Of a stretch of 64,000 nt of DNA, positions 1 to 64,000 are shown piece after piece. Each line of letters starts with the position of its first letter. Positions within the stretch are counted from its first letter, which is position 1. A program made the position numbers and the translations under genes. This stretch comes from Siphonobacter curvatus (lineage in GTDB: Bacteria; Bacteroidota; Bacteroidia; Cytophagales; Spirosomataceae). The notes below the pieces were generated by a model that was given only the letters and a program-made list of their open reading frames with translations, searched no databases and was not told where the DNA came from. The DNA lies in assembly GCF_002943425.1 (NCBI RefSeq), contig NZ_PTRA01000004.1, positions 1 to 64,000 of the forward strand, in the 5' to 3' direction.

Positions 1-615
1 ACCCACTGAGCCGATGATGGGGCTGAGGGCATTACGGATTTCGTGGCTCATGGTGGAGAGGAAACGGGCTTTGGCCTGACGGGCGTCTTCGGCTTCGGCC
101 CGGGCCCGTTCGGCCTGAAAGTGTTTGCGGCGAAGTTCGAGCAGCATGACTACCTGATAGGATAGGTCTTTGAGGGCCTGCAGCTGATCTTCGCTGAGTT
201 GCTTGGGCTTTTCGTCAATAATGCACAAAGAGCCCAGGGGATACCCTTCCGGATTGACCAGCGGAATCCCCGCGTAAAAAATCACCCCCGGCTGACCGAT
301 GGTGAAAGGATTATCATGAAACCGTTCGTCCTGCCGCATGTCGGGCACTATCAAGGGTATTTCTGGTTCCAGGATCACGTGCGAACAAAAGGACAATTCA
401 CGCGGAATTTCATTCGCATCAATTCCTTTTCTTGATTTTACCCAGTGCCGGGTGCGGTCAATGAGTGAAATCATACTGATAGGAGTACCGCATATCTGGG
501 ATGCCAGCCGCGTAATGGCGTCGTAAGCCATTTCGGGTAGGGAATCCATAATTTTATATTCCTCCAGTGCTGCTAAGCGAGCGGATTCATTAATCGGAAT
601 AGCGGGTTGAATCAT
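1..615 (-). CDS. GAF-domain sensor histidine kinase, N-terminal part (cut by window edge)
   Basis: Open frame from an ATG at 613-615 running off the start of the window, 205 codons visible. Residues about 20-160 read as a GAF domain of the type found in Bacteroidota kinases: [19 protein letters not shown] near the start, then [15 protein letters not shown] and [10 protein letters not shown] short coiled stretch rich in A, E and R follows. The last visible residues hold the H-box [19 protein letters not shown], with the phosphoacceptor His in SHEIRN. There is no signal peptide or membrane segment, so this is probably a cytoplasmic sensor. The HATPase domain and any receiver domain lie outside the window. 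It is the last gene of a minus-strand series, separated from the phosphoesterase gene by 245 bases. The ligand of the GAF domain is unknown. Confidence 0.85.
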
Positions 616-860
616 GGCGGACAATTGAGTGACGATCACTAGAAAAGCAAAATATCCCAAAAAGTTCTTACTTTATTTCGATTTTGCTTAAAAAATTATC
701 CTTAAACCTTTTTCAAAACCCCGTCTACTCCTTTTAAAAGCAAAGTTCAAATAACGGTTGAGTCGATACGTCCGCTTCTAAAGACTTCTGAAGAATCGGT
801 TCACTTCATTAGGCAGTATTCGTTGACGAAAAAAACCACTACGCCGTCGGTACTAAGGTT

Positions 861-2054
861 TTATTTTTTAGTAGCGGTTTTGGTATACGTTCCCACTTCC
901 TGCCCATCGTCACGAATCAGGCGAATAGCCAGGTTTTTCGCATCGGCTTCGAGCTGGATTAGGGTACGGTTGCCCACTTTCGGACCTCCTCCAATCACTA
1001 CCGGATACGAATGCTGCCCTTTCACGGGTAAGTGCACCCCGTACGTATGCGTATGTCCACTGATGGTGACATCGATTTTGTACCGATCAAACAGAGGCGA
1101 AAACAATTGTTTGACGTGTGTGGCCCCGTGCCAGTCGCCCGAGTACTGCGGCGGAATATGCATTAGTACGACCCGAAAAACCGCCATTTTGAACGCAGGT
1201 CCCTGCATCACCCGCTCCAGCCAGCGAGCCTGTTCCTCTCGGTACGCATCAAAATCGACCAGCCCGGCGTATACGGGTTCAGCGTCGGGTTTGTCTTCCC
1301 CGGTATCCAGAGCGATGAAATGCACCGGCCCCCAGGTCCAGTCAAAGTACGGTTTTCCTTCCGGATTACGGAAGTAGTCGAACCACTCGCGGCGGAATTT
1401 GCCCCGCGTTTCGTGATTCCCCCGCACGTAGTAAAAAGGTGTCTGACTGGCAAATTGCTCCGTGGCGGGTTTCAGCAAGTGATCAATGACTTGCTGTTCA
1501 TCCGTTTGGTAATCAAAAATATCACCGTTCAAAAACACAAAATCACGGCCTGATTGTGTATCGAGCTTTAATAACTGGGCAAAAGACTCGGGCCGGTCGT
1601 GAATGTCATTCAAAATCAGAGCCCGTACCTGGGTAGGTTGTTGAGCCGGCGTTGTAAATTGGTACAGTTTGCTCTGAGCCGTATCGCCGTAGGTTAATTG
1701 ATAAGGTTTGAATTCCCTAATCTCGCGGGAAAAGACCCGGTAATAGTAAGTAGTACCAGCCCGTAAATCCTGAAGGGTAATCTGGTTAATTCGGTTGTAG
1801 GAATCCACCAGCCCGTGGGTCACGCGGTGGGCTTTCTGTCCTAATTGTTGAGTCGTACCAAACTCCACCCAACTGTATGACGGTCGTTCGCAAATCCATT
1901 GGATGGTCATGGCGTCTGGTTTTGGATCCTGCAAATACGGTTCGCAAGCCAGGCGGGGAGCATCCGTAGCTTTGGTAGCGGAGATCGAGCTTGTAACCCC
2001 CAGGGCCAATGCCTGCTGAAGAAATTTTCGGCGGGAATCAATAGCAAGTTTCAT
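861..2054 (-). CDS. Exported metallophosphoesterase, purple-acid-phosphatase-like
   Basis: 397 residues. The N-terminus (SRRKFLQQALALGV) looks like a Tat signal, so the folded metalloenzyme probably acts in the periplasm or outside the cell. Residues about 35-135 resemble the fibronectin-like N-terminal domain of purple acid phosphatases. The calcineurin-like phosphoesterase domain follows with all its metal ligands: D150 and H152 (NDIHD), D178 (NGD), N213-H214 (GNHE), H299 (MHIPP), H334 and H336 (GHTH). Expected activity is hydrolysis of phosphomonoesters or phosphodiesters; the substrate is unknown. It lies downstream of a SusC/SusD pair on the same strand, with an intrinsic terminator-like hairpin just before its start. 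It may therefore supply phosphate removal for the ligand imported by that pair, under partly separate expression. Confidence 0.85.
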   Translation of the reverse strand: MKLAIDSRRKFLQQALALGVTSSISATKATDAPRLACEPYLQDPKPDAMTIQWICERPSYSWVEFGTTQQLGQKAHRVTHGLVDSYNRINQITLQDLRAGTTYYYRVFSREIREFKPYQLTYGDTAQSKLYQFTTPAQQPTQVRALILNDIHDRPESFAQLLKLDTQSGRDFVFLNGDIFDYQTDEQQVIDHLLKPATEQFASQTPFYYVRGNHETRGKFRREWFDYFRNPEGKPYFDWTWGPVHFIALDTGEDKPDAEPVYAGLVDFDAYREEQARWLERVMQGPAFKMAVFRVVLMHIPPQYSGDWHGATHVKQLFSPLFDRYKIDVTISGHTHTYGVHLPVKGQHSYPVVIGGGPKVGNRTLIQLEADAKNLAIRLIRDDGQEVGTYTKTATKK

Positions 2055-2064
2055 AGGTTTCGAG

Positions 2065-2106
2065 ATAAAAACAGGTGTTTGAGTCAGTGGACCTTAAACA
2101 CCTGTT
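2065..2106 (-). terminator. Intrinsic terminator after susD-like gene
   Basis: Perfect 11-bp inverted repeat (2070-2080 and 2096-2106) with a 15-base loop. Read on the minus strand it is followed by a short U-run. It sits between the susD-like stop and the phosphoesterase start, so it could end the transcript or attenuate read-through into the phosphoesterase gene. Confidence 0.6.
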
Positions 2107-2133
2107 GTGAATGTACTACTTTTTGAAGAATCG

Positions 2134-3882
2134 CTAGAGACCGTCCTGCCAGCCGGGATTCTGTGTCAGGTTTTTATTGAGCAGGCGTTCCTGAATGGGG
2201 ATGGGATAGAGGTAATCCCGGTTTTCGTTGAATGACTTGGTCTGGTTGGAATTAATCAGTACCAATCCTCCATTCTTGCCCCCTTCCAGCACCACTTCCG
2301 AACCCAGTTTCAGGTACTGCGGTCCCTTTTCCGTGGGTTTGGTTCCTTCATAAATGACCACGTCGGTCGTACCGTTGTTGTCCAAATCGTACTTACCCAG
2401 TCCCGGGAAATACATGCCTTTAAACTGATCAGCTACCAGATGACCTTCTTTCCAACGCATCAAATCGTTCCAGCGGTAGGATTCCATCACTAACTCAATT
2501 CGGCGTTCGCGGCGAATTTCCAGAATGACCCCACGGTTCGCTTCGCTTACGTGGGTGTACTGAGCCGCCAGGTAAGGATCTACATCGGCGTTGGCTTTGG
2601 CCAGTTCCAGGGCGGGCATGGCGACGCGTTGGCGAATGAGCTGAATCGATTTATCCAAATCACTCTGCGACAAAGTTCCCAGTTCCGCTTTCGCTTCGGC
2701 GTAATTGAGCAGCACTTCGGCGTAGCGGAACACGGGCATATCATTGAGCGACTTGTTGTACGAATCCTCGGTTTCGGCCGTCACAAATTTGGTCAGTTGA
2801 TAGCCCGTTACGGTCGCTCCAAAGTCCGGTACGAGCTTGTTCGTATTGCCGATCCGGGTATAACCGGGCGTGCGGATGGTTTGTGCCAGACGGGGGTCGC
2901 GGTTCTGAACCTCTTCGTAAAATGGCAGGGTGTTGTAATTGGGTTTATCGGTAAACCGGCTGCCATCTTTCATCAGGTAACTGTTCACGAGCCGTTTTTC
3001 CAGACCGGGTTTTCCGTATGAAGCCGTAATGGTGTAGTAGTTGACATTGTGAAAAACCTGCAAATCACTACTGAACTTCCGAGCCAGAATCACTTCCTCG
3101 GGACTGGCTTTCAGCGAAGCAAACAAATCACGATACGCAAGATCCGGGCTGGTTGAATAGATCTGATAGCCGCTTTTTGTCATCAGTTCTTCGGAAGCCG
3201 TTACAGCTTCGTTCAGAAATTTGTCGGCATTGGGCAGGTTGAATTCCGTGTGGTACTTTCGGAAGGTTCCTTCAAACAAACAAATCCGGGATTTCAGGGC
3301 TAAAGCCGTCCATTTAGTAACCTCCTCGGTGGATTTGGTCGTAGCCAGTCGGGCCACAGCATCGTTGATGTCCGCCAGTACTGAATCCATGACCATCGTC
3401 CGGGGATCGCGGGCCTGCGTCAGGTACGCTTCGTCGGTCGTATTAATGACCTTGTTGTACCAGGGCACATCCCCAAAGCGGACCACTTTATTGAAGTAAA
3501 ACCAGGCCCGGAAAAACTTGGCCAGTCCGACGTACTTGTTGGTCGTCGCCGAACTCAGTCCCTGACGATTGTAGTTTTCCAGGAAGTAATTAATCTTCCG
3601 CAGCTCGCCCCAATCCCAGCCCCCACCGGAAGTCGGCACCGTACGGCGACCCGTCACGGCATCGGGCAACGTGGTTTTAACGATGTTGTCAATGTCTTCG
3701 TTGTAGATGTCTTCCGCCGAGGGAATCACGTTGTAGAACGAATTGGTATACAGTCGTAAATCGCTTTCGCTGGTAAAAAACTGCTCAGGAGCGATCTCTG
3801 ACAGCGGTTCCCGGTCCAGAAAACCTTTACAGCCTACCAGTCCCATCAGAACCAGAGCGAATACAGGAATAAGTCTTTTCAT
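2134..3882 (-). CDS. SusD/RagB family nutrient-binding lipoprotein
   Basis: 582 residues from the ATG at 3880-3882. A TTG four codons upstream gives a longer frame, but the ATG places a normal lipoprotein signal at the start: MKRLIPVFALVLMGLVGC, with the lipidated Cys at residue 18. Family features include FLDREPLSEIAPEQFF after the Cys, a TPR-like helical body, and the C-terminal SusD region with RRERRIELVMESYRWNDLMRWKEG and YLYPIPIQERLLN. It should cap the barrel of the adjacent SusC-like transporter on the cell surface and bind the substrate. It starts 12 bases after the SusC stop and is surely cotranscribed with it. Nothing in the sequence identifies the substrate. Confidence 0.93.
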   Translation of the reverse strand: MKRLIPVFALVLMGLVGCKGFLDREPLSEIAPEQFFTSESDLRLYTNSFYNVIPSAEDIYNEDIDNIVKTTLPDAVTGRRTVPTSGGGWDWGELRKINYFLENYNRQGLSSATTNKYVGLAKFFRAWFYFNKVVRFGDVPWYNKVINTTDEAYLTQARDPRTMVMDSVLADINDAVARLATTKSTEEVTKWTALALKSRICLFEGTFRKYHTEFNLPNADKFLNEAVTASEELMTKSGYQIYSTSPDLAYRDLFASLKASPEEVILARKFSSDLQVFHNVNYYTITASYGKPGLEKRLVNSYLMKDGSRFTDKPNYNTLPFYEEVQNRDPRLAQTIRTPGYTRIGNTNKLVPDFGATVTGYQLTKFVTAETEDSYNKSLNDMPVFRYAEVLLNYAEAKAELGTLSQSDLDKSIQLIRQRVAMPALELAKANADVDPYLAAQYTHVSEANRGVILEIRRERRIELVMESYRWNDLMRWKEGHLVADQFKGMYFPGLGKYDLDNNGTTDVVIYEGTKPTEKGPQYLKLGSEVVLEGGKNGGLVLINSNQTKSFNENRDYLYPIPIQERLLNKNLTQNPGWQDGL

Positions 3883-3894
3883 GAATAGAGCCAA

Positions 3895-6800
3895 TTAAAA
3901 AGAGATGTCCAAACCGAATGAATACACTTTGCTGAAGGGATACACGCGACCGTTGGTCTCGGCGGCAGCCATCTCCGGATCGATGTAGGATGTTTTCAAT
4001 TGGGTTAGGGTAAACATATTTTCACCACTCACGTAAATGCGGCAACGGGCCATTTTGATGCGTTGCAGCAGCGGGGAGGGCAGAGAATAACCCAGCGTTA
4101 AGTTCTTGAGGCGTACGTAGGCCAGGTTTTGCAGATAGCGGTTGTTGACGGCCTGTAAATCGCCCCCGCCGTTCAGGGCGGTGTAACCCCGGAGTACGGG
4201 CAGATAAGCCTTCGTGTTTTCGGGCGTCCAGATCTGCGATTCAAAATCTTTGGGAATGAACGAATAGTACGGCCGCGAATACGGTCCCCAGAATTTATCC
4301 GCGTTACTGCCCGGATACCAGTTCTGACGACCAATCCCCTGGAAAAAAGCAGATAGGTCGCAATTACCCCAGTTCGCTCCCAGGTTTACGCCGAATGAAT
4401 ACCGGGGAAGTGAGTTCCCGATGCGTTGGAGGTCACCGTGGTTAGCTACGGTGTTGTCCCCGACATTAATCTTCCCATCGCCGTTGATATCTACGTATCG
4501 TAAGTCACCGGCCCGCAGCTTGCCCCACTCACCGGGAGCACTCGAAATTTGCTTGTGTACCACCGAGTTACCCAACGGAATAGCGGCCTGCCAGGCGGCA
4601 GCTTCTTCATCACTCCCAAACATACCGTCGATGGTATAACCCCAGATTTCACCCAGTTGCTGGCCTACGTAATTGCTATTAAGTAATTGAGTGGGGTTAT
4701 CGAAACGGGTGATTTCAGCTTTGTAATCTGATAGTACTACGCCCACGTTGTAGGAAAACGGCTTTCCACCGACAATAAAGCGATCTTTCCAATTTACCGA
4801 CAGCTCAAACCCTTTGGTTAATAAATCGGCGGCGTTTTCGCGGGGCTCGGTGGCTCCGAATACCGTGGGCAGCGTCCGACCCTTGGTCAACATCCGGGTT
4901 GTGGCCCGGCGGTACCAGTCGTAGGAAACGTTCAGCTTGTTGCGAAGCAGGGCTACGTCTACGCCAACGTCGGCGGAAGTGGCTTTCTCCCAAGTCAGAC
5001 TGGAGGAAATCGGTGCCGGGGATGACAGGTACTCCAGTTTCTGTCCGTTCATTAGATACGAAGAAGTACCGCGACTCATCGTCGAAAGATAGGCGTAGTT
5101 GGCCACTTGCTGATTACCCAGTGAACCATACGACGCTCTGATTTTGAATTCATTGGCGAAGGACTTAATCGGCTCGAAGAAGCTTTCCTCACTCACCCGC
5201 CATCCCGCTGATACAGAAGGGAAAAATCCAAAGCGATCACTGGGTCGGAATCGGGACGTACCATCGTAGCGACCGTTCAATTCAAGCAGGTACTTGCCGC
5301 GATAGTCGTAGTTGATCCGGGTAAAGTAGCCGAGCAGGGCCCATTCGGTTTGACCACCGTTGATTTCCTGAGCCCCCGAACCGAGGTTCACGTCATTGAG
5401 ATCCTGAGACAGTAGGTCTTTCCGGTTGCCCGACAGACTTTTCTGCTGGTACAGTTCCTGGTTGTACCCCACCATAGCCTTAAAGGCGTGGTCGCCAAAG
5501 GTGTTGTCGTAGGTAGCATAGGCATTCACGACGTGGTACTGCGACAGGTTGGACGTTTCCGACAGCTGATCGTAGCCCACCGTACTCATCACACCGGGGA
5601 AGATCGACCAGGGAGCGGGCGTACGCCGCAGGAAGGTATTACCACTTTCCCAGGCACTTCGGTTTACGTTGAATACGCCATTAGAAAGCGTATAGCTGTA
5701 GGAACCCACGGCCGTAATGTGTTTGCCCAGTTGCAAAGTACCGCCGATGGTTTGCGTCAGTTCAAAGCGTTTTTCACCACCCTTGGATTTGCCGTGTAAC
5801 AAATCGGCGTAGATACCGTCGCCGATGGTATAGTTGTTGAGTTCGGTCCGATACGTGGCCGTACCGTCGGGATTCACGGGTACGTAGGAAGGCAGGGCGT
5901 GTACGGTTACCGAGACAAAGTTGTTGTTGACGCCCCAGCCCGGATAGCTGTAATCATTGGCGTTGAACTGCGTATTGGTGTTGAGCGTAAACCAGTCGGT
6001 AACTTTTGTGTTGAGTTTGGCCCGGAAGTTATAGGCATTATAGATATCCTGATTCACCCGCATCACGCCCCGTTTCTGATAATACCGACCCGATACCAGA
6101 TAGTCCGTTTTGTCATTACCTCCGCTAAAGCTCAGGTTATGTTCCATCGAAGGGGACCAGTCGCGAAACATGGTACGCCACCAGTCCGTGTTACCGTAGT
6201 AGATGTACATGTCCTTGCCATTACGGTTGTCAACGACCACGGAAGGCAAGGAATGATCCGTCTGACGTTTGCGAAGTTCTTCGTAATCTTCGTCCGTGTA
6301 ACCCGTGTAGGATTTACCCGTCGCCCGAATAAAAGCTTCATCATTGAGCTTGGCCGAAGTGTAGCCATCCGTAATGAAATCCGTGCGAACCGTAGGCGTA
6401 GAAAAGCCGAAGTTGGTGCCATAATTCACGGACATCCGGCCGCCTTTGGCTTTTTTCGTCGTAACGAGTACGACACCAAAGGCTCCGCGAGCCCCGTAAA
6501 TCGACGCCGAAGCCGCATCTTTCAGTACTGAAATACTCTCGACATCGCGGGGATTGATCGAGTTGAGCGAACCCGGTACGCCGTCAATCAAAATCAGCGG
6601 CGAGCCCGTACTACTGTTGATGGAGGCGTAACCGCGAATGTTGATGGTTCCCGCCGAACCGGGCCGTCCGTCACCGAATGTCACGTTCATACCCGGTACA
6701 GCTCCCTGCAAACCCTGGCTGATGTTGGCAATCGGGCGGCTTTCCAGCGTCTCGGCCCCTACCTGCGATACGGCTCCGGTGAGGTTCGCTTTTTTCTGCG

Positions 6801-7173
6801 TGCCGTACCCGACTACGACCAGCTCCTGCATATTTTTCGGATCCACCTGCAAGGCCAGATCAAGGGTACTCTGTTTACCCACGGTCACTTCCTGCGGGAG
6901 GTAGCCCACGTAACTAAACACCAGTACAGCATTTCCATCCGTTACGGTAAGCTGATACCGTCCGGCGGCATCGGTGATGGTACCCCGAACGGTATTTTTT
7001 TCGCGGACACTCACACCCGCCATGGCTTCGCCTTTTTCGTCGGTCACCTTACCGGAAATCGTCTGAACCCGCAAGGGCAAGGCCCAAAGGTTTGTACCGG
7101 CCAGCAGCAAAGCGGCTAAAGCTATACAACGAAGCACCCATCCGTACCTTCGGACTGGTAAAATTGGTTTCAT
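3895..7173 (-). CDS. SusC/RagA family TonB-linked outer-membrane transporter
   Basis: 1092 residues. A signal peptide (about residues 1-31) is followed by a carboxypeptidase-D-like repeat domain (ISGKVTDEKGEAMAGVSVREK...FSYVGY, about 39-112). The TonB box region ELVVVGYGTQKKANLTGAV comes next, then the plug (about 130-245, with LILIDGVPGSLNSINPRDVES and ASASIYGARGAFGVVLVTTK) and a 22-strand barrel ending in an aromatic residue (GLDISF). There is no STN domain, so it probably does not signal to a FecR-type anti-sigma, unlike the second SusC-like protein in this window. It imports a substrate, together with the downstream SusD-like lipoprotein, at the expense of TonB-ExbBD energy. The start ATG is followed by a plausible signal peptide and needs no change. 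Confidence 0.95.
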   Translation of the reverse strand: MKPILPVRRYGWVLRCIALAALLLAGTNLWALPLRVQTISGKVTDEKGEAMAGVSVREKNTVRGTITDAAGRYQLTVTDGNAVLVFSYVGYLPQEVTVGKQSTLDLALQVDPKNMQELVVVGYGTQKKANLTGAVSQVGAETLESRPIANISQGLQGAVPGMNVTFGDGRPGSAGTINIRGYASINSSTGSPLILIDGVPGSLNSINPRDVESISVLKDAASASIYGARGAFGVVLVTTKKAKGGRMSVNYGTNFGFSTPTVRTDFITDGYTSAKLNDEAFIRATGKSYTGYTDEDYEELRKRQTDHSLPSVVVDNRNGKDMYIYYGNTDWWRTMFRDWSPSMEHNLSFSGGNDKTDYLVSGRYYQKRGVMRVNQDIYNAYNFRAKLNTKVTDWFTLNTNTQFNANDYSYPGWGVNNNFVSVTVHALPSYVPVNPDGTATYRTELNNYTIGDGIYADLLHGKSKGGEKRFELTQTIGGTLQLGKHITAVGSYSYTLSNGVFNVNRSAWESGNTFLRRTPAPWSIFPGVMSTVGYDQLSETSNLSQYHVVNAYATYDNTFGDHAFKAMVGYNQELYQQKSLSGNRKDLLSQDLNDVNLGSGAQEINGGQTEWALLGYFTRINYDYRGKYLLELNGRYDGTSRFRPSDRFGFFPSVSAGWRVSEESFFEPIKSFANEFKIRASYGSLGNQQVANYAYLSTMSRGTSSYLMNGQKLEYLSSPAPISSSLTWEKATSADVGVDVALLRNKLNVSYDWYRRATTRMLTKGRTLPTVFGATEPRENAADLLTKGFELSVNWKDRFIVGGKPFSYNVGVVLSDYKAEITRFDNPTQLLNSNYVGQQLGEIWGYTIDGMFGSDEEAAAWQAAIPLGNSVVHKQISSAPGEWGKLRAGDLRYVDINGDGKINVGDNTVANHGDLQRIGNSLPRYSFGVNLGANWGNCDLSAFFQGIGRQNWYPGSNADKFWGPYSRPYYSFIPKDFESQIWTPENTKAYLPVLRGYTALNGGGDLQAVNNRYLQNLAYVRLKNLTLGYSLPSPLLQRIKMARCRIYVSGENMFTLTQLKTSYIDPEMAAAETNGRVYPFSKVYSFGLDISF

Positions 7174-7262
7174 AGGAGGAAAGATTTTAGAGCAGAAAAC
7201 GAATCCGTTTGATTTGAGGCTGCAAAAAAAGTGAAGCGATTGAGCCGGACCGTTAGCGATCA

Positions 7263-7290
7263 GGTTATGGATTTTTTAAATTCCATAACC
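7263..7290. promoter_or_regulatory. Inverted repeat, possible operator
   Basis: Perfect 9-bp inverted repeat GGTTATGGA / TCCATAACC with a 10-base AT spacer in the 281-base divergent region between the susC-like and helicase genes, about 90 bases upstream of the susC-like start. Its position suits a repressor or activator site for the SusCD operon. No regulator gene is adjacent, so its role is inference. Confidence 0.35.
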
Positions 7291-7454
7291 CGTTTTTTAC
7301 ATTAAAATCATACGTAAAATGAGTTGATTATCTGTTTCTACAGTGAAGAAAAGTCAATGTCAGGGCTCTCAGGCAGAGGGTCGAAAAAAGTGTTCGTATC
7401 TTCGCTTAATCTTGGCGTGAATTCGCCCGTGAAGAATAGTCTGGCCACCCCACT

Positions 7455-10400
7455 ATGTTACCAAATTCTTATGAACTGCCGGAAGCTGGCAAGCCGCCGT
7501 ATCGCCTGCCGGGCGTAAGCATTGCCACGCTGACGGAAACCTTTCTTTCCCACCATACCCTGGAGCTACTGCCTACGAACCAGCGTGACTATACGCCCGT
7601 TCAGCCGCGGGAGATTTCGGTTAATTCAGGAACCTTTACTTCGGCTTCCCGGCTGACGTATTTCCCCCAGGTGAGCGTTGAGCAGACGGATCAGGATTTG
7701 ATTCTAAGCTGTGCCTGCCAGTTACCCACCACTTCGTTGTGTCCGCACCAGACACACGTGTTGCTGAACCTCATGCAGCGACCGGAACTACGGATTTTCT
7801 TCGACCGTCAGATGCGGTACGAGCGTTTTTACCGAACGGCTCAGGAGTACGGTCTGGAGAAAGAAACGAATCTGGATGAGTACTTCGACCTCGACTACCA
7901 GGATTATTCCGTACGGGTAAAACCTAAACTAAAGGAGCTGGTATCGATTGAGGAGGCGACCCAGCAGTACGAAAAACTGGGAGCGGAATGGACGCCTCCC
8001 CTACCCAAGCCCGATGCACAGAAACGGTTTATCGTGTTTCGACGGCATCGTTTTTACGAACATTTTTTCATTGAATACTACGAAGCAGCCACGACGAAAG
8101 AGGGAAAAATCAAGAATCCCCTGCGGACGATCAATCCCATGGATTTTGTCTGGCAAACCGACGATACTGACCTACTGAAATTCTATACGGCTCTGACCCG
8201 CTTTCAGAATCCGCACCGAACCAAAAACGCACTGGCTGATTTGGGAGCATTAAAAGCACTGGTCCAGAATCCGCTGGAGCTGGAAGTGTATTACCATCCT
8301 TCCCAATCCTCGGAAAAAATCATCGCTCAGGGGCTGACGCCCGTACGCATCCAGCGGTCGGCCCTGCAATTACACCTGACGGTACACCAGCGGGAGTCAT
8401 TCTATCAGGTATTGGGCCAACTGCTGGTAAACGACCAGCCGTATGAGTTACCCACGGTTACGATTGCGTACGATTATTTTTTTCTACTGGATCAGACCTT
8501 ACACCTCATCGATTCCCCGGATTTACTGCGGGTACTCAATTTTTTGAAATTGAATCAGTACCGGCTGTTACTCCACGAATCCAAGTTCGAGGAATTCCGT
8601 CAGCAGGTGCTAATTCGGCTGGAAAATCACATTCGGGTAACGTATACGTACCTCAAACCCGCTACGCCCGAACAGATTGAGGAAAGTGGTTTCGATCAGC
8701 CCCGCCAGTGGATGCTTTACCTTTCGGAAAAGGATTCATTTATTTCCCTGACGCCCGTGCTGAAATACGGTCCCGTGGAAGTACCCGTGCTTTCCAAGCG
8801 GCAAATTTATTCGCTCGATCCGCTGGGGGCTCCCTTTACGCTCGAACGCGACGACGCTGAAGAGCTCGACTTTATCAGTTTGCTACTCCAGCAACATCCG
8901 GATTTTTACGAGCAATTGCCCAAAGAGGGTGAGCTGCCCCGCGACTATTTTTTCCTGCATAAAAGTCGCTTTCTCGAAGAAGACTGGTTTCTCTCGGCCT
9001 TTGAAGCCTGGCAGAGTCGCGGTATTACCATTCTGGGTTTTAATGAGCTCGGCAATAACCGTCTGAATGGCAATAAAGCCAAAATTTCGGTACACGTCAG
9101 CAGTGGTCTCAATTGGTTTGAAACCTCAATTCAGGTAGCCTTTGGTGCCCAAAAAGTTTCACTCAAGCACCTGCACAAATCGGTTAAAAACAAAAGCCGG
9201 TACGTGACCCTAGGCGATGGAACGGTGGGTATTTTGCCCACCGAATGGCTGGAAAAGTTTGACCGCTATTTTCAGGTAGCAGATCTGATCGAAGACCGCC
9301 TGCGTACGCCCGCGATTCAATTACCCAGCATCCGGGAATTGTACGAAGAAGAACTGCTGAGTGAGTCGGTACGGCAACAGTGGGCCCGGTACGCAACCAA
9401 AGTGGCTAATTTTGATGCCATTGAAGCAGTACCCGTGCCCGAAGGCTTGCAAACCAATCTGCGTAACTACCAAAAACAGGGCTTAAACTGGCTCAACTTT
9501 CTGGATGAATTTGGCTTTGGCGGCTGTCTGGCCGACGATATGGGGCTGGGAAAAACCATCCAGATCATTGCTTTTATTCTGTCCCAACGTGCGAAAGTTC
9601 AGCGAAATACGAATCTTATTGTCGTACCCACCTCGCTGCTATTTAACTGGCAGGCCGAAGTAGCCAAATTCGCTCCTTCCATTCGGGTGCTTACGCTGCA
9701 CGGCTCGGGTCGGGTGAGTGATCCGCAAACGTTCGATGCGTATGAAATCATCCTCACTTCGTACGGAACCCTGATTTCGGATATTCATCAATTAAAAAGC
9801 TACGCCTTCAATTACGTATTTCTGGACGAATCGCAGGCCATCAAAAATCCGGAATCACAGCGGTATCAAGCCGTATGCCTGTTGCAATCCCGGAATCGGA
9901 TCGTGCTGACGGGTACACCGCTGGAAAACAATACTTTTGATCTGTACGGGCAGCTTTCGTTCGCGTGTCCGGGGCTGTTAGGTTCCAAGCAATCCTTCAA
10001 GACGTATTATTCCACGCCCATCGACCGGTTTCAGGATCGGCAGCGGGCCCAGGAGCTTCAGAAAAAAGTAAGTCCGTTTATTCTACGACGTACCAAAGCC
10101 CAGGTGGCGTCCGAGCTACCTGACAAAACCGAAATGGTACTGTACTGCGAAATGGGCACCGAGCAACGTCGGGTCTACCACGCCTACGAACAGGAGTTTC
10201 GCAACTTCCTGACGACCAGAAAAGAAGGGGATATTCCGCGGGAGTCGCTGCACATTTTACAGGGACTCACCAAACTTCGGCAGTTGTGCAACTCCCCCGC
10301 CCTGCTTAACGATGAGACTTTTTACAGCGGGGCTTCGGCGAAAATTGAGGTGTTGCTGGAAGAAATTGAAACCCGGGCTCCTCAGCACAAGATTCTGGTA

Positions 10401-10844
10401 TTCTCGCAGTTTGTCGGTATGCTCGATCTCATTAAAAGCGAACTGGAGTTTCGCGGCATTGCTTTCGAATACCTTACCGGCCAAACGAAAAACCGGGCGG
10501 CCCGCGTACAGCGTTTTCAGACCGATGCCAGTGTGCGGGTCTTTCTCATCAGCTTGAAGGCTGGTGGTACGGGACTCAATCTGACCGAAGCCGATTACGT
10601 TTATCTGGTCGACCCCTGGTGGAATCCGGCCGTGGAAAATCAGGCCATTGACCGGAGCTACCGCCTCGGGCAAACGAAAAAAGTAGTAGCCGTTCGGCTG
10701 ATTTGTCCGCATACCATCGAAGAAAAAATGCAGCAACTGCAGGAATCCAAACAGGAACTGGCCAGTGACCTGATTCGTACGGATCAGTCGCTGCTGAAGT
10801 CACTTACCCGGCAGGATTTGCTCAGCTTACTCAGTTTCAATTAA
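7455..10844 (+). CDS. SNF2-family DEAD/DEAH-like helicase with SWIM zinc finger
   Basis: 1129 residues. The N-terminal part carries a SWIM-type zinc site (C86, C88, C96, H98 in CACQ...CPHQ), followed by a long family-specific region. The SNF2 ATPase core starts near residue 670: Walker A DDMGLGKT with K700, motif II DESQ at 791-794 in place of DEAH, and TGTPLENN as motif III. The helicase C-terminal half contains FSQFVGMLDLI, LKAGGTGLNLTEADYV, PWWNPAVENQAIDRSYRLGQ. It is an ATP-driven double-stranded DNA translocase of the bacterial RapA/SNF2 kind, acting on transcription or DNA-bound proteins; the exact role is unknown. It stands alone. A TATCTTCG at 7397-7404 may be its -7 element. A frame starting further upstream at 7324 is not part of this gene. 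Confidence 0.9.
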   Translation: MLPNSYELPEAGKPPYRLPGVSIATLTETFLSHHTLELLPTNQRDYTPVQPREISVNSGTFTSASRLTYFPQVSVEQTDQDLILSCACQLPTTSLCPHQTHVLLNLMQRPELRIFFDRQMRYERFYRTAQEYGLEKETNLDEYFDLDYQDYSVRVKPKLKELVSIEEATQQYEKLGAEWTPPLPKPDAQKRFIVFRRHRFYEHFFIEYYEAATTKEGKIKNPLRTINPMDFVWQTDDTDLLKFYTALTRFQNPHRTKNALADLGALKALVQNPLELEVYYHPSQSSEKIIAQGLTPVRIQRSALQLHLTVHQRESFYQVLGQLLVNDQPYELPTVTIAYDYFFLLDQTLHLIDSPDLLRVLNFLKLNQYRLLLHESKFEEFRQQVLIRLENHIRVTYTYLKPATPEQIEESGFDQPRQWMLYLSEKDSFISLTPVLKYGPVEVPVLSKRQIYSLDPLGAPFTLERDDAEELDFISLLLQQHPDFYEQLPKEGELPRDYFFLHKSRFLEEDWFLSAFEAWQSRGITILGFNELGNNRLNGNKAKISVHVSSGLNWFETSIQVAFGAQKVSLKHLHKSVKNKSRYVTLGDGTVGILPTEWLEKFDRYFQVADLIEDRLRTPAIQLPSIRELYEEELLSESVRQQWARYATKVANFDAIEAVPVPEGLQTNLRNYQKQGLNWLNFLDEFGFGGCLADDMGLGKTIQIIAFILSQRAKVQRNTNLIVVPTSLLFNWQAEVAKFAPSIRVLTLHGSGRVSDPQTFDAYEIILTSYGTLISDIHQLKSYAFNYVFLDESQAIKNPESQRYQAVCLLQSRNRIVLTGTPLENNTFDLYGQLSFACPGLLGSKQSFKTYYSTPIDRFQDRQRAQELQKKVSPFILRRTKAQVASELPDKTEMVLYCEMGTEQRRVYHAYEQEFRNFLTTRKEGDIPRESLHILQGLTKLRQLCNSPALLNDETFYSGASAKIEVLLEEIETRAPQHKILVFSQFVGMLDLIKSELEFRGIAFEYLTGQTKNRAARVQRFQTDASVRVFLISLKAGGTGLNLTEADYVYLVDPWWNPAVENQAIDRSYRLGQTKKVVAVRLICPHTIEEKMQQLQESKQELASDLIRTDQSLLKSLTRQDLLSLLSFN

Positions 10845-10860
10845 ACGTATTCATATACTC

Positions 10861-10898
10861 AAGTCCGTTGGGAAGTACGTACGCTTTTCAACGGACTT
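10861..10898 (+). terminator. Stem-loop after helicase gene
   Basis: AAGTCCGTTG (10861-10870) pairs with CAACGGACTT (10889-10898), 17 bases after the helicase stop. The U-tract is poor, so it is only a probable transcript end. Confidence 0.45.
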
Positions 10899-11053
10899 TC
10901 CCGTTCACTATCAAAATTTCGCAGTTCACTGCTAACATTCTTCATTTCAGTTACTTATCTTGCCGAAGCTTCCGTCTGCCGACCTATCTTCGGGAGTCTT
11001 TTCAACCTGCCTTCTGCCAAAGGCCCATCTCTCCACTCTCAAACCTTTTCTTC

Positions 11054-12028
11054 ATGAAGCGTACCCTTTCCCTCCTCTCGTCTGCTCTTTTGGTAGGGCT
11101 ACTCAGCTGTACCGATCACGAAGTACCCAATCCCGGCGAAGTCATTCGCCAAACGGTAATTGAAAATCTGAAAAGTCCCATTGGACTGGCCTTTAACGCT
11201 CAGGATCAGATTTTCGTAACGGAAGCGGGTACGGGTAACCAGGATGCCCGGGTTTCCATGATTATGAATGGTCAAGCCATGCCCGTGGTTACGGGGATGC
11301 AATCGGTAGCCGCTGAAGGCACCATCGAAGGCATTGGTCACTTGTACTTCCACGGCGATTCCCTCTACATTCTCCACGGCATTGAAGGAATGATTTACAG
11401 CGTGAAGACTTCTTCGCTGAATCCGAACCAGCCGCTGGCGGCCAGCTCCATTACCCGCCAGTTTGTACGGCCTATTGTGGATAGTCTGAAACTGGTGACG
11501 CCGTTGAATTCCAATGTGTATAACCTGACGGCCGGCCCCAACGGAGATCTATACATCACCGACGCGGGTACAAACATTGTGCTGAAACGTGAGAAAGGTA
11601 CGGGTAAGATCAGTCTGTTTGCGAAGATTCCAAAAGTTACGCCCACGGCCGAAGCCGTACCAACGGGCATCGTATTCGATGGACAGAAATTCCTGGTAAC
11701 TGCGTTGAGTGGTGGTCCTTTTATTGACGGTACATCGAAGATTTTCCAGATCGATCTGGCGGGTAACGTAAGCGACTACAAAACCGGCTTTACTACCCTG
11801 ACCGATATTACGCTCTCGGGAGCCAATAAACCCGTAGTTGTTCAACTGGCCCGATTTGCGTTTGCTCCTACCCCCGGTTTTGTACCCAATTCCGGGAACC
11901 TGCTGAGTGAAGAGGGCAAGGCTGTGGTTACGGGCTTTTCGATGCCAACCGACATTGAAAATAAAGGTACCAACAAATACTACGTGCTGAATCACGGCTC
12001 GGGTAAGCTGGAAATGGTTAGCTGGTAA
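11054..12028 (+). CDS. ScyD/ScyE-like beta-propeller lipoprotein
   Basis: 324 residues from the ATG at 11054. The open frame extends further upstream, but this ATG begins a lipoprotein signal (MKRTLSLLSSALLVGLLSC, lipidated Cys at 19). The mature part has NHL/SMP-30-like repeats: LKSPIGLAFNAQDQIFVTEAG, GIGHLYFHGDSLYILHG, NVYNLTAGPNGDLYITDAG, FSMPTDIENKGTNKYYVLNHG. This matches the ScyD/ScyE family named from the scytonemin cluster of cyanobacteria, whose members are extracytoplasmic propellers. In Bacteroidota such proteins are common and of unknown function, so scytonemin synthesis is not implied. It is a single-gene unit that ends at a strong palindromic terminator. Confidence 0.75.
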   Translation: MKRTLSLLSSALLVGLLSCTDHEVPNPGEVIRQTVIENLKSPIGLAFNAQDQIFVTEAGTGNQDARVSMIMNGQAMPVVTGMQSVAAEGTIEGIGHLYFHGDSLYILHGIEGMIYSVKTSSLNPNQPLAASSITRQFVRPIVDSLKLVTPLNSNVYNLTAGPNGDLYITDAGTNIVLKREKGTGKISLFAKIPKVTPTAEAVPTGIVFDGQKFLVTALSGGPFIDGTSKIFQIDLAGNVSDYKTGFTTLTDITLSGANKPVVVQLARFAFAPTPGFVPNSGNLLSEEGKAVVTGFSMPTDIENKGTNKYYVLNHGSGKLEMVSW

Positions 12029-12046
12029 GTAAAGCCTTTTAAAAAT

Positions 12047-12092
12047 ACAAAGCGACAAGCCGAAAGTGAACACTTTCGGCTTGTCGCTTTGT
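12047..12092. terminator. Perfect 22-bp palindromic terminator
   Basis: 22-bp arms (12047-12068 and 12071-12092) separated by only AA. It sits just after the propeller lipoprotein gene and before the end of the convergent hybrid kinase gene. The symmetry would give a strong hairpin on either strand, so it probably ends transcripts from both sides. Confidence 0.7.
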
Positions 12093-12207
12093 ATAGCTTA
12101 GGTTGACACCCAACCTTAAGAAAGGGATCGAGCCTACGGCTCTTTGCGGTTAGCAGTCCTAAGCGCTCTGGATTCGTTTACAATCCGTCGTTGACGTGCC
12201 CTGCTGA

Positions 12208-15200
12208 TTAGACGAGGGGCGTTTTCAGCGAAGAGGCCCGGGCCAAACAGGTTTTTAGCTCATTGACTTGCAGGGGTTTAGAAAGGTAATCATTCATGCC
12301 CGCCTGTAAACAGGTATCACGGTCGCCCTGTAAAGCGTTAGCCGTCATGGCAATGATGATGGGCTGTAACCAGGGTCTCGACCGGATCATTCGGGTAGCT
12401 TCCAAGCCGTCCATTTCCGGCATTTGTACATCCATCAGAATCACATCGAAACTTGACTTCTCCAGCCAGGCTAGTACTTCCCGACCATTTCCTGCTAAAG
12501 TAATTTCGTAACCAAGCTTTCGCAGGGTTTGCAGAATTACTTTTTGATTAAAGAGATTGTCTTCAGCCACAAGTATTTGCAAAGGATATTCGGCGGCAAA
12601 CATCTGGTCGAGCAGCTGTGGTGTAGTCTCCACCGGGGCCGGAGCCGGGGTTAATCGCTTGAGTTGCTGTTGAATGGCCTGATACAACTGATTTTGCTTG
12701 ACGGGCTTGGTCAGGATCGTTTCAAACAATTCAGCGTACGAATGACGGGTTTCGTCTCCCACCGAACTTAGCAAAATGATGGGCAGGGTCGGGTGTACCT
12801 GCTTAATCAACCGAGCCAGCTCTACCCCGTTTCCAGTAGGCATGTGCATATCCGTAATCACGAGTTCAAACGGGCCTTCCCGTCGCAGAGCTTTCAAGCC
12901 TTCTTCCGCGGAGTTAGCCAGTACGGGAATCAGCCTCCATTGTTCCAGTTGCGATCTCAGAATGAGCAGATTCGTCTGATTATCATCTACAATCAGTATC
13001 TTTTTGTCTTCGTAATCGTTCGTATTGAGCACGACGTATTGTCGACGGGAGGTAGTGCTGACTTCGGTACGGATGGTAAACGTAAACGTCGTGCCCTGGC
13101 CTTCGGTACTGCTTACGCTGATTTCTCCACCCATGAGCTCTACCAACCGTTTACTGATGGCGAGTCCTAAACCCGTCCCCCCGTATTTACGGGTGGTTGA
13201 AGAATCGACCTGCGAAAAGGACTTAAATAGCCGGGACATTTTATCGGCCGGAATACCAATGCCCGTATCTACTACTTTGAACTGCAGCAATAACGTATCC
13301 GGCTCGGGGGTAGGTAGCCGCATGACCCGGACAAAAATTTCTCCGGCTGGCGTGAATTTAATGGCATTACTTACCAGATTAGTCAATACTTGCCGCAGCC
13401 GCAAACTGTCACTTTTGATGAAGGGCGGTACGTCGTAATCCATCTGATAAATTAAATCCAAGCCTATCGAGGACGCTTTGTTGGCAAAGATGTCCAGCGT
13501 TTCCTCGATACACTGCCGTAAGTCTACTTCTTCGTGTTCAATTTCGAGACTGCCGGATTCTATTTTCGAAAAGTCCAGAATATCGTTGATAACTCCTAAC
13601 AGGTTATGGCCGCACTGCCGAATGGTTTCAGCGTAATCCTTTTGTTCAGTTGTTAAGGAAGTTTCCTGCAATAACGTCGTCATGCCCAGGACACCATTCA
13701 GCGGCGTACGGATTTCGTGACTCATGGTCGCCAAAAAAATACTTTTCGCCTGATTAGCTTTTTCTGCCTGCTGACGAGCTTCCGCTTCCTGTTCTTTCTG
13801 CTCGCGTAGTTCTTCATTGACTACCTGCAGATCGGCGGCCAGACTTTGGAGTTCTTCCTTCTGAACCATGACTTCCACATGGGCCTGCCGCAGGGCTTGG
13901 GTTTGCTCAAGGACCTGCTCCTCCAGCCTCTTACGCTGGATCTGCATGCGTCGGGTCCGCCACAGGTAAATGCCGTACAAAATCAGAATGGAGAAAAAAG
14001 CGACCAATACCCGAAACCACCAGGTTTGGTAATACGCGGGCATAACAATGACCTTGATTTGTGCCCCTTTCTCATTCCAGAGCCCGTGATTATTTGAAGC
14101 TTTTACGCGAAAGGTATAGGTTCCCGGATCCAGGTTGGTATACGTTGCGGTGTGATCATTACCCACAACATTCCAATCCGAGTCGTAACCTTCCAGCTTA
14201 TAGGCGTACTGATTTTTGTGCGATGCCGTGTAATTGATGGCTACAAAGTCAAACGAAAAGGTGGATTGATCGGGTGATAAGCGGATTTCTTTCGCTTCCG
14301 TAATAGCCGTTTTCAAGGGAGAGTTTTTCTGCCCTACCGCAACGGGTTTATTAAACAAGGAAAAGCCCGTGATGTACACCTGCGGCACAAAACGGTTGCT
14401 GGTAATGTGACTGGGGTTGAAAGTTACAAAACCCTTGTTGCTACCGAAATACAACGTGCCGTTGCGAGTACGAATGTGGGCATTTTGTATGAAATCATTA
14501 CTAAGCAGGCCATCCGCTTTGGTAAACTGCTGCATCGTACGTGTTTCGGGATTGAACTTCACCAGCCCCTGTAAGGTCCCTAACCACAAATTGCCCTGGG
14601 TATCTTCTTCAATGGATTGAATGCCTTCCAAGGCCGATAAAGGTACGGTCACGAAAGTCTGAGTTTTGGGATCATACTGACTCAGTTTCTTCTGCCCCAG
14701 CCAGACGCGGTTTTTACGATCCACGTACAGGGCCTTGATGTAGTGATTATTCTGCCTGTTTATGCTGCCGTTGTACTGAACGAAATGCGTAAGCTTTCGG
14801 GTCCCTAAGTGGTACCGGTTGAGTCCATCCTGCGTCGTACCAACCCAGAGGTTTCCCGATTGGTCTTCGGTAATATCCGTGATGTTCTCACCGTAAAATT
14901 TATGCTGGTACTCGTCGCTTATCAATCTGGAAAACTGACGGGTTTGCGGGTCCATGCGGTTGAGTCCACCGAAAAAAGTACCGATCCATAAGGTTCCCTC
15001 ATGATCCTCGAAAAGTTTCCAGATGTGATCCGAACTCAGGGAATTGGGATTTTTATCTTCGTGCGTATACCGTTTGAATTTACCCGTAGAGCGATCAAGC
15101 AGATTAAGGCCAGCCCAGGTTCCGACCCAGAGGTTGCCCTGCCGATCTTCCAGAATGCTGAGTACGGAATTACTGCTCAGACTATTCTCATCCTGATCGC

Positions 15201-16419
15201 TATGCCGGTAATGCGTAAACGTTCGGGTTTTGGGATCGAAACGATTCAGCCCGCCTTCCCCATCGAGGCCCAGCCAAATAATGCCTTCATGATCTTCACA
15301 AAAGGCTTTTACTTCGTTATGACTTAAACTATTCTTGGAGGAGGTTTGATAATAAAAATCGAAGAGGCTGGAATTCAGATTAAATAGATTGACGCCCCCC
15401 CGCTGAACGCCTGCCCAGATATTGTTGGTCCGATCCTTCAGTAAGCTGGTGACCGTATTGTTAGAAATACTCAAGGGGTTCGTATAATCGAACTGGTAAC
15501 TAGTGAATGTTTCCGTATGGGGGTTGAATAGATTCAGGCCCCCGTTTTCCGTACCTATCCAGATTTTGTTGGGGGTGTCCACGACGATGCTCATGAGAAA
15601 ATCCGTCGCGATACTAGTCGGATTATCCACCTGATGCCGATAAACGCGGAGCTGCTTCAGGCTTGGGTTGATGACGTTCAGTCCCCCGCCATACGTACCC
15701 ATGTACAGATTTCCTTTCGCGTCTTCGGCCATGCACCGCACGTATTCATGACTCAGGGGCTGGTCAATACCCATTTCCGTCGGTGTAGAATAAAATTTCT
15801 CCCCTTTGCGGTCAAATAGGTTTAGACCTTTCTGCGTTCCTACCCAAAAGCTACCCCGGCTGTCTTCGAGTAGACACGTTACCTTATCGTACGTCAGCGT
15901 ATGCGACTTAAATGAATCATGACGGTAGGCTTTAAACGTCTGCGTTTCAGCATCAAATCGATTGAGCCCGCCGCCGTACGTACCTACCCAAAGCACGTGC
16001 TGACGATCTTCGTACACGCACATAATTTCATTACTGCTCAGCGAAGTCGAATCACCGGGCCGGTGCGTATACCGAACAAAGGTATTACGCTGACGGTCGT
16101 AGCGATTCAGGCCATCGGGCGTACCGATCCACAGTTGATGCCGGTGATCTTCGTACACACAGCGGACATTATTACCACTTAAACTATTCGGATTCTGCGG
16201 TTCATTGCGGTACGTGGTCATATGTTGCCCATCGTACTTGTTCAGACCATCGTACGTACCCATCCACACAAAACCCTGACTATCCTGCCAGATGCATTGT
16301 ACATTGTTTTCCGAAAGCCCCTGATCGGTGGTAAGATGGGAGAAACGGATGGGAATCTCTTGCGACAGGGCAAGGGTACCTGTCAGCAAAAGCAGGAGTA
16401 AACTCCAGAAAGCTTTCAT
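12208..16419 (-). CDS. Hybrid two-component sensor: reg_prop propellers, Y_Y_Y, kinase, two receivers
   Basis: 1403 residues. A signal peptide is followed by about 14 reg_prop blades of the form LWIGTxxGLNRxD (residues about 25-680), enough for two seven-bladed propellers. A Y_Y_Y domain (about 700-790) and one membrane helix (about 800-822, then RTRR) come next. The cytoplasmic part has a coiled coil, an H-box with H901 ([15 protein letters not shown]), an HATPase domain ([25 protein letters not shown]), receiver 1 with D1190 (ITDMHMPT) and receiver 2 with D1330 ([11 protein letters not shown]). It senses a periplasmic ligand, by analogy with Bacteroides HTCS proteins a carbohydrate fragment. 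Unlike a classic HTCS it has no C-terminal AraC-type HTH, so the signal must pass to a separate Hpt or regulator. No glycan gene is adjacent. Confidence 0.92.
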
Positions 16420-16628
16420 ATTAGGTAAAACTCAGGGGTGAATCATGCTAATTTACCTTAAATTTCTAACATTAAACAAATTCTATCGTTTAAAACTTCG
16501 GTTCCATGTTAATTCACTCTAAATTCCTCACCATAAGCTCAAAAGGGAAGTTTTTGTGAGTATAGGAGCAGGCCGTGATCGCTGCAAAAAGCGTATCCAA
16601 TTCCCCGAGCACGAACGATACAGGACAC

Positions 16629-16659
16629 TTTGCGGTTATAGCCACAACTCCTTACTTTG
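16629..16659 (+). promoter_or_regulatory. Probable promoter of the DACNV gene
   Basis: TTTG at 16629-16632, a 19-base spacer, then TTACTTTG at 16652-16659. This is one base away from the Bacteroidota primary sigma pattern TTTG-N19-TAnnTTTG. Transcription would begin near 16666, just ahead of the GTG start. Confidence 0.45.
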
Positions 16660-16678
16660 ACCCTTATTAATCACTATC

Positions 16679-17854
16679 GTGCAACGCTCTATTCCCTATT
16701 CCGAACGTTTTTCCGCGAACCGTATGATCCTGGAACCAACCTACCAGGCAGCCCGACTAGTGGCGGCAACGATAGAAACCCATTTTGCCCAGCAACTCAC
16801 CTCTACCTGCAAGGCCAAGTGCCAGCCGCTGGCTCCGAACCCTCCGGCTCGCGTCATCGAAGCCATGATTGATGCAGCGTTTTGGGCCAGCTTACGGCAT
16901 GAAGAAGGGTATTCACCCAAAATTTCACTGGCTTACATTTCAATTGAACAGGCGGATCAGCCCCTTGTATTCGAACACCGTCTGCCCCTGACGCCAGCAG
17001 TACTTACCAAACTGGCTCCGGCCGTCGAGCGACCCGGTATTCACCTGGGTATTGGCTACGAAAACGATGAACTATTTGTCTGGGGTACGACCCGGGAGAT
17101 TCCCGGTAACTGCTTTGTACTGGAAGTGATTGAACCGGGTCTGCTGGTAGTGAAACACCGCCGCCTGGCCGGATACGGAAAGTTTGTGAACGTAGCCATT
17201 CTGAAGGGCGATCAGGTAAAAATTGTCGATAACAGCCTCACGGACCTCCCCGATTATCTGGCTTCGCTCACGTGTATGCCGGGTTTTCAGGCTTCGCAGG
17301 GCAAAAATGTACTCGTACAACTGGCCGTATCGATGCGGGCTCATGGCCGGGGAGGTTCCCTACTGGTAGTGCCTTCGGGCTCAGAAGCCTGGCGGGAATC
17401 CATCATCCAGCCCATGACTTACCCCATTGTTCCTCCGCATTCGCAATTGGCGGATCTAATGCGACACAATCTCTACGAAACAACGCAGTATAGCTGGCAG
17501 AAATCGTTGGATTTGTCCATCGAAAGCATGGCTGGCTTAACGGCGGTGGACGGAGCGACCATCATCAACGATCAGTATGATCTACTGGGTTTTGGAGCAA
17601 AAATTGGTCGCTCAGAAACGAGCGCCCGCGTAGAACAGATTCTCGTATCGGAACCTATCATCGATCAGACCACTACCATGGTTCATTCCACGCAGACCGG
17701 TGGTACGCGGCATTTGTCAGCGGCTCAGTTTGTCTATGATCAACGCGACGCGGTAGCTCTGGTGGCCTCTCAGGATGGCCGTTTTACGGTATTTGTCTGG
17801 TCACCAGCGGAAGAAATGGTACACGCCCACCGGATTGATTCACTTTTACTTTAG
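16679..17854 (+). CDS. DACNV (DisA_N-like) putative nucleotide sensor protein
   Basis: 391 residues from a GTG; an ATG at 16724 would remove 15 residues. The C-terminal half resembles the diadenylate cyclase fold: GRGGSLLVVPSGS (about 223-235), D291-G292-A293 in VDGATI, and GGTRHLSAAQF (341-351). The DGA and RHR signatures of DisA-type cyclases correspond here to DGA and RHL (R344, H345, L346). The N-terminal half (TYQAARLVAATI onward) fits the DACNV family, described by comparative genomics as a predicted sensor domain related to DAC. There is no membrane segment or partner domain. It may bind or make a cyclic dinucleotide, but activity is not established. It is monocistronic and ends at an intrinsic terminator. 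Confidence 0.72.
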   Translation: MQRSIPYSERFSANRMILEPTYQAARLVAATIETHFAQQLTSTCKAKCQPLAPNPPARVIEAMIDAAFWASLRHEEGYSPKISLAYISIEQADQPLVFEHRLPLTPAVLTKLAPAVERPGIHLGIGYENDELFVWGTTREIPGNCFVLEVIEPGLLVVKHRRLAGYGKFVNVAILKGDQVKIVDNSLTDLPDYLASLTCMPGFQASQGKNVLVQLAVSMRAHGRGGSLLVVPSGSEAWRESIIQPMTYPIVPPHSQLADLMRHNLYETTQYSWQKSLDLSIESMAGLTAVDGATIINDQYDLLGFGAKIGRSETSARVEQILVSEPIIDQTTTMVHSTQTGGTRHLSAAQFVYDQRDAVALVASQDGRFTVFVWSPAEEMVHAHRIDSLLL

Positions 17855-17882
17855 TCCTGACGGATTCAGTTTTATACACAGA

Positions 17883-17921
17883 AAGGGGATGGATTTTGTT
17901 AAATCCATCCCCTTCTTTTTT
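17883..17921 (+). terminator. Intrinsic terminator of the DACNV gene
   Basis: 14-bp perfect stem (17883-17896 with 17901-17914), loop TGTT, followed by a U-rich tail. Confidence 0.85.
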
Positions 17922-17971
17922 ACTGGGTACTGAAAAAGGTTGAAGGCAAATATTTTCGAGGTGGTTGGGCT

Positions 17972-18304
17972 TTATTTTTCGATCCGAACGTTCGCTAGCG
18001 GAGCTTCCCACTTCGTACGTTCAATGGCGTGATCCCGACTCGCAGCCGACGCGTACTTGCGGGCACTGCGGGCAATAAGCTTTTGATTGGCCGCTTTTAG
18101 CCAAAATGTATATTCATGGAGCCGATTCACGCGTTCGTAGCGGCTCTCTAGCGGGGCATAAATACGGATGGGCTCAACATCATGCCAACAACTTTCGAAA
18201 TCTTTGTACACTTCACTCGTCAACAGTGCTTCGCCCTGACTTGATTCAAGCGTGAACTGGTACCCTTCGCCCCTAGTAGCCCGGTGAATGATAAATACAG
18301 CCAT
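17972..18304 (-). CDS. YegP/DUF1508 family protein
   Basis: 110 residues, the usual length of E. coli YegP. Two related copies of the fold are visible: YQFTLESSQGEALLTSEVY (about 15-33) and YTFWLKAANQKLIARSARKY (about 65-84). Each is followed by a helix (DFESCWHDVEPIR; AASRDHAIERTKW). Proteins of this family are small cytoplasmic dimers or tandem repeats of unknown function. The gene is alone, convergent with the DACNV gene, and has no signal peptide. The function is not assigned. Confidence 0.8.
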   Translation of the reverse strand: MAVFIIHRATRGEGYQFTLESSQGEALLTSEVYKDFESCWHDVEPIRIYAPLESRYERVNRLHEYTFWLKAANQKLIARSARKYASAASRDHAIERTKWEAPLANVRIEK

Positions 18305-18668
18305 AGAGAATGTGCGTTTGCCTTGACATTTTCTCTATCTATCACAACTAATCGTGAAAGGATAACATTTCGCCGTAAAAAAATCTATACTTTTTTACGG
18401 TTGCACCTGATCTGTTTGTTTTTATTGATCTTGGATAAGAAATTTTTCTTTATTTTAGTATCGATGGTGCTACTTAGAATCACACATGCACAAGCCTATA
18501 TTCTTTCTTGGCGATAGGCTGAATTTTAGCTTCTTAACAAATAATTTTTTAGAGTTGATAACCTTTTGTTACATCCGGGGATAGATGAATAAGGTTCGGC
18601 GTTTCATTCGTAACCGTCAGCCCGTGAGTAAAACCTGAGTAACTTTAGGATGAATACGTACGCTTCTT
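18305..18668. other. 364-base AT-rich intergenic region
   Basis: Divergent gap between the YegP-like gene and the sigma factor operon. A TAACTTTA at 18640-18647 resembles a -7 element for the sigma gene, but no convincing -33 element was seen. No coding potential or repeats were recognised. Confidence 0.5.
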
Positions 18669-19313
18669 ATGCCTCCAATTAACCCATTACCGGATTCGTC
18701 AAAAAGGAGTGAAGAAAAACGCATCGAGGCTCTACGCGTCAACGACGCCGATGCCTGGCGGGATTTTTACCTGGAAGTATCGCGAATTTTCATTCCGTAT
18801 GCTTTGCAACGAAGCTCTATTTCGGAAGATGATGCCTATGATGTATTTCAGGAGGCTATGATCGAATGTTCGCTAAAAATTAAAGACGGCCGCTTTCAGT
18901 TTCAGGGTAAGCCCGTCACCGCCTACGCCTTTACGATTTGCCGGTATCGCTGGATCAATTTTGTAAAAAGACAGAAACCAACTGATTCGTACCAGGAATG
19001 GTCCCTGGAAGAGGATAATCCGTTTCTCGACGATGAGACCGAATCCACTCCTTCGTCCAGTCAGGATTGGGCTGACCCTGCCCATTGGTGGGGAGACGAA
19101 ACCGTAGAAGCCGATTTACAAGCCTTACAACGGGCGAAAGACGAACTTTCCGACACCTGCCGAACGCTGATTGAGTGCTTTTACGTCGAAGAAAAATCAC
19201 TGGCCGAATGCGGTATCCGCCTGGGCATTCAGGAAGGCTCCGCCAAAGTAAAACGATTCCGCTGTACGCAGCGATTCCGGGAACTCTACCTCACGTACCG
19301 TAAAAAAGAATAA
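18669..19313 (+). CDS. ECF-type sigma-70 factor
   Basis: 214 residues. Region 2 spans about 28-98 (WRDFYLEVSRIFIPYALQRS, DAYDVFQEAMIECSLKI, AYAFTICRYRWINFVKRQK). An acidic linker of about 40 residues rich in D, E and S follows. Region 4 spans about 145-205 (DTCRTLIECFYVEEKSLAECGIRLGI, then SAKVKRFRCTQRFRELY). It is the first gene of a three-gene run with a membrane protein that looks like its anti-sigma and an exported papain-like protease. It probably controls this run and perhaps the convergent protease/caspase operon. It carries no C-terminal sensor extension. The target promoters are unknown. Confidence 0.88.
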   Translation: MPPINPLPDSSKRSEEKRIEALRVNDADAWRDFYLEVSRIFIPYALQRSSISEDDAYDVFQEAMIECSLKIKDGRFQFQGKPVTAYAFTICRYRWINFVKRQKPTDSYQEWSLEEDNPFLDDETESTPSSSQDWADPAHWWGDETVEADLQALQRAKDELSDTCRTLIECFYVEEKSLAECGIRLGIQEGSAKVKRFRCTQRFRELYLTYRKKE

Positions 19314-19316
19314 GTC

Positions 19317-20060
19317 ATGTCTTTATCCGAAGAATCCATTAGCCAGGTTGGAGCTTACGTAAACAACCAGATGAATACTGACGAGCGGCTGGATTTTGAA
19401 CGCCTACTCGATCAAAACCCCGAGCTGCAACAGGAGTTACAAATTCAGCGGGAACTGAAACAGGGCCTCTTGTGGCTGAAAGAAAAAGAACGTTTTCAGC
19501 AGATCCACCAGGAATTGCGGGCTCAGGGTGTGTTACCCCAGGCTCCGCAGTCTGAAGCCAAGCAAGTGGCCTTTACCCCCCGTCCGGAAGCAGGCCTCAA
19601 GCGTTGGTACGGTTGGGCGGCAGCGGCTTCGCTGGTACTATTGGTGGGTTTAGGCTGGCTTTGGTTGCGTCCGGTTGATACGGGAGCCCAGTTGGCTGAC
19701 CAGTACATCCATGCACCCAAGTCCGCTCTTTCACCCATTGATGAGGGCGAAGACCGGCTCGGAACTCCTCTTCCCACTACTCAGTTGCAACAGGATTCCC
19801 TTCAGTTGCAACAGGCCGTAGCCCTGCTGCAATCGGGTCAGGTGGAGACCGCTCTTTCCCAACTTAAGCCCTTGACGCAACACATCACCAATCACTGGAA
19901 CGCCAGTGCTCAGTGGTACCTGGCTTTGGCTTATTTGAAAAATCAGCAGTCGCAACAGGCTCGAATATTGATTGACTCGATTGCCGAAACAGCCGGACAT
20001 CCCTACCAGCGGGAGGCTCATCAGCTGGCCGAACAATTTGCTCATCAAACTGCCCGCTAG
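19317..20060 (+). CDS. Single-pass membrane protein, anti-sigma-like with TPR-type C-terminus
   Basis: 247 residues, starting 3 bases after the sigma gene. The N-terminal cytoplasmic part (about 1-60) resembles anti-sigma N-termini (VGAYVNNQMNTDERLDFERLL, then a helix rich in Q and E) but has no zinc-binding His-Cys-Cys set. One membrane helix lies at about 99-117 (GWAAAASLVLLVGLGWLWL). The periplasmic part (about 150-247) holds paired helices (ALLQSGQVETALSQL, AQWYLALAYLKNQQSQQARILI) in the manner of a short TPR. Position and shape suggest it holds the upstream sigma factor at the membrane. Direct binding is inferred. Confidence 0.7.
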   Translation: MSLSEESISQVGAYVNNQMNTDERLDFERLLDQNPELQQELQIQRELKQGLLWLKEKERFQQIHQELRAQGVLPQAPQSEAKQVAFTPRPEAGLKRWYGWAAAASLVLLVGLGWLWLRPVDTGAQLADQYIHAPKSALSPIDEGEDRLGTPLPTTQLQQDSLQLQQAVALLQSGQVETALSQLKPLTQHITNHWNASAQWYLALAYLKNQQSQQARILIDSIAETAGHPYQREAHQLAEQFAHQTAR

Positions 20061-20896
20061 TGAATCCACGCATCTGGTTTGCCCTGCTTTTTTTCGGTAG
20101 TCTGGCTCTAAAAGGACTGGCCCAGCCCTTACCCAAAACCGGACTGGTTTTTGACGACGAGGCCTATGAGCAATTGCCCTATGAGCCTGTGTTGACGAAA
20201 GCTCCCCTTCCGGCCCGCGTCAGTTACGAAGCCTACTGCCCTTCCATTCAGGCGCAGGGACCGTATAGCACCTGCGTAGGCTTTGCCTGTGGCTATTACC
20301 TGCAAACGATTCTGGAGGCTAAAGCTCGCGGACTCAACAAACGGGCTATGATTGATCAGCTCGCTTTTTCGCCGAGTTACCTCTACGAAAAGGCAAAGGT
20401 CCAGCAGGATTATAGCTGTACGGAAGGCGTTTCGCTGGTGAAAGTACTGCAAATCATGCAGCAAGTGGGCAATACCCCCATGCGGAGCTTCCCCTACCCC
20501 GCCTGCGGACAAAAAACGGCCCGAGCGGATCAACTAGCCGCCCGGTTCCGCATTAAAGGCTTTGAGCGGATTTTTAAGTTACAGGACCCCGACGCGGTCA
20601 AGATACGTTCGCTGAAAAAATCCCTCGCCGAAGGTAAACCAAGCGTAATTGGCATGGTGATTCCGGCTTCGTTTTACTACACCAAGAAAGTATGGCAGGC
20701 GGCTCCGGGTGACAATCCTCAAAATCCGGATTTGAAAGGTCACGCCCTCTGCATCATTGGCTACGACGACGACCTCCACGGTGGAGCCTTCCGCGTTATT
20801 AACAGTTTTGGTAACGACTGGGCCGATCATGGTTTCTGCTGGATAACCTACCGCGACTTGGCCCGCTTTGTCAAGTATGGGTTTGTGTCGAACTAA
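20060..20896 (+). CDS. Exported papain-like (C1 family) cysteine protease
   Basis: 278 residues from a GTG whose first base overlaps the stop of the preceding gene. The signal peptide ends at ALKGLAQ (about residue 22). The catalytic set is present: Q66 of the oxyanion hole and C72 (QGPYSTCVGFA), H228 (GHALCIIGYDD), N248 (NSFGNDWADHGFCW). There is no propeptide of normal cathepsin length, only about 35 residues with FDDEAYEQLP...VLTK. The protease on the opposite arm (23664-25082) shares this N-terminal module and the core, but also has a C-terminal extension that is absent here. It should act in the periplasm or outside. Its substrate and its link to the sigma/anti-sigma pair are unknown. 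Confidence 0.88.
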   Translation: MNPRIWFALLFFGSLALKGLAQPLPKTGLVFDDEAYEQLPYEPVLTKAPLPARVSYEAYCPSIQAQGPYSTCVGFACGYYLQTILEAKARGLNKRAMIDQLAFSPSYLYEKAKVQQDYSCTEGVSLVKVLQIMQQVGNTPMRSFPYPACGQKTARADQLAARFRIKGFERIFKLQDPDAVKIRSLKKSLAEGKPSVIGMVIPASFYYTKKVWQAAPGDNPQNPDLKGHALCIIGYDDDLHGGAFRVINSFGNDWADHGFCWITYRDLARFVKYGFVSN

Positions 20897-21054
20897 AACG
20901 CTTCAGCTTTACGTCTTTCCACCGACAGGTCTGTATCGCTGACTCAGGATTCCAATCTTTCCGTAACCAACCAGATCCTGAGCTTGTGCGGGCTTTCCCT
21001 GATTCATTCCCCATCTTTGCTCCACTTAAAATCATAAAACTGAACAACCGATCC

Positions 21055-21393
21055 GTGGAAAATTACGCTCCTTTTAAAATCAAAGCTGACGACTATTACT
21101 TGATCAAAGCAGAAGTCGAGTTATTACCCGAGTACATGATGCTGTTTGCTAAACACGGGTACGAACCCAATGGCTACTGCTGGGAAGGGCATATCATTCA
21201 GATTTTAGAGAAGGTCAATCCCGACTTACTGGCTCATATTGAATTTGATCCGGAAGCGGGTGGCTTTTACGCAGTGGCTGATTCCGAAGCCAGTCAACTA
21301 GCCTTTGTGCATACGCTCAGCCCTATTTTCCAGGATATGGAAACGCTGGAAGCATACATTCGTACGGCGGATCGTGAACGCGTTGACGATTAG
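21055..21393 (+). CDS. Imm51-like immunity protein
   Basis: 112 residues from the GTG at 21055 (MENYAPFKIKADDYY). The frame is open back to a GTG at 20986, but the upstream residues look non-coding. The core KHGYEPNGYCWEGHIIQILE, then LLAHIEFDPEAGGFYAVADS and LSPIFQDMETLEAYI, agrees with the Imm51 family of polymorphic-toxin immunity proteins. No toxin gene with a recognisable nuclease, deaminase or peptidase tip is beside it. It follows the C1 protease by 158 bases and may be an orphan immunity gene or serve another binding role. It is the last gene of the plus arm. Confidence 0.65.
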   Translation: MENYAPFKIKADDYYLIKAEVELLPEYMMLFAKHGYEPNGYCWEGHIIQILEKVNPDLLAHIEFDPEAGGFYAVADSEASQLAFVHTLSPIFQDMETLEAYIRTADRERVDD

Positions 21394-21413
21394 CATTTAC
21401 GCTCCTATTCGAT

Positions 21414-21470
21414 GTCTGATATAGCGAAGGCCCTACCAAACAGTTTGGTAGGGCCTTCGCTATATCAGAC
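21414..21470. terminator. 28-bp perfect palindrome between convergent arms
   Basis: Arms 21414-21441 and 21443-21470 are exact reverse complements around a single base. It separates the end of the Imm51-like gene from the end of the ten-gene minus-strand operon and should terminate transcripts from both sides. Confidence 0.75.
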
Positions 21471-21566
21471 GTTACGCATACTTTTTACTAGTTCAAGATC
21501 CTAAGCATGGTACCTGAACGTAAAACCGTACAGTCTTTGCGATCAGGCGTATTGAAAATTTACGCC

Positions 21567-22151
21567 CTACTTTTCTACCTTCTCGCCCATCTTTGCCGTA
21601 ATCCGGTCGCCTTCGCAGAGTATTTCGTAATAGTAGCCATCACTGAAGGCCACTTTCGAGCCACATTTGCAGCAACGGGTATTATAACCATCCGTCTGAA
21701 TCTGCGTACCGCCGTGACCGTCGCTGACCAGAAAAAAGGACTCGCAGTCCAGACAGTATTCACTTCCTTTGACCTTCGTTCCGGCGGGCAGGGACGTCCG
21801 TTCAGCTGTCTTCTCCCCGCTTCGTAGGGCTTTAAATGCGGCCTGTACTTCTACCGTATCTTTTCCCTGTACGGCATAAAACGTAATGGGATGGCCGTTG
21901 CGTTGAGCCACCGGAATCTGAAATACGCTATCGAGTTGCGAACGTCCCGAGCGACCGTTGATAAACACAATGGGCGTACCGTCACCCCCTCGCGTGCTAA
22001 GCATCAGTTGAGACGTCCCTTTTTTGGCAATCCGTACCGTCAGGCCAGGAGTGGGTGCTGTGGTTAGTTTACTGAGGGTCCAACCCACCAGTGCTAGTAA
22101 TCCCAGAATCAATACAATCAGGGTAACTTTTCCTATTTTGGTCAATCGCAT
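21567..22151 (-). CDS. Membrane-anchored protein with C-terminal zinc-ribbon-like Cys cluster
   Basis: 194 residues. One N-terminal membrane helix (about 8-27, VTLIVLILGLLALVGWTL) is followed by a polar beta-rich region (about 35-110). A Cys cluster comes next: C133 and C136 (YCLDCESF) with C160, C161 and C163 (TRCCKCGSKV), which suggests a small metal-binding ribbon. No family is recognised. It is the last gene of the minus-strand run, 15 bases after the DUF4384 gene, and most of the protein should face the periplasm. Confidence 0.7.
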   Translation of the reverse strand: MRLTKIGKVTLIVLILGLLALVGWTLSKLTTAPTPGLTVRIAKKGTSQLMLSTRGGDGTPIVFINGRSGRSQLDSVFQIPVAQRNGHPITFYAVQGKDTVEVQAAFKALRSGEKTAERTSLPAGTKVKGSEYCLDCESFFLVSDGHGGTQIQTDGYNTRCCKCGSKVAFSDGYYYEILCEGDRITAKMGEKVEK

Positions 22152-22166
22152 AACTGGTTGGTAAGG

Positions 22167-23660
22167 TTAGAAGCCTTTCGCTTCGCGAGTAGTGATTTGA
22201 ATATGATCTTCGGCAATTTTTCCATCATTGTTCTTACGACACTTCATGAGGGTCTGAAAGGCCGCCAGCGAACCGACAAAAATCCGGTAACCGCCTTCGT
22301 TTCGCACGTAGCCCTGCTGACTGGGAGCCGTCGGTAAAGGGCAAAAGGCTTCCTCGGAAGCGTAGGCCAGCAGGTATTCCGTGCCGTAAGGAGGCGAGCA
22401 GATAAAGGCCGACTCGGGTGAGATGCGAACGGGCGTATTTTCCTGACCGGGTTTGATAACAAAATCGGATTCGAGGAGCGTTTGGGTACCATCCGCCAGA
22501 CGATACAGGAGTCGCAGGTGACAGGGTCGGTTAGCCGTAGCTTCCAGAATCATTTGCTGTCCCGCCCAGTATTCTACACCGCTACGGCCCCGATCGGTGC
22601 GAATTTCAATTTTCAGAGCCGATTTAGTCGTCGTGGTAATCTGTCGTAAGGTATCCTGTACGTTTCGAACCCGTTCGTAGTTTTCGGGTTTTAACGGCAA
22701 CTTCTGCTCTACCAGCCAGCTCAGCGGAAGCTCGGAACTACGACCCTGAGCCAGTACCTTCCGGCTGGCTCCATCCACCACTTCCATGCGTAGGCGTAAC
22801 TGATTGAGGTCTTCTTCGTAGGAACCCCGAATGATCCAGGACTTTTCGTCGGACTCGGCCACGGATCGTACCGGTATTTGGGTATGCCGTTGCCAGCAGG
22901 AACTAAGCATGGCGAACACCTGATCTGACAAGGCATCGTTGATCCCGCAATTTTTGTACGTAAATCGCTCCAGTACCAGCCGTTTGACGTTCGGAGGCAG
23001 GTCTTTCTCTACCTGGGCCGTCAGGGTATCGAGCACCGATAAAAGGTCTTTAGGTTTCTCTAAAGTAGCCAGCGTCTGACTGGTAAAGGCCGTGATGGGT
23101 CGCTGCCCAACTTTAGAAATCCCTACAATTTTGAAATTCAGGAAGGAATTCAGGGTGGCATGAAAGGAAAACTGCACCCGAAACTCCGTTAAGTTTTCGT
23201 AAGTGAACGCCTTGTTCTGAGCATTCTGGCCCTGGAGCGTTTTAATCAGGTATACGTTCAGATACGGCTCCCCCGCGGTCGTCCGCTGAAAGTCGTACTG
23301 CACCTTTGACCAGTCGAGTGCATGAATGATTGGTTTTCCGCCCGAGAAAATCCGGCAGTCTTTCACATACTCCTCGACTGACGTTTGAGTACCCTTTGGT
23401 TCGCGAAACTCATTGAATATCAGAACTTCCTTGTCCCGCAATGCACCCGTAATCAGCCCTTTGAGCTGCGGTCGCAGGGCATCGAAGGGTTGATTGGCTT
23501 CGTAATGCGTCAGGATTTCGAGATTCGTCAGGTACTGATCGGTAATCAGCCGACGGGCATTCTGTATAATCTCGGTCTGTTGGGCAGGTGTATACGACTG
23601 AGCCCAAAGGCTGGATAAACCGCCCAAAAACCAGCCGAGCATTCCTAAAAATTTCTTCAT
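22167..23660 (-). CDS. Exported protein with C-terminal DUF4384 domain
   Basis: 497 residues with a signal peptide ending at SSLWAQ (about 21). The central part (about 25-340) is not recognised. A C-terminal region (about 350-435: LRLLYRLADGTQTLLESDF, then CSPPYGTEYLLAYASEEAFC) matches the DUF4384 pattern, a beta-sandwich often found with caspase-like or kinase modules. The last 50 residues hold two Cys and a QTLMKCRKN motif. It begins 3 bases after the C1 protease stop, which points to translational coupling. It might bind or present substrates to the protease, but there is no direct evidence. Confidence 0.7.
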   Translation of the reverse strand: MKKFLGMLGWFLGGLSSLWAQSYTPAQQTEIIQNARRLITDQYLTNLEILTHYEANQPFDALRPQLKGLITGALRDKEVLIFNEFREPKGTQTSVEEYVKDCRIFSGGKPIIHALDWSKVQYDFQRTTAGEPYLNVYLIKTLQGQNAQNKAFTYENLTEFRVQFSFHATLNSFLNFKIVGISKVGQRPITAFTSQTLATLEKPKDLLSVLDTLTAQVEKDLPPNVKRLVLERFTYKNCGINDALSDQVFAMLSSCWQRHTQIPVRSVAESDEKSWIIRGSYEEDLNQLRLRMEVVDGASRKVLAQGRSSELPLSWLVEQKLPLKPENYERVRNVQDTLRQITTTTKSALKIEIRTDRGRSGVEYWAGQQMILEATANRPCHLRLLYRLADGTQTLLESDFVIKPGQENTPVRISPESAFICSPPYGTEYLLAYASEEAFCPLPTAPSQQGYVRNEGGYRIFVGSLAAFQTLMKCRKNNDGKIAEDHIQITTREAKGF

Positions 23661-23663
23661 ACG

Positions 23664-25082
23664 CTACTGATGATCAATGGCTACCACCAGAGGTACTACC
23701 GAGCCAACGGCTTTGGGATCGACTTCAAAACCCACTGCGTCGGTACGGTACTTAATTTGGGCAGTAGGGATTAATTCGTCCTGAAGAGCCTGTTGTAGCC
23801 GATCCGTCAGATTCCCTGAACCTTGCTGAAGCTGACTTAGGATCGTATTGAACGTCAGTGGTTTTTTCGAAAAGAGAACGATCAGGTAGTCAGTCCCTTT
23901 GGTATCATCCAGGGTGATGGATTTATGATCGGCCGGGTACGCAACGGTGGTATGGGGGCCTAACGCGGAGCTGATGCCTGGAGCATAGGGAAAAAGCTGG
24001 CTCATCCGAAACGTTGTATCTGTACCGATCATGTACACATACGCCTGCTCGCTCGTATTAACCAGAGCCTTAAACGCCGTACCGGACGAATGACTTTCTG
24101 TAGTACGGTACAGCGTTAGTTCACGCGGATCATTACTGACGACCAATCCCTTTTGCAAGCTCCGCTGAGCCTGCAGTTGTCCGCCTTCCCGCAACCGTAA
24201 CTCCATCTGGCCTTTCAAGGCTACGGTTGTTTCAGCAATGGGTACGGTGAGGTCCGGAAAAGCCTGGTACGCTTCCCAGGTAAAACGGGCCAGGTCCTGA
24301 TACTTAACCCAGCAATAGCCGTGATCCGCCCAATCGCTGCCCCAACTGTTGACGATCCGAAAAGCTCCACCGTACTGAGCATCATCGTAGCCAATCACAC
24401 ATAGGGCGTGGCCCCCTTCCCGAGGCATTCGTTCATCCCCCGGAGCAGGCTGCCAGACGGTCTGCGTAGCAAAAAACGACAGGGGAGTCTGCATACCGAT
24501 CACGACGGGGTAGCCCTCGTTGAGAGCCTTCTTGATGGCAAGGGTTTTCTGAGCAGCGGGAGCCAGTAAGCCAAACAGGCGAATGACATCTCTAATTTTG
24601 TGCGTCGAAGCCAGCTCGTCCAGATCCTTGGTGGTATTGCCGCAGTTGGGGTACGGAAATGCTTCGTACTGCGGAGCACCGTAGGTTTTAAGACTACTCA
24701 GGGCATCGACCAGCCGAGAGCCTTCCTTGCACTCCAGATCCGTGGGAGCCTTGATTTTGTCGTAGGTATAGCTGGGGGAAAAAGCCGCTGCCTGATTGGA
24801 GGCATGCCGTTTGCGAATATTGTCGAGCATGGTCCGCAGGTAATAGGTACTGGCAAACCCCACGCAGGTGCTGTAGCCTTCGCCCTGATTCATGACGGGT
24901 GGAACGTACGCCTCGTAGGAAATACGTTTGGCCAGATGATCGTAGCTGTCTTTGGTAAGTACGGCTTTCAGGGGGAATTTTTCGTAGGCTGCGTCATCAA
25001 ATTTCAAACCCGTGGGGTATTTTTTCTGAGCAACAACCGTATTTAAACTCAGTACAAGGGCAAGTAGTAGAGCTTTTCTCAT
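23664..25082 (-). CDS. Exported C1 (papain-like) protease fused to DUF4384-like domain
   Basis: 472 residues. The signal peptide ends at NTVVAQ (about 19). The protease domain (about 50-285) has Q66 and C73 (QGEGYSTCVGFAS), H225 (GHALCVIGYDD) and N245 (NSWGSDWADHGYCW). A DUF4384-like beta domain follows (about 330-415: AYVYMIGTDTTFRMSQLFP, GTDYLIVLFSKKPL). Close similarity to the plus-arm protease in both the prodomain-like segment (TGLKFDDAAYEKFP...VLTK) and the catalytic core shows that the two are paralogues. It lies within the ten-gene exported operon that also encodes two caspase-fold proteases. Confidence 0.88.
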   Translation of the reverse strand: MRKALLLALVLSLNTVVAQKKYPTGLKFDDAAYEKFPLKAVLTKDSYDHLAKRISYEAYVPPVMNQGEGYSTCVGFASTYYLRTMLDNIRKRHASNQAAAFSPSYTYDKIKAPTDLECKEGSRLVDALSSLKTYGAPQYEAFPYPNCGNTTKDLDELASTHKIRDVIRLFGLLAPAAQKTLAIKKALNEGYPVVIGMQTPLSFFATQTVWQPAPGDERMPREGGHALCVIGYDDAQYGGAFRIVNSWGSDWADHGYCWVKYQDLARFTWEAYQAFPDLTVPIAETTVALKGQMELRLREGGQLQAQRSLQKGLVVSNDPRELTLYRTTESHSSGTAFKALVNTSEQAYVYMIGTDTTFRMSQLFPYAPGISSALGPHTTVAYPADHKSITLDDTKGTDYLIVLFSKKPLTFNTILSQLQQGSGNLTDRLQQALQDELIPTAQIKYRTDAVGFEVDPKAVGSVVPLVVAIDHQ

Positions 25083-25087
25083 GCCAA

Positions 25088-25627
25088 CTAAGGTTTGGGG
25101 GTGGCGGACAAGGTATTGGGGACTTCCGTAATTTTTAATTCGTAAATCTGCCAGTAATCGCTAGCGGGCGGCGTTTGCGACAAGGGAATGGTTACTTTCG
25201 AGACGCTCGAACTTTGGGGCTGATGATTCTCGAAGTGTTGTACGTCAAAGTAAATCGATGCGTAGCTGCTGTATTTCCCATTTTTATCTTTTTTCACATC
25301 CTGAAAATGAATCACTTTCACGGATTTCATTTGATAACGAACGCCCGACGAACGGTTTAGCTGACTCAGAAACTGCGGTACGGCAATCCATTTTTCGGTT
25401 TTATTGGGCAATTCCACAATGAAATAGCCCGAGGGAGCAAATAGCCATTCACACTGCTGCTGCAGGTACTTCAGGTCCTGTCCTTTTGTTTTTCCACTGA
25501 GCCAGTGCATTACCGTATCAAGCTTGGTGTCAATCGGCCAATGAATAGCTTCCCGGCTCTGGGCGTTCAAGCGCTGCGGAATTCCCAACAGGAGCAGCAA
25601 AACGAAGCCAAGTGCGTAAATTTTCAT
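25088..25627 (-). CDS. Exported protein of unknown function
   Basis: 179 residues, signal peptide ending at RLNAQ (about 23). The mature part is polar with alternating strands (YFIVELPNKTEKWIAVPQFL, VKVIHFQDVKKDKNGKY, ASIYFDVQHFEN) and a Pro-rich tail. No family recognised. It precedes the C1/DUF4384 protease by 5 bases in the same operon and shares its export route. Confidence 0.65.
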   Translation of the reverse strand: MKIYALGFVLLLLLGIPQRLNAQSREAIHWPIDTKLDTVMHWLSGKTKGQDLKYLQQQCEWLFAPSGYFIVELPNKTEKWIAVPQFLSQLNRSSGVRYQMKSVKVIHFQDVKKDKNGKYSSYASIYFDVQHFENHQPQSSSVSKVTIPLSQTPPASDYWQIYELKITEVPNTLSATPKP

Positions 25628-25717
25628 AGAATCAAAAACGAGGGCTTTTATTAAAATGAGCTTTACTCAAACATCACTCTCCTGAGCCTAAGGTTATCAT
25701 TCTCAATCTATAAATTT

Positions 25718-26554
25718 TCATTCTGGCTTCCAGAACGCTCGCAACGCGGGAGGTAAGTCTTGTGGCCTTTGCCCCAGATCACTGATCAGCCAGCCCGAAG
25801 GTTCAGTTTCCCGGCTGAACGACTGAATTTTTAGCCACCAGCCTTGATGGATCGGCCACCAAAGCTGACTGTCGAGCGAGAGCAGTACCTGAGCCTCTTC
25901 ATTAGCTACGGCTCGTACAAATGCCATCAATCGCGGTGAACGGTCCGGATGGATACAGGATCCGAAGTTCACGCCCACACGCATGATCCGGGGTAGAGCC
26001 ATGAAATTAAGTTCATGAGCATTCGGCGGAATGAATACGAGCGAATCTGTCGCGGACATTAAAGCCCCGGAGCTGGGCGGAAATTCGGCATCTACGTCCA
26101 ACAGTTGCCAGGACCAGTTACCGGCCTGCTGCTGTTTTTTCAAATACAGGTTTACTTTTCGTACCTCCTGCTGCCAGCGAATCTGGAGGCTCACCTCGGC
26201 GTACAGTCCTTCCTGGGTGGGCTGGATGGGCTGTTCGCCTAGCGTTTCAAGGCATTGCTCAACGAGGGAAGCCTTGGAGGCTAGTACCGAGGCATCCATT
26301 AGCTCCAGAACCCGCAGGTGTCGGGCGGTGGAGGGGCTTTCATCCAGAGCCGTTGTATCATTGAATTTCTTGAAAAAATCGCTTATGAAATGTATGCGAC
26401 TTTTCATGAAGGCTTCGGCAGGTTTCCGCTGAATCTGGACGAATGGTACGGCCGTAGTATCCCGATGGTTCTCCAGGAACAGCGAATCCGTTTCCTGAGC
26501 CCGCACCTCCCCTATTCCCGCCAGCAGTAGGCCTAGCATCAGCCCGCGTAGCAT
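25718..26554 (-). CDS. Exported protein of unknown function
   Basis: 278 residues with a short signal peptide (MLRGLMLGLLLAGIGEVRAQ). The mature sequence contains a helical segment (ARHLRVLELMDASVLASKASLVEQCLETL reduced to its key residues RVLELMD and LVEQCL) and a beta-rich middle with many Trp residues. There is no known domain and no catalytic motif. It starts directly after the stop of the preceding gene and lies 90 bases before the next one, the largest gap in the operon. Confidence 0.6.
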   Translation of the reverse strand: MLRGLMLGLLLAGIGEVRAQETDSLFLENHRDTTAVPFVQIQRKPAEAFMKSRIHFISDFFKKFNDTTALDESPSTARHLRVLELMDASVLASKASLVEQCLETLGEQPIQPTQEGLYAEVSLQIRWQQEVRKVNLYLKKQQQAGNWSWQLLDVDAEFPPSSGALMSATDSLVFIPPNAHELNFMALPRIMRVGVNFGSCIHPDRSPRLMAFVRAVANEEAQVLLSLDSQLWWPIHQGWWLKIQSFSRETEPSGWLISDLGQRPQDLPPALRAFWKPE

Positions 26555-27175
26555 TTACTGATTGGGCTTTTTAGGCTGAACTTCCGTCACGCGGACGTCG
26601 CCCAGTAGTACGGTCCATCGGTGCTCGGCATAGAATGGATCTTTCCGATTCCGCAGGTCTACCCCGAGTTGCTTGACCGTTTTGTCTTCGTACTGCATCC
26701 GACCATCCTTTCCCCGGCCCTGAAAATGCTGGAAATACGTGGCCGTGGTTACGTAACCCGTCTGGGTTTTCTCCCAATCCCCCACCAGAGCCAGGTCGTA
26801 AAACGTAATGTTTACGTCAAAATACTTTTTCTCCAGATTCCGTAACCGACGTAGGTATACGGTCAGCGGATATTCTTTCACCAGGAGTTTGCTTTTTACT
26901 GAACCCACCTGCATGCGGGAATCCGGTAAAAACAGCATCTGAGCATTTTCGATGGCCAGTTCCCGTACTTGTCCCGACTGCGAGGGATCAGCGATGATGG
27001 ACAGATACCGCTGAAATTCGGCTACTTTCTGCTGAGTCAGCTGCTGAAAATCCTTCAGCTGTTTTTCCGACAACTGATCATCGCGTACCTCTAATCCTTT
27101 CGTGACGGGTAAGGGCTGGGCCTGGGCTACGGAAGCCAGCCAACCAGCGAGTACCAGACTAACTACATATTTCAT
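26555..27175 (-). CDS. Exported protein of unknown function
   Basis: 206 residues from the ATG at 27173-27175, which begins a clear signal peptide (MKYVVSLVLAGWLASVAQAQ). A longer frame reaching back to 27268 overlaps the caspase gene and is rejected. The mature part starts with a helical segment (QLSEKQLKDFQQLTQQKVAEF) and continues with strands (YPLTVYLRRLRNLEKKYF, GYVTTATYFQHFQG, RWTVLLGDVRVTEV). It resembles the N-terminal half of the DUF4384 protein in the same operon in general style only. Function unknown. Confidence 0.65.
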   Translation of the reverse strand: MKYVVSLVLAGWLASVAQAQPLPVTKGLEVRDDQLSEKQLKDFQQLTQQKVAEFQRYLSIIADPSQSGQVRELAIENAQMLFLPDSRMQVGSVKSKLLVKEYPLTVYLRRLRNLEKKYFDVNITFYDLALVGDWEKTQTGYVTTATYFQHFQGRGKDGRMQYEDKTVKQLGVDLRNRKDPFYAEHRWTVLLGDVRVTEVQPKKPNQ

Positions 27176-27197
27176 GGGCTTGTACAAGGTTAAGGTC

Positions 27198-28304
27198 TTA
27201 CCAGATTTCCTGAATAGCGGCTCGCTCGTAGTGTATGCCATCTGCCGAAACGGTTGACAACCGCTCAATCAGATTGATTCGTTGAATTTTACCGGCGTTG
27301 AGGTATAGCCGCTGAATGACTTGTTCAATGGGCTGTACTTCTCCTAAGGTCGTATTGACGTAAATATCAATCCGGGCTTTCTTCGTGAAATACTCTTTCA
27401 CTTGCGTCAAGAGGGCGTACCGCTCAGCTTGGGGCCGCTCGACGTCCGTCAGTGCATTCAGGTACTGATTGATGCGTTGAAAATCCGGTTTGGGATCGGT
27501 TACGACGGCGGGTGGCTGTCCTAATAGGTGAATTTCGTAGATGGATTTACGGTCCCGCGTGGCAACGTGCTGATTGAGTCGGCCCTGCGTATCTTTTAAC
27601 AGGGCTTGCCAGGAAATACTCCGGTTGTACCGACTCGCTAGCTCCAGAGCTTCATCGAAAGCCCGCGTGTAGTAGCTGCCCGAATCCGCGTGGGCACAAG
27701 AGGTTTGCGGCGGCTGACTACTGGCAATGAGAACGTCCCCCGAGGCTTCACCAAATAGTTTCCGATACGCCGCATTAAGTGAATCGTTCGTCAGCGTAAG
27801 GCCCCGGATCAGTGGTTTGCCACCTACCATTCCCCGCGTATTGTTGGATAAATTGTTACAGCAATCCCCGAAACTGATGCATAAACGAGCTTTTTTAGTC
27901 TTAAGAGCCGTGTGCAACGCCTTTAGCGAAGGGTTCTGGCTCCGCTCCGCTGCTTCTTTGTGCAGGTACAGCAAAGGAAAAGCGTCGTTCCGCTTACTTT
28001 CGTTATAGCCGTGGCCGGAGTAATAGAAGAAGATAACATCCTGTGGTTCCACCTTCAGTGAATCGATCAGGCGATTCAGATTCGACCGATTCAGAGCGTC
28101 TCCTGACAGGGTTTGCTCGTTCAGCCGCACCCGTAAGGCCGAGGCAATCTGCGTACACTGCCGGTGCATGACTTCCAGATCGCGTTGACAGGCCGTTGAC
28201 AGCAGGGGATCTTTCGTATCAGCTACGAACAGGGCATGCAGCGTCTGAGCCTGTATTACCTGGTGAACGAATATTCCCAGCAGCAGCAGTAGTACTTTTT
28301 TCAT
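27198..28304 (-). CDS. Exported caspase-fold (C14) protease, short type
   Basis: 368 residues. A signal peptide (MKKVLLLLLGIFVHQVIQAQ) is followed directly by a caspase-hemoglobinase fold domain: strand LHALFVAD, then VIFFYYSGHG with H98, and LCISFGDCCN with C149 as the probable nucleophile next to C148. A C-terminal helical region (about 265-368) has no known domain. Bacterial metacaspase-like proteins usually cut after Arg or Lys, but the specificity here is not known. The start overlaps the end of the second caspase gene by 4 bases (ATGA), so both should be made in fixed proportion. Confidence 0.82.
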   Translation of the reverse strand: MKKVLLLLLGIFVHQVIQAQTLHALFVADTKDPLLSTACQRDLEVMHRQCTQIASALRVRLNEQTLSGDALNRSNLNRLIDSLKVEPQDVIFFYYSGHGYNESKRNDAFPLLYLHKEAAERSQNPSLKALHTALKTKKARLCISFGDCCNNLSNNTRGMVGGKPLIRGLTLTNDSLNAAYRKLFGEASGDVLIASSQPPQTSCAHADSGSYYTRAFDEALELASRYNRSISWQALLKDTQGRLNQHVATRDRKSIYEIHLLGQPPAVVTDPKPDFQRINQYLNALTDVERPQAERYALLTQVKEYFTKKARIDIYVNTTLGEVQPIEQVIQRLYLNAGKIQRINLIERLSTVSADGIHYERAAIQEIW

Positions 28305-29428
28305 CGTTCGCTGGGGTTAAACGTAAATTTCCCCCGGAAGCGTCCTTCAATGTAGGGTGGCTGACGGAAACCTCTTTTTTCCAGTCCAAAATCAATACGT
28401 TCGATCAGTTCCCGAATGTCGAGGTCCGGTGTATCAATGTGTTGAATGAGTTCACTGGTGAATAATCCGTTTTTCCCTTCCCCATCCTGAGCGGTTTTGC
28501 CGGGTTCGGTCGCGTACACGATCATGGTACCCACGGGTGGGTTGATGGTGGTATGGCTCATCTCTCCGATGCCGCGTTTCCAGGAACGGTACGGATTATT
28601 CCGGCAAGCATCCCAGAACACCAGATTGGAGCCATTGGGGTTCACTTCTTCCATACGAGCGACGAGCTGACGCAGTGGAAAGCAGTCGAACTGAACATCT
28701 GATTCACTGGCTGGATCGGCATCAACGGGTTGTACGTAATTGTCTCCATTGACCATCAGGCCATGACCGGCGTAGAAAAACAGACTGACGCCTTTGTCAG
28801 TCAATCCGTTTGTGAATTCGTCAATGGATTTCTTGAGTTCTTTTCGGCTCTGGTTTTCGCGGAATATGACGGTAAAGCCCAATTTTTGCAAGTGCTCCTG
28901 CAACGCTTTCCCATCATTTACCGGATTTTTGAGCGGGTGTTTCGTATACGAATCGTTGGCCACAATTAAAGCCGTGCGTTTGGTATGACCTGCGATAGCG
29001 ATTGGGTTAGCTGGGGTGGAAGTTGGCTCCGTTTGATAGGTAATATAATGCGACTCGGAAATGGTTTTTCCGGCACTATTGACGGCCACAAAATGTAATT
29101 CATTGGTTCCCGGCGTAAGCGTCAGTTCTTCACTGATTTCCTGACCGCAGCTTACTTTTTTAAATCCCCGGGCTTTGCTACTGAACGCTTTTCCGTTCAA
29201 CACGAACTGATACTGTGATACAGCTTCGGTAGATTGTACGCATACGGTAACTTTCAACTGCGGTTTTTCGACCGTCAGCTGGGGCGTGGATGGGTACTGC
29301 CAAACGATCCCCGGAGCTTTCAGAGGCACCTTAGGCGTTTCCCATTCGCCTTTAAATTTGTGATCATGCTGGGCCTGACTAAGCTGAGCCCCCGCCAGGA
29401 GTATTCCTAGAAGTAACGTTTTTTTCAT
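28301..29428 (-). CDS. Exported metacaspase-like (C14) protease with N-terminal Ig-like region
   Basis: 375 residues. Signal peptide to about 20, then a beta-sandwich-like segment (about 45-130: LKVTVCVQSTEAVSQYQFVL, GTNELHFVAVNSAG). The caspase domain follows (about 148-372): KRTALIVANDSY, SLFFYAGHG with H222, and LVFWDACRNNP with C275. Downstream are IVYATEPGKTAQDG and GLFTSELIQHI, typical of peptidase C14 domains. It is exported, unlike most bacterial metacaspases studied, and is coupled by overlap to a second caspase-fold protein. Confidence 0.87.
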   Translation of the reverse strand: MKKTLLLGILLAGAQLSQAQHDHKFKGEWETPKVPLKAPGIVWQYPSTPQLTVEKPQLKVTVCVQSTEAVSQYQFVLNGKAFSSKARGFKKVSCGQEISEELTLTPGTNELHFVAVNSAGKTISESHYITYQTEPTSTPANPIAIAGHTKRTALIVANDSYTKHPLKNPVNDGKALQEHLQKLGFTVIFRENQSRKELKKSIDEFTNGLTDKGVSLFFYAGHGLMVNGDNYVQPVDADPASESDVQFDCFPLRQLVARMEEVNPNGSNLVFWDACRNNPYRSWKRGIGEMSHTTINPPVGTMIVYATEPGKTAQDGEGKNGLFTSELIQHIDTPDLDIRELIERIDFGLEKRGFRQPPYIEGRFRGKFTFNPSER

Positions 29429-29433
29429 TGCCG

Positions 29434-30189
29434 TTAGAACGTTAAGTGATAGGCAAGGATGGGTGTATTGCCAAAGTACTGCACCGTAATGCGTTGCGAA
29501 GCGGTCCGTCTGAGACGATCATTTTGTACACCTTTGATGACACTGTAAATCACATCCGCCGCCAGAATCAGGCCAGCTCCCCGAAAGGCGTTCATGTAGC
29601 GTTTGCGGTGCTGGTTTGCTGCATCGTAGTAAGGCGTTGCATCCCGCTCGTAGGGCTCGCTCATGTAGCGGTCGTACTGTTCGTTAGCTTTTTGCCGTTC
29701 GAGAAAACCATAAACGAGCAATCCCCCGTAGGCAACCGTGATGAGCGGCCGGTAGCCCACTTTCCGGTGTACTAGCATATTTCCCAAACCGGGTACGGCT
29801 ATGGAAGCCAGAGCACTCAGGGGGCCCCGGCCAATGGTTTGCTTGCGGGGAGCTTCTTTTACACCAACAATGGGTTGAATGGCTTCGTCACCCATGGTAA
29901 AGCCGTCCAGAGCAAAGTCCCAGTAAATGACTTTATTGGTTCCAGACGACAGGTTTCTACCTACGTCTCCAGTAACGGTGCGAATCTTCAGCAAACCTTT
30001 GGTACGACTGGCAATTTGCAGGTAGACGGAATCCTGCTCGGTGAGCTTCTGTACGTCATAGGTAATCTTCATGCGATCCGCCGTGTAGTCCGTACGGATA
30101 TTCGAAACGACGGGCTGAGCAAGACTGAGCGATAGACAGCCTACTAGGAAAAGCCCGGTTAGGAGGCTTTTGAGGAGAAAGGTATTCAT
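29434..30189 (-). CDS. Exported/membrane protein with glycine-rich hydrophobic pair
   Basis: 251 residues. Signal peptide to about 25 (GCLSLSLAQ). An N-terminal beta domain (about 28-110: VVSNIRTDYTADRMKITYDV, KVIYWDFALDGF) is typical of proteins found beside caspases in Bacteroidota. Two hydrophobic segments follow (about 145-162 and 202-219) with ASIAVPGLGNML just before the first, similar in style to DUF5683-type membrane proteins. Possibly an outer-membrane or periplasmic anchor for the proteases; this is inference. It starts right after the LamG lipoprotein stop. Confidence 0.6.
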   Translation of the reverse strand: MNTFLLKSLLTGLFLVGCLSLSLAQPVVSNIRTDYTADRMKITYDVQKLTEQDSVYLQIASRTKGLLKIRTVTGDVGRNLSSGTNKVIYWDFALDGFTMGDEAIQPIVGVKEAPRKQTIGRGPLSALASIAVPGLGNMLVHRKVGYRPLITVAYGGLLVYGFLERQKANEQYDRYMSEPYERDATPYYDAANQHRKRYMNAFRGAGLILAADVIYSVIKGVQNDRLRRTASQRITVQYFGNTPILAYHLTF

Positions 30190-30191
30190 GA

Positions 30192-31550
30192 TTAATGTTT
30201 GAAGAGTTCAAGGATTTGAGCTTCAGTGAGGGGATTATCATAAACTCGTATGTCATCCATAGACCCTTTAAATACATAAGCATAGGTTCTCCATCCTGAC
30301 CCAAATCTTAAATTGCCTCCAGGACAATTACGAATACCATTTCCAGGTATTGCATTCATTCCCCATAGTTTTCCGTCCAAATAAGTCTTTGCTATAGGTC
30401 CATCAAATACAGCTACAAAGTGGTGCCATGACGTGATCTCTTGATGCTGCTTATTAGTTACGCCTTTCCAACCCATATCAAAACAGGGTTCTTTACCATC
30501 ATAGGGTTTTATATCAGCATTAATTGTTATATCTGGGTAAGTTCCAGCCATCAATTGAGCACTGTATTGTTCACTTACTGGTTCTGTATATCCAGACTTA
30601 TAATATAATTGCATTGTTGTACCAGCTTCTAATCTTGAAGCTGCCTTGAACCACATACTGACCGATATTTTATTAGGACGTAATTTTTCATTATCTGCGA
30701 TATCAAGATAACCACCGTCGAGCACTAACACTTTTTCATTATTGGTTTGGCGATCGTCATCTTTGGTTGCCCCAGTCCCTCTAATAATAGCAGCGTTATT
30801 ATTTCCACTTAAATCTAATACTTGATTTCCTGTAACATTATTGAAATCATAATAGGCTACCAGTCCTGTCCAAATGTCGGCATTGGTAGTTTGGAACTTC
30901 TTGACTTCTCCATAATGAGGTTCCCCTTTGCTATCTATGATATAGGAACAGTAGTAGTAAGAGACTCCAGGAGTAAGATTCGATAGGGCTATCACGGTTG
31001 AATCTCCCGCTGATACCGATGACAAAGACTTCGTATCGGCAGTACCTATTCGTGGCGAGCTGTTCGTGTAAGAATAACAGATTCCGTACTGATTAGCAGC
31101 CGGTAAGCCCGCATTAAGGAGTTTGAAGGTCACGTTGGCCGTAGTGTTGTTCACGCGTGAGGAGCCTCCGGTAGCTACACTGGGTACTATGTCCTGAACG
31201 ACCGTAACTGATTTAGTCACCGTAGCTTGATCGCCACATTTGTTGGTTAACTTCACCGATACCTGAAACGTCTTTGCTTCTTTATAGGTGTAGCTAGGAT
31301 TGAAGGTGCTTGCCGTGCCCCCATCACCGAAACTCCATTCAACTTTATCAAAATCGGCGGCGTTGACGTTTAGGGAAAAGTCAACCTTTAACTGATTATT
31401 AGCGACTACAATTTGGGCAGTAATGGGCTCGCATTTTGGGAAAATCCGTTGTGGAAATTTCTCTTTACCACAGCTAACTATCAGCAAAATGAGCGGGAAT
31501 AAATAGATTTTCAGAAAGGAAATAGTGACCCTACGTAGATGTTTTTCCAT
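30192..31550 (-). CDS. PKD/LamG surface lipoprotein
   Basis: 452 residues. A lipoprotein signal with the lipidated Cys at 27 (LFPLILLIVSC) is preceded by a basic N-terminus. A PKD-like domain (about 45-118: VEWSFGDGGTASTFNPSYTY) is followed by a fibronectin-like region (about 122-225: VSYYYCSYIIDSKGEPHYGEV) and a LamG/concanavalin-like lectin domain (about 230-450: LVAYYDFNNVTGNQVLDLSG, ISVSMWFKA, WHHFVAVFDG, FKGSMDDIRVYDNPL). It should sit on the cell surface and bind a glycan or protein. It is the first gene of the ten-gene operon. The coding sequence is visibly richer in A and T than its neighbours, which suggests separate acquisition. Confidence 0.82.
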   Translation of the reverse strand: MEKHLRRVTISFLKIYLFPLILLIVSCGKEKFPQRIFPKCEPITAQIVVANNQLKVDFSLNVNAADFDKVEWSFGDGGTASTFNPSYTYKEAKTFQVSVKLTNKCGDQATVTKSVTVVQDIVPSVATGGSSRVNNTTANVTFKLLNAGLPAANQYGICYSYTNSSPRIGTADTKSLSSVSAGDSTVIALSNLTPGVSYYYCSYIIDSKGEPHYGEVKKFQTTNADIWTGLVAYYDFNNVTGNQVLDLSGNNNAAIIRGTGATKDDDRQTNNEKVLVLDGGYLDIADNEKLRPNKISVSMWFKAASRLEAGTTMQLYYKSGYTEPVSEQYSAQLMAGTYPDITINADIKPYDGKEPCFDMGWKGVTNKQHQEITSWHHFVAVFDGPIAKTYLDGKLWGMNAIPGNGIRNCPGGNLRFGSGWRTYAYVFKGSMDDIRVYDNPLTEAQILELFKH

Positions 31551-31988
31551 GAAGATTAGTTAAAAATGAGGGCGATGTAATAGCGAATTATGATAGGTAA
31601 AATTAATGTTTATTACCCACTTCTGTATATACATAAAAATAATTTATGTCACTTCAACACTTGATATATGTGAAAGAACTCATCAAACCAATTTTATTTT
31701 AATCCATTTTGTTTAGCAAGATTACTTATATACACCAAATTCAATTTACGCATTTATTTATTCAGCAAATAGTTAATAGGCAAGTAGTTATAATTATACT
31801 CATGTGGATAAATTGGAAATATAAGACCTATTCGTATTAAAATTATTTTAAACGGTTTAAAATAATTAATCACGTATTTATACGTATCGTTTGGTTACTT
31901 TTGCTTATATTAATTTGGCAACTCTTTTTCTTAAAAAATGTTCTGTTTATTATTCGTAAGTTTGCTAGGGTAACTGTCTATTGAGTAT
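31551..31988. other. 438-base AT-rich intergenic region, left border of replication region
   Basis: No gene is visible. It is very AT-rich, holds a perfect DnaA-box sequence at 31803-31811 and a TACTTTTG at 31896-31903 that could be the -7 element for the following small gene. It separates the protease operon from the replication and partition genes. Confidence 0.5.
31803..31811 (-). promoter_or_regulatory. DnaA-box-like sequence
   Basis: TGTGGATAA, the exact complement of TTATCCACA, in an AT-rich gap. A single 9-mer can occur by chance in a window of this size. Confidence 0.3.
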
Positions 31989-32327
31989 ATGATTCCTTTT
32001 CAAGCGCTTTTCCACTTACTGGATGAAACCATAGATCTAGTAGAAATCAAACGTTTGGATTTACCAGATGAAAAAGATCGCAGTCAGCTCTATTACTGGC
32101 TGTTGATTCGTGATACTCAGGTACAGCGGTTAACGTTTGTCTCTATGACCCGGAACGAAACTTCTCAGGAACGTGTCTTTGAGGAAGGACTCTTACATTT
32201 TGATACCGAAATGGCTTTGTATACGGATCTCGACAGCTTAGCAACCCACCGATTAGCCGTTCAGAACCCAGCTATCCTTTCCGAGGCTCTTGAGAAACGT
32301 ATCCAAAACTATTTGACCGCTCAATAG
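31989..32327 (+). CDS. Small protein of unknown function
   Basis: 112 residues, ATG start, acidic, without signal peptide or membrane helix. It contains ALFHLLDETIDLVEIKRLDL and YYWLLIRDTQVQRLTFVSMT, then a helix at the C-terminus (LSEALEKRIQNYL). No family recognised. It lies 90 bases upstream of the SRAP-like gene on the same strand, near the replication genes, so it may be plasmid-associated. Confidence 0.6.
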   Translation: MIPFQALFHLLDETIDLVEIKRLDLPDEKDRSQLYYWLLIRDTQVQRLTFVSMTRNETSQERVFEEGLLHFDTEMALYTDLDSLATHRLAVQNPAILSEALEKRIQNYLTAQ

Positions 32328-32417
32328 CAGTATCCCACTAACGTTCGACTCCCTACGTAGCTCATCGGCACAAGGTTTTACGAAGGAGGGATCAGGCAGG
32401 GACCAACGACATAGGCT

Positions 32418-33089
32418 ATGTACATAGGTTTAGGTATCAGAAAAAAGTTAAAAGATCTTCAACAACGCTTTCAGTCTCCTGGTATTACCGGGGCGGCGAA
32501 GGCTTTTAAGCCCAACCCTCAGGTATCGGGTACTGACCTCCCCTATTGGCCCGTCGTTACGGCTGCGAATCCTACCGAATTACAACTGTTCCGCTGGGGC
32601 TTATTAAGTCCGGATACCCGGCCGGAGCAAGTTCAATCTACACCCCTGCGACGCTTGCACTTGCCCACGGAGGAAGTACTCAAGCGTACGTTTAGTAATC
32701 AACCGCTGGAGCAGGGTCAACGGTGTCTGGTCTTGGCAGACTGCTTTTACATTCATCGGCATGAAGGCAAAAACCGCGTCTTGTACCAGATTTCCCTCCG
32801 CTACAATCAGCTATTTGCTCTGGCGGGTATCTTCCAAATCTGGGAGCAGGATACGCAGACCATTCCAACGTTTACCTTACTGACCACACCGGCGAATTCG
32901 CTGCTAGCCTTCCTTAATAATAAGTACCAGCGAATGCCGGTCATCATTGATCCCGAAGCAGAACCGCTCTGGAATTCTACCCTTCCCTTTTCCGATCCGG
33001 CTATTCAATCGCTATTACACCCTTTCGACCCGGCACAACTGAAAGCCGAACGACTTACGCACACGGAACAATTGTCTTTGTTTGACTAA
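32418..33089 (+). CDS. SRAP (YedK/HMCES)-like protein lacking catalytic residues
   Basis: 223 residues. The fold markers of the SRAP family are present: LFRWGLLSP (about 57-65), RCLVLADCFY (102-111), FALAGIFQIWEQ (133-144), TFTLLTTPANSLLAFL (about 151-166) and RMPVIIDPE (172-180). Active members, which cross-link to abasic sites in single-stranded DNA, need Cys2, an Asn in an NAR motif, a Glu in GFYEW and a His before RMP. Here residue 2 is Tyr, the NAR region reads TPLRRL, the Glu position is I112 and the His position is Y170. An in-frame TAG at 32412-32414 rules out a longer start carrying Cys. It may bind DNA without forming the adduct. It lies just upstream of the plasmid partition genes. 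Confidence 0.75.
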   Translation: MYIGLGIRKKLKDLQQRFQSPGITGAAKAFKPNPQVSGTDLPYWPVVTAANPTELQLFRWGLLSPDTRPEQVQSTPLRRLHLPTEEVLKRTFSNQPLEQGQRCLVLADCFYIHRHEGKNRVLYQISLRYNQLFALAGIFQIWEQDTQTIPTFTLLTTPANSLLAFLNNKYQRMPVIIDPEAEPLWNSTLPFSDPAIQSLLHPFDPAQLKAERLTHTEQLSLFD

Positions 33090-33113
33090 GGGGATTCTAT
33101 TTTTTAGATGAAT

Positions 33114-33245
33114 AAGTTGTGTTTTAATCGGTCTTTTCATTCAAGCCTTTTGCTTTAAATTTCATACTGTAAATCAGATATTTATATACTTAGTAAGGTT
33201 GATCAACCTTTTTTATAACAGTTTAAAAGTTGTGTTTTGATCGGT
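33114..33245 (+). repeat. Two iterons upstream of parA
   Basis: AAGTTGTGTTTTAATCGGT at 33114-33132 and AAGTTGTGTTTTGATCGGT at 33227-33245, both in the same orientation as the copies near repB. They could let the Rep protein influence parAB expression or take part in pairing of origins. Confidence 0.8.
33195..33210. promoter_or_regulatory. 16-bp perfect palindrome
   Basis: AAGGTTGATCAACCTT, followed on the plus strand by a run of six T. It lies between the two iterons upstream of parA. It could be a protein-binding site, or a weak terminator for the SRAP-like gene. Confidence 0.4.
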
Positions 33246-33304
33246 TAGCACCTTCCATTGTCTAAAAATCATCTCGTTCATTTCTTAAAAAAATGATACG
33301 ATTA

Positions 33305-33345
33305 GTCCGTATATTCGGACAAATACTATTTATTTGTCCGAATAT
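33305..33345. promoter_or_regulatory. Operator-like inverted repeats upstream of parA
   Basis: Perfect 15-bp inverted repeat (33311-33325 and 33331-33345, 5-base spacer), plus a third copy of the GTCCG half-site at 33305. It ends 22 bases before the parA ATG and overlaps a TATATTCG (33310-33317) that may be the -7 element. ParA proteins with an N-terminal HTH are known autorepressors, so this is a strong candidate for the ParA operator. Confidence 0.6.
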
Positions 33346-33366
33346 TATTCCATCTTCTTTTGCTGT

Positions 33367-34317
33367 ATGCTCACTCACGAAGAAACGCTCTTATTTTTTC
33401 GCCGAAAACCCGCTCTTTCGGTCTCAGCCATTGAAAAGCAGGCGGGCTTACCTTCTGGAACTTTAGCTAAAGCCATTTCCGGGGATCGTACGCTGAATGA
33501 CAAACACTTAGCCGCCTTGTATCCGGTATTACTCGAATACGGTTATGCTGAAATGGCCGAACGTAAAGCCCGTATCATCTCTGTAGTGAATCACAAGGGT
33601 GGTGTAGGCAAAACTACGACTACGCTCAATCTGGGTAAGGCTCTCTCACTGGCTGGGTTTCGTGTCTTACTGGTCGATATGGATTCGCAGGGCAACCTGA
33701 CGCAATCGCTGGGACAGGATGAGCTGGACAAACAGGTTGTGCATGCCTTACTCAAAAATGAGCCCTTACCGATTATACCCATTGCGAAAAATCTGGACTT
33801 AGCCCCGAGTGATCTAGAGTTGGCCTATGCTGATCTGGAGCTAGTTCAAGTGGTAGGTGGTGTCAACCAGCTTAAAAATGCATTGGCTCCGGTTCGGGGA
33901 AACTATGATTTCATTTTTATTGACTGCCCCCCCGCTCTGAATATTTTCACGAACTCTTCCCTAGTAGCCTCCCATAGCTGCCTGATTACCCTTCAGCCGG
34001 AAGCGTCTTCGATGAAAGGGGTAAACCATCTTTTTGATCGTATTGCTCAGGTACGGGACCGGATTAACTACGAATTGAAAGTAGAAGGGATTTTATTAAC
34101 GATGGTAGATAAACGTCTGAACGTTCACCGGGATATGATTCAGAACATCCACGAAGCGTTGAGTAACTTCCGAATCTTCAAAACGGAAATCCGGACGAAC
34201 GTAGCCTTGAAAGAATCCCAGGTAGCCCAACAGGATATTTTTACCTATCATAAAGATTCTAACGGTGCCATTGATTACAAAAATCTGGCTACTGAATTTA
34301 TGCAATCCCGAGCTTAA
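33367..34317 (+). CDS. parA: ParA partition ATPase with N-terminal HTH (type Ia-like)
   Basis: 316 residues from the ATG at 33367. A TTG at 33334 lies inside the inverted repeat and is not preferred. The N-terminal HTH (about 15-60: SVSAIEKQAGLPSGTLAKAI) should bind the upstream repeats. The deviant Walker A, HKGGVGKTTTTLN, is near residue 77. Then come VLLVDMDSQGNLTQSLG (Walker A') and YDFIFIDCPPALN (Walker B). It is the ATPase that positions plasmid copies, working with ParB bound at parS, and probably represses its own operon. parB follows after 11 bases. Confidence 0.92.
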   Translation: MLTHEETLLFFRRKPALSVSAIEKQAGLPSGTLAKAISGDRTLNDKHLAALYPVLLEYGYAEMAERKARIISVVNHKGGVGKTTTTLNLGKALSLAGFRVLLVDMDSQGNLTQSLGQDELDKQVVHALLKNEPLPIIPIAKNLDLAPSDLELAYADLELVQVVGGVNQLKNALAPVRGNYDFIFIDCPPALNIFTNSSLVASHSCLITLQPEASSMKGVNHLFDRIAQVRDRINYELKVEGILLTMVDKRLNVHRDMIQNIHEALSNFRIFKTEIRTNVALKESQVAQQDIFTYHKDSNGAIDYKNLATEFMQSRA

Positions 34318-34328
34318 TCCATTCTTCG

Positions 34329-35300
34329 ATGAAAAAATATCAGATTGGTCTGAACGACAAAAAAATCATTAAAGATCAGAGTCTGCTACGGCACGAAGAG
34401 ATCAAGAATCGTATCCTGGTTTTACCGGAACTGGAAGCCTTCATACCGCCCTTGTTACCGGAAGAATATAACCAGCTGGAAGCCAACATTAAGAAAGAAG
34501 GTTGCCGGGAAGCTCTGCTGATTTGGGAAACGACGGAAGCTGTAGCCAAAGGAACGGACAGCGACGCTCCAGCCTACGTATTGATTGATGGACACAATCG
34601 TTACGCCATTTGCAATACGCATCAGATCGATTTCAAGATTCATTTAGTTCAATTTCCGACGAAGGAAGCCGTTTACTTCTTCATGATTGAAAATCAGTTG
34701 GGTAGACGGAATCTTACGCCGGAACAGGCTTCGTATTTGCGGGGGTTGCGGTATCGTACCGAACGTCAGGCGAAGGGTAAATATGACCGATCCGGGCATA
34801 AGGGTCAAAATGACCTTTATGCTGCGGAAGAACTCGAAAACCATAAAGGACAATTTGACCCTTATGCCAGTGAAGAGGGTCAGGTCGATCATAAAGGTCA
34901 AAATGTCCCTTATGAAAAAGGGACTACTTCCGGGCGTTTGGCGGAGCGTTTCAATGTCAGTGAAAAGACAATCAAACGGGACGCAGAATTCTCTCAAGGA
35001 ATCGATAAGCTAACTCCAGAATTAAAGAAGGATGTACTGAGTGGTAAGGTAAAAATCAGCAAGGGTGATATTCAGCAATTGGCTTCTCTACCCGTTGAAT
35101 CATTACCCACGCTGGATGCCGTAAGTCAGGCTCTGGCCAGACCAGCTCCCGAAGAGAAAGCCGAAATAAAAGAAGATCCTGAGGTATTGATGAATCAATT
35201 ACGGAAGAAGTTAAGTCAGCTAACCCGACTGAGTGAACCCAACGATGAACTCCTCAATTCGATTATACGGATCGCGAGGCAGTTAAAAAGTAAAAAGTGA
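34329..35300 (+). CDS. parB: ParB-family partition protein
   Basis: 323 residues. The ParB/Srx nucleotide-binding domain covers about 35-130 (LLPEEYNQLEANIKKEG, VLIDGHNRYAI in place of the usual GERR box, IENQLGRRNLT). A variable segment (about 150-200) contains three copies of HKGQxxxY. The HTH that binds parS follows (about 200-230: SGRLAERFNVSEKTIKRDA). The C-terminal part is charged and probably dimerises. The HKGQ repeats are encoded by three 25-bp DNA palindromes, which may be centromere sites. It is cotranscribed with parA and ends at a hairpin. Confidence 0.88.
   Translation: MKKYQIGLNDKKIIKDQSLLRHEEIKNRILVLPELEAFIPPLLPEEYNQLEANIKKEGCREALLIWETTEAVAKGTDSDAPAYVLIDGHNRYAICNTHQIDFKIHLVQFPTKEAVYFFMIENQLGRRNLTPEQASYLRGLRYRTERQAKGKYDRSGHKGQNDLYAAEELENHKGQFDPYASEEGQVDHKGQNVPYEKGTTSGRLAERFNVSEKTIKRDAEFSQGIDKLTPELKKDVLSGKVKISKGDIQQLASLPVESLPTLDAVSQALARPAPEEKAEIKEDPEVLMNQLRKKLSQLTRLSEPNDELLNSIIRIARQLKSKK
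34797..34914. repeat. Three palindromes inside parB, candidate parS sites
   Basis: Three 25-bp imperfect palindromes at 34797-34821, 34842-34866 and 34890-34914. The consensus arms are CATAARGGNCA and TGNCCYTTATG around a 3-base AT centre. They are spaced 45 and 48 bases apart, multiples of three that keep the reading frame. They encode the repeated HKGQ peptide. Being palindromic, repeated and within a partition operon, they fit parS sites. Confidence 0.55.
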
Positions 35301-35329
35301 GCGAGAGCGGTGAATTCCACCGCTCTCGC
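35301..35329 (+). terminator. Hairpin after parB
   Basis: Perfect 12-bp stem (35301-35312 with 35318-35329), 5-base loop, directly after the parB stop. There is no U-tract, so it may protect or pause the transcript and keep parAB transcription out of the origin. Confidence 0.55.
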
Positions 35330-35459
35330 CGTTGATAGACCCTTATACAAGATTTGCTTGGTAGTATAAGCGTCGAGATCTGAGTAACAGACGTTTTCGG
35401 GGATAGTATTTTGGGTTCTGAGTGGAAGGAGGAATGAAAAAAGGGTTGCAATATTTTAA

Positions 35460-36028
35460 AAGTTGTGTTTTGATCGGTGAAGTTGGAAGGTTATCTGGTA
35501 ATAAGCGAATGAAGAGTATACGTCAATAGTGAATAAGTTGTGTTTTAATCGGTTAGAGACATCGCTTGAAACCATACATAATCTACTGGAAAACAGAGTG
35601 ATAGTTTATCATTAATCTACCGTATTTAATCAGATCCGGTTTAAAAGTTGTGTTTTGATCGGTGCATTGGAGTCGATTTCGGTATTTAATTCGAACAAAT
35701 TTCAAACCAATAAGGAATACTTGTAAATCAGTAAGTTGAGCAGTGAAAAAAGGTACGAATAAGTTGTGTTTTGATCGGTGAGTACGCCCTGTAGGGCCGA
35801 ATAAGTTGTACTTCAATTGGTGACTTTGAGAACAATACCGAGCTTCCCTTTGGGCTTAGCTCTATATGAACATCTGGCTTACTGAGGTTATATTAAAAAG
35901 TTGTGTTTTGATCGGTGATTTTAAAAGTTGTGGTTTCATCGGTACGGTTTCGGAGTCAATGAGCTAAGGAAAAGTACCGTACCTCGGGTAAGAGCTTTCA
36001 GGCAATAAAAAGTTGTGTTTTGATCGGT
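35460..36028 (+). repeat. Dispersed iterons between parB and repB
   Basis: Direct copies of AAGTTGTGTTTTGATCGGT or variants start at 35460, 35535 (A for G), 35645, 35761, 35803 (degenerate), 35898, 35925 (GG and C variant) and 36010. All lie on the plus strand. The spacings are irregular (27 to 116 bases). They may titrate Rep or pair origins to limit copy number. Confidence 0.85.
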
Positions 36029-36468
36029 GAGTATTCGTAAACGGAGTACCAAGGAGAGAGGATCGAGTAGAAGCAGTAATGTCAATGCTACCGTAAATGG
36101 CTAAAGAGCCCTTTAAAAGCCGCTCTGAGAGGCGATCGTATCTACTGATGACTCCAGATCAGCTTAAGCTACAGAAAAGGCTGTAGGGAGGCATTCATTC
36201 ACCTGTATTCTGAAACCCAAGAGCCCATCGCATTTTAAAACTAAGCATTTAGTTCACGCCAGATTTCTATTTTCTTCTCCTGCCCGCTTTGCTTTTTGAT
36301 TTTTATTGTTTTTCACTCGCTTTAAAAGAAGAAAGAAGCGGGGGAGGGAGGACATTAGAACAGTCCTATAAACGCTATAATCAAGTAATTGGGTTTTTCA
36401 AATACTCTTGTTATTCTCTTGAAGGGAATTTTTTTAAAAATAAATACTTAATAGTCAATGAATTATCC

Positions 36469-36477
36469 TGTGGATAA
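36469..36477 (-). promoter_or_regulatory. Perfect DnaA box
   Basis: TGTGGATAA, complement of TTATCCACA, 8 bases before the first clustered iteron and at the end of the AT-rich stretch. It forms half of TTATCC-TGT-GGATAA. Host DnaA would help open the origin here. Confidence 0.7.
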
Positions 36478-36484
36478 CTTATAA

Positions 36485-36609
36485 AAGTTGTGTTTTGATC
36501 GGTATAAAGTTGAGCTTTCATCGGTGAAAGAGCCGTATAAAGTTGTGTTTTCATCGGTAAAAAGGGTATAAAAAGTTGTGTTTTCATCGGTAAAAAGTTG
36601 TGTTTTGAA
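36485..36609 (+). repeat. Iteron cluster next to repB
   Basis: Five direct 19-bp units start at 36485, 36507 (degenerate), 36540, 36573 and 36595 (first 14 bases only). The spacings are 22, 33, 33 and 22 bases, that is whole numbers of helix turns near 11 bp. Three of the four full copies have C in the variable position (TTTCATCGGT). Rep protein should bind along one face of the DNA. The last copy lies just upstream of the repB promoter, which suggests autoregulation. Confidence 0.85.
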
Positions 36610-36640
36610 AAATATTGTACAACAAATTAAATCAGACTCC

Positions 36641-36648
36641 TATATTTG
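36641..36648 (+). promoter_or_regulatory. Candidate -7 element of repB promoter
   Basis: TATATTTG fits TAnnTTTG. A TTG at 36615-36617 is a possible -33 element, though its 23-base spacing is longer than usual. The position directly after the iterons suits repression by Rep. Confidence 0.45.
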
Positions 36649-36674
36649 TCTCATTGTCAGCAACCTATGAGGCT

Positions 36675-37583
36675 ATGAAAAAACAGATTGAACTCTATCA
36701 GGATAACTTTATTACGGAAGCTCGCTATGAAATGACGGAAACCGAGCGGAACATCATGTACATGGTGATTTCGCAGGTACGTCCGGACGATCCCCTCAAT
36801 AAAATCTATCAGGTATCGATTAAAGAGATTGCTTCCGTGATGGGAAGTGAAGAAATCTATTACGATGCTTACAAAAAAGCCACGGCTAAGATTGTGACGC
36901 GTCTGGTGGAGGGGTACTTGCCCAACGGAGACTTTCTCCAGACCACCTTCGCCGCTTCAGCAACGTACAAAAAAGGAACGGGAATCATTGAAATCGAGCT
37001 TTCGCGAAAAATTCGTCCCTTTTACGTCGAACTCAAAGAGAAGTTCACCAAAATTCAGTTACAGGCGGCCATGATGCTGCAGTCCATACACGCCAAACGC
37101 ATTTACGAATTGCTGTGTATGTACAAAAACATGAAGAATAAAACCTTCAGTCGCAGTGTAGTGGAACTGAAGTCCATGCTGGCCATTATCGATGCGAAGA
37201 CAGGAAAAGATAAATACCCTAAATGGACGCATTTTAACCGGGAAGTACTGGAAATCGCCATGCGGGAAATTAATGGCAATACGGATTTAACGTTCACCTA
37301 CACGCCTGTGTACGGCGAAAAAGCCGGTCGGGGGCGTAAACCCGTGGAGCGGGTTGTCTTCGAAGTAGCCTACGCCAGCAAATCGAGTGCCATTGACGTA
37401 ACGCCCATTATGGACCGCCTCATCAATCGCTTCAAACTACGGCAGGATCAGGCAGAAGAGATTCTGGAATCGTTTACCATTGAACGCATCAACAAAACCC
37501 TGTACGACATCGAGGTACGGGCCGCTAACAACGAAATTAAAAATATTGGTAGCTACACGGCTAAAACGTTCGGTGTGAACTAG
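36675..37583 (+). CDS. repB: RepB-family plasmid replication initiator
   Basis: 302 residues from the ATG at 36675 (MKKQIELYQDN). The TTG frame start at 36615 overlaps the promoter and is rejected. It has two winged-helix domains typical of initiator Rep_3 proteins: about 25-140 (EMTETERNIMYMVISQVRP, IKEIASVMG, IEIELSRKIRPFYVELKEKF) and about 140-250 (IHAKRIYELLCMYKNMKNK, ELKSMLAI, WTHFNREVLEIAMREIN, FTYTPVYGEKAGRGRKPVERVVFEV). The C-terminal part is helical. It should bind the iterons, recruit host DnaB with DnaA, and repress its own promoter. The gene is convergent with the nitrate genes. Confidence 0.92.
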   Translation: MKKQIELYQDNFITEARYEMTETERNIMYMVISQVRPDDPLNKIYQVSIKEIASVMGSEEIYYDAYKKATAKIVTRLVEGYLPNGDFLQTTFAASATYKKGTGIIEIELSRKIRPFYVELKEKFTKIQLQAAMMLQSIHAKRIYELLCMYKNMKNKTFSRSVVELKSMLAIIDAKTGKDKYPKWTHFNREVLEIAMREINGNTDLTFTYTPVYGEKAGRGRKPVERVVFEVAYASKSSAIDVTPIMDRLINRFKLRQDQAEEILESFTIERINKTLYDIEVRAANNEIKNIGSYTAKTFGVN

Positions 37584-37596
37584 TTGAGAATTGGTT

Positions 37597-39033
37597 TTAC
37601 GCGGAAACGATTTTAGTAATGGCTTGTAATTCCGTTTTGGGAGCTTCGCAGGTTGGGCATACGTAGTGGGCGGGAAGCGCCTGAAACAAAGTGCCTGCCA
37701 CAATGTCCTGCCGGGCATCGCCGTACCGCTCGTCATAGTGCGTCAGGCAGTGCGGACATTCGTATACCGTAGGATCAGGCACGGCTGGACGGTCTTCGGC
37801 TAATGTCAGGGCAATCGGGCTGGGCTGGTGTCGTTTGCTGGTGTACTGGCGGCAAATGCGTTCTACCTGGTGCGGGACGTGCATTTTAAAAAGCCCTTTT
37901 TCGACCCGAATCAATTGCCGGCTGTTGGGATTATATTGCTCGGTCACGTAGAGATCATAGACCGTTCCCAGCGAAAACAGTCCCCACTGCAACCAGGGAC
38001 GTTTCCGAATGAGTACTGAACCAAACACTTCGGACTTGGGACGAGTCTGAATGCCGAAGCAGAGTCCGAAGGTGCGGATATCCAGTTTTTCAAAATGGCG
38101 GCGGATGTAGTTTTTCAGCGTAGTTCCTTCCGTGGTATGATCCTCCGTTTGCCAGGCCAGTTCGTGGGCAGCGTGGCGTACATTGATGGCATACTTCCCC
38201 AGTAAGTACGACCAGTTTAAGCGGTCTTTCTCTTCAATGCCTTTGATAATCAACGATTTCCAGGGGGTTGTGCAAATCTCGCCAATGCGGGTTCGCAGGC
38301 ATAGCTCACAGACTTCCCGTAAGAAGGCGATGGAAAACCAGTCTTCCCGGCTATACAGTCCCAACCAGCTACGCGAACCGTACCGATTGAAACCTTCGTA
38401 ATAGGGGAGTGAAAATTCGGGTAGTTCCACCTCCTGCGTAGCCGGACGCGTGATGAAGGAAGTGTCCATCGTTTCGTAGAGAAACCAAGCATCCGCTTCG
38501 GCAGTCAGCCGTTCTTCCATTTGCTGGGCGAAGCGACCAATTTCGTTCGTATAAAGCAATTCAGGCCAGCGAAAAATAGCGTTGGTTTTCGGCTTGCGTA
38601 GGTAGACGTACCAGAAATGGGGTTCGGGCGAAGCAATGAAGTTAAGGTGACCCGTAAAAAAAGGCGTAAAACTCTGTCCCGCATCCGAAAGATTGATTTT
38701 AAGTCGGGGCTGAAACGCCAACTGATCCAGAATGGTGTGGTATTCACTTTCCCGCAGCCAGTCGCCGCTCCGGAATACGTCTTCGCCGCAGTACGAACTA
38801 ATGATATTCGGCTGCTGATCCGTATTGATTTCGTACGTAATGGAAGTCGTTTTCAGCGATTTTTCCAGAGCCGGTAACTGTTCGTAGTGAACCGTCATCA
38901 AGACCTGCTGACGGCTACCAAAACGTACGTCTCGAACCCCCGCTTCCTGAGCCAGTGCCAGTACGTGTCGGAATGTTCCCGGGGAAAGAATACCGCCCGG
39001 AGCGTTGATTTTCAGAGTATAATAATCCCGCAT
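37597..39033 (-). CDS. Nitrite/sulfite-reductase-like protein with C-terminal rubredoxin domain
   Basis: 478 residues. The N-terminal part has the ferredoxin-like half-domain of siroheme reductases (MRDYYTLKINAPGGILSPG, VRDVRFGSRQQVLMTV). A second half follows (about 90-370), but the C-x5-C and C-x3-C motifs that hold siroheme and the 4Fe-4S cluster are not seen. A rubredoxin-like domain lies at about 415-470, with CPHC and CPTC pairs. It begins 4 bases after the nitrate reductase stop and so is in the same operon. It probably passes electrons to or scaffolds nitrate or nitrite reductase. A catalytic role is doubtful without the cluster ligands. Confidence 0.7.
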   Translation of the reverse strand: MRDYYTLKINAPGGILSPGTFRHVLALAQEAGVRDVRFGSRQQVLMTVHYEQLPALEKSLKTTSITYEINTDQQPNIISSYCGEDVFRSGDWLRESEYHTILDQLAFQPRLKINLSDAGQSFTPFFTGHLNFIASPEPHFWYVYLRKPKTNAIFRWPELLYTNEIGRFAQQMEERLTAEADAWFLYETMDTSFITRPATQEVELPEFSLPYYEGFNRYGSRSWLGLYSREDWFSIAFLREVCELCLRTRIGEICTTPWKSLIIKGIEEKDRLNWSYLLGKYAINVRHAAHELAWQTEDHTTEGTTLKNYIRRHFEKLDIRTFGLCFGIQTRPKSEVFGSVLIRKRPWLQWGLFSLGTVYDLYVTEQYNPNSRQLIRVEKGLFKMHVPHQVERICRQYTSKRHQPSPIALTLAEDRPAVPDPTVYECPHCLTHYDERYGDARQDIVAGTLFQALPAHYVCPTCEAPKTELQAITKIVSA

Positions 39034-39037
39034 GGCT

Positions 39038-42000
39038 TTACACGCTTACTACAAACGATTGGAGAATACTACGTACTTCAGGACGGCAGGAGCCGCAACC
39101 CGTACCCGCTCCGGTTTTCTGACACAGTTGTTGAAAATCAGTACAACCCGCCTGAATGGCCCGTTCGAGATTGCCTTGTCCGACACTATTACAGGAACAC
39201 ACCAGCTTGCCCTCCAGTGGATCGGCTTTCTGACTACTGCGTAAGAGCTGGAGGCGTTTTTCGGAAAGCTCCGTACCCTGAGCGATCAGGTCCCGAAACT
39301 CCTGAAATTCATTTTTATCACCCACCAGAATGGCTCCGACCAGTTTGTCCTGATGCACGATACACTTTTTGTAATATTGTTTGGCCGCATCCAGAAAGAC
39401 AATTTCTTCGTAGGAAGCATCCGGAGCTTCGGCCAGCCCGATACTACACAGGTGCAGACCTTCCATTTTCAGAATGTTCATCGAAACACTGCCGCGATAC
39501 GGCTGGGTACCATCACCGCTCAGAAAGCGGGCCGCGGCTTCAGCCTGTTGTTCGGCAGCCAGCGTGATGCCCCAAATCTGATCCCGCCACTGGGCAATTT
39601 CTCCGGCGGCAAAAATGTTCGGGTCGGAGGTCTGCAGGTAATCATTCACGACCACGCCGCGACCGCAGTCCAGCCCACACGCCTTGGCTAATTCCAGGTT
39701 AGGGGTAGTTCCAATGGCCAGGACAACGGCCTGACAGTCAAGCGTTCGGCTCGATTTGAGCCGGATGCCTTCTACTAAAGTGGTGCCGTGAAACGTTTGA
39801 ATTTCTTCGTTGAAATAAATGTCAATACCTCGGTCCCGCAGATCCTGATAGAGCATTTCGCTGGCCCGGGCATCTAGTTGCCGTTCCATAAATCGTCCAG
39901 AACGCTGAATGACGGTGACCGACAAGCCCAGGTGTCGCAGTGAAGCCGCCAGTTCCAGCCCCAATAAACCACCGCCGACCACTACAATCCGGGCCTCGGG
40001 TGTACGCAGATAGGGGCGTAGCGTATCCGCATCCACGCGGGAACGCATATTGAAAATGCCGGGCAGCGGCGGTACACCTTTGGGCATAAAAGCCCGGCTA
40101 CCCGTGGCCAGAATCAGCTTATCGTACGTATGTTCGGCTCCGGTACTATCAGTTACGACTTTATGCACCCGGTCAATGTGAACGATACTGGTTTCGGTAT
40201 GCACCTGAATGCGGTTTTCGGCAAACTGGTCGGGCGACAACTTGACCAACTGCGACCAGGATTGTTCGCCGCTGATGTAATCAGGGAGGAGTACCCGATT
40301 GTAAAACGGATATTTTTCCTGCGAAAAGACCTCAATTTCATCGCTTTGATTCAATGCCCGGTACGACTGAATAAAACCAAGGGCTGCCGATCCTGCTCCT
40401 ACGATAAGGATCTTTTCCTGCGGTTTCACATACGCCTGTACCTGTACCGCTGAAAACTTAAAGTCAGGTTCCTTCGATTTGGGGTCAATCAGAGTACTAG
40501 TGAGGTTGTTCGCCCGTCCTAGCGATCCAGTGCCGATTTTCCCCCAGTGCATAGGTAGAAAACAAAGGCCGGGGCGAACATCCGTAGTGAGCTGAACCTT
40601 GACGCGTACTGTGCCGCGACGGCCCCGGATTTCAACCAGTTGGCCGTCGCGTATCTGCCGGGCCTCCGCATCGGCGGGGTGCATTTGCAGAAAAGGCTGG
40701 GAGAGGTGCTGGTTAAGCTTCGCCACCCGACCCGTTTTGGTCATGGTATGCCACTGATCGCGGATTCGACCCGTCGTGAGTACTAAAGGAAATGCTTCAT
40801 CTGTGGGTTCGGAAGCATTACCGTCCGGTACGGTATGAATCTGAGCTCGTTGGTTGGCCGTATAGAAACGATGATTCGTAAATAATCGCTGGGTTGAATC
40901 GTCAGCATTTGCCGGGTAGGGCCATTGAATACTGCGTTTTTGACGGAGTAAGTCATACGTTACGCCCGTTACATCGACGTTAGTACCGGCGGTAAGCTGA
41001 GTGTATTCGCGATAGACTTCCTCGGCCTTCTCGTAGGGAAAGGCTCGTTCAAAGCCCATTTTACGGGCAAACCGCCAGATGATCTCCACATCGGGAAGGG
41101 CTTCGCCGGGAGCGATTTGAATCTGGGGCAGGTAGGTAATACGGCGTTCGGCGTTGGTCATCGTGCCTTCCTTTTCCAGCCAGCCTGCAGCGGGTAATAC
41201 CACATCGGCAAACGCCAGCGTGTCGGCCCGGCTGGAAATGTCCTGTACTACCACAAAACGGGCGTTAGTCAGGGCTTTTTCAGCGGCGTTCAGATCGGGC
41301 ATGCTCACCATGGGATTGGTATTGATAATCCAGATGGCTTTTAGCCGATCATCCGCCAGTGCTTCTATTAATTCCGTCGCCGTCAGACCGGGCTTCTCGG
41401 CAATTTTCACCGGCGATTGCCAAAATTCTTCCACTTCCTGCCGATGGCGGGCATTGGTTACTTCCCGGTGAGCGGGTAGGGCATTGGCTAGTCCACCCAC
41501 TTCCCGACCGCCCATGGCATTGGGCTGACCCGTTAGTGAAAAGGGTCCGTTGCCGGGGGTGCCGATTCGCCCCGTAATGAGATGCAGGTTAATGAGCGAG
41601 AGGTTTTTATTCACGCCCACGACGGACTGATTCAGCCCCATCGTCCACAAGGACAGAAAGCCTTTGGAGAAACCAATCCACTCGGCCGCCTGACGAATGG
41701 ACGCTTCCGGCACGCCACACAACTCGGCTGCTTCGGCAATACTGCGTTGAAAAACGCTTTTCCGGTAGGCTTCAAAGCCATCGGTATGATCCAGAATGAA
41801 ATGGGTATCAGTTTTCTCCTGTTCAATCAATAAACGGCCAATGGCGTGGTTGAGCACAATGTCCGTGCCCGGTCGCAAAGGCAGGTGCAGGTCAGCGGAA
41901 CGGGCGGTATCCGTGACGCGTGGATCAACGCAAATGATCTTAACCTGCGGATTTGCGGCCTTATGAGCTTCAATCCGACGCCATAGAATGGGATGACACC

Positions 42001-42529
42001 AAGCCGGATTGGCTCCCTGCACGTAGAACACATCGGCTTCTTCCATATCATTGTAGCAAACGGGTACGGAATCTTCACCCAACGAAAGCTTATACCCCAC
42101 GACGGCCGAACTCATGCACAACCGCGAGTTGGTATCGATGTTATTCGAACCAATAAAGCCTTTGATTAACTTATTGACGAGGTAATACTCCTCCGTCAGA
42201 CACTGACCCGACACGTAAAACGCAACGGAATCAGGACCGTATTTTTGAATGAACGTTTTAAAAACCGCCGCGGTACGCTCCAGAGCCGCATCCCAACTGA
42301 CGCGTTCGAGGGGAGCCGAACGTCCGTATCGCATCTGCGGGTAGAGCAAGCGGTCAGACTGATCCATCACCGTATAGTGTAGGTTCATGCCCTTTGAACA
42401 AAGCAAACCCCGGTTGGAAGGGTGTTGCGGATCGCCCTGTACGGAAAGCTGTCCCGAAGCTTCGGTTTTCACCACAATACCGCAACCCACGCCGCAGTAG
42501 CAACAAGTCGTTTGATGGGTGTTTTCCAT
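39038..42529 (-). CDS. Assimilatory nitrate reductase fused to NAD(P)H reductase and BFD domain
   Basis: 1163 residues from the ATG at 42527-42529; a frame extending to 42637 runs through the leader and is rejected. The N-terminal 4Fe-4S ligands are C9, C12, C16 and C44 (CCYCGVGCG...LLCSKG). The molybdopterin oxidoreductase domain (about 45-560) and the guanine-dinucleotide-binding domain (about 575-690, LTTGRIRDQWHTMTKTGRV) follow. After that come a NirB-like FAD/NAD(P) reductase module (about 700-1085: KILIVGAGSAALGF, LILATGSRAFMPKG, RIVVVGGGLLGLELAASL) and a BFD-like 2Fe-2S domain (about 1100-1160: VCSCNSVGQGN, GTGCGSCRPEV). It reduces nitrate to nitrite in the cytoplasm, taking electrons from NAD(P)H within one chain, so no separate NasB is needed. 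Confidence 0.9.
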   Translation of the reverse strand: MENTHQTTCCYCGVGCGIVVKTEASGQLSVQGDPQHPSNRGLLCSKGMNLHYTVMDQSDRLLYPQMRYGRSAPLERVSWDAALERTAAVFKTFIQKYGPDSVAFYVSGQCLTEEYYLVNKLIKGFIGSNNIDTNSRLCMSSAVVGYKLSLGEDSVPVCYNDMEEADVFYVQGANPAWCHPILWRRIEAHKAANPQVKIICVDPRVTDTARSADLHLPLRPGTDIVLNHAIGRLLIEQEKTDTHFILDHTDGFEAYRKSVFQRSIAEAAELCGVPEASIRQAAEWIGFSKGFLSLWTMGLNQSVVGVNKNLSLINLHLITGRIGTPGNGPFSLTGQPNAMGGREVGGLANALPAHREVTNARHRQEVEEFWQSPVKIAEKPGLTATELIEALADDRLKAIWIINTNPMVSMPDLNAAEKALTNARFVVVQDISSRADTLAFADVVLPAAGWLEKEGTMTNAERRITYLPQIQIAPGEALPDVEIIWRFARKMGFERAFPYEKAEEVYREYTQLTAGTNVDVTGVTYDLLRQKRSIQWPYPANADDSTQRLFTNHRFYTANQRAQIHTVPDGNASEPTDEAFPLVLTTGRIRDQWHTMTKTGRVAKLNQHLSQPFLQMHPADAEARQIRDGQLVEIRGRRGTVRVKVQLTTDVRPGLCFLPMHWGKIGTGSLGRANNLTSTLIDPKSKEPDFKFSAVQVQAYVKPQEKILIVGAGSAALGFIQSYRALNQSDEIEVFSQEKYPFYNRVLLPDYISGEQSWSQLVKLSPDQFAENRIQVHTETSIVHIDRVHKVVTDSTGAEHTYDKLILATGSRAFMPKGVPPLPGIFNMRSRVDADTLRPYLRTPEARIVVVGGGLLGLELAASLRHLGLSVTVIQRSGRFMERQLDARASEMLYQDLRDRGIDIYFNEEIQTFHGTTLVEGIRLKSSRTLDCQAVVLAIGTTPNLELAKACGLDCGRGVVVNDYLQTSDPNIFAAGEIAQWRDQIWGITLAAEQQAEAAARFLSGDGTQPYRGSVSMNILKMEGLHLCSIGLAEAPDASYEEIVFLDAAKQYYKKCIVHQDKLVGAILVGDKNEFQEFRDLIAQGTELSEKRLQLLRSSQKADPLEGKLVCSCNSVGQGNLERAIQAGCTDFQQLCQKTGAGTGCGSCRPEVRSILQSFVVSV

Positions 42530-42913
42530 AAGGGGGGCTTTTTTGCTTTTTATTAATGGAGTGCTGTTGATTTGGTGCAGATGGCGTGAGCTAGGAGTAT
42601 ATATACTGGGTTTCGTCTTATAAAGACGGCTGGTCATTAGTCCTATCGCGAACGCCGCTCACTTCATCCTACTCTAGGCCACCGCATTGGGGATGAAGCC
42701 GCCATGGAATGGTAGGCGACTTGAGCCCCAGGATGGAATTCCGCCATGGAATGGGATAGGGCGGGGATGGGTTTTATGTCGTCCATAAAGAGGTTTGATT
42801 ATATCAAATCGCTAATAGCCAACAACGATCAACTACCGTCAGAAGATGAAAACTTCTCCCGCCCGTAAGCAAGGAAGACGGAACCCGGTATATATGCTCC
42901 GAATTCACCGAAA
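42530..42913. other. 384-base leader between transporter and nitrate reductase genes
   Basis: No gene visible. It holds a 14-bp direct repeat CCGCCATGGAATGG (42699-42712 and 42741-42754, 42 bases apart), the 12-bp palindrome AGTATATATACT (42596-42607), the inverted repeat CGTCTT-ATA-AAGACG (42614-42628) and TTTGAT-TAT-ATCAAA (42794-42808). These are likely regulatory sites for the nitrate reductase operon, which would then have its own promoter. Confidence 0.5.
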
Positions 42914-44215
42914 CTAAACTGTTTGCAACGTCACTGCTTCCGCTGGCTCCGCTACCCGACTTTTGCCAAAATTGATTAGGAACAGCAATCCACCGATGAT
43001 TACTACTGCCGCTCCGATGTAGAAAAAGGCTTGTCCGTAACTGATGCTCTGCGATTTGAATAAAAAGCCCATCAGCATACCACCCAGGTTACCACCTGCT
43101 CCAACTACACCGGAAATAACGCCTAGGGCTTTGGGATTGATGAAAGGTACCAGAGCATACGTACTGCCATTGGCCATTTTCAGGAACAAAGCGAAAGTGA
43201 GCATGGAAACAATCGCCATCGTCAGATTGCCCGATTGAGCGAAAAGCAGAATACCCAGTCCTTCCAGCAAGAGCAATACGGCCAGCAGAATGCCTTTTCC
43301 CCGCATCCCGTACCGCTGACCCACGCGGTCGGCTACTACGCCGCCCATCGCCCGGGCAAAGAGATTCATGAATCCGAACAACATGGCCCAGAAACCCGCC
43401 TCCGTTTCGCCCAGACTGAATTGATCGAAAAAATACAGAGCCGCTACACCGTCAAACGTAATTTCCATGCCGAAACAGCAGGCATACGCCAGAGCCAACG
43501 CCCAGACCCGAATGTCCGTACAGGCTTCGCGGAAACTACCCGCCGCCGTACCGGCATTCTGCCGTTGCAGGTCTTCAAAATTGCCCGCTGGCGTATCCGT
43601 GGTATATCGGTAGTACAGAAAAGCCATCACCAGCATCAGCAGACCCGGTACAATCATGGCGAGTCGCCAGGCGTCGGATTTAACGAAACCCAGTCCCATA
43701 ATCAGCGTCATAATCAAAGGCATGGCGAGTTGTGTAACGCCGCCACCCAGATTGCCCCAGCCACCGGCCACAGCATTGGCGGTACCTTTAATTTGGGGAG
43801 CAAACATCATGGACGTGTGAAATTGCGTAATGACAAACGAAGCTCCAATCACCCCAATCGCCAGACGGAACAGGAGAAACGTGAGGTAATCGTGGGCTAG
43901 TCCAACAAGCATAACGGGTAGGGAACCGATCACCAGCAAAGCCGTATAGGTTTTTCTGGGTCCCCAGGTATCACACAGTTTTCCGATGATCAAACGGGCG
44001 AAAATCGTGGCTGAAACGGCCGCAATGATGGTGTTACCCACTTGGGACTTCGTCAGTTCCAGATCGGCTCGTATGGCGGGCATGAGCGGAGCCAGCCCAA
44101 ACCAGCCGAAGAAGCAGACAAAGAAAGTCAGCCAGGTTAAATGAAAGGTACGCATCTGGATGCCACGGAAACTGAACAGCGGCAGGGTGTCGAGTGGTTG
44201 CTGGGTAGATTTCAT
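42914..44215 (-). CDS. MFS nitrate/nitrite transporter (NarK/NasA type)
   Basis: 433 residues with about 12 membrane helices after a 25-residue cytoplasmic N-terminus. The nitrate-porter signature GGWGNLGGGVTQ is in the fifth-helix region, with a second glycine-rich motif (GVVGAGGNLGGMLMGF) in the C-terminal half. The Arg in LFRLAIGVIGASF is the expected nitrate-binding residue of helix 2/3. It brings nitrate into the cytoplasm for the reductase encoded just downstream. It overlaps the end of the porin-like gene by 4 bases. Confidence 0.92.
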   Translation of the reverse strand: MKSTQQPLDTLPLFSFRGIQMRTFHLTWLTFFVCFFGWFGLAPLMPAIRADLELTKSQVGNTIIAAVSATIFARLIIGKLCDTWGPRKTYTALLVIGSLPVMLVGLAHDYLTFLLFRLAIGVIGASFVITQFHTSMMFAPQIKGTANAVAGGWGNLGGGVTQLAMPLIMTLIMGLGFVKSDAWRLAMIVPGLLMLVMAFLYYRYTTDTPAGNFEDLQRQNAGTAAGSFREACTDIRVWALALAYACCFGMEITFDGVAALYFFDQFSLGETEAGFWAMLFGFMNLFARAMGGVVADRVGQRYGMRGKGILLAVLLLLEGLGILLFAQSGNLTMAIVSMLTFALFLKMANGSTYALVPFINPKALGVISGVVGAGGNLGGMLMGFLFKSQSISYGQAFFYIGAAVVIIGGLLFLINFGKSRVAEPAEAVTLQTV

Positions 44216-45732
44216 CGGGAAGATTGATTTTTAGCTAAAAAGTCCGGACGGATGTTGAGCATCAGATACGCCCACTGACCCTGTTTGTCTTTCTGATTGA
44301 CCGTGTTTTGTTTGACGTATTCCAGGCGATTGTTGCCTTGCATGAAGCTGTAGCCCAGTTCGAGTGAAGTGAAGGAGTTGAGCAGATACGTTGCTACGAA
44401 ATCATATTCCCAGCCCAGACCACCCTGGATACGGGTAGGAAGTGTACCGTCTATACTTCGATTGAGTACGGGCGAGGCCAGAGCAAAATAGTGTACGTCG
44501 AAGCTAGCCGTCAGGCGTTTGTGAGCGTACTTGCTCTTGAAAAAGCTATCCTGTAAGCCCCCACTCGGCGAGCCCGTGCCTACGTAGAAGTAGTCCATGT
44601 AGCCCCAATGCCGATGCGGCGTGCCGTACAGGGGATCAAATCGGGAAGTCTCTCCGGTCTTCAGACCAGACTTATTACCGGAAAGCACTTCATAACCGAG
44701 TCCAAAACTAAAATGGCCCTGCTGGATAAACGCATTCCCACCGTAGTGATACGCCTGCTGAATCCGCAAGCCATCTCGGTCGCGACCGCTTTGCAGGTAG
44801 CCGAACGCCTGATAATTCACGCGTTTACTCAGTTTTCCGAGTAACATCGCTCCGTAGGTCAAGCGGGAATGCACGCCCAGTACGTCGTATTTCCGTCCGT
44901 AGACGTAGCCACTTGATTCGCTACCGATACTGTCTATACGATATTTGGAAAAGTCATCTTTGAAGAACAAGGCAGAAAACGTCTGTTGCCGGATACTGCG
45001 TTGCAGATAGGCCATCTGAAAAGCTTTGAACTGCTGCGTCTGACCGTTCGTACTGACTGCATTGGTCAGGATTGGAGACCCGTTTTTGCCACTAGTAGGA
45101 ATAAAACCCGCAGGTAGGGGCAGTAAGGTATTTTTCGTGGACAAAGCCGTTGTGGGTACATTGCCGGGAGTATAGCTGGTGCCCGTCAGGCCAAAGGCGT
45201 CGGAATTTTGATTGAAACCACCGCCCAAATCCAGTTTCCAGCCCTGATGCCGGAATTTGAGTAAGGCGGCATCAAAGCGACGGCCCTGTTGTAACCAGTC
45301 CAGATTACCCAGTAACCGCACATCGTCGTACACCAGCTCCTGCCGTCCGACTTTCAGCGACAATTCGTCGATGGGACGGAATTTAAGCGTGGTGTCCGCC
45401 CGATTGATGAGCTGGATTTCGCCCCAGGCTTCGTGTACGGACAGGCGATTGCCATCCACTACGGAAATACTGGAAGCATCCTGGCCCCAGACGCGTACGT
45501 CCTGAAGCGTTACATTCATGCGAAGACGGCTAGCCTGATAGCCAAAACTCAATCGGGTACGTTGGGAGGTGAAAATGGCCGCTTGACTCCCTCGGGGGGC
45601 CAGATTGCCGTACCCATCCCGAAGTTCGGTTCGGGTACGAAGCTGTCCCGTCAGGGAAAGCTGTGCATGAGCAGTCGGGCCGATGCAGCTGGCTCCACCA
45701 AGAGCCAGTACCATCAGATACATTTTTTTCAT
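44212..45732 (-). CDS. Alginate-export-family outer-membrane porin
   Basis: 506 residues with a signal peptide (to about ATAHAQ region, residue 24). The mature part is a beta barrel with the Alginate_exp pattern: LSLTGQLRTRTELRDGYG, SQRTRLSFGYQASRLRMNVTLQDVRVWGQ, LKVGRQELVYDDVRLLGNLDWLQQGRRFDA split by polar loops. In E. coli-like systems AlgE exports alginate. In Bacteroidota this family is common beside nitrate assimilation genes and is better read as a channel for small anions. The overlap with the nitrate transporter start supports that role. Alginate genes are absent here. Confidence 0.8.
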   Translation of the reverse strand: MKKMYLMVLALGGASCIGPTAHAQLSLTGQLRTRTELRDGYGNLAPRGSQAAIFTSQRTRLSFGYQASRLRMNVTLQDVRVWGQDASSISVVDGNRLSVHEAWGEIQLINRADTTLKFRPIDELSLKVGRQELVYDDVRLLGNLDWLQQGRRFDAALLKFRHQGWKLDLGGGFNQNSDAFGLTGTSYTPGNVPTTALSTKNTLLPLPAGFIPTSGKNGSPILTNAVSTNGQTQQFKAFQMAYLQRSIRQQTFSALFFKDDFSKYRIDSIGSESSGYVYGRKYDVLGVHSRLTYGAMLLGKLSKRVNYQAFGYLQSGRDRDGLRIQQAYHYGGNAFIQQGHFSFGLGYEVLSGNKSGLKTGETSRFDPLYGTPHRHWGYMDYFYVGTGSPSGGLQDSFFKSKYAHKRLTASFDVHYFALASPVLNRSIDGTLPTRIQGGLGWEYDFVATYLLNSFTSLELGYSFMQGNNRLEYVKQNTVNQKDKQGQWAYLMLNIRPDFLAKNQSSR

Positions 45733-45918
45733 CGGAAAGGATTTCGTACTACCGGAAGAATGGTATGCAACGCGTAAGTACTTCTGACCTGCGGCAGGGC
45801 CAGTACGAAGAGCGGTAGGCGGCGACAGATCGTGCGCCAGCGAGAGATTGGATTTGCTTTACGTCTGTTTTTCCATTTCCTTTGAAACGTTTGTGTGAAC
45901 CATGAACAAGCCCCAAGT

Positions 45919-45953
45919 AACCGATCCAAAGGTGCCCCCGCACCGGATCGGTT
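45919..45953. other. Long hairpin between cobA and porin gene
   Basis: AACCGATCC (45919-45927) pairs with GGATCGGTT (45945-45953), and an inner GGTGC/GCACC stem closes a CCCC loop. A T-run follows on the plus strand, opposite to the flanking genes. For the minus-strand transcript it lies in the 255-base interval ahead of the porin gene and may be a leader structure. Confidence 0.5.
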
Positions 45954-45987
45954 CTTTTTTTATGAATTGGATTTTGTAATAATCTGA

Positions 45988-46743
45988 TTACTCACAAGAT
46001 ACAGCAGCCAGACACTCGCGGATGTAAGCTGGATGTAATGTTACTACTTCACCGATCACCAATACCGCCGGAGCCCCCAGGCCGTGGGCAGCTACCCGTT
46101 CCGGCATTTCCCAGACCTGACCCATCACGCAGCGTTCATCGGGCCGGGTTCCGTTCTGAATGACGGCCATGGGTATCTCTCCGCGACCGTGGTCAATATA
46201 TAACTGACACAATTCCTGAATTTTTTGCAAACCCATCAGTACTACTACGGTAGCCTTGGATTGTAAGGCCAGTTTCAGGTCTTTCGACAATTCGCCATGA
46301 CGCGTCGTTCCGGTAATGACCCAGAAACTTTCACTCACGCCCCGCCGGGTTACCGGAATGTGCTGTGAGGCAGGTACGGCGATACAACTGGATATACCCG
46401 GTATAATCTGACAGTCGATCCCATGCTCGCGGGCATACACGTACTCCTCGTGACCCCGGCCAAACACGTACGAGTCGCCCCCCTTCAGACGTACCACGTG
46501 ACCATACTGTTTCGCCAGTGACACCAGCAGAGCATTGATTTCTTCCTGCGAAAAGGAAGGCCGTCCTACCCGCTTGCCCACGTATTGCTTCATCGTTCCG
46601 GCAGGAGCATATCGCAGGAGTTCCTGATTGGCCAGATCGTCATATAATATAACGTCGGCCTGCTCCAGAGCCCGTAGTCCTTTCAGGGTGATTAACTCCT
46701 CGTCTCCGGGACCAGCTCCTACCAGGGTGATGCGTGTTTCCAT
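45988..46743 (-). CDS. cobA: Uroporphyrinogen-III C-methyltransferase
   Basis: 251 residues, the usual length for single-domain SUMT. Motifs are VGAGPGDEELITLKG at the N-terminus, ADVILYDDLAN, VRLKGGDSYVFGRGHEE, IIPGISSCIAVPA and HIPVTRRGVS. The enzyme transfers two methyl groups from S-adenosylmethionine to uroporphyrinogen III and gives precorrin-2, the precursor of siroheme used by NirB. There is no fused CysG N-terminal dehydrogenase/ferrochelatase, so those steps must be encoded elsewhere. It is the first gene of the minus-strand nitrate group and is divergent from nirB. Confidence 0.93.
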   Translation of the reverse strand: METRITLVGAGPGDEELITLKGLRALEQADVILYDDLANQELLRYAPAGTMKQYVGKRVGRPSFSQEEINALLVSLAKQYGHVVRLKGGDSYVFGRGHEEYVYAREHGIDCQIIPGISSCIAVPASQHIPVTRRGVSESFWVITGTTRHGELSKDLKLALQSKATVVVLMGLQKIQELCQLYIDHGRGEIPMAVIQNGTRPDERCVMGQVWEMPERVAAHGLGAPAVLVIGEVVTLHPAYIRECLAAVSCE

Positions 46744-46816
46744 GCCTTTGCTCGTTTGTGGTACTATCAGTTATGTACTATATATAATAAAATGTAACTA
46801 TAGATGATTATTGGTT

Positions 46817-46846
46817 CAAAAATAGAAGTGTAATTTTAAAAAACAA
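46817..46846 (-). promoter_or_regulatory. Promoter of cobA and the minus-strand nitrate genes
   Basis: Read on the minus strand: TTG (46846-46844), 19 bases, then TATTTTTG (46824-46817). This fits the Bacteroidota pattern TTTG-N19-TAnnTTTG. It leaves a leader of about 67 bases before the cobA ATG. Confidence 0.6.
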
Positions 46847-47019
46847 TGAAAAACATTAAAAATAGGTTTTAAAAATAACGATTTGTAAAAGAAAATATTA
46901 GGATTTGTGTTTTTGACGATTTATTTTTGATCGTATTAAAAGAGAGAACACGGGGGTGTTTTCTTGGAAATATTCAAAGATACAAGGGGCTTGTACTAGT
47001 TAAATAGTTAAAAACAACT

Positions 47020-49539
47020 ATGAATCCACAAACAGAAGTACGAGTAGTCGTCATTGGCAATGGCATGGTCGGCTACAAGTTTTGTGAGAAACTCCTGGCT
47101 AAAGCAAAAAAAGAATCCGCGTTTCGGCTAACCGTATTTGGGGAAGAATCCCGCGTCGCCTACGACCGCGTACACTTAAGCGAATACTTTGCCGGGAAAA
47201 CCGCCGCCGATCTTTCGATGGCACCACTGAACTGGTACCAGGAAAACGGAATCGAGCTGTATTTATCGGATCCGGTGGTGGACATTGACCGGGAACGCAA
47301 GCAGGTCCGCTCACACCACGGTCTGGTTGTTCCCTACGATTATCTGGTACTGGCGACGGGTTCCGGAGCTTTCGTGCCGCCCTTGGAAGGCGTGGAAAAA
47401 GATGGCGTATTCGTGTATCGCACGCTCGAAGATCTCGACCTGATCCAGTCCTACGCCCGCAAAGCGAAAAAAGGAGCCGTACTGGGCGGCGGTTTGCTGG
47501 GTCTGGAAGCCGCAAAAGCCCTGCTGGATTTAGGTTTGGCGGAAGCCCACGTGGTCGAATTTGCTCCCCGGTTGATGCCACGTCAGATTGATGAAGCGGG
47601 ATCGGGCATTCTGCAACGCAAATTATCGTCCTTGGGATTACAGATTCATTTGTCCAAGTCCACGCAATGCCTGCTGGGAGCTGAAACCATCGAAGGCATG
47701 CAGTTCGCCGATGGCTCGGTACTTGACGTGGATATGCTCATCATTTCCGCCGGGATTCGTCCCCGCGACGAGCTGGCGAAAGTAGCCGGACTGGAAACGC
47801 ACCCGCGGGGCGGCATTCTGGTGAATAACTACCTGCAAACCTCTGATACGTCAATTTTTGCGATTGGTGAGTGTGCCCTGGTGCATCAGATGATTTACGG
47901 ACTGGTGGCCCCAGGGTACGAAATGGCCGACGTAGTTGCTTCTCAGATAGTAGGCGAAAGCAAGGAATTTAAGCCCTTTGATCTTTCCACCAAGCTTAAA
48001 CTCATTGGCGTCGATGTGGCCAGCTTCGGTAATCCGTTCGCTCAGGAACCCGACTGCCAGACCATTGCTTACGAAAATAAAGCCAAAGGCATCTACAAAC
48101 GCATCAACGTGAGTTCGGATGGCAAAACGCTGCTGGGAGGCATTCTGGTTGGCGAAGCCGAGCAATACAACATGCTGCTGCAAACCTGCAAAAACCAGAC
48201 GGTGCTGCCGCCCAACCCGGAAGACCTGATTCTGGGCTCGCGGGGTGGGGAAGAAGCGGGTGCCGGCGTGATGAGCCTGCCCGACGATGCCCTGATCTGT
48301 TCCTGCGAAGCCATTACGAAAGCTCAGCTCTGCCACGAAATTTCCGAAAACGGACAGACAACCGTCGATGCCCTGAAAAAGAGTACCAAAGCCTGTACGG
48401 GTTGCGGCGGTTGTACGCCGATGGTGAAAGACCTCATTCAGGCGGTGCAGAAACAGCAGGGGGTATACGTGCGAAACATCATCTGTGAACACTTCGACTA
48501 TACCCGTCAGGAATTGCTGGACCTGATCCGGATTAATAAACTCAAGACGTACAATTCCGTACTCGATCACTTCGGAAGGGGCCACGGCTGCGAAACCTGT
48601 AAACCCCTAGTCGCTTCGGTACTGGCCAGTTTGTGGAATGAAAACGTACTCGAGCAGGGCCGGGCGGTGATTCAGGATTCTAACGACCGTTTCCTGGCCA
48701 ATATTCAGAAAGGCGGTAGTTACTCGGTCGTACCTCGGATTCCCGGTGGTGAAATTACGCCCGACAAGCTGATTGTGATCGGTCAAGTCGCCAAGCGATA
48801 CAATTTGTACACCAAAATTACGGGTGGTCAGCGGATTGATCTATTCGGGGCTCACGTGGGCGATTTACCCTACATCTGGGAAGAACTCATCGCCGCTGGT
48901 TTTGAAAGTGGTCACGCCTACGGCAAAGCCCTGCGTACGGTAAAAAGTTGCGTCGGATCGACCTGGTGCCGGTTTGGGGTACAGGACTCCGTATCGTTCG
49001 CCATCGAACTCGAAGAACGGTACAAAGGTGTTCGGGCTCCGCACAAATTCAAATCGGGCGTCTCGGGCTGTATTCGGGAATGTGCCGAAGCCCAGAGCAA
49101 GGATTTTGGCATTATTGCTACCGAAAAGGGCTGGAACCTCTACGTGGGCGGCAACGGTGGCTCCAAGCCCCAGCATGCCCAGTTACTGGCGGCCGACGTG
49201 GACAAAGAAACGTGTATCCGGCTGATCGACCGTTTCCTGATGTTCTACATCAAAACTGCTGATCCGCTGACGCGTACGGCCACCTGGCTCAACAAGCTGG
49301 AAGGCGGTATGAGTTACCTTAAAGCCGTTGTTGTGGACGACGTACTGGGTATCGTGGCTGATCTGGAAGCGGAAATGCAGCAATTGATCCAGATGTACCA
49401 GTGCGAATGGAAAGAAGTCGTGGAGAACCCCGAATTACGCAAGCGGTTTACGCACTTCGTAAACGCCCCGGAACACAAAGATCCCACGCTGGAATTTACT
49501 CCCCTGCGGACGCAGATTCAGGCCAAAGAATGGAAATAA
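47020..49539 (+). CDS. nirB: Assimilatory nitrite reductase [NAD(P)H], large subunit
   Basis: 839 residues, full length for NirB. FAD/NAD(P) domain at about 5-320 (VVIGNGMVGYKFCEKL, GAVLGGGLLGLEAAKALL). BFD-like 2Fe-2S domain at about 425-475 (ICSCEAITKAQ...CTGCGGCTPMV). A second Cys-rich segment at about 505-535 (GHGCETCKPLV). Ferredoxin-like half domain at about 560-625. The siroheme/4Fe-4S domain has C644 and C650 (CVGSTWC), and C684 and C688 (CIREC). It reduces nitrite to ammonium with six electrons from NAD(P)H. nirD follows. A TATTTTTG at 46922-46929 may be part of its promoter, though no good -33 element was found. Confidence 0.95.
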   Translation: MNPQTEVRVVVIGNGMVGYKFCEKLLAKAKKESAFRLTVFGEESRVAYDRVHLSEYFAGKTAADLSMAPLNWYQENGIELYLSDPVVDIDRERKQVRSHHGLVVPYDYLVLATGSGAFVPPLEGVEKDGVFVYRTLEDLDLIQSYARKAKKGAVLGGGLLGLEAAKALLDLGLAEAHVVEFAPRLMPRQIDEAGSGILQRKLSSLGLQIHLSKSTQCLLGAETIEGMQFADGSVLDVDMLIISAGIRPRDELAKVAGLETHPRGGILVNNYLQTSDTSIFAIGECALVHQMIYGLVAPGYEMADVVASQIVGESKEFKPFDLSTKLKLIGVDVASFGNPFAQEPDCQTIAYENKAKGIYKRINVSSDGKTLLGGILVGEAEQYNMLLQTCKNQTVLPPNPEDLILGSRGGEEAGAGVMSLPDDALICSCEAITKAQLCHEISENGQTTVDALKKSTKACTGCGGCTPMVKDLIQAVQKQQGVYVRNIICEHFDYTRQELLDLIRINKLKTYNSVLDHFGRGHGCETCKPLVASVLASLWNENVLEQGRAVIQDSNDRFLANIQKGGSYSVVPRIPGGEITPDKLIVIGQVAKRYNLYTKITGGQRIDLFGAHVGDLPYIWEELIAAGFESGHAYGKALRTVKSCVGSTWCRFGVQDSVSFAIELEERYKGVRAPHKFKSGVSGCIRECAEAQSKDFGIIATEKGWNLYVGGNGGSKPQHAQLLAADVDKETCIRLIDRFLMFYIKTADPLTRTATWLNKLEGGMSYLKAVVVDDVLGIVADLEAEMQQLIQMYQCEWKEVVENPELRKRFTHFVNAPEHKDPTLEFTPLRTQIQAKEWK

Positions 49540-49579
49540 ACCCAGGTATTCACTGTTATACGTTCATCCCTTTTCACTC

Positions 49580-49924
49580 ATGGAAGTACTTTCTCCCGTA
49601 ACCACCTGGCACCGGGCCTGCCGCGTGGAAGATATTCCCGCCGACGGCGGAGCCTGCGTACTCATCGACGGCCGGCAGATTGCCATTTTCAATTTTTCCC
49701 GCAGTAACGAGTGGTACGCCACTGACAACCAGTGTCCGCACCGCCAGCAAATGGTGCTTTCGCGAGGCATGATCGGCAGTCAGGGCGAGGAACCGAAAGT
49801 GGCATGTCCGTTTCACAAAAAGACGTTTTCCCTGCGATCAGGACAGTGTCTGACCGACGAACACTACCAGATTTCTACGTTTCCCATTCAAATCATCGAC
49901 GGTCAGGTGTATATTGACGTATGA
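49580..49924 (+). CDS. nirD: Nitrite reductase small subunit, Rieske-type
   Basis: 114 residues. Rieske 2Fe-2S ligands are present in CPHRQQ (about 54-57) and CPFHKKTFSLRSG (about 77-80), so this member binds a cluster, unlike the E. coli NirD, which lacks it. It is the partner of NirB in nitrite reduction. It starts 40 bases after nirB and ends in a 4-base overlap with the sensor kinase gene, so sensing and reduction are coexpressed. Confidence 0.9.
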   Translation: MEVLSPVTTWHRACRVEDIPADGGACVLIDGRQIAIFNFSRSNEWYATDNQCPHRQQMVLSRGMIGSQGEEPKVACPFHKKTFSLRSGQCLTDEHYQISTFPIQIIDGQVYIDV

Positions 49925-51330
49925 ATGCACTCGACCGGCAGGTAGCTCGCCGTCTGACCCGTTATTATCTGCTGGCTCTGCACGTCATTGCTCTGCTGAG
50001 TATCGGAGGACTATGGTTCATTCGTCAAACCATCCATACGCACTACGCCGACAGCCGGGTACTGAATGTAGCCGGCCGTCAACGAATGCTTAGCCAGCGA
50101 CTTACCAAGCTGGCTTTGCTGCGTTTATCCCCCCTGCCCAGTGCTGATTCGGTGCTATACGATTCGCTGCTGCAAAGCCTGAAAACGAGTCACGAACAGT
50201 TGAAGGCAGGGGTACTGATCATGGAAAAGGAGTACACGGTACGCCGAAGCCCAACGATTGACCGGATGTTTCAGCAACTGGAACCCGTTTTTCAGGCCAT
50301 GTACCAAAGCTTCGTTTGGGTGAATACGCCGGGACAAACGCCAGATCAGCAACGACAGACGCTGACGGAATTGCTGAAGCAGGAGCCGGTCTTTCTCCAG
50401 CGGATGAACGCCCTGGTTTTTCAGTTCGACGCGGAAAGTACGGCCCGGGTCAACGAACTGGAACGGCTGGAAACCATACTAACACTAGCGACTTTACTGA
50501 CGCTTTTGCTGGAAGGCCTGTTCGTATTTCGGCCCGTAGTTCAATATACCAAGCAGGTCATTCGTCAACTGACGCAGTCGGAAGAGGCCTTGCAGGAAAG
50601 TAATGAGCAACTGGCCCTGGCGAACGAAGAATTACGCACGACGCAGGAAGAAGTACTGCGGCTTAGCGATGAACAACATGCGTTGCAACGCACGGAAGAC
50701 CATATCCGCTCGGCGGCTTTGCTGGAAGGGCAGGAGGAGGAACGTCGCCGCTTCGCCCGCGAACTGCACGATGGCATCGGGCAAATGCTGACGGGCCTGT
50801 ACCTGCAGGCGGCTAAATTTCGGAAAGTGCCCTTTCCCGAAGAGCGGCAACGGCAGCGGGCCGATGAACTGGTGGAAGCCATTCAGCTCATCATCCAGAC
50901 CACCCGGCAGATTTCGCATAATCTGATGCCGACCTTGCTGGGCGATTACGGATTGGCGGCTTCCTTGCAGTTACTGGCCGATCAGCTCAGTAAATCGGCC
51001 AGCTGTGCGATTCGTTTTGAACAGCAGGGCGAGGAAAAACGACTGGCACCGGCTCAGGAAATTGCCCTGTATCGCATTGCTCAGGAAGCTGTCACCAATG
51101 CTCTTAAACATGCCAAAGCCGGGCAGATTGCCTTAGTTCTGCACTACCAGCCCGAGGCCGTAACCCTGCGAATTCAGGACGACGGCGTAGGCATCGCCGA
51201 AATTTCCGGCCGCGAAGGGAGTGGATTGGAAAACATGCAAACACGGGCTCAACTTCTGCAGGCCACCTTTCAACTGCATTCTATACCCGGAAAAGGAACC
51301 TGGATTGAAGTACATTTGCCGCTAGGCTAA
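49921..51330 (+). CDS. NarX-like nitrate/nitrite sensor histidine kinase
   Basis: 469 residues. Membrane helix 1 at about 18-36. The periplasmic domain begins with a P-box-like motif (about 44-63: SRVLNVAGRQRMLSQRLTK), corresponding to the nitrate-binding P-box of NarX/NarQ. It ends at helix 2 (about 184-200). A coiled coil with many Glu follows (about 215-265). The HisKA_3 dimerisation domain has H283 (RRFARELHDGIGQML). The HATPase domain is at about 380-465 (EAVTNALKHAKA, DDGVGI, GSGLENMQTRAQLL). It should phosphorylate the NarL-like regulator encoded next, in response to nitrate or nitrite. Confidence 0.88.
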   Translation: MNALDRQVARRLTRYYLLALHVIALLSIGGLWFIRQTIHTHYADSRVLNVAGRQRMLSQRLTKLALLRLSPLPSADSVLYDSLLQSLKTSHEQLKAGVLIMEKEYTVRRSPTIDRMFQQLEPVFQAMYQSFVWVNTPGQTPDQQRQTLTELLKQEPVFLQRMNALVFQFDAESTARVNELERLETILTLATLLTLLLEGLFVFRPVVQYTKQVIRQLTQSEEALQESNEQLALANEELRTTQEEVLRLSDEQHALQRTEDHIRSAALLEGQEEERRRFARELHDGIGQMLTGLYLQAAKFRKVPFPEERQRQRADELVEAIQLIIQTTRQISHNLMPTLLGDYGLAASLQLLADQLSKSASCAIRFEQQGEEKRLAPAQEIALYRIAQEAVTNALKHAKAGQIALVLHYQPEAVTLRIQDDGVGIAEISGREGSGLENMQTRAQLLQATFQLHSIPGKGTWIEVHLPLG

Positions 51331-51340
51331 ACCAAAAACG

Positions 51341-52003
51341 ATGGCGATACGAATTCTGATTGCGGATGATCACTCGATGGTACGAAAAGGGATTCGTACC
51401 TTACTGGAAGACGAAACAGACCTGCAAATCGTCGGCGAAGCCGCCGACGGTGACGAGGCTCTGGAACTGCTGCCCCAGCTTCACCCCGACGTCTTACTGC
51501 TAGATATTACCATGCCACGTCTTTCGGGCATTGAAGTCAGCCGCATGACGGCTCAGCAGTTTCCTCAGGTGAAAGTGCTGATTTTCAGTATGCACAATCA
51601 TCCCGATTACATTCTCAGTGCCGTGCAGTACGGAGCGTCGGGTTACTTGCTGAAAGATACCGACGACGAAGAAATTCTACAGGCCATCCGTACCGTAGCA
51701 GCGGGCGATCTATACTATCCGCCTTCGGCCTCAAGCGTCATTATCAAACAATTGGTACTGGCGAAGCCCAAAGCTCGTGTGGAAGTTACTACGAATGCCT
51801 CGATCTGGAATAAACTCACCAGCCGGGAAGCTCAGGTACTGGGTTGTCTGACGGAAGGCCTGAGTAATCAGGAAATTGCCCGCCGATTCGATACTAGTCC
51901 GAATACCGTAGCCAACCAGCGGGCGAGTATTCTTCGAAAAGCAAATGTCAAGAACACGGCTGAACTCATCAGTCTGGCTCTGAAGGAGCCGCCGGGGGCT
52001 TGA
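51341..52003 (+). CDS. NarL/FixJ-type response regulator
   Basis: 220 residues. The receiver domain has D9-D10, the phosphoacceptor D55 (LLLDITMPRLSG) and K107 region (GYLLKDTDDEEIL). A LuxR-type HTH lies at about 155-215 (LTSREAQVLGCLTEGLSNQEIARRF, then SPNTVANQRASILRK). It starts 10 bases after the kinase and should bind nitrate-responsive sites, probably in the divergent cobA-nirB region and the 384-base leader of the nitrate reductase operon. Those sites are not identified. Confidence 0.9.
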   Translation: MAIRILIADDHSMVRKGIRTLLEDETDLQIVGEAADGDEALELLPQLHPDVLLLDITMPRLSGIEVSRMTAQQFPQVKVLIFSMHNHPDYILSAVQYGASGYLLKDTDDEEILQAIRTVAAGDLYYPPSASSVIIKQLVLAKPKARVEVTTNASIWNKLTSREAQVLGCLTEGLSNQEIARRFDTSPNTVANQRASILRKANVKNTAELISLALKEPPGA

Positions 52004-52081
52004 GGGTTGAAAACGTTTGAAGAGGGTTTGTGGCTTGAAATGGTTTAAGGTGTGAGAACGTTTGAACGGTTTGATAAGTAC

Positions 52082-52103
52082 AAAAAAAGAACCCCAGCGG
52101 GGT
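52082..52103 (-). terminator. Intrinsic terminator of the YihY-like gene
   Basis: Minus-strand stem ACCCC/GGGGT (52091-52095 with 52099-52103) followed by seven U (52088-52082). Confidence 0.75.
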
Positions 52104-52116
52104 CCAATTCTTATAG

Positions 52117-52135
52117 CCAAGGGTTATAACCCTGG
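52117..52135. terminator. Palindrome between convergent genes
   Basis: GGGTTATAACCC (52121-52132) with near-matching CCA/TGG flanks. It lies between the end of the narL-like gene and the end of the YihY-like gene. There is no T-run, so the role is uncertain. Confidence 0.35.
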
Positions 52136-52166
52136 GAACATAGGTAAGATATGGATGATTATACCA

Positions 52167-53126
52167 TTACGACACAACCTTCTCTTTCTCTTTTTCCGTT
52201 TGCTGAATGGATTTGCTTCCCGCTTCCACCTGCACCTCTTTGATCGTTACAGCATACTCACTCGGATGAATGGCTGAACCATATTTAATGGCGTAAGCCT
52301 TCGTAAATTCGGCTCCGAAGTACAGAATCAGGGAAGAGTAATAAGCCCAAAGCAACACGATAACCAATGATCCAGCGGCTCCGTAGGTACCGCCCACGTC
52401 GCTCTGACCGATGTAGAAGGAAATACCAAACTTCCCAATCATAAACAGCACCGCCGTTACCATCGCACCCGCCCGAACGTCTTTCCATTTGATTTTGGCA
52501 TCGGGTAAAACCTTGAATACGACTCCGAAAATGAGCGAGATGACGGCGAAGGTAATCAACTGGTTAATGACATAAAAGGCGACGACGGACACATCCGAAA
52601 AGCGGGCTTGTAGGCGACCACTGATCCCGTCGAGTAAGGAGGTGACGGCCAGGGAAACCAGCAGTATAAAAGCTAAACTCACAATCACGGAAAAGGAAAG
52701 AAAACGATTCTGAATCATTTTCAGCCAGCCTTTTTTCGGTTTAGCCCGGATTCCCCAGATGGTATTGATCGAATCCTGAATTTCAGCGAATACCGTCGTT
52801 GCCCCCAGCAACAGCGTGCCAAAACCAATCACGGCGGCTGTATTACTCTTACCACTGATGGCCGCTTTCTTCACAATATCCTGTAATTGCAGGGCGGATT
52901 CTTTGCCCAGAAATCCATTGAGGGTTTCGTAAATCTGCCCTTCCACGGCTTCACGGCCCAGGAAAATACCACAGAGCGAAATGATCACAATGATCAGCGG
53001 TCCCATGGAGAACACCGTATAGTACGAAAGGGACGCCCCCAGTTTGGTGACTTTGTCGTCCGAGAATCCGGAAAAGGCGTTTTTTAAAACTTCCCAGATG
53101 CCTTTGAATGAGATTTTTTCTTTCAT
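52167..53126 (-). CDS. YihY/BrkB-family membrane protein
   Basis: 319 residues with six predicted membrane helices. Family motifs: KLGASLSYYTVFSMGPLIIV (helix 1), FAEIQDSINTIWG, FKVLPDAKIKWKDVRAGAMVTAVLF and GTYGAAGSLVIVLLWAYYSSLILYFGAEF. The C-terminal tail is charged. It was once annotated as ribonuclease BN, which is wrong for this family; the function is an unknown membrane role. It is monocistronic and unrelated to the nitrate genes beside it. Confidence 0.9.
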   Translation of the reverse strand: MKEKISFKGIWEVLKNAFSGFSDDKVTKLGASLSYYTVFSMGPLIIVIISLCGIFLGREAVEGQIYETLNGFLGKESALQLQDIVKKAAISGKSNTAAVIGFGTLLLGATTVFAEIQDSINTIWGIRAKPKKGWLKMIQNRFLSFSVIVSLAFILLVSLAVTSLLDGISGRLQARFSDVSVVAFYVINQLITFAVISLIFGVVFKVLPDAKIKWKDVRAGAMVTAVLFMIGKFGISFYIGQSDVGGTYGAAGSLVIVLLWAYYSSLILYFGAEFTKAYAIKYGSAIHPSEYAVTIKEVQVEAGSKSIQQTEKEKEKVVS

Positions 53127-53297
53127 AGCGTGGATTGGTTGATGAGCTGTCTTGTTTCAGAATGAAGGAAGAACGGGGATGAACCCGGGCCAGATCATTT
53201 TAGGAAAAAAACATTCCACCGCTATACGTTACTACAGAAAATACAATCAGTAAGCTTAAGGTAAGCCAGAGAAGCAGATCTCCAGAGGAGAAATCCA

Positions 53298-53339
53298 GTC
53301 CAATGATCCGGTACGCAACTACGTACCGGATCATTGGAC
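53298..53339. terminator. 18-bp perfect hairpin after histidine kinase gene
   Basis: Arms 53298-53315 and 53322-53339 with a 6-base loop, 2 bases from the kinase stop codon. It is a probable factor-independent end of the minus-strand kinase transcript. Confidence 0.65.
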
Positions 53340-53341
53340 AA

Positions 53342-54619
53342 TTAGGCTTTATGTTCGAGCATGAGACGAATTCGGAAAAGCGTACCCACGTTGATAATGG
53401 ATTCAATCTCTACCATACCGCCGAGTAATTCGCAAAGGCGTTTCACAATCAGTAAACCTACCCCTTCGCTAACGGGCAGGCCTTGGGAGGTGGTATAATT
53501 GAGCTCTTCACTGGTAAGGTTGGGTACTTCATCGACCTCCGAAAGATCCCGCTGAAGTACCCCTGACTCCTCGGCTTTGGGCATGAGTTGTTTGGAAAAC
53601 AGAGCGACGAGCCCATCGGACAAACCCGGACCGCTATCCTGCACGCTGATATACCAGCGAAAATCACCTTCTTTGGACCAGGAGACGGAAACGATTCCGG
53701 TTTGCGTGTATTTGATGGCATTAAGCAGCAAATTCTGAACAATGCGGTGAATCTTCACGGAATCGTTCGACACCAGTAATTCGGGTGGACCATCGGCCCG
53801 TAAGATCAGGCCTTTCTGAACCGCCAACGGCTGGGCACTTTCCACAAGTCCGTAGAGAAGCTGTGAAGCATCAAAACGCTGGATGTCAAGCACTTCATAG
53901 CCCGCCTCCAGACGCGACAAATCCGTGAGTTGCTGTAGCATCTCGTGGATATTTCCCAGATTGCGGTTCAGCATTTGCAGTAACTTCGTACGTTCTTCTT
54001 CGGGTTTTTCGGCCTGATCCAGCAAGATGGCGGCATTACGTACTACGCCAAAACTGCTTTTGAGATCATGCGAGGAGGTCCGTAACAAATCCCCCCGAAG
54101 GCGGGTCATGTCCTGCAACTGATCCAGCGTATACTGCAGGCGATTGGCCCGACTGGCCGCGGCAAGCTGCTGTTGCTGATCGTATTCCCGCACACTGCCC
54201 AACATGGTTTCGGTTTTCAGTCGATCCACTTCCTGATAGCCAGCAATCAGCACGTCGGCATCACTATCGGGGAAAAATTCCCGGTACAATTGAAGTTCCC
54301 GAATCACACCCGCGTACAGGTAATTAATTTCGGCTAGTAAATTTTTCAATGTCAGGCCTTTTTGCCAGCGGTGCAAGCCATGAGCGGCCGCAATTTCGAC
54401 GGGATCATTGCCCTCCGGCTGTTTTTGTAGGCGTTGGTGAAGAATCGTCAACAAAAGCGGAATCATATTGTTGAACTCTTCGCGGGCAAGGCCAGAAACA
54501 TTGAGCAGGGTGGTATCCTGTTCGCATTGATTACGCCAATGATTGAGAATAGCTTCTCGGCGGGTAAACAAATAGGTGGCTAAACCAGAAAGGTCAGTAT
54601 CTGAGATAGAAGAAGCCAT
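53342..54619 (-). CDS. Cytoplasmic histidine kinase with RsbRD-like N-terminus
   Basis: 425 residues without membrane segments. An RsbRD-like helical domain (about 15-125: TRREAILNHWRNQCEQ, then ALRWQ-type region HGLHRWQKGLTLKNLLAEI) is followed by a short coiled coil. The kinase core has H184 (LLRTSSHDLKSSFGVVRNA), an N-box (QNLLLNAIKYT) and G-boxes (DSGPGLS, EGVGLLIVKRLCELLGG). An insert of about 40 residues lies between the G1 and G2 boxes. It is an orphan kinase, and no regulator gene is adjacent. The signal may be stress or redox related, as for other RsbRD/globin-like sensors, but that is inference. Confidence 0.85.
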   Translation of the reverse strand: MASSISDTDLSGLATYLFTRREAILNHWRNQCEQDTTLLNVSGLAREEFNNMIPLLLTILHQRLQKQPEGNDPVEIAAAHGLHRWQKGLTLKNLLAEINYLYAGVIRELQLYREFFPDSDADVLIAGYQEVDRLKTETMLGSVREYDQQQQLAAASRANRLQYTLDQLQDMTRLRGDLLRTSSHDLKSSFGVVRNAAILLDQAEKPEEERTKLLQMLNRNLGNIHEMLQQLTDLSRLEAGYEVLDIQRFDASQLLYGLVESAQPLAVQKGLILRADGPPELLVSNDSVKIHRIVQNLLLNAIKYTQTGIVSVSWSKEGDFRWYISVQDSGPGLSDGLVALFSKQLMPKAEESGVLQRDLSEVDEVPNLTSEELNYTTSQGLPVSEGVGLLIVKRLCELLGGMVEIESIINVGTLFRIRLMLEHKA

Positions 54620-54906
54620 GGGTACTTCAGATAAGGTTTTAAAGTTATGGGGGATGAGCTTGACGGTAAAAACGTCCTAAGATAAAGAAATTGTTTTTAA
54701 GAGTCCAGAGGGCTTGTCATGCCTAAGCTATACCTGTCCTAACAAATGCCAATTTATTGGTTTAAAATCGTTCATAACTGAGTTACTCTGTGGAGCAAGA
54801 GCTAATTTGGGTAAGGCATAACGATTTAATAACGCCCAAGCCGTGTAATTCTGGCAAGGGAATTTTATATTGCCAGCTTAATTGATAAACTACTGATCCT
54901 CTGCTT

Positions 54907-55494
54907 ATTCAGATTCAATCCCCCCATACCGATGAATCGCTGATCGCCCTGCTCAAGCAGGACGATCGTTCTGCTTTTGAGGTCTTGTACCGAAAATACT
55001 GGCGTCGGCTCTATGATTCCGCGTACCGGCGGGTACAAACCCGGGAGGATTGCGAGGAAATTGTGCAGGAATTGTTCCTGGACCTCTGGTCCAAGCGCCA
55101 GCACCTGGAAATTACGACTTCGCTGGAAGTGTACCTGTTTACCGCCCTTCGCTACCGGATTTATAACTACATCCGTTCCCTGCTGACGAAAAAAGCCCAC
55201 TTGGATTACGTGCTACAGCGGGGCGACCACGAGGCGAACCTTGTAGAAGATCAGCTATATTACGAAGAACTGCAACGAGCCCTCGACGCTGGCGTGGCCC
55301 AGCTCCCCGAAAAATACCGGCGGGTGTACGAACTAAGTCGGCAGGAGCATTACACCTACCGGGAAATTGCCCAGCTCCTGGAACTCCCAATCGACACGGT
55401 CGAAAAACAGATGGCTAAAGCTCTGAAACTACTGCGTCTTCACCTGAAAGAGCATCTGTTTATGCTTTTGCTGGCCGCTAATCTGCTGGCCTGA
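54907..55494 (+). CDS. FecI-like ECF sigma factor, start codon uncertain
   Basis: About 196 residues if started near the ATT at 54907; CTG at 54901 is another option. The frame is open from 54889, after TGA TAA at 54883-54888, and encodes the conserved region 1.2/2.1 peptide TDESLIALLKQDDRSAFEVL. No ATG, GTG or TTG occurs before the TTG at 54985, which lies inside region 2 and would delete it. Region 2 continues with YRKYWRRLYDSAYRRVQTRE and EEIVQELFLDLWSKRQ. Region 4 is LPEKYRRVYELSRQEHYTYREIAQLLEL with TVEKQMAKALKLLR. It is followed by fecR and an STN-type SusC, so it should activate this locus on a signal from the outer membrane. Confidence 0.82.
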   Translation: MQIQSPHTDESLIALLKQDDRSAFEVLYRKYWRRLYDSAYRRVQTREDCEEIVQELFLDLWSKRQHLEITTSLEVYLFTALRYRIYNYIRSLLTKKAHLDYVLQRGDHEANLVEDQLYYEELQRALDAGVAQLPEKYRRVYELSRQEHYTYREIAQLLELPIDTVEKQMAKALKLLRLHLKEHLFMLLLAANLLA

Positions 55495-55656
55495 TCGGGA
55501 ACTTACTTTTTTGTAGTAGAAATTTCTTCTGATAATCAGGATACTGAAAAATAATTTAAAATTTTTTGCTTCGCTTTTGGCGGAAGTTTTCGACTTGTGT
55601 GACTTACCGAATAGAAAGCCTACGCAGGGAATCCGCTGGCTTACGTAACCAACCGC

Positions 55657-56649
55657 ATGACTCAGGAACGACTTAATTTTCTCTTACAGCAAGTACAAAC
55701 GGGGCAGGCCACGCCAGCCGAGCGTACCGAACTCGACGTTTGGTACGCTCAGTTTGAGAACCGCCCCTCGCTGACCGACCAGCTGGATACGCAGGCCCGG
55801 CAGGCTCTGGAAGAGAAAATGCTGAATCAGATACAAAGTCGCCTCGACCCAGCCGAACCGGAAGAAGAAACGACCGTCGTGCCCTTGCGTCGAAGCTGGC
55901 GACGGATGGCCGCTGGCGTAGTAGCCGTTCTCGCTCTGGCTACGCTTTGGTTATACGTAAGTCGGAATGCTCCAGGCACGCCCGAATCTATGGTACCGAT
56001 GCTGGTACAGAAAACGGGTTACGGACAGACGCGTACGTTTACCTTGCCCGATGGTTCGGAAGTAACGCTGAACGGGAATTCGAGTCTCTCGTATCCGCAG
56101 CAATGGACGGGAAATCGGGAGGTACAACTCACGGGCGAAGCGTATTTTAAGGTAGTCCATACCAAAGACCATCGCCGCTTTAGCGTCGTAACGGCTGATA
56201 ACTTCCGGGTGAACGTACTCGGGACGCAGTTTACCGTCAGCCGCCGGAAGGCCAAAACGCGGGTAGTATTGAATGAAGGCAAAGTACAGTGTCTAATCAA
56301 CGAAAAAGCTCAAGCCGATTCCATTATACTGAAACCCGGCCAACTGGTAGAATTTGCCCGTATCCCTGAAAATTACACCCTGAAACAAGTAGACGCCTCG
56401 CTGTATTCAGCCTGGAAAGATCACAAACTTATTCTGCGAAATACGTCCTTAAAAGAACTCACCGAAGTACTCGAAGACACCTACGGCTATCGTGTCAACG
56501 TAGAAAAGGCATCGCTGCTCGACCGTCGTATGTCGGGTTCGCTGCCCACCAATGATGTAAACGTATTATTAGAAGGCATCGCCGAAGCCTGCAAAGTCAG
56601 CATTCGTCAGGAGGAAGGCCGCATCTACCTCACGGATCAGTCCCGATAA
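55657..56649 (+). CDS. FecR-type anti-sigma factor
   Basis: 330 residues. A cytoplasmic N-terminal part (about 1-80: LNFLLQQVQTGQATPAERTELDVWY) should bind the upstream sigma factor. There is one membrane helix at about 85-101 (AAGVVAVLALATLWLYV). The periplasmic FecR domain spans about 120-220 (RTFTLPDGSEVTLNGNSSLSYP, REVQLTGEAYFKV, FRVNVLGTQFTVSR). A C-terminal DUF4974 domain (about 250-325: LKELTEVLEDTYGYRVNVEK) contacts the STN domain of the transporter. It carries the signal from the STN-SusC to the sigma factor. Confidence 0.92.
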   Translation: MTQERLNFLLQQVQTGQATPAERTELDVWYAQFENRPSLTDQLDTQARQALEEKMLNQIQSRLDPAEPEEETTVVPLRRSWRRMAAGVVAVLALATLWLYVSRNAPGTPESMVPMLVQKTGYGQTRTFTLPDGSEVTLNGNSSLSYPQQWTGNREVQLTGEAYFKVVHTKDHRRFSVVTADNFRVNVLGTQFTVSRRKAKTRVVLNEGKVQCLINEKAQADSIILKPGQLVEFARIPENYTLKQVDASLYSAWKDHKLILRNTSLKELTEVLEDTYGYRVNVEKASLLDRRMSGSLPTNDVNVLLEGIAEACKVSIRQEEGRIYLTDQSR

Positions 56650-56745
56650 ATCATCCATTTAGCATTCGTACGCGTTCGGATATCCCTCCCAGGACATCCC
56701 CAGGAATTCTATGTCTTGATTGGTACCACACTAATTCATGTTTCG

Positions 56746-59700
56746 ATGAAAAAACGTATTACATTTTTGTATGGACTGCCCGCCTTCATGTACCTCTGCG
56801 GCCCACCGGGTGTACAGGCTCAGGAAATCGTTCGGGCGGGTCAGGAACAGGTTCGGGAAGCATCGGCGAGCGGCCAGAGTTTGGAGCATCGCTTGCAGGA
56901 AGTGGAAAAGCAGTACAAAGTTTCGATTTTGTACAACCCTGAACTGGTCAGTAAAAAACGGGTGAAGGATTTTCGGAAATATACTTCCCTCGAACAAACC
57001 CTGGAACAGTTGCTGAAACCGTATGGCCTGACTTTTAAAAAGGTAAGCGACTCGTTTTACATCGTTTCGGAAGAGAAAAAATCTAATACTTCGGCCGTCA
57101 ACCTCTTGCCGAACAAGTTCGTTCCGCTTGAGAATCTGACGAATCTTTCGCGGTCCGAACGCATTTCGGCGACCTCCCTGACCATGCCCATGATGGCTGC
57201 GTTGACCGTTCAGGGAAAAGTAAGCGACGCGACCACGGGCGAGCCGCTGCCGGGCGTCAACGTTGTGGTGAAAAATACCTCGCAGGGCGTAACGACCAAT
57301 CGGAGCGGTGAGTATTCGCTGCCCAATGTTCCCGAAAATGCCGTCCTGGTTTTTTCTTCGATCGGGTATCAGGCCCAGGAAATGGCCGTACAGAACCGAT
57401 CCCAAATAAACATCTCCTTAACCTCTTCCTCGCAGGAACTCGATCAGGTCGTGGTCGTCGGCTACTCCCAGCAGCGGCGTTCCACCCTGACGGGCTCTGT
57501 CGCTCAGATTGGAGCCGATCAGTTGAAGCAGGCTCCCCCGCTAAATGTTTCGAACGTATTGGCGGGCCGCTTACCAGGGGTCATCGTTACGCAACCCTAC
57601 GGTCAGCCCGGAGCCGACAACGCCACCATCAACGTACGCGGCATCAGCACCACGGGTAGCAATGCTCCGCTGGTCATTGTGGATGGTATTGAACGTCCCT
57701 TCACTGCCCTGGATCCGAATGAAATTGAAACCGTCAGCGTATTGAAGGATGCTTCGGCGGCAGCTGTTTACGGAGCTCGGGCCGCCAACGGGGTCATTCT
57801 GATTACTACGAAACGCGGTAAAACGGGTAAGCCGACGATTACCTACGAAACCAATTTCTCCCAAAATACCAATACCCGATTCCCCAAATTCTTGAACGGG
57901 CCGGATTACATGCGGTGGTATAAACGGGCTGAAGAACTGGATAATCAGTACCTCGTTTCGCAGGGAAAAACGCCCTTTGCTCTGACGTATACCGACGAAG
58001 AAATTGCGTCTTTGGCAAACGGTACCAATCAGTCGGAGTTTCTCGGCAATACGGATTGGGTGGGTATGCTGACCAATAATACGAGCGTCAGCCAGTACCA
58101 CAACGTCTCCGTCAATGGCGGTACGGATCGCGTTCGGTACTTCACGACGCTGGGGTACTGGAACCAGAACGGGGTCATCAAGAACACTAATTACAAACGC
58201 TATAACGTCCGGACTAATATCGACGCCGATGTCAACGATTTCATCTCCACACGGCTGGACCTGACTGTTCGGATGGAAGATCGGATGAATCCGGCTCTTG
58301 CACCCACGGATCAGAACTATCAAAACCCATTCATTCTGGCTCAGCGGATGCAGCCGAACCTGCCGATGTTCAATCCCGCGGGTTTACCCGTCGGTGGTAA
58401 TACCGATGCGGGCGTTGGAAACCCCATCGTCGCCGTGAATGACATTGGCAACCGGAATGCCGAGGCTACTACCTTCAACGGTAACTTATCGATGAACGTA
58501 AAAATTCCCGGTGTACAGGGACTTCAGGCTCGTTTGCTGGTGAGTTACGACAAGACAATTACGGAAGTAAAAACCTTCGTGGAACCAGCGATGCTGGCCG
58601 TGCGGAACCGTAACGCCAACGGCTGGCTCTGGACGCCCGCCCGGATGAGTGCCTACAACGTCAATAACCTCATTCAGGATTACTCCCACAGCTATCGGAC
58701 GACTTTTCAACCTTCCATCCTTTATGACCGAACCTTCGGTAAAAATGCCTTCAACGGTCTGTTACTCTATGAATATTCGGGATGGGGTACCAACGGTTTC
58801 GGGGCTCAGGCCCGGAACTTCCCCATCACCGATCTGCTGGATATCAATTTTGGTAGTAAGGCCGCCGAGGATCTGCGGGCCGCTACCGGCAGCAGCACGC
58901 AGTACAAACGGGGTGGTTACGTTGGTCGGGTCAACTACACTTACGACGACAAGTATCTCTTTGAAGTAGCCGCTCGCTACGATGCCTCGGTTAACTTCCC
59001 GGAGAGTACCCGCTGGGGCTTTTTCCCTTCGGCATCGCTGGGCTGGGTGTTGAGTAAGGAGAATTTCTGGCAACCGCTGAATACCCCGATCAACTTTTTC
59101 AAAGTCCGGCTTTCGGCGGGTAAACTCGGAAATGACTATCTGTCCTCAGCCTTTCCGTACTTGAATTCCTTCCAGCTTCGTACGACGCCTACGGTGGCCA
59201 TCGGTAATCAGGTGGTTTCAACCTTGTACAATACGGCTCCGGCCAACCCGACCATCACTTGGGAAGAAGCCACCATGTACAATGGCGGTGTAGAACTGGG
59301 ACTTTGGAATAGCAATCTGAGTCTGGAACTGGATTACTTCTATAAGGTAACCTCTAACATTTTGACAGGTCAGAGCGGCATTTTTGCTCCTTCCGTGGGC
59401 GGAAACTTTGCTTCAGCGGTGAACGCTGGAAAAGTGGATAACCGGGGCGTAGATTTACAACTGGCCTACAGCAAGAAGCACAACAAGCTTTCCTACAAAA
59501 TCATTGGAAACTTCACCTACGCTCATAACCGCGTCCTGCGGATCAATGAATCCGTGAACGCTCCGGCAGCTCAGCGGCGGGTAGGGCATCCCGTAAATAC
59601 GAAGTTTGGATTTGTGGTGGATGGACTCTATCAAACGCAGGAAGAAGTGGATCGCGGACCAAGTTTTCCCTACGGTCCGGGTGCTCCGGGCTACGTGAAG

Positions 59701-60288
59701 TACGTGGATTTGAACGGCGACGGCAAAATCTCGTTCGAGCAGGACGTGACCCGCATCGGTCGCAGCAACACGCCCGAGATTATGTACGGTCTGAATTTGC
59801 AGGCGGGATACGGCCCCTTCGATTTCTCCGCCCTGCTGCAGGGAGCGGCTCGCTCCAACGTGATTCTGGCGGGCGTGTACAACAGCGGCGTACAGGGCAA
59901 CACAGTCTATACGCAGACGTTTGCGGGTAATGGAAACAGTCCGTACTTTCTGGTGGAAGACTCCTGGCGACCGGATAATCCCAACGCCAAGTACCCACGG
60001 TTAACCGCTAACAAAGCGGGACTGACCAACCAGAACGGGTATCAGAACTCCTTCTTCGTGCGGGACGGTAGTTACCTGCGGCTTAAATCCTTGCAGATTG
60101 GCTATTCCCTGCCGAAAGATTTCCTGAGTCGACTGAAAATTCAGCAGTGGCGATTCTACGCGGCAGGATCCAACCTGTTGACCTTCGACAAAATCAAATA
60201 CGCCGATCCGGAAACGCCCAGCGTCGTACAGGCCGGGTTCTATCCCCAGCAACGCGTGTTTTCCATCGGAACCAACATCACCTTTTAA
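56746..60288 (+). CDS. SusC-like TonB-dependent transducer with STN domain
   Basis: 1180 residues from the ATG at 56746; the frame start at 56716 adds ten residues before a normal signal peptide. After the signal comes an STN (secretin/TonB N-terminal) domain at about 50-115 (LEHRLQEVEKQYKVSILYN, LEQTLEQLLKPYGLTFKKV). A carboxypeptidase-D-like repeat (about 160-235: VQGKVSDATTGEPLPGVNV) and the TonB box DQVVVVGYSQQRRSTLTGSV follow, then the plug (APLVIVDGIERPFTALDPNE, ASAAAVYGARAANGVILITTK) and a barrel ending in IGTNITF. It imports substrate and also signals through FecR to the sigma factor. Confidence 0.95.
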   Translation: MKKRITFLYGLPAFMYLCGPPGVQAQEIVRAGQEQVREASASGQSLEHRLQEVEKQYKVSILYNPELVSKKRVKDFRKYTSLEQTLEQLLKPYGLTFKKVSDSFYIVSEEKKSNTSAVNLLPNKFVPLENLTNLSRSERISATSLTMPMMAALTVQGKVSDATTGEPLPGVNVVVKNTSQGVTTNRSGEYSLPNVPENAVLVFSSIGYQAQEMAVQNRSQINISLTSSSQELDQVVVVGYSQQRRSTLTGSVAQIGADQLKQAPPLNVSNVLAGRLPGVIVTQPYGQPGADNATINVRGISTTGSNAPLVIVDGIERPFTALDPNEIETVSVLKDASAAAVYGARAANGVILITTKRGKTGKPTITYETNFSQNTNTRFPKFLNGPDYMRWYKRAEELDNQYLVSQGKTPFALTYTDEEIASLANGTNQSEFLGNTDWVGMLTNNTSVSQYHNVSVNGGTDRVRYFTTLGYWNQNGVIKNTNYKRYNVRTNIDADVNDFISTRLDLTVRMEDRMNPALAPTDQNYQNPFILAQRMQPNLPMFNPAGLPVGGNTDAGVGNPIVAVNDIGNRNAEATTFNGNLSMNVKIPGVQGLQARLLVSYDKTITEVKTFVEPAMLAVRNRNANGWLWTPARMSAYNVNNLIQDYSHSYRTTFQPSILYDRTFGKNAFNGLLLYEYSGWGTNGFGAQARNFPITDLLDINFGSKAAEDLRAATGSSTQYKRGGYVGRVNYTYDDKYLFEVAARYDASVNFPESTRWGFFPSASLGWVLSKENFWQPLNTPINFFKVRLSAGKLGNDYLSSAFPYLNSFQLRTTPTVAIGNQVVSTLYNTAPANPTITWEEATMYNGGVELGLWNSNLSLELDYFYKVTSNILTGQSGIFAPSVGGNFASAVNAGKVDNRGVDLQLAYSKKHNKLSYKIIGNFTYAHNRVLRINESVNAPAAQRRVGHPVNTKFGFVVDGLYQTQEEVDRGPSFPYGPGAPGYVKYVDLNGDGKISFEQDVTRIGRSNTPEIMYGLNLQAGYGPFDFSALLQGAARSNVILAGVYNSGVQGNTVYTQTFAGNGNSPYFLVEDSWRPDNPNAKYPRLTANKAGLTNQNGYQNSFFVRDGSYLRLKSLQIGYSLPKDFLSRLKIQQWRFYAAGSNLLTFDKIKYADPETPSVVQAGFYPQQRVFSIGTNITF

Positions 60289-60299
60289 GACGGAAGCTC

Positions 60300-61991
60300 A
60301 TGAAATCAAGACTCATCGTAGTAGCCAGCGTATGTAGCCTGCTGCTCGGACTGCTTCAGTCCTGTAAACTCGACGTCACGCCGCGGGATCGCTATACCGA
60401 CGTGACGGTCTGGGCCAACGAAAACAACGCCAAGCTGTACCTGCTGGACCAGTATTCCGTGCTCGGTGATTTTGCCTTTGGCACCATGCCCCTGGGCTAC
60501 GCCAACAATACCGATGCTCTGACCGATTTGATTAAAAACACGTCCATTTCCAGTGGCAACGGTACGGCGAATATGGTGGCCTTTAACCCGGCGAGTATTA
60601 CGGCAGCGAACCCGACTTTTTCGTATTGGGGAACGGGCTACACCCGGATTTTCGCCATCAACAATTTTCTGAACGGTACTGATCAGTATCAAACTTTCAG
60701 CGATTCCACGACTCGTAACGTGTACCACGCCGAAGCTCGTTTCCTGCGGGCCTACGTGTACTTCTGGCTGGTCAAACTGCACGGCAGCGTGATTTTGCTG
60801 GAAAAACCAGTAACGGATAATAACAATCCGCGGTCGTCGGAAGATGAATGCTGGAACTTCATTGCCCGCGATCTGGCTTTTGCCGCCCAGTATTTACCCG
60901 AAACCCGAGCCACGGCCGACCTGGGCCGGGCCACCAAAGGGGCGGCGTATGCTATGCTGGCCCGTACCTGGCTTTACGCAGCTTCGGTGGCAGAATATGA
61001 CAAAAAACAGTACAACAGCGACCCGCTGACGGGCGTACCCACGGCTAAAGCTCCGCAATACTACCGCAATGCAGCAGCGGCGGCTCAAGCCGTGGTGGAT
61101 TTGGAAGCCAAAGGCGTGTACCAACTTTTGCCGCAGTTTACCAGTGTGTTCAGTACCAAAAATAACAAGGAACTCATTTGGGGTTTCAACTACATCCGGC
61201 CTTCGCTGACCAACACATTTGATCGGGATTACGCCCCACCGGCGGATGTTCCGGCGTACGGAGCAAAGGGTGTACCTACTGCCGAACTTTCCGATGCCTT
61301 TGAAATGGCCGATGGCCGCAGCTTCTCCTGGACCAATCCCGCCATGGCAGCGAGTCCGTACCGGGGACGGGAGCCGCGTTTCTACGGAACGATCCTCTAC
61401 CACGGCGGAAGCTGGAAAGGTCGTACGCTCAACATCGCTACGGGTACGGATGCGTACATCGATTACGGTTCAGTGGCCGATCCGAAACGAACGGTTACGG
61501 GCTATTATCTCCGAAAATACGTGGACTCTACCAACGTAGATCCCATCCGAAACGCGGGCGAGCAACAGTCGATTGAACTTCGTTACGCGGAAGTTTTACT
61601 GATTCACGCGGAAGCACTGGCCAAAACGGGACAGTACGCCAAAGCCAAAGAAATGCTGGATAAGGTACGCAAGCGGGCGGGTCTGCCCGGCGTAACCGCT
61701 GCCAGCGAAGCCGACCTGATGGCGGCAGTGGAACACGAGCGGATCGTGGAGCTGGCGTTTGAAGGCCACCGCTACTGGGATCTCAGACGCTGGCGGAAGG
61801 CTCATATCGTACTGAATAACCAACGGGTACACGGACATCGCCCGATCCTTCAGGCCGATGGAAGTGTCCGCTACGAAGTGGTAGACAGTGACAAGCAAGA
61901 CCGCTTCTTCGCGGCTAACACGTACTATATCCCGCTGCCCGCGGCTGAAATTGTTAACAACCCGGCACTGTCCCAAATTCAGGGCTGGTAA
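60300..61991 (+). CDS. SusD/RagB family lipoprotein
   Basis: 563 residues from the ATG at 60300, 11 bases after the SusC stop; the longer frame from 60147 overlaps SusC and is rejected. Lipoprotein signal with Cys near 22 (LLLGLLQSCKLDVTPRDRY). TPR-like body with YHAEARFLRAYVYFWLVKLHG, ARTWLYAASVAEYDKK and QSIELRYAEVLLIHAEALAKTG, and the C-terminal motif EHERIVELAFEGHRYWDLRRW, NTYYIPLPAAEIVNNP. Surface partner of the preceding SusC-like protein. Confidence 0.93.
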   Translation: MKSRLIVVASVCSLLLGLLQSCKLDVTPRDRYTDVTVWANENNAKLYLLDQYSVLGDFAFGTMPLGYANNTDALTDLIKNTSISSGNGTANMVAFNPASITAANPTFSYWGTGYTRIFAINNFLNGTDQYQTFSDSTTRNVYHAEARFLRAYVYFWLVKLHGSVILLEKPVTDNNNPRSSEDECWNFIARDLAFAAQYLPETRATADLGRATKGAAYAMLARTWLYAASVAEYDKKQYNSDPLTGVPTAKAPQYYRNAAAAAQAVVDLEAKGVYQLLPQFTSVFSTKNNKELIWGFNYIRPSLTNTFDRDYAPPADVPAYGAKGVPTAELSDAFEMADGRSFSWTNPAMAASPYRGREPRFYGTILYHGGSWKGRTLNIATGTDAYIDYGSVADPKRTVTGYYLRKYVDSTNVDPIRNAGEQQSIELRYAEVLLIHAEALAKTGQYAKAKEMLDKVRKRAGLPGVTAASEADLMAAVEHERIVELAFEGHRYWDLRRWRKAHIVLNNQRVHGHRPILQADGSVRYEVVDSDKQDRFFAANTYYIPLPAAEIVNNPALSQIQGW

Positions 61992-62004
61992 ACTCCTAAG
62001 TTGT

Positions 62005-62379
62005 ATGAGATCGATCTTCGCTTTGGCAGCTTTAACGCTACTCGCCGCCTGCGACTCACCGGACGTGAAACCCCGCAACGACGATAATACCCTGACGGCC
62101 GTGTGGGTGAATGTGCCCGGAGCCGACGAAAACAGTGCTCGCTACAACGGCGTGTTCAATGCCGCTGGCGATACGGTACGGGTCACGGTGCCGCAAAAAA
62201 CGGCTACCGGACTGGCGATCAATTTACAGGAACTGAAGCTTCGCGGCTCCATTCCATCGGACGCTGAGGCCCGGCCCGCCATGGGCCTGATGAATATGAG
62301 CCAGCCCTTTAAAATCGATATTATTTCGGGACGGCAGAATGTCCGTTCGTACTGGATCGTAGTAACGCAAAGTAAATAG
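62005..62379 (+). CDS. Small lipoprotein, DUF5018-like
   Basis: 124 residues from the ATG at 62005 (MRSIFALAALTLLAAC, lipidated Cys at 16); the upstream extension of the frame overlaps susD. The rest is a single beta domain (TAVWVNVPGADENSARYNGV, DTVRVTVPQKTATGLAINL, FKIDIISGRQNVRSYWIVVT), in the style of DUF5018-related domains found beside SusCD genes. It probably sits on the outer membrane and helps ligand binding. It lies between susD and the glycohydrolase gene. Confidence 0.75.
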   Translation: MRSIFALAALTLLAACDSPDVKPRNDDNTLTAVWVNVPGADENSARYNGVFNAAGDTVRVTVPQKTATGLAINLQELKLRGSIPSDAEARPAMGLMNMSQPFKIDIISGRQNVRSYWIVVTQSK

Positions 62380-62385
62380 AAAGGC

Positions 62386-63951
62386 ATGACGAAAAAGGGC
62401 TGTTACTGGCTAATTGGGCTATGGATGTTATGCGTACGGGTGGAGGGACAACCCTCCCTCCCCCGTACAAATACCGGAAAAGTGACCATAACCCGGGAAA
62501 CGCTGCTGGATAAAATTAAAGGAGGCTGGGCCGGACAAACCATTGGCGTAACCTTCGGCTGGCCGACGGAATTTGTGCACCTGGGCACCTTTATTCCGGA
62601 TGGACAAACCATCCCCTGGAGTGAGGATTACGTTCGAAAAGCCATGCAAACTTTTCCGGGTCTGTATGATGACATTTACATGGATTTAACCTTTGTCTCG
62701 GTTTTCCAGCGATGTGGTCTTATGGCTCCGGTTGATTCCTTTGCCCAGGCGTATGCCCGGGCGGGGTACGACCTCTGGCACGCCAACCAGGCGGGTCGGT
62801 ACAACATTCTCCAGGGAATCAAGGCTCCCCAGTCGGGTCATTACCTGAATAATCCCCATGCCGATGATATTGACTTTCAGATTGAGGCCGATTTTGCGGG
62901 TCTGATGACGCCGGGTATGCCCACCGTGGCGGCTGAGATCACGGATAAAATCGGTCACATCATGAATTCGGGTGATGGCTGGTACGGTGGAGTTTACGTA
63001 GCAACGATGTACTCGCTGGCTTTTGTAAGTACCGATGTAAACTACGTCGTGCGGGAGGCCTTGAAGGCCATTCCGCAACAGAGTAAATTCTATCAGTGTA
63101 TCAACGACGTTATCGGCTGGCACCGTCAGTATCCCAACGACTGGAAGAAAACCTGGTTCGAGCTTCAGCGAAAATGGGTGGAAGAAGTGGGCTGTCCGGA
63201 TGGGGTTTTTCAACCCCTGAACATTGATGCAAAAGTCAATGCGGCCTACGTCGTGCTGGGTTTGCTGTACGGCAATGGCGATTTTACCCAAACGCTGGAA
63301 ATTACGACGCGGACCGGTCAGGATTCGGACTGTAACCCCTCCACCGCCGCGGGCATTCTGGGGACGATGATTGGGTATCAAAACATTCCGGCGTACTGGC
63401 TGAACCCGCTTAAAAAAGCCGAAGATCTGCCTTTTTCGTACACCTCCCTTTCTCTAAACGCGGTATACGAGCTGAGTTACGCCCAGGCTCTGGAAACGAT
63501 TCGGCTGCATCAGGGCAGGGTAGGGGAGAAGAATGTCGAAATTCAGACGACCCGTCCTGTACCCGTTCGGTTGGAAGAGAATTTCAAAGGCCATTACCCC
63601 GTCGAGAAAAAGCCCTTGTTTCAGTCTTTCGGCGATTCCCTGCGTTTTACGACACCAGAGGCCATCGGACTGGTCATTCGGGGTCATGTTCGGAAAAAAC
63701 AGAGCGATGCTCCAACGCATCTGCTTCGGGCCGCCTTGTACATCGATGGAGCAAAAGTCGAAGAAGCGAATTTTCCGACCCAGCCCAGCCAGCGTCGTAC
63801 CGAGTTGTTCTGGCGGTATCATCTTCCGAAAGGTGCCCACGTTATTACCATTAAAATTCTGAATCCGCACCCGGCGTATGAGCTGGTGGCGGGCGACTAC
63901 CTCTACTACACCGATCAACCCGTACGCGGATACCGTTCGAAAAGTCATTAG
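62386..63951 (+). CDS. Exported ADP-ribosylglycohydrolase (DraG/ARH-like)
   Basis: 521 residues with a signal peptide to about VRVEGQ (residue 22). The ARH fold begins at about 35 (DKIKGGWAGQTIGVTFGWP). The metal-binding acidic pair is D95-D96 (LYDDIYMDLTF), with D313 and D315 in the second cluster (TGQDSDCNPSTAAGILGTMIG). The C-terminal 130 residues (about 395-521) are beta-rich, without a known name. ARH enzymes cleave ADP-ribose from proteins or nucleosides. Exported members linked to SusCD probably act on a nucleoside, ADP-ribosylated or glycosidic substrate in the periplasm. It starts 6 bases after the lipoprotein gene and closes the locus. Confidence 0.85.
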   Translation: MTKKGCYWLIGLWMLCVRVEGQPSLPRTNTGKVTITRETLLDKIKGGWAGQTIGVTFGWPTEFVHLGTFIPDGQTIPWSEDYVRKAMQTFPGLYDDIYMDLTFVSVFQRCGLMAPVDSFAQAYARAGYDLWHANQAGRYNILQGIKAPQSGHYLNNPHADDIDFQIEADFAGLMTPGMPTVAAEITDKIGHIMNSGDGWYGGVYVATMYSLAFVSTDVNYVVREALKAIPQQSKFYQCINDVIGWHRQYPNDWKKTWFELQRKWVEEVGCPDGVFQPLNIDAKVNAAYVVLGLLYGNGDFTQTLEITTRTGQDSDCNPSTAAGILGTMIGYQNIPAYWLNPLKKAEDLPFSYTSLSLNAVYELSYAQALETIRLHQGRVGEKNVEIQTTRPVPVRLEENFKGHYPVEKKPLFQSFGDSLRFTTPEAIGLVIRGHVRKKQSDAPTHLLRAALYIDGAKVEEANFPTQPSQRRTELFWRYHLPKGAHVITIKILNPHPAYELVAGDYLYYTDQPVRGYRSKSH

Positions 63952-64000
63952 TATCTGCTTTATTATATACATTGATTAACCTCTAAACCAACGTATTATC

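Follow-up and report, generated by a model that had tools for sequence, protein, structure and literature searches.

The locus considered here lies at positions 18669-31550 of the window, the 64 kb stretch of DNA that was analysed, from Siphonobacter, a soil-and-water bacterium of the family Spirosomataceae. It consists of two convergent arms (Table 1). On the plus arm are the genes for an ECF sigma factor, an anti-sigma-like protein with a TPR part and a single membrane pass, and a protease of papain fold. The minus arm has ten genes, whose products include a papain-like protease with DUF4384, two proteases of caspase fold and several helpers; nearly all of these products have signal peptides. 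An initial sequence-only reading had proposed this inventory, with signal peptides on almost every product. Its coordinates and domain assignments held up against Pfam and NCBIfam, and a hydropathy test of N-termini bore out the export of the proteases. Its open reading frames are present as listed except that the start given for h237 (27268) is wrong, overlapping C14b, and is placed here at about 27175. The minus arm is probably divided into two transcription units at a 90-nt gap (25628-25717) that holds a promoter-like element.

Table 1. Genes and candidate promoters of the two-arm locus
Feature	Position	Strand	Basis or remark
Candidate ECF promoter of the sigma arm, GATAAC-N16-GGATA	18557..18583	+	Exact match to GATAACN16NGATR
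ECF sigma factor	18669..19313	+	TIGR02937, 54 bits, over cut-off of 42.9 (NCBIfam)
Anti-sigma-like protein with cytoplasmic N-terminal part, a single TM (~residues 99-117) and a TPR part on the outside	19317..20060	+	TPR/PknG_TPR matches
C1a, exported papain-fold protease	20060..20896	+	PF00112 E 2e-7; catalytic residues intact
Imm51-like protein, outside the conserved system	20986..21393	+	PF15595 E 4e-12 (over cut-off)
Membrane-anchored zinc-ribbon protein (accessory)	21567..22151	-	TM 9-27; Siphonobacter and G046 only
Exported NTF2-like + LpoB-like + DUF4384 protein (core; "22167 protein")	22167..23660	-	PF14326; AF2; Foldseek
C1b, exported papain-fold protease + DUF4384	23664..25082	-	PF00112 E 4e-9, PF14326 E 8e-8; match in 53/99 relatives
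h179, exported NTF2-like-type protein	25088..25627	-	hhalign with h237, prob 83
Second candidate ECF promoter, GATAAC-N16-TGATG	25672..25698	-	Before h179-C1b-22167-zinc ribbon; conserved in G003
h278, exported, no known domain	25718..26554	-	Conserved in island
h237, exported NTF2-like-type helper (core)	26555..27175	-	Start corrected; hhalign
C14b, exported caspase-fold protease + partial NTF2-like tail	27198..28304	-	PF00656 E 7e-10
C14a, exported caspase-fold protease, variable N-terminal part	28301..29428	-	PF00656 E 1e-32
h251, exported, beta-domain + hydrophobic region	29434..30189	-	Sequence; directly before C14a in islands
PKD/LamG lipoprotein	30192..31550	-	PF13385, PF18911

Proteases, helper proteins and their export

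The two caspase-fold genes of the island are the only C14 genes in the window genome. Their products resemble the paracaspase MALT1, with a phmmer match for C14a (E 6e-13) and Foldseek matches to MALT1 and caspase-9 for the AF2 model of C14b (pLDDT 83, pTM 0.78); MALT1 and the bacterial GSU0716 have the caspase fold in common with the island proteins. The latter differ in that they are bacterial proteins with export signals and are associated with an NTF2-like module by fusion or linkage. The caspase His (in GHG) and Cys (in DAC or GDCC) are intact and kept in island orthologues, as are the papain Cys, His and Asn. Because these catalytic residues are retained and the dN/dS of the enzymes is 0.04-0.08, the proteases look active. 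The caspases are predicted to cleave after Arg or Lys; of the acidic S1 pocket that goes with this specificity, a conserved Asp two residues before the Cys is seen. Relatives of C14a carry TPR or FGE-sulfatase parts. The catalytic residues are missing from some distant relatives encoded elsewhere than in the island.

Several of the remaining components appear to be built from shared parts. By hhalign, h237 matches both the tail of C14b and the N-terminus of the 22167 protein (prob 92 each), and the AF2 model of the latter (mean pLDDT 83; pTM 0.49, so that the arrangement of its domains is uncertain) has Foldseek matches to LpoB (E 8e-5) and to the CaMKII-hub/NTF2 fold (E 6e-4). C14b is fused to DUF4384 in one genome (G013) and to h237 in another (G021). 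Since domains are shared in this way and two gene fusions occur, the NTF2-like module, together with the LpoB-like/DUF4384 protein, probably assembles the proteases into one complex. For h278, 15 members gave no credible Pfam match, and comparison with the domains of the 22167 protein gave none either. The place of h251 is taken in Dyadobacter by a comparable membrane-looking protein of 262-264 aa.

Export of the proteases, also part of the sequence-only reading, extends to the wider families: by a hydropathy heuristic, signal-peptide-like N-termini occur in 75 of 80 relatives of C14a, 55 of 58 of C14b, all 43 of C1b and 18 of 20 of C1a, against 2 of 28 control proteins encoded by flanking genes. 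An NCBIfam scan covering the products other than h278 and h237 found no type IX C-terminal sorting domain at E values up to 0.1. Being exported and having no detected type IX tail, the proteases would work in the periplasm or on the outer membrane. Secreted digestive or predatory enzymes, with protein or other cells as food, might be expected to look similar in part, with four exported proteases and a fast-diverging LamG/PKD lipoprotein of surface type (71% identity to the closest relative, G003, where its neighbours keep 88-99%). We nevertheless regard this explanation as very unlikely, as caspase-type enzymes cut few sites and are not digestive, the type IX signal was not found and control by a dedicated transmembrane anti-sigma-like protein does not fit.

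Conservation and the dedicated sigma factor

The island is a conserved unit. Among 223 genomes of the family, a strong C14b occurs in about 36, with a patchy distribution, and 39 of 42 C14b genes lie within 15 kb of a DUF4384 partner gene. Four other Siphonobacter share the gene order, as do Spirosoma, Fibrella, Larkinella and others. In Dyadobacter the genes follow one another on one strand as C14b, h237, h278, h179, C1b, the 264-aa protein, C14a, the 22167 homologue, sigma and anti-sigma, and in Spirosoma L283, likewise on one strand and with small gaps, as sigma, anti-sigma, C14b, h179, C1b, h237, h278 and the 22167 homologue; caspase and sigma genes thus share an operon there, whereas the window itself has convergent arms. 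Islands of Larkinella and Spirosoma also contain LpoB/CsgG-like and M48 protease genes, in line with an envelope role. Three Larkinella sigma arms are on contigs other than that of the caspase arm, and one island (G226) contains about a dozen caspase genes.

The sigma protein comprises sigma regions 2 and 4 and no other domain. Its subfamily is found at 27 places in the 223 genomes, 24 of them beside the island, and all 27 genomes that have it also have C14b. Each of 34 relatives of the anti-sigma-like protein has exactly one central transmembrane segment in the hydropathy test. The sigma factor is probably the dedicated regulator of the island; the proposal of one system under its own sigma factor is in keeping with these counts, the genes of both arms being co-conserved rather than scattered.

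The Imm51-like gene does not belong to this unit. It is present only in the window genome (G000) and its closest relative (G003) among all islands, and its synonymous divergence (dS 0.035) is far below that of its neighbours (0.18-0.6), for which reasons it is, on this comparison, a recent and separate side insertion. The suggestion that it acts as a guard is not upheld. A toxin system in which the proteases are toxins neutralised by the Imm51-like protein would draw on the Pfam match over cut-off and on the adjacency to C1a, but with so restricted and recent a gene it is scarcely credible, and polymorphic toxin-immunity was rejected as a known system, there being no immunity gene conserved beside a toxin.

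A promoter-like element and the curli operon

Exact matches to GATAAC-N16-NGATR number two in the 64 kb window, where 0.23 would be expected, and both precede island arms. The element also lies upstream of the sigma gene in G003 and G037, and variants with 15-16 nt spacers or a looser -10 do so in G002, G005, Fibrella, Spirosoma and Larkinella; elsewhere it precedes h237 (other Siphonobacter) or C14a (Larkinella). The element was spotted by inspection and then counted, and its second block is loose; so defined, it occurs in island upstream DNA in 7 clade-gene combinations, against a mean of 0.16 and a maximum of 2 after shuffling. Its strict form is absent from Dyadobacter-type islands, and 4 of 6 strong genome-wide sites are beside unrelated genes. 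An earlier candidate near the sigma ATG (AACTTTAGGATGAATAC) was dropped, being Siphonobacter-specific and absent from the minus arm. Sigma control of the minus arm, as originally proposed, is suggested in part: the element is present on both arms, but of the ten genes on the minus arm it stands ahead of only four (those for h179, C1b, the 22167 protein and the zinc ribbon) and not of the caspases. Since a search before LamG and C14a in the window found no element ahead of LamG-C14a-C14b, sigma control of the caspases in this genome is unproven.

In Spirosoma, Fibrella and Larkinella, a complete curli operon (curlin, CsgB-like, CsgE, CsgF and CsgG-like) is divergent from the sigma gene. Copies of the element lie back to back between them, facing each way, and a scan of 31 kb of upstream DNA from flanking genes matched it only at curlin genes. 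The operon, of the Bacteroidota type VIII secretion kind (Dueholm et al. 2012, PMC3521004), is a neighbour and probably a co-regulated unit of the island in these genera; neither the island proteases nor the sigma factor belongs to the curli machinery, and the words protease and peptidase did not turn up when the text of that paper was searched. Curlin repeats were found in Spirosoma L106. Because the window genome has no PF07012 curlin genes, the curli link is, by gene content, clade-specific. These observations bear on the possibility that the sigma regulon mainly builds and trims an extracellular amyloid or other surface matrix, with the proteases processing or recycling matrix proteins. 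The divergent operons, the flanking matches and the LpoB/CsgG-type domains in the island point that way; the want of curlin in the window genome, Dyadobacter and Siphonobacter islands without curli neighbours, and a neighbourhood that might reflect linkage inherited within a single clade make it, in our estimate, an unlikely account.

Proposed function and related systems

The role of bacterial caspase homologues is a long-standing question, usually framed in terms of cytoplasmic cell death or immunity. The caspases of this island are exported; they occur together with papain-type proteases and are tied to an apparently dedicated sigma factor of envelope-stress type, so that caspase relatives here probably function beyond the cytoplasm, in some genomes next to curli genes. 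The best reading, to which we give about an even chance, is an ECF-sigma-controlled module of envelope proteolysis for remodelling the surface or envelope under stress. Judging from its anatomy, the single-pass anti-sigma-like protein, with its outside-facing TPR part, would hold the sigma factor until an envelope signal frees it. Once free, the sigma factor would direct transcription of the arm that encodes it and, on the opposite arm, of the papain-DUF4384 genes, by way of GATAAC-N16-NGATR; in some relatives the caspase genes and the curli amyloid operon would be transcribed as well. The exported proteases, held in their putative complex, would cleave envelope or surface proteins, and the output is most likely clearing or remodelling of the surface under stress or during biofilm growth. 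More speculatively, C1a, encoded right behind the anti-sigma gene, may cut the anti-sigma factor and amplify the response. A tentative extension, in which we have less confidence, is that the island exemplifies a caspase system of a new type, namely an envelope proteolytic complex that is inducible, joined by NTF2-like modules and equipped with its own sigma and anti-sigma factors and possibly a positive loop, remodelling the surface, including amyloid matrix, without killing.

Defence or self-killing had been offered as an alternative, in which attack on the envelope (by phage or competitors) activates the sigma factor and the proteases destroy the cell's own envelope. Roles in bacterial immunity have been suggested for caspases elsewhere (PMC8195603, PMC7159879), and the patchy distribution and the caspase expansion in islands such as that of G226 would suit such a role. 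No positive evidence for it emerged: PADLOC returned only its generic caspase model at 23-30 bits, so that no known anti-phage system is recognised; NTPase, STAND, TIR, nuclease and pore-effector components are all absent; there is no conserved immunity partner; the proteins are exported, not cytosolic; and sigma control with strong purifying selection fits a stress role better. We therefore judge it improbable, to about the same degree as matrix maturation, and favour envelope remodelling.

The claim that no described system has this content needs qualification. Caspase-sigma operons as a kind were noted in 2012 (Asplund-Samuelsson et al., PMC3501461), and by gene content the mainly deltaproteobacterial operons of the Myxococcus xanthus type, with a metacaspase and a sigma-70-type factor, are alike. 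To these the island adds two exported caspases, papain-fold proteases, the NTF2-like/LpoB-like/DUF4384 set, a transmembrane anti-sigma-like protein and, in some genera, probable curli co-regulation. The EACC1/EACC2-caspase conflict systems (Kaur et al. 2020, 2021; PMC7159879, PMC8195603) similarly combine a constant caspase domain with a nearby ECF sigma factor and TPR protein; unlike them, the island has exported proteins and no variable effector domains, and its NF047832 scores (32-41 bits against a cut-off of 140) led us to reject that assignment. ECF54-type sigma factors, with CHAT or subtilase proteases in their context, resemble the island in linking an ECF sigma factor to caspase-superfamily or other proteases; they are described as controlled without an anti-sigma factor (PMC8999054), whereas the island sigma gene has a transmembrane anti-sigma-like gene alongside. 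No report treating caspase, DUF4384 and sigma factor together was found in the searchable literature, where the exported multi-protease version of the caspase-sigma operon seems undescribed. The promoter element, the two arms and the culturable hosts (Siphonobacter, Spirosoma and Dyadobacter) make its role directly testable.

Gene content and conservation of the protease island

Open reading frames and domain scans confirmed the gene list that the sequence-only reading had given for the island: an ECF sigma factor arm convergent with a ten-gene run (31550 to 21567) encoding caspase-fold (C14) and papain-fold (C1) proteases. The proteases retain intact catalytic residues and are under strong purifying selection, with dN/dS of 0.04-0.08 between the window genome (G000) and its closest relative (G003). 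Apart from C14a and C14b the genome has no C14 genes, and C14b matches that of Siphonobacter sp. BAB-5405 (family Spirosomataceae), the closest named relative, at 96%.

Features of the island and its surroundings in the window, with each arm in order of transcription
Feature	Position	Strand	Remark
DACNV sensor-domain protein	16679-17854		adjoins island
ECF sigma factor		+	plus arm, first gene
Anti-sigma-like TM/TPR protein		+
C1a, papain-fold	20060-20896	+
Imm51-like protein	20986-21393	+
LamG/PKD lipoprotein	30192-31550	-	minus arm, first gene
h251, exported protein		-
C14a, caspase-fold	28301-29428	-
C14b, caspase-fold	27198-28304	-
h237, exported protein		-
h278, exported protein		-
h179, exported protein		-	after 90-nt gap
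C1b-DUF4384, papain-fold	23664-25082	-
22167 protein	22167-23660	-
Zinc-ribbon protein		-
Element copy 1	18557-18583		upstream of sigma
Element copy 2	25672-25698	-	upstream of h179-C1b-22167-zinc ribbon

The proposed co-conservation of these genes was borne out. Among 223 family genomes, strong C14b matches and 22167-family matches each occur at 42 places, with 39 pairs no more than 15 kb apart. The sigma subfamily stands out as a distinct set of 27 places (188-338 bits, save a split match in G004), the genomes ranking next scoring at most 92 bits. It lies beside the island at 24 of these places, and C14b is present in all 27 genomes; the other three are draft Larkinella genomes with both arms present on different contigs. 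A sample of 395 genomes taken at class level contained no full-length 22167 homologue outside the family.

In four other Siphonobacter genomes, Spirosoma, Fibrella and others, neighbourhood maps show the core LamG-h251-C14a-C14b-h237-22167 homologue in convergent orientation to C1a-antisigma-sigma. The complete set is collinear in Dyadobacter, with sigma-antisigma at the end, and in a probable Spirosoma locus (L283), with the pair at the start. The G004 island lies elsewhere in its genome, with about 30 kb separating it from the DACNV gene. This gene, whose product has a weak DisA-like (DAC) match, stays next to the island in most of the Siphonobacter genomes examined. The caspase array of G226 (contig C21, L277-L278) is unusually large: about a dozen caspase-fold genes form a strand-consistent run around sigma-antisigma.

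Membership of the Imm51-like protein, suggested earlier as a guard, did not hold up: its dS to G003 is 0.035, far below that of flanking genes, and the gene appears to be a recent insertion or exchange. The LamG/PKD lipoprotein gene, low in GC (0.385), has 71% identity to its G003 counterpart (dS about 0.97; neighbours 88-99%). Its product resembles a surface protein that changes quickly or has been exchanged.

A promoter-like element and neighbouring curli genes

Comparison of upstream regions yielded a two-block candidate ECF promoter, GATAAC-N16-NGATR, with exactly two matches in the 64 kb, both strands searched (0.23 expected by shuffling), although the counting followed the discovery of the motif, whose second block is loose. 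Across islands, the 16-nt-spacer form occurs in 7 clade-gene combinations; 1000 shufflings gave 0.16 on average and never more than 2. The minus-arm copy precedes h237 in other Siphonobacter and C14a in Larkinella; in the window no copy lies directly upstream of the caspases, and the strict form is absent from Dyadobacter. The sigma factor would presumably use this element.

When GAT at the correct spacing is required as well, the window genome contains six copies of the TGATAACCT form, and the reversed control has none. Four strong sites there (C1:329555, C1:2692001, C2:13200, C5:199819) lie near unrelated genes and may mark extra regulon members; the first and third precede membrane protein genes, the second a gene for an XRE-type regulator and the fourth one for an alcohol dehydrogenase. 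Elsewhere in the genome, TGATAACCTT lies 110 nt upstream of an exported zinc-ribbon-type protein gene (L195, C1:3688490).

Curli genes lie divergently to the sigma arm in Spirosoma luteum (L106; curlin, CsgE and CsgF by Pfam), a Spirosoma-like locus (L281), Fibrella (G013), G021 and Larkinella (L273-L275), with CsgG-like and other curli genes recognised by sequence. Several of these loci carry facing copies of the element, in both directions, and in the flanking upstream DNA (31 kb) every match stands before a curlin gene, in Fibrella or Spirosoma. The window genome lacks curlin, so curli can be no more than an optional part of the regulon.

Export, helper proteins and possible function

Hydropathy, used as a heuristic in place of a trained predictor, indicates that signal-peptide-like N-termini are kept among relatives of C14a (75/80), C14b (55/58), C1b (43/43) and C1a (18/20), compared with 2 of 28 flanking-gene proteins, and that all 34 anti-sigma relatives have one central TM. 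As an NCBIfam scan of island proteins found no type IX secretion tail, the proteases are likely located in the periplasm or at the outer membrane.

Of the proteolytic cascade proposed earlier, the best reading probably keeps proteolysis at the envelope under sigma control, serving in surface remodelling or under stress and perhaps involving matrix; the self-killing or defence role also proposed is possible but without positive support. We infer both the anti-sigma function of the TM/TPR protein and the substrate class of the proteases. Caspase-sigma operons have been reported in Myxococcus and others (PMC3501461), EACC2-caspase loci carry ECF sigma and TPR genes (PMC8195603), and ECF54 with CHAT proteases has been reviewed (PMC8999054). 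In the openly accessible literature searched, no description was found of a system that combines exported caspases and papain-fold proteases with NTF2/LpoB-like helpers and has its own TM anti-sigma pair.

In the AF2 model of the 22167 protein (pLDDT 83, pTM 0.49), an NTF2-like N domain is followed by an LpoB-like region and a DUF4384 end, and Foldseek matches LpoB (8e-5) and the CaMKII hub (6e-4), an NTF2-like oligomerisation domain. In profile comparisons h237 matches the tail of C14b and the N domain of the 22167 protein, and h179 more weakly. Fused forms of C14b occur in Fibrella, with a DUF4384-type end, and in G021, with h237. In Larkinella and Spirosoma the islands also encode an M48 metalloprotease and a second LpoB/CsgG-like protein, and the non-caspase part of C14a varies, being TPR in Larkinella but FGE-sulfatase in G012 and G056. 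Together, these domains, links, fusions, additions and swaps suggest that helpers and proteases form an assembled envelope protease complex. In two genomes, a Tubulin_2 (tubulin-like) gene of about 1010 aa lies between the DUF4384 and zinc-ribbon genes (L066 15274-18315, L081 14235-17270), a position that ties the zinc-ribbon protein to a locus of tubulin-like type.
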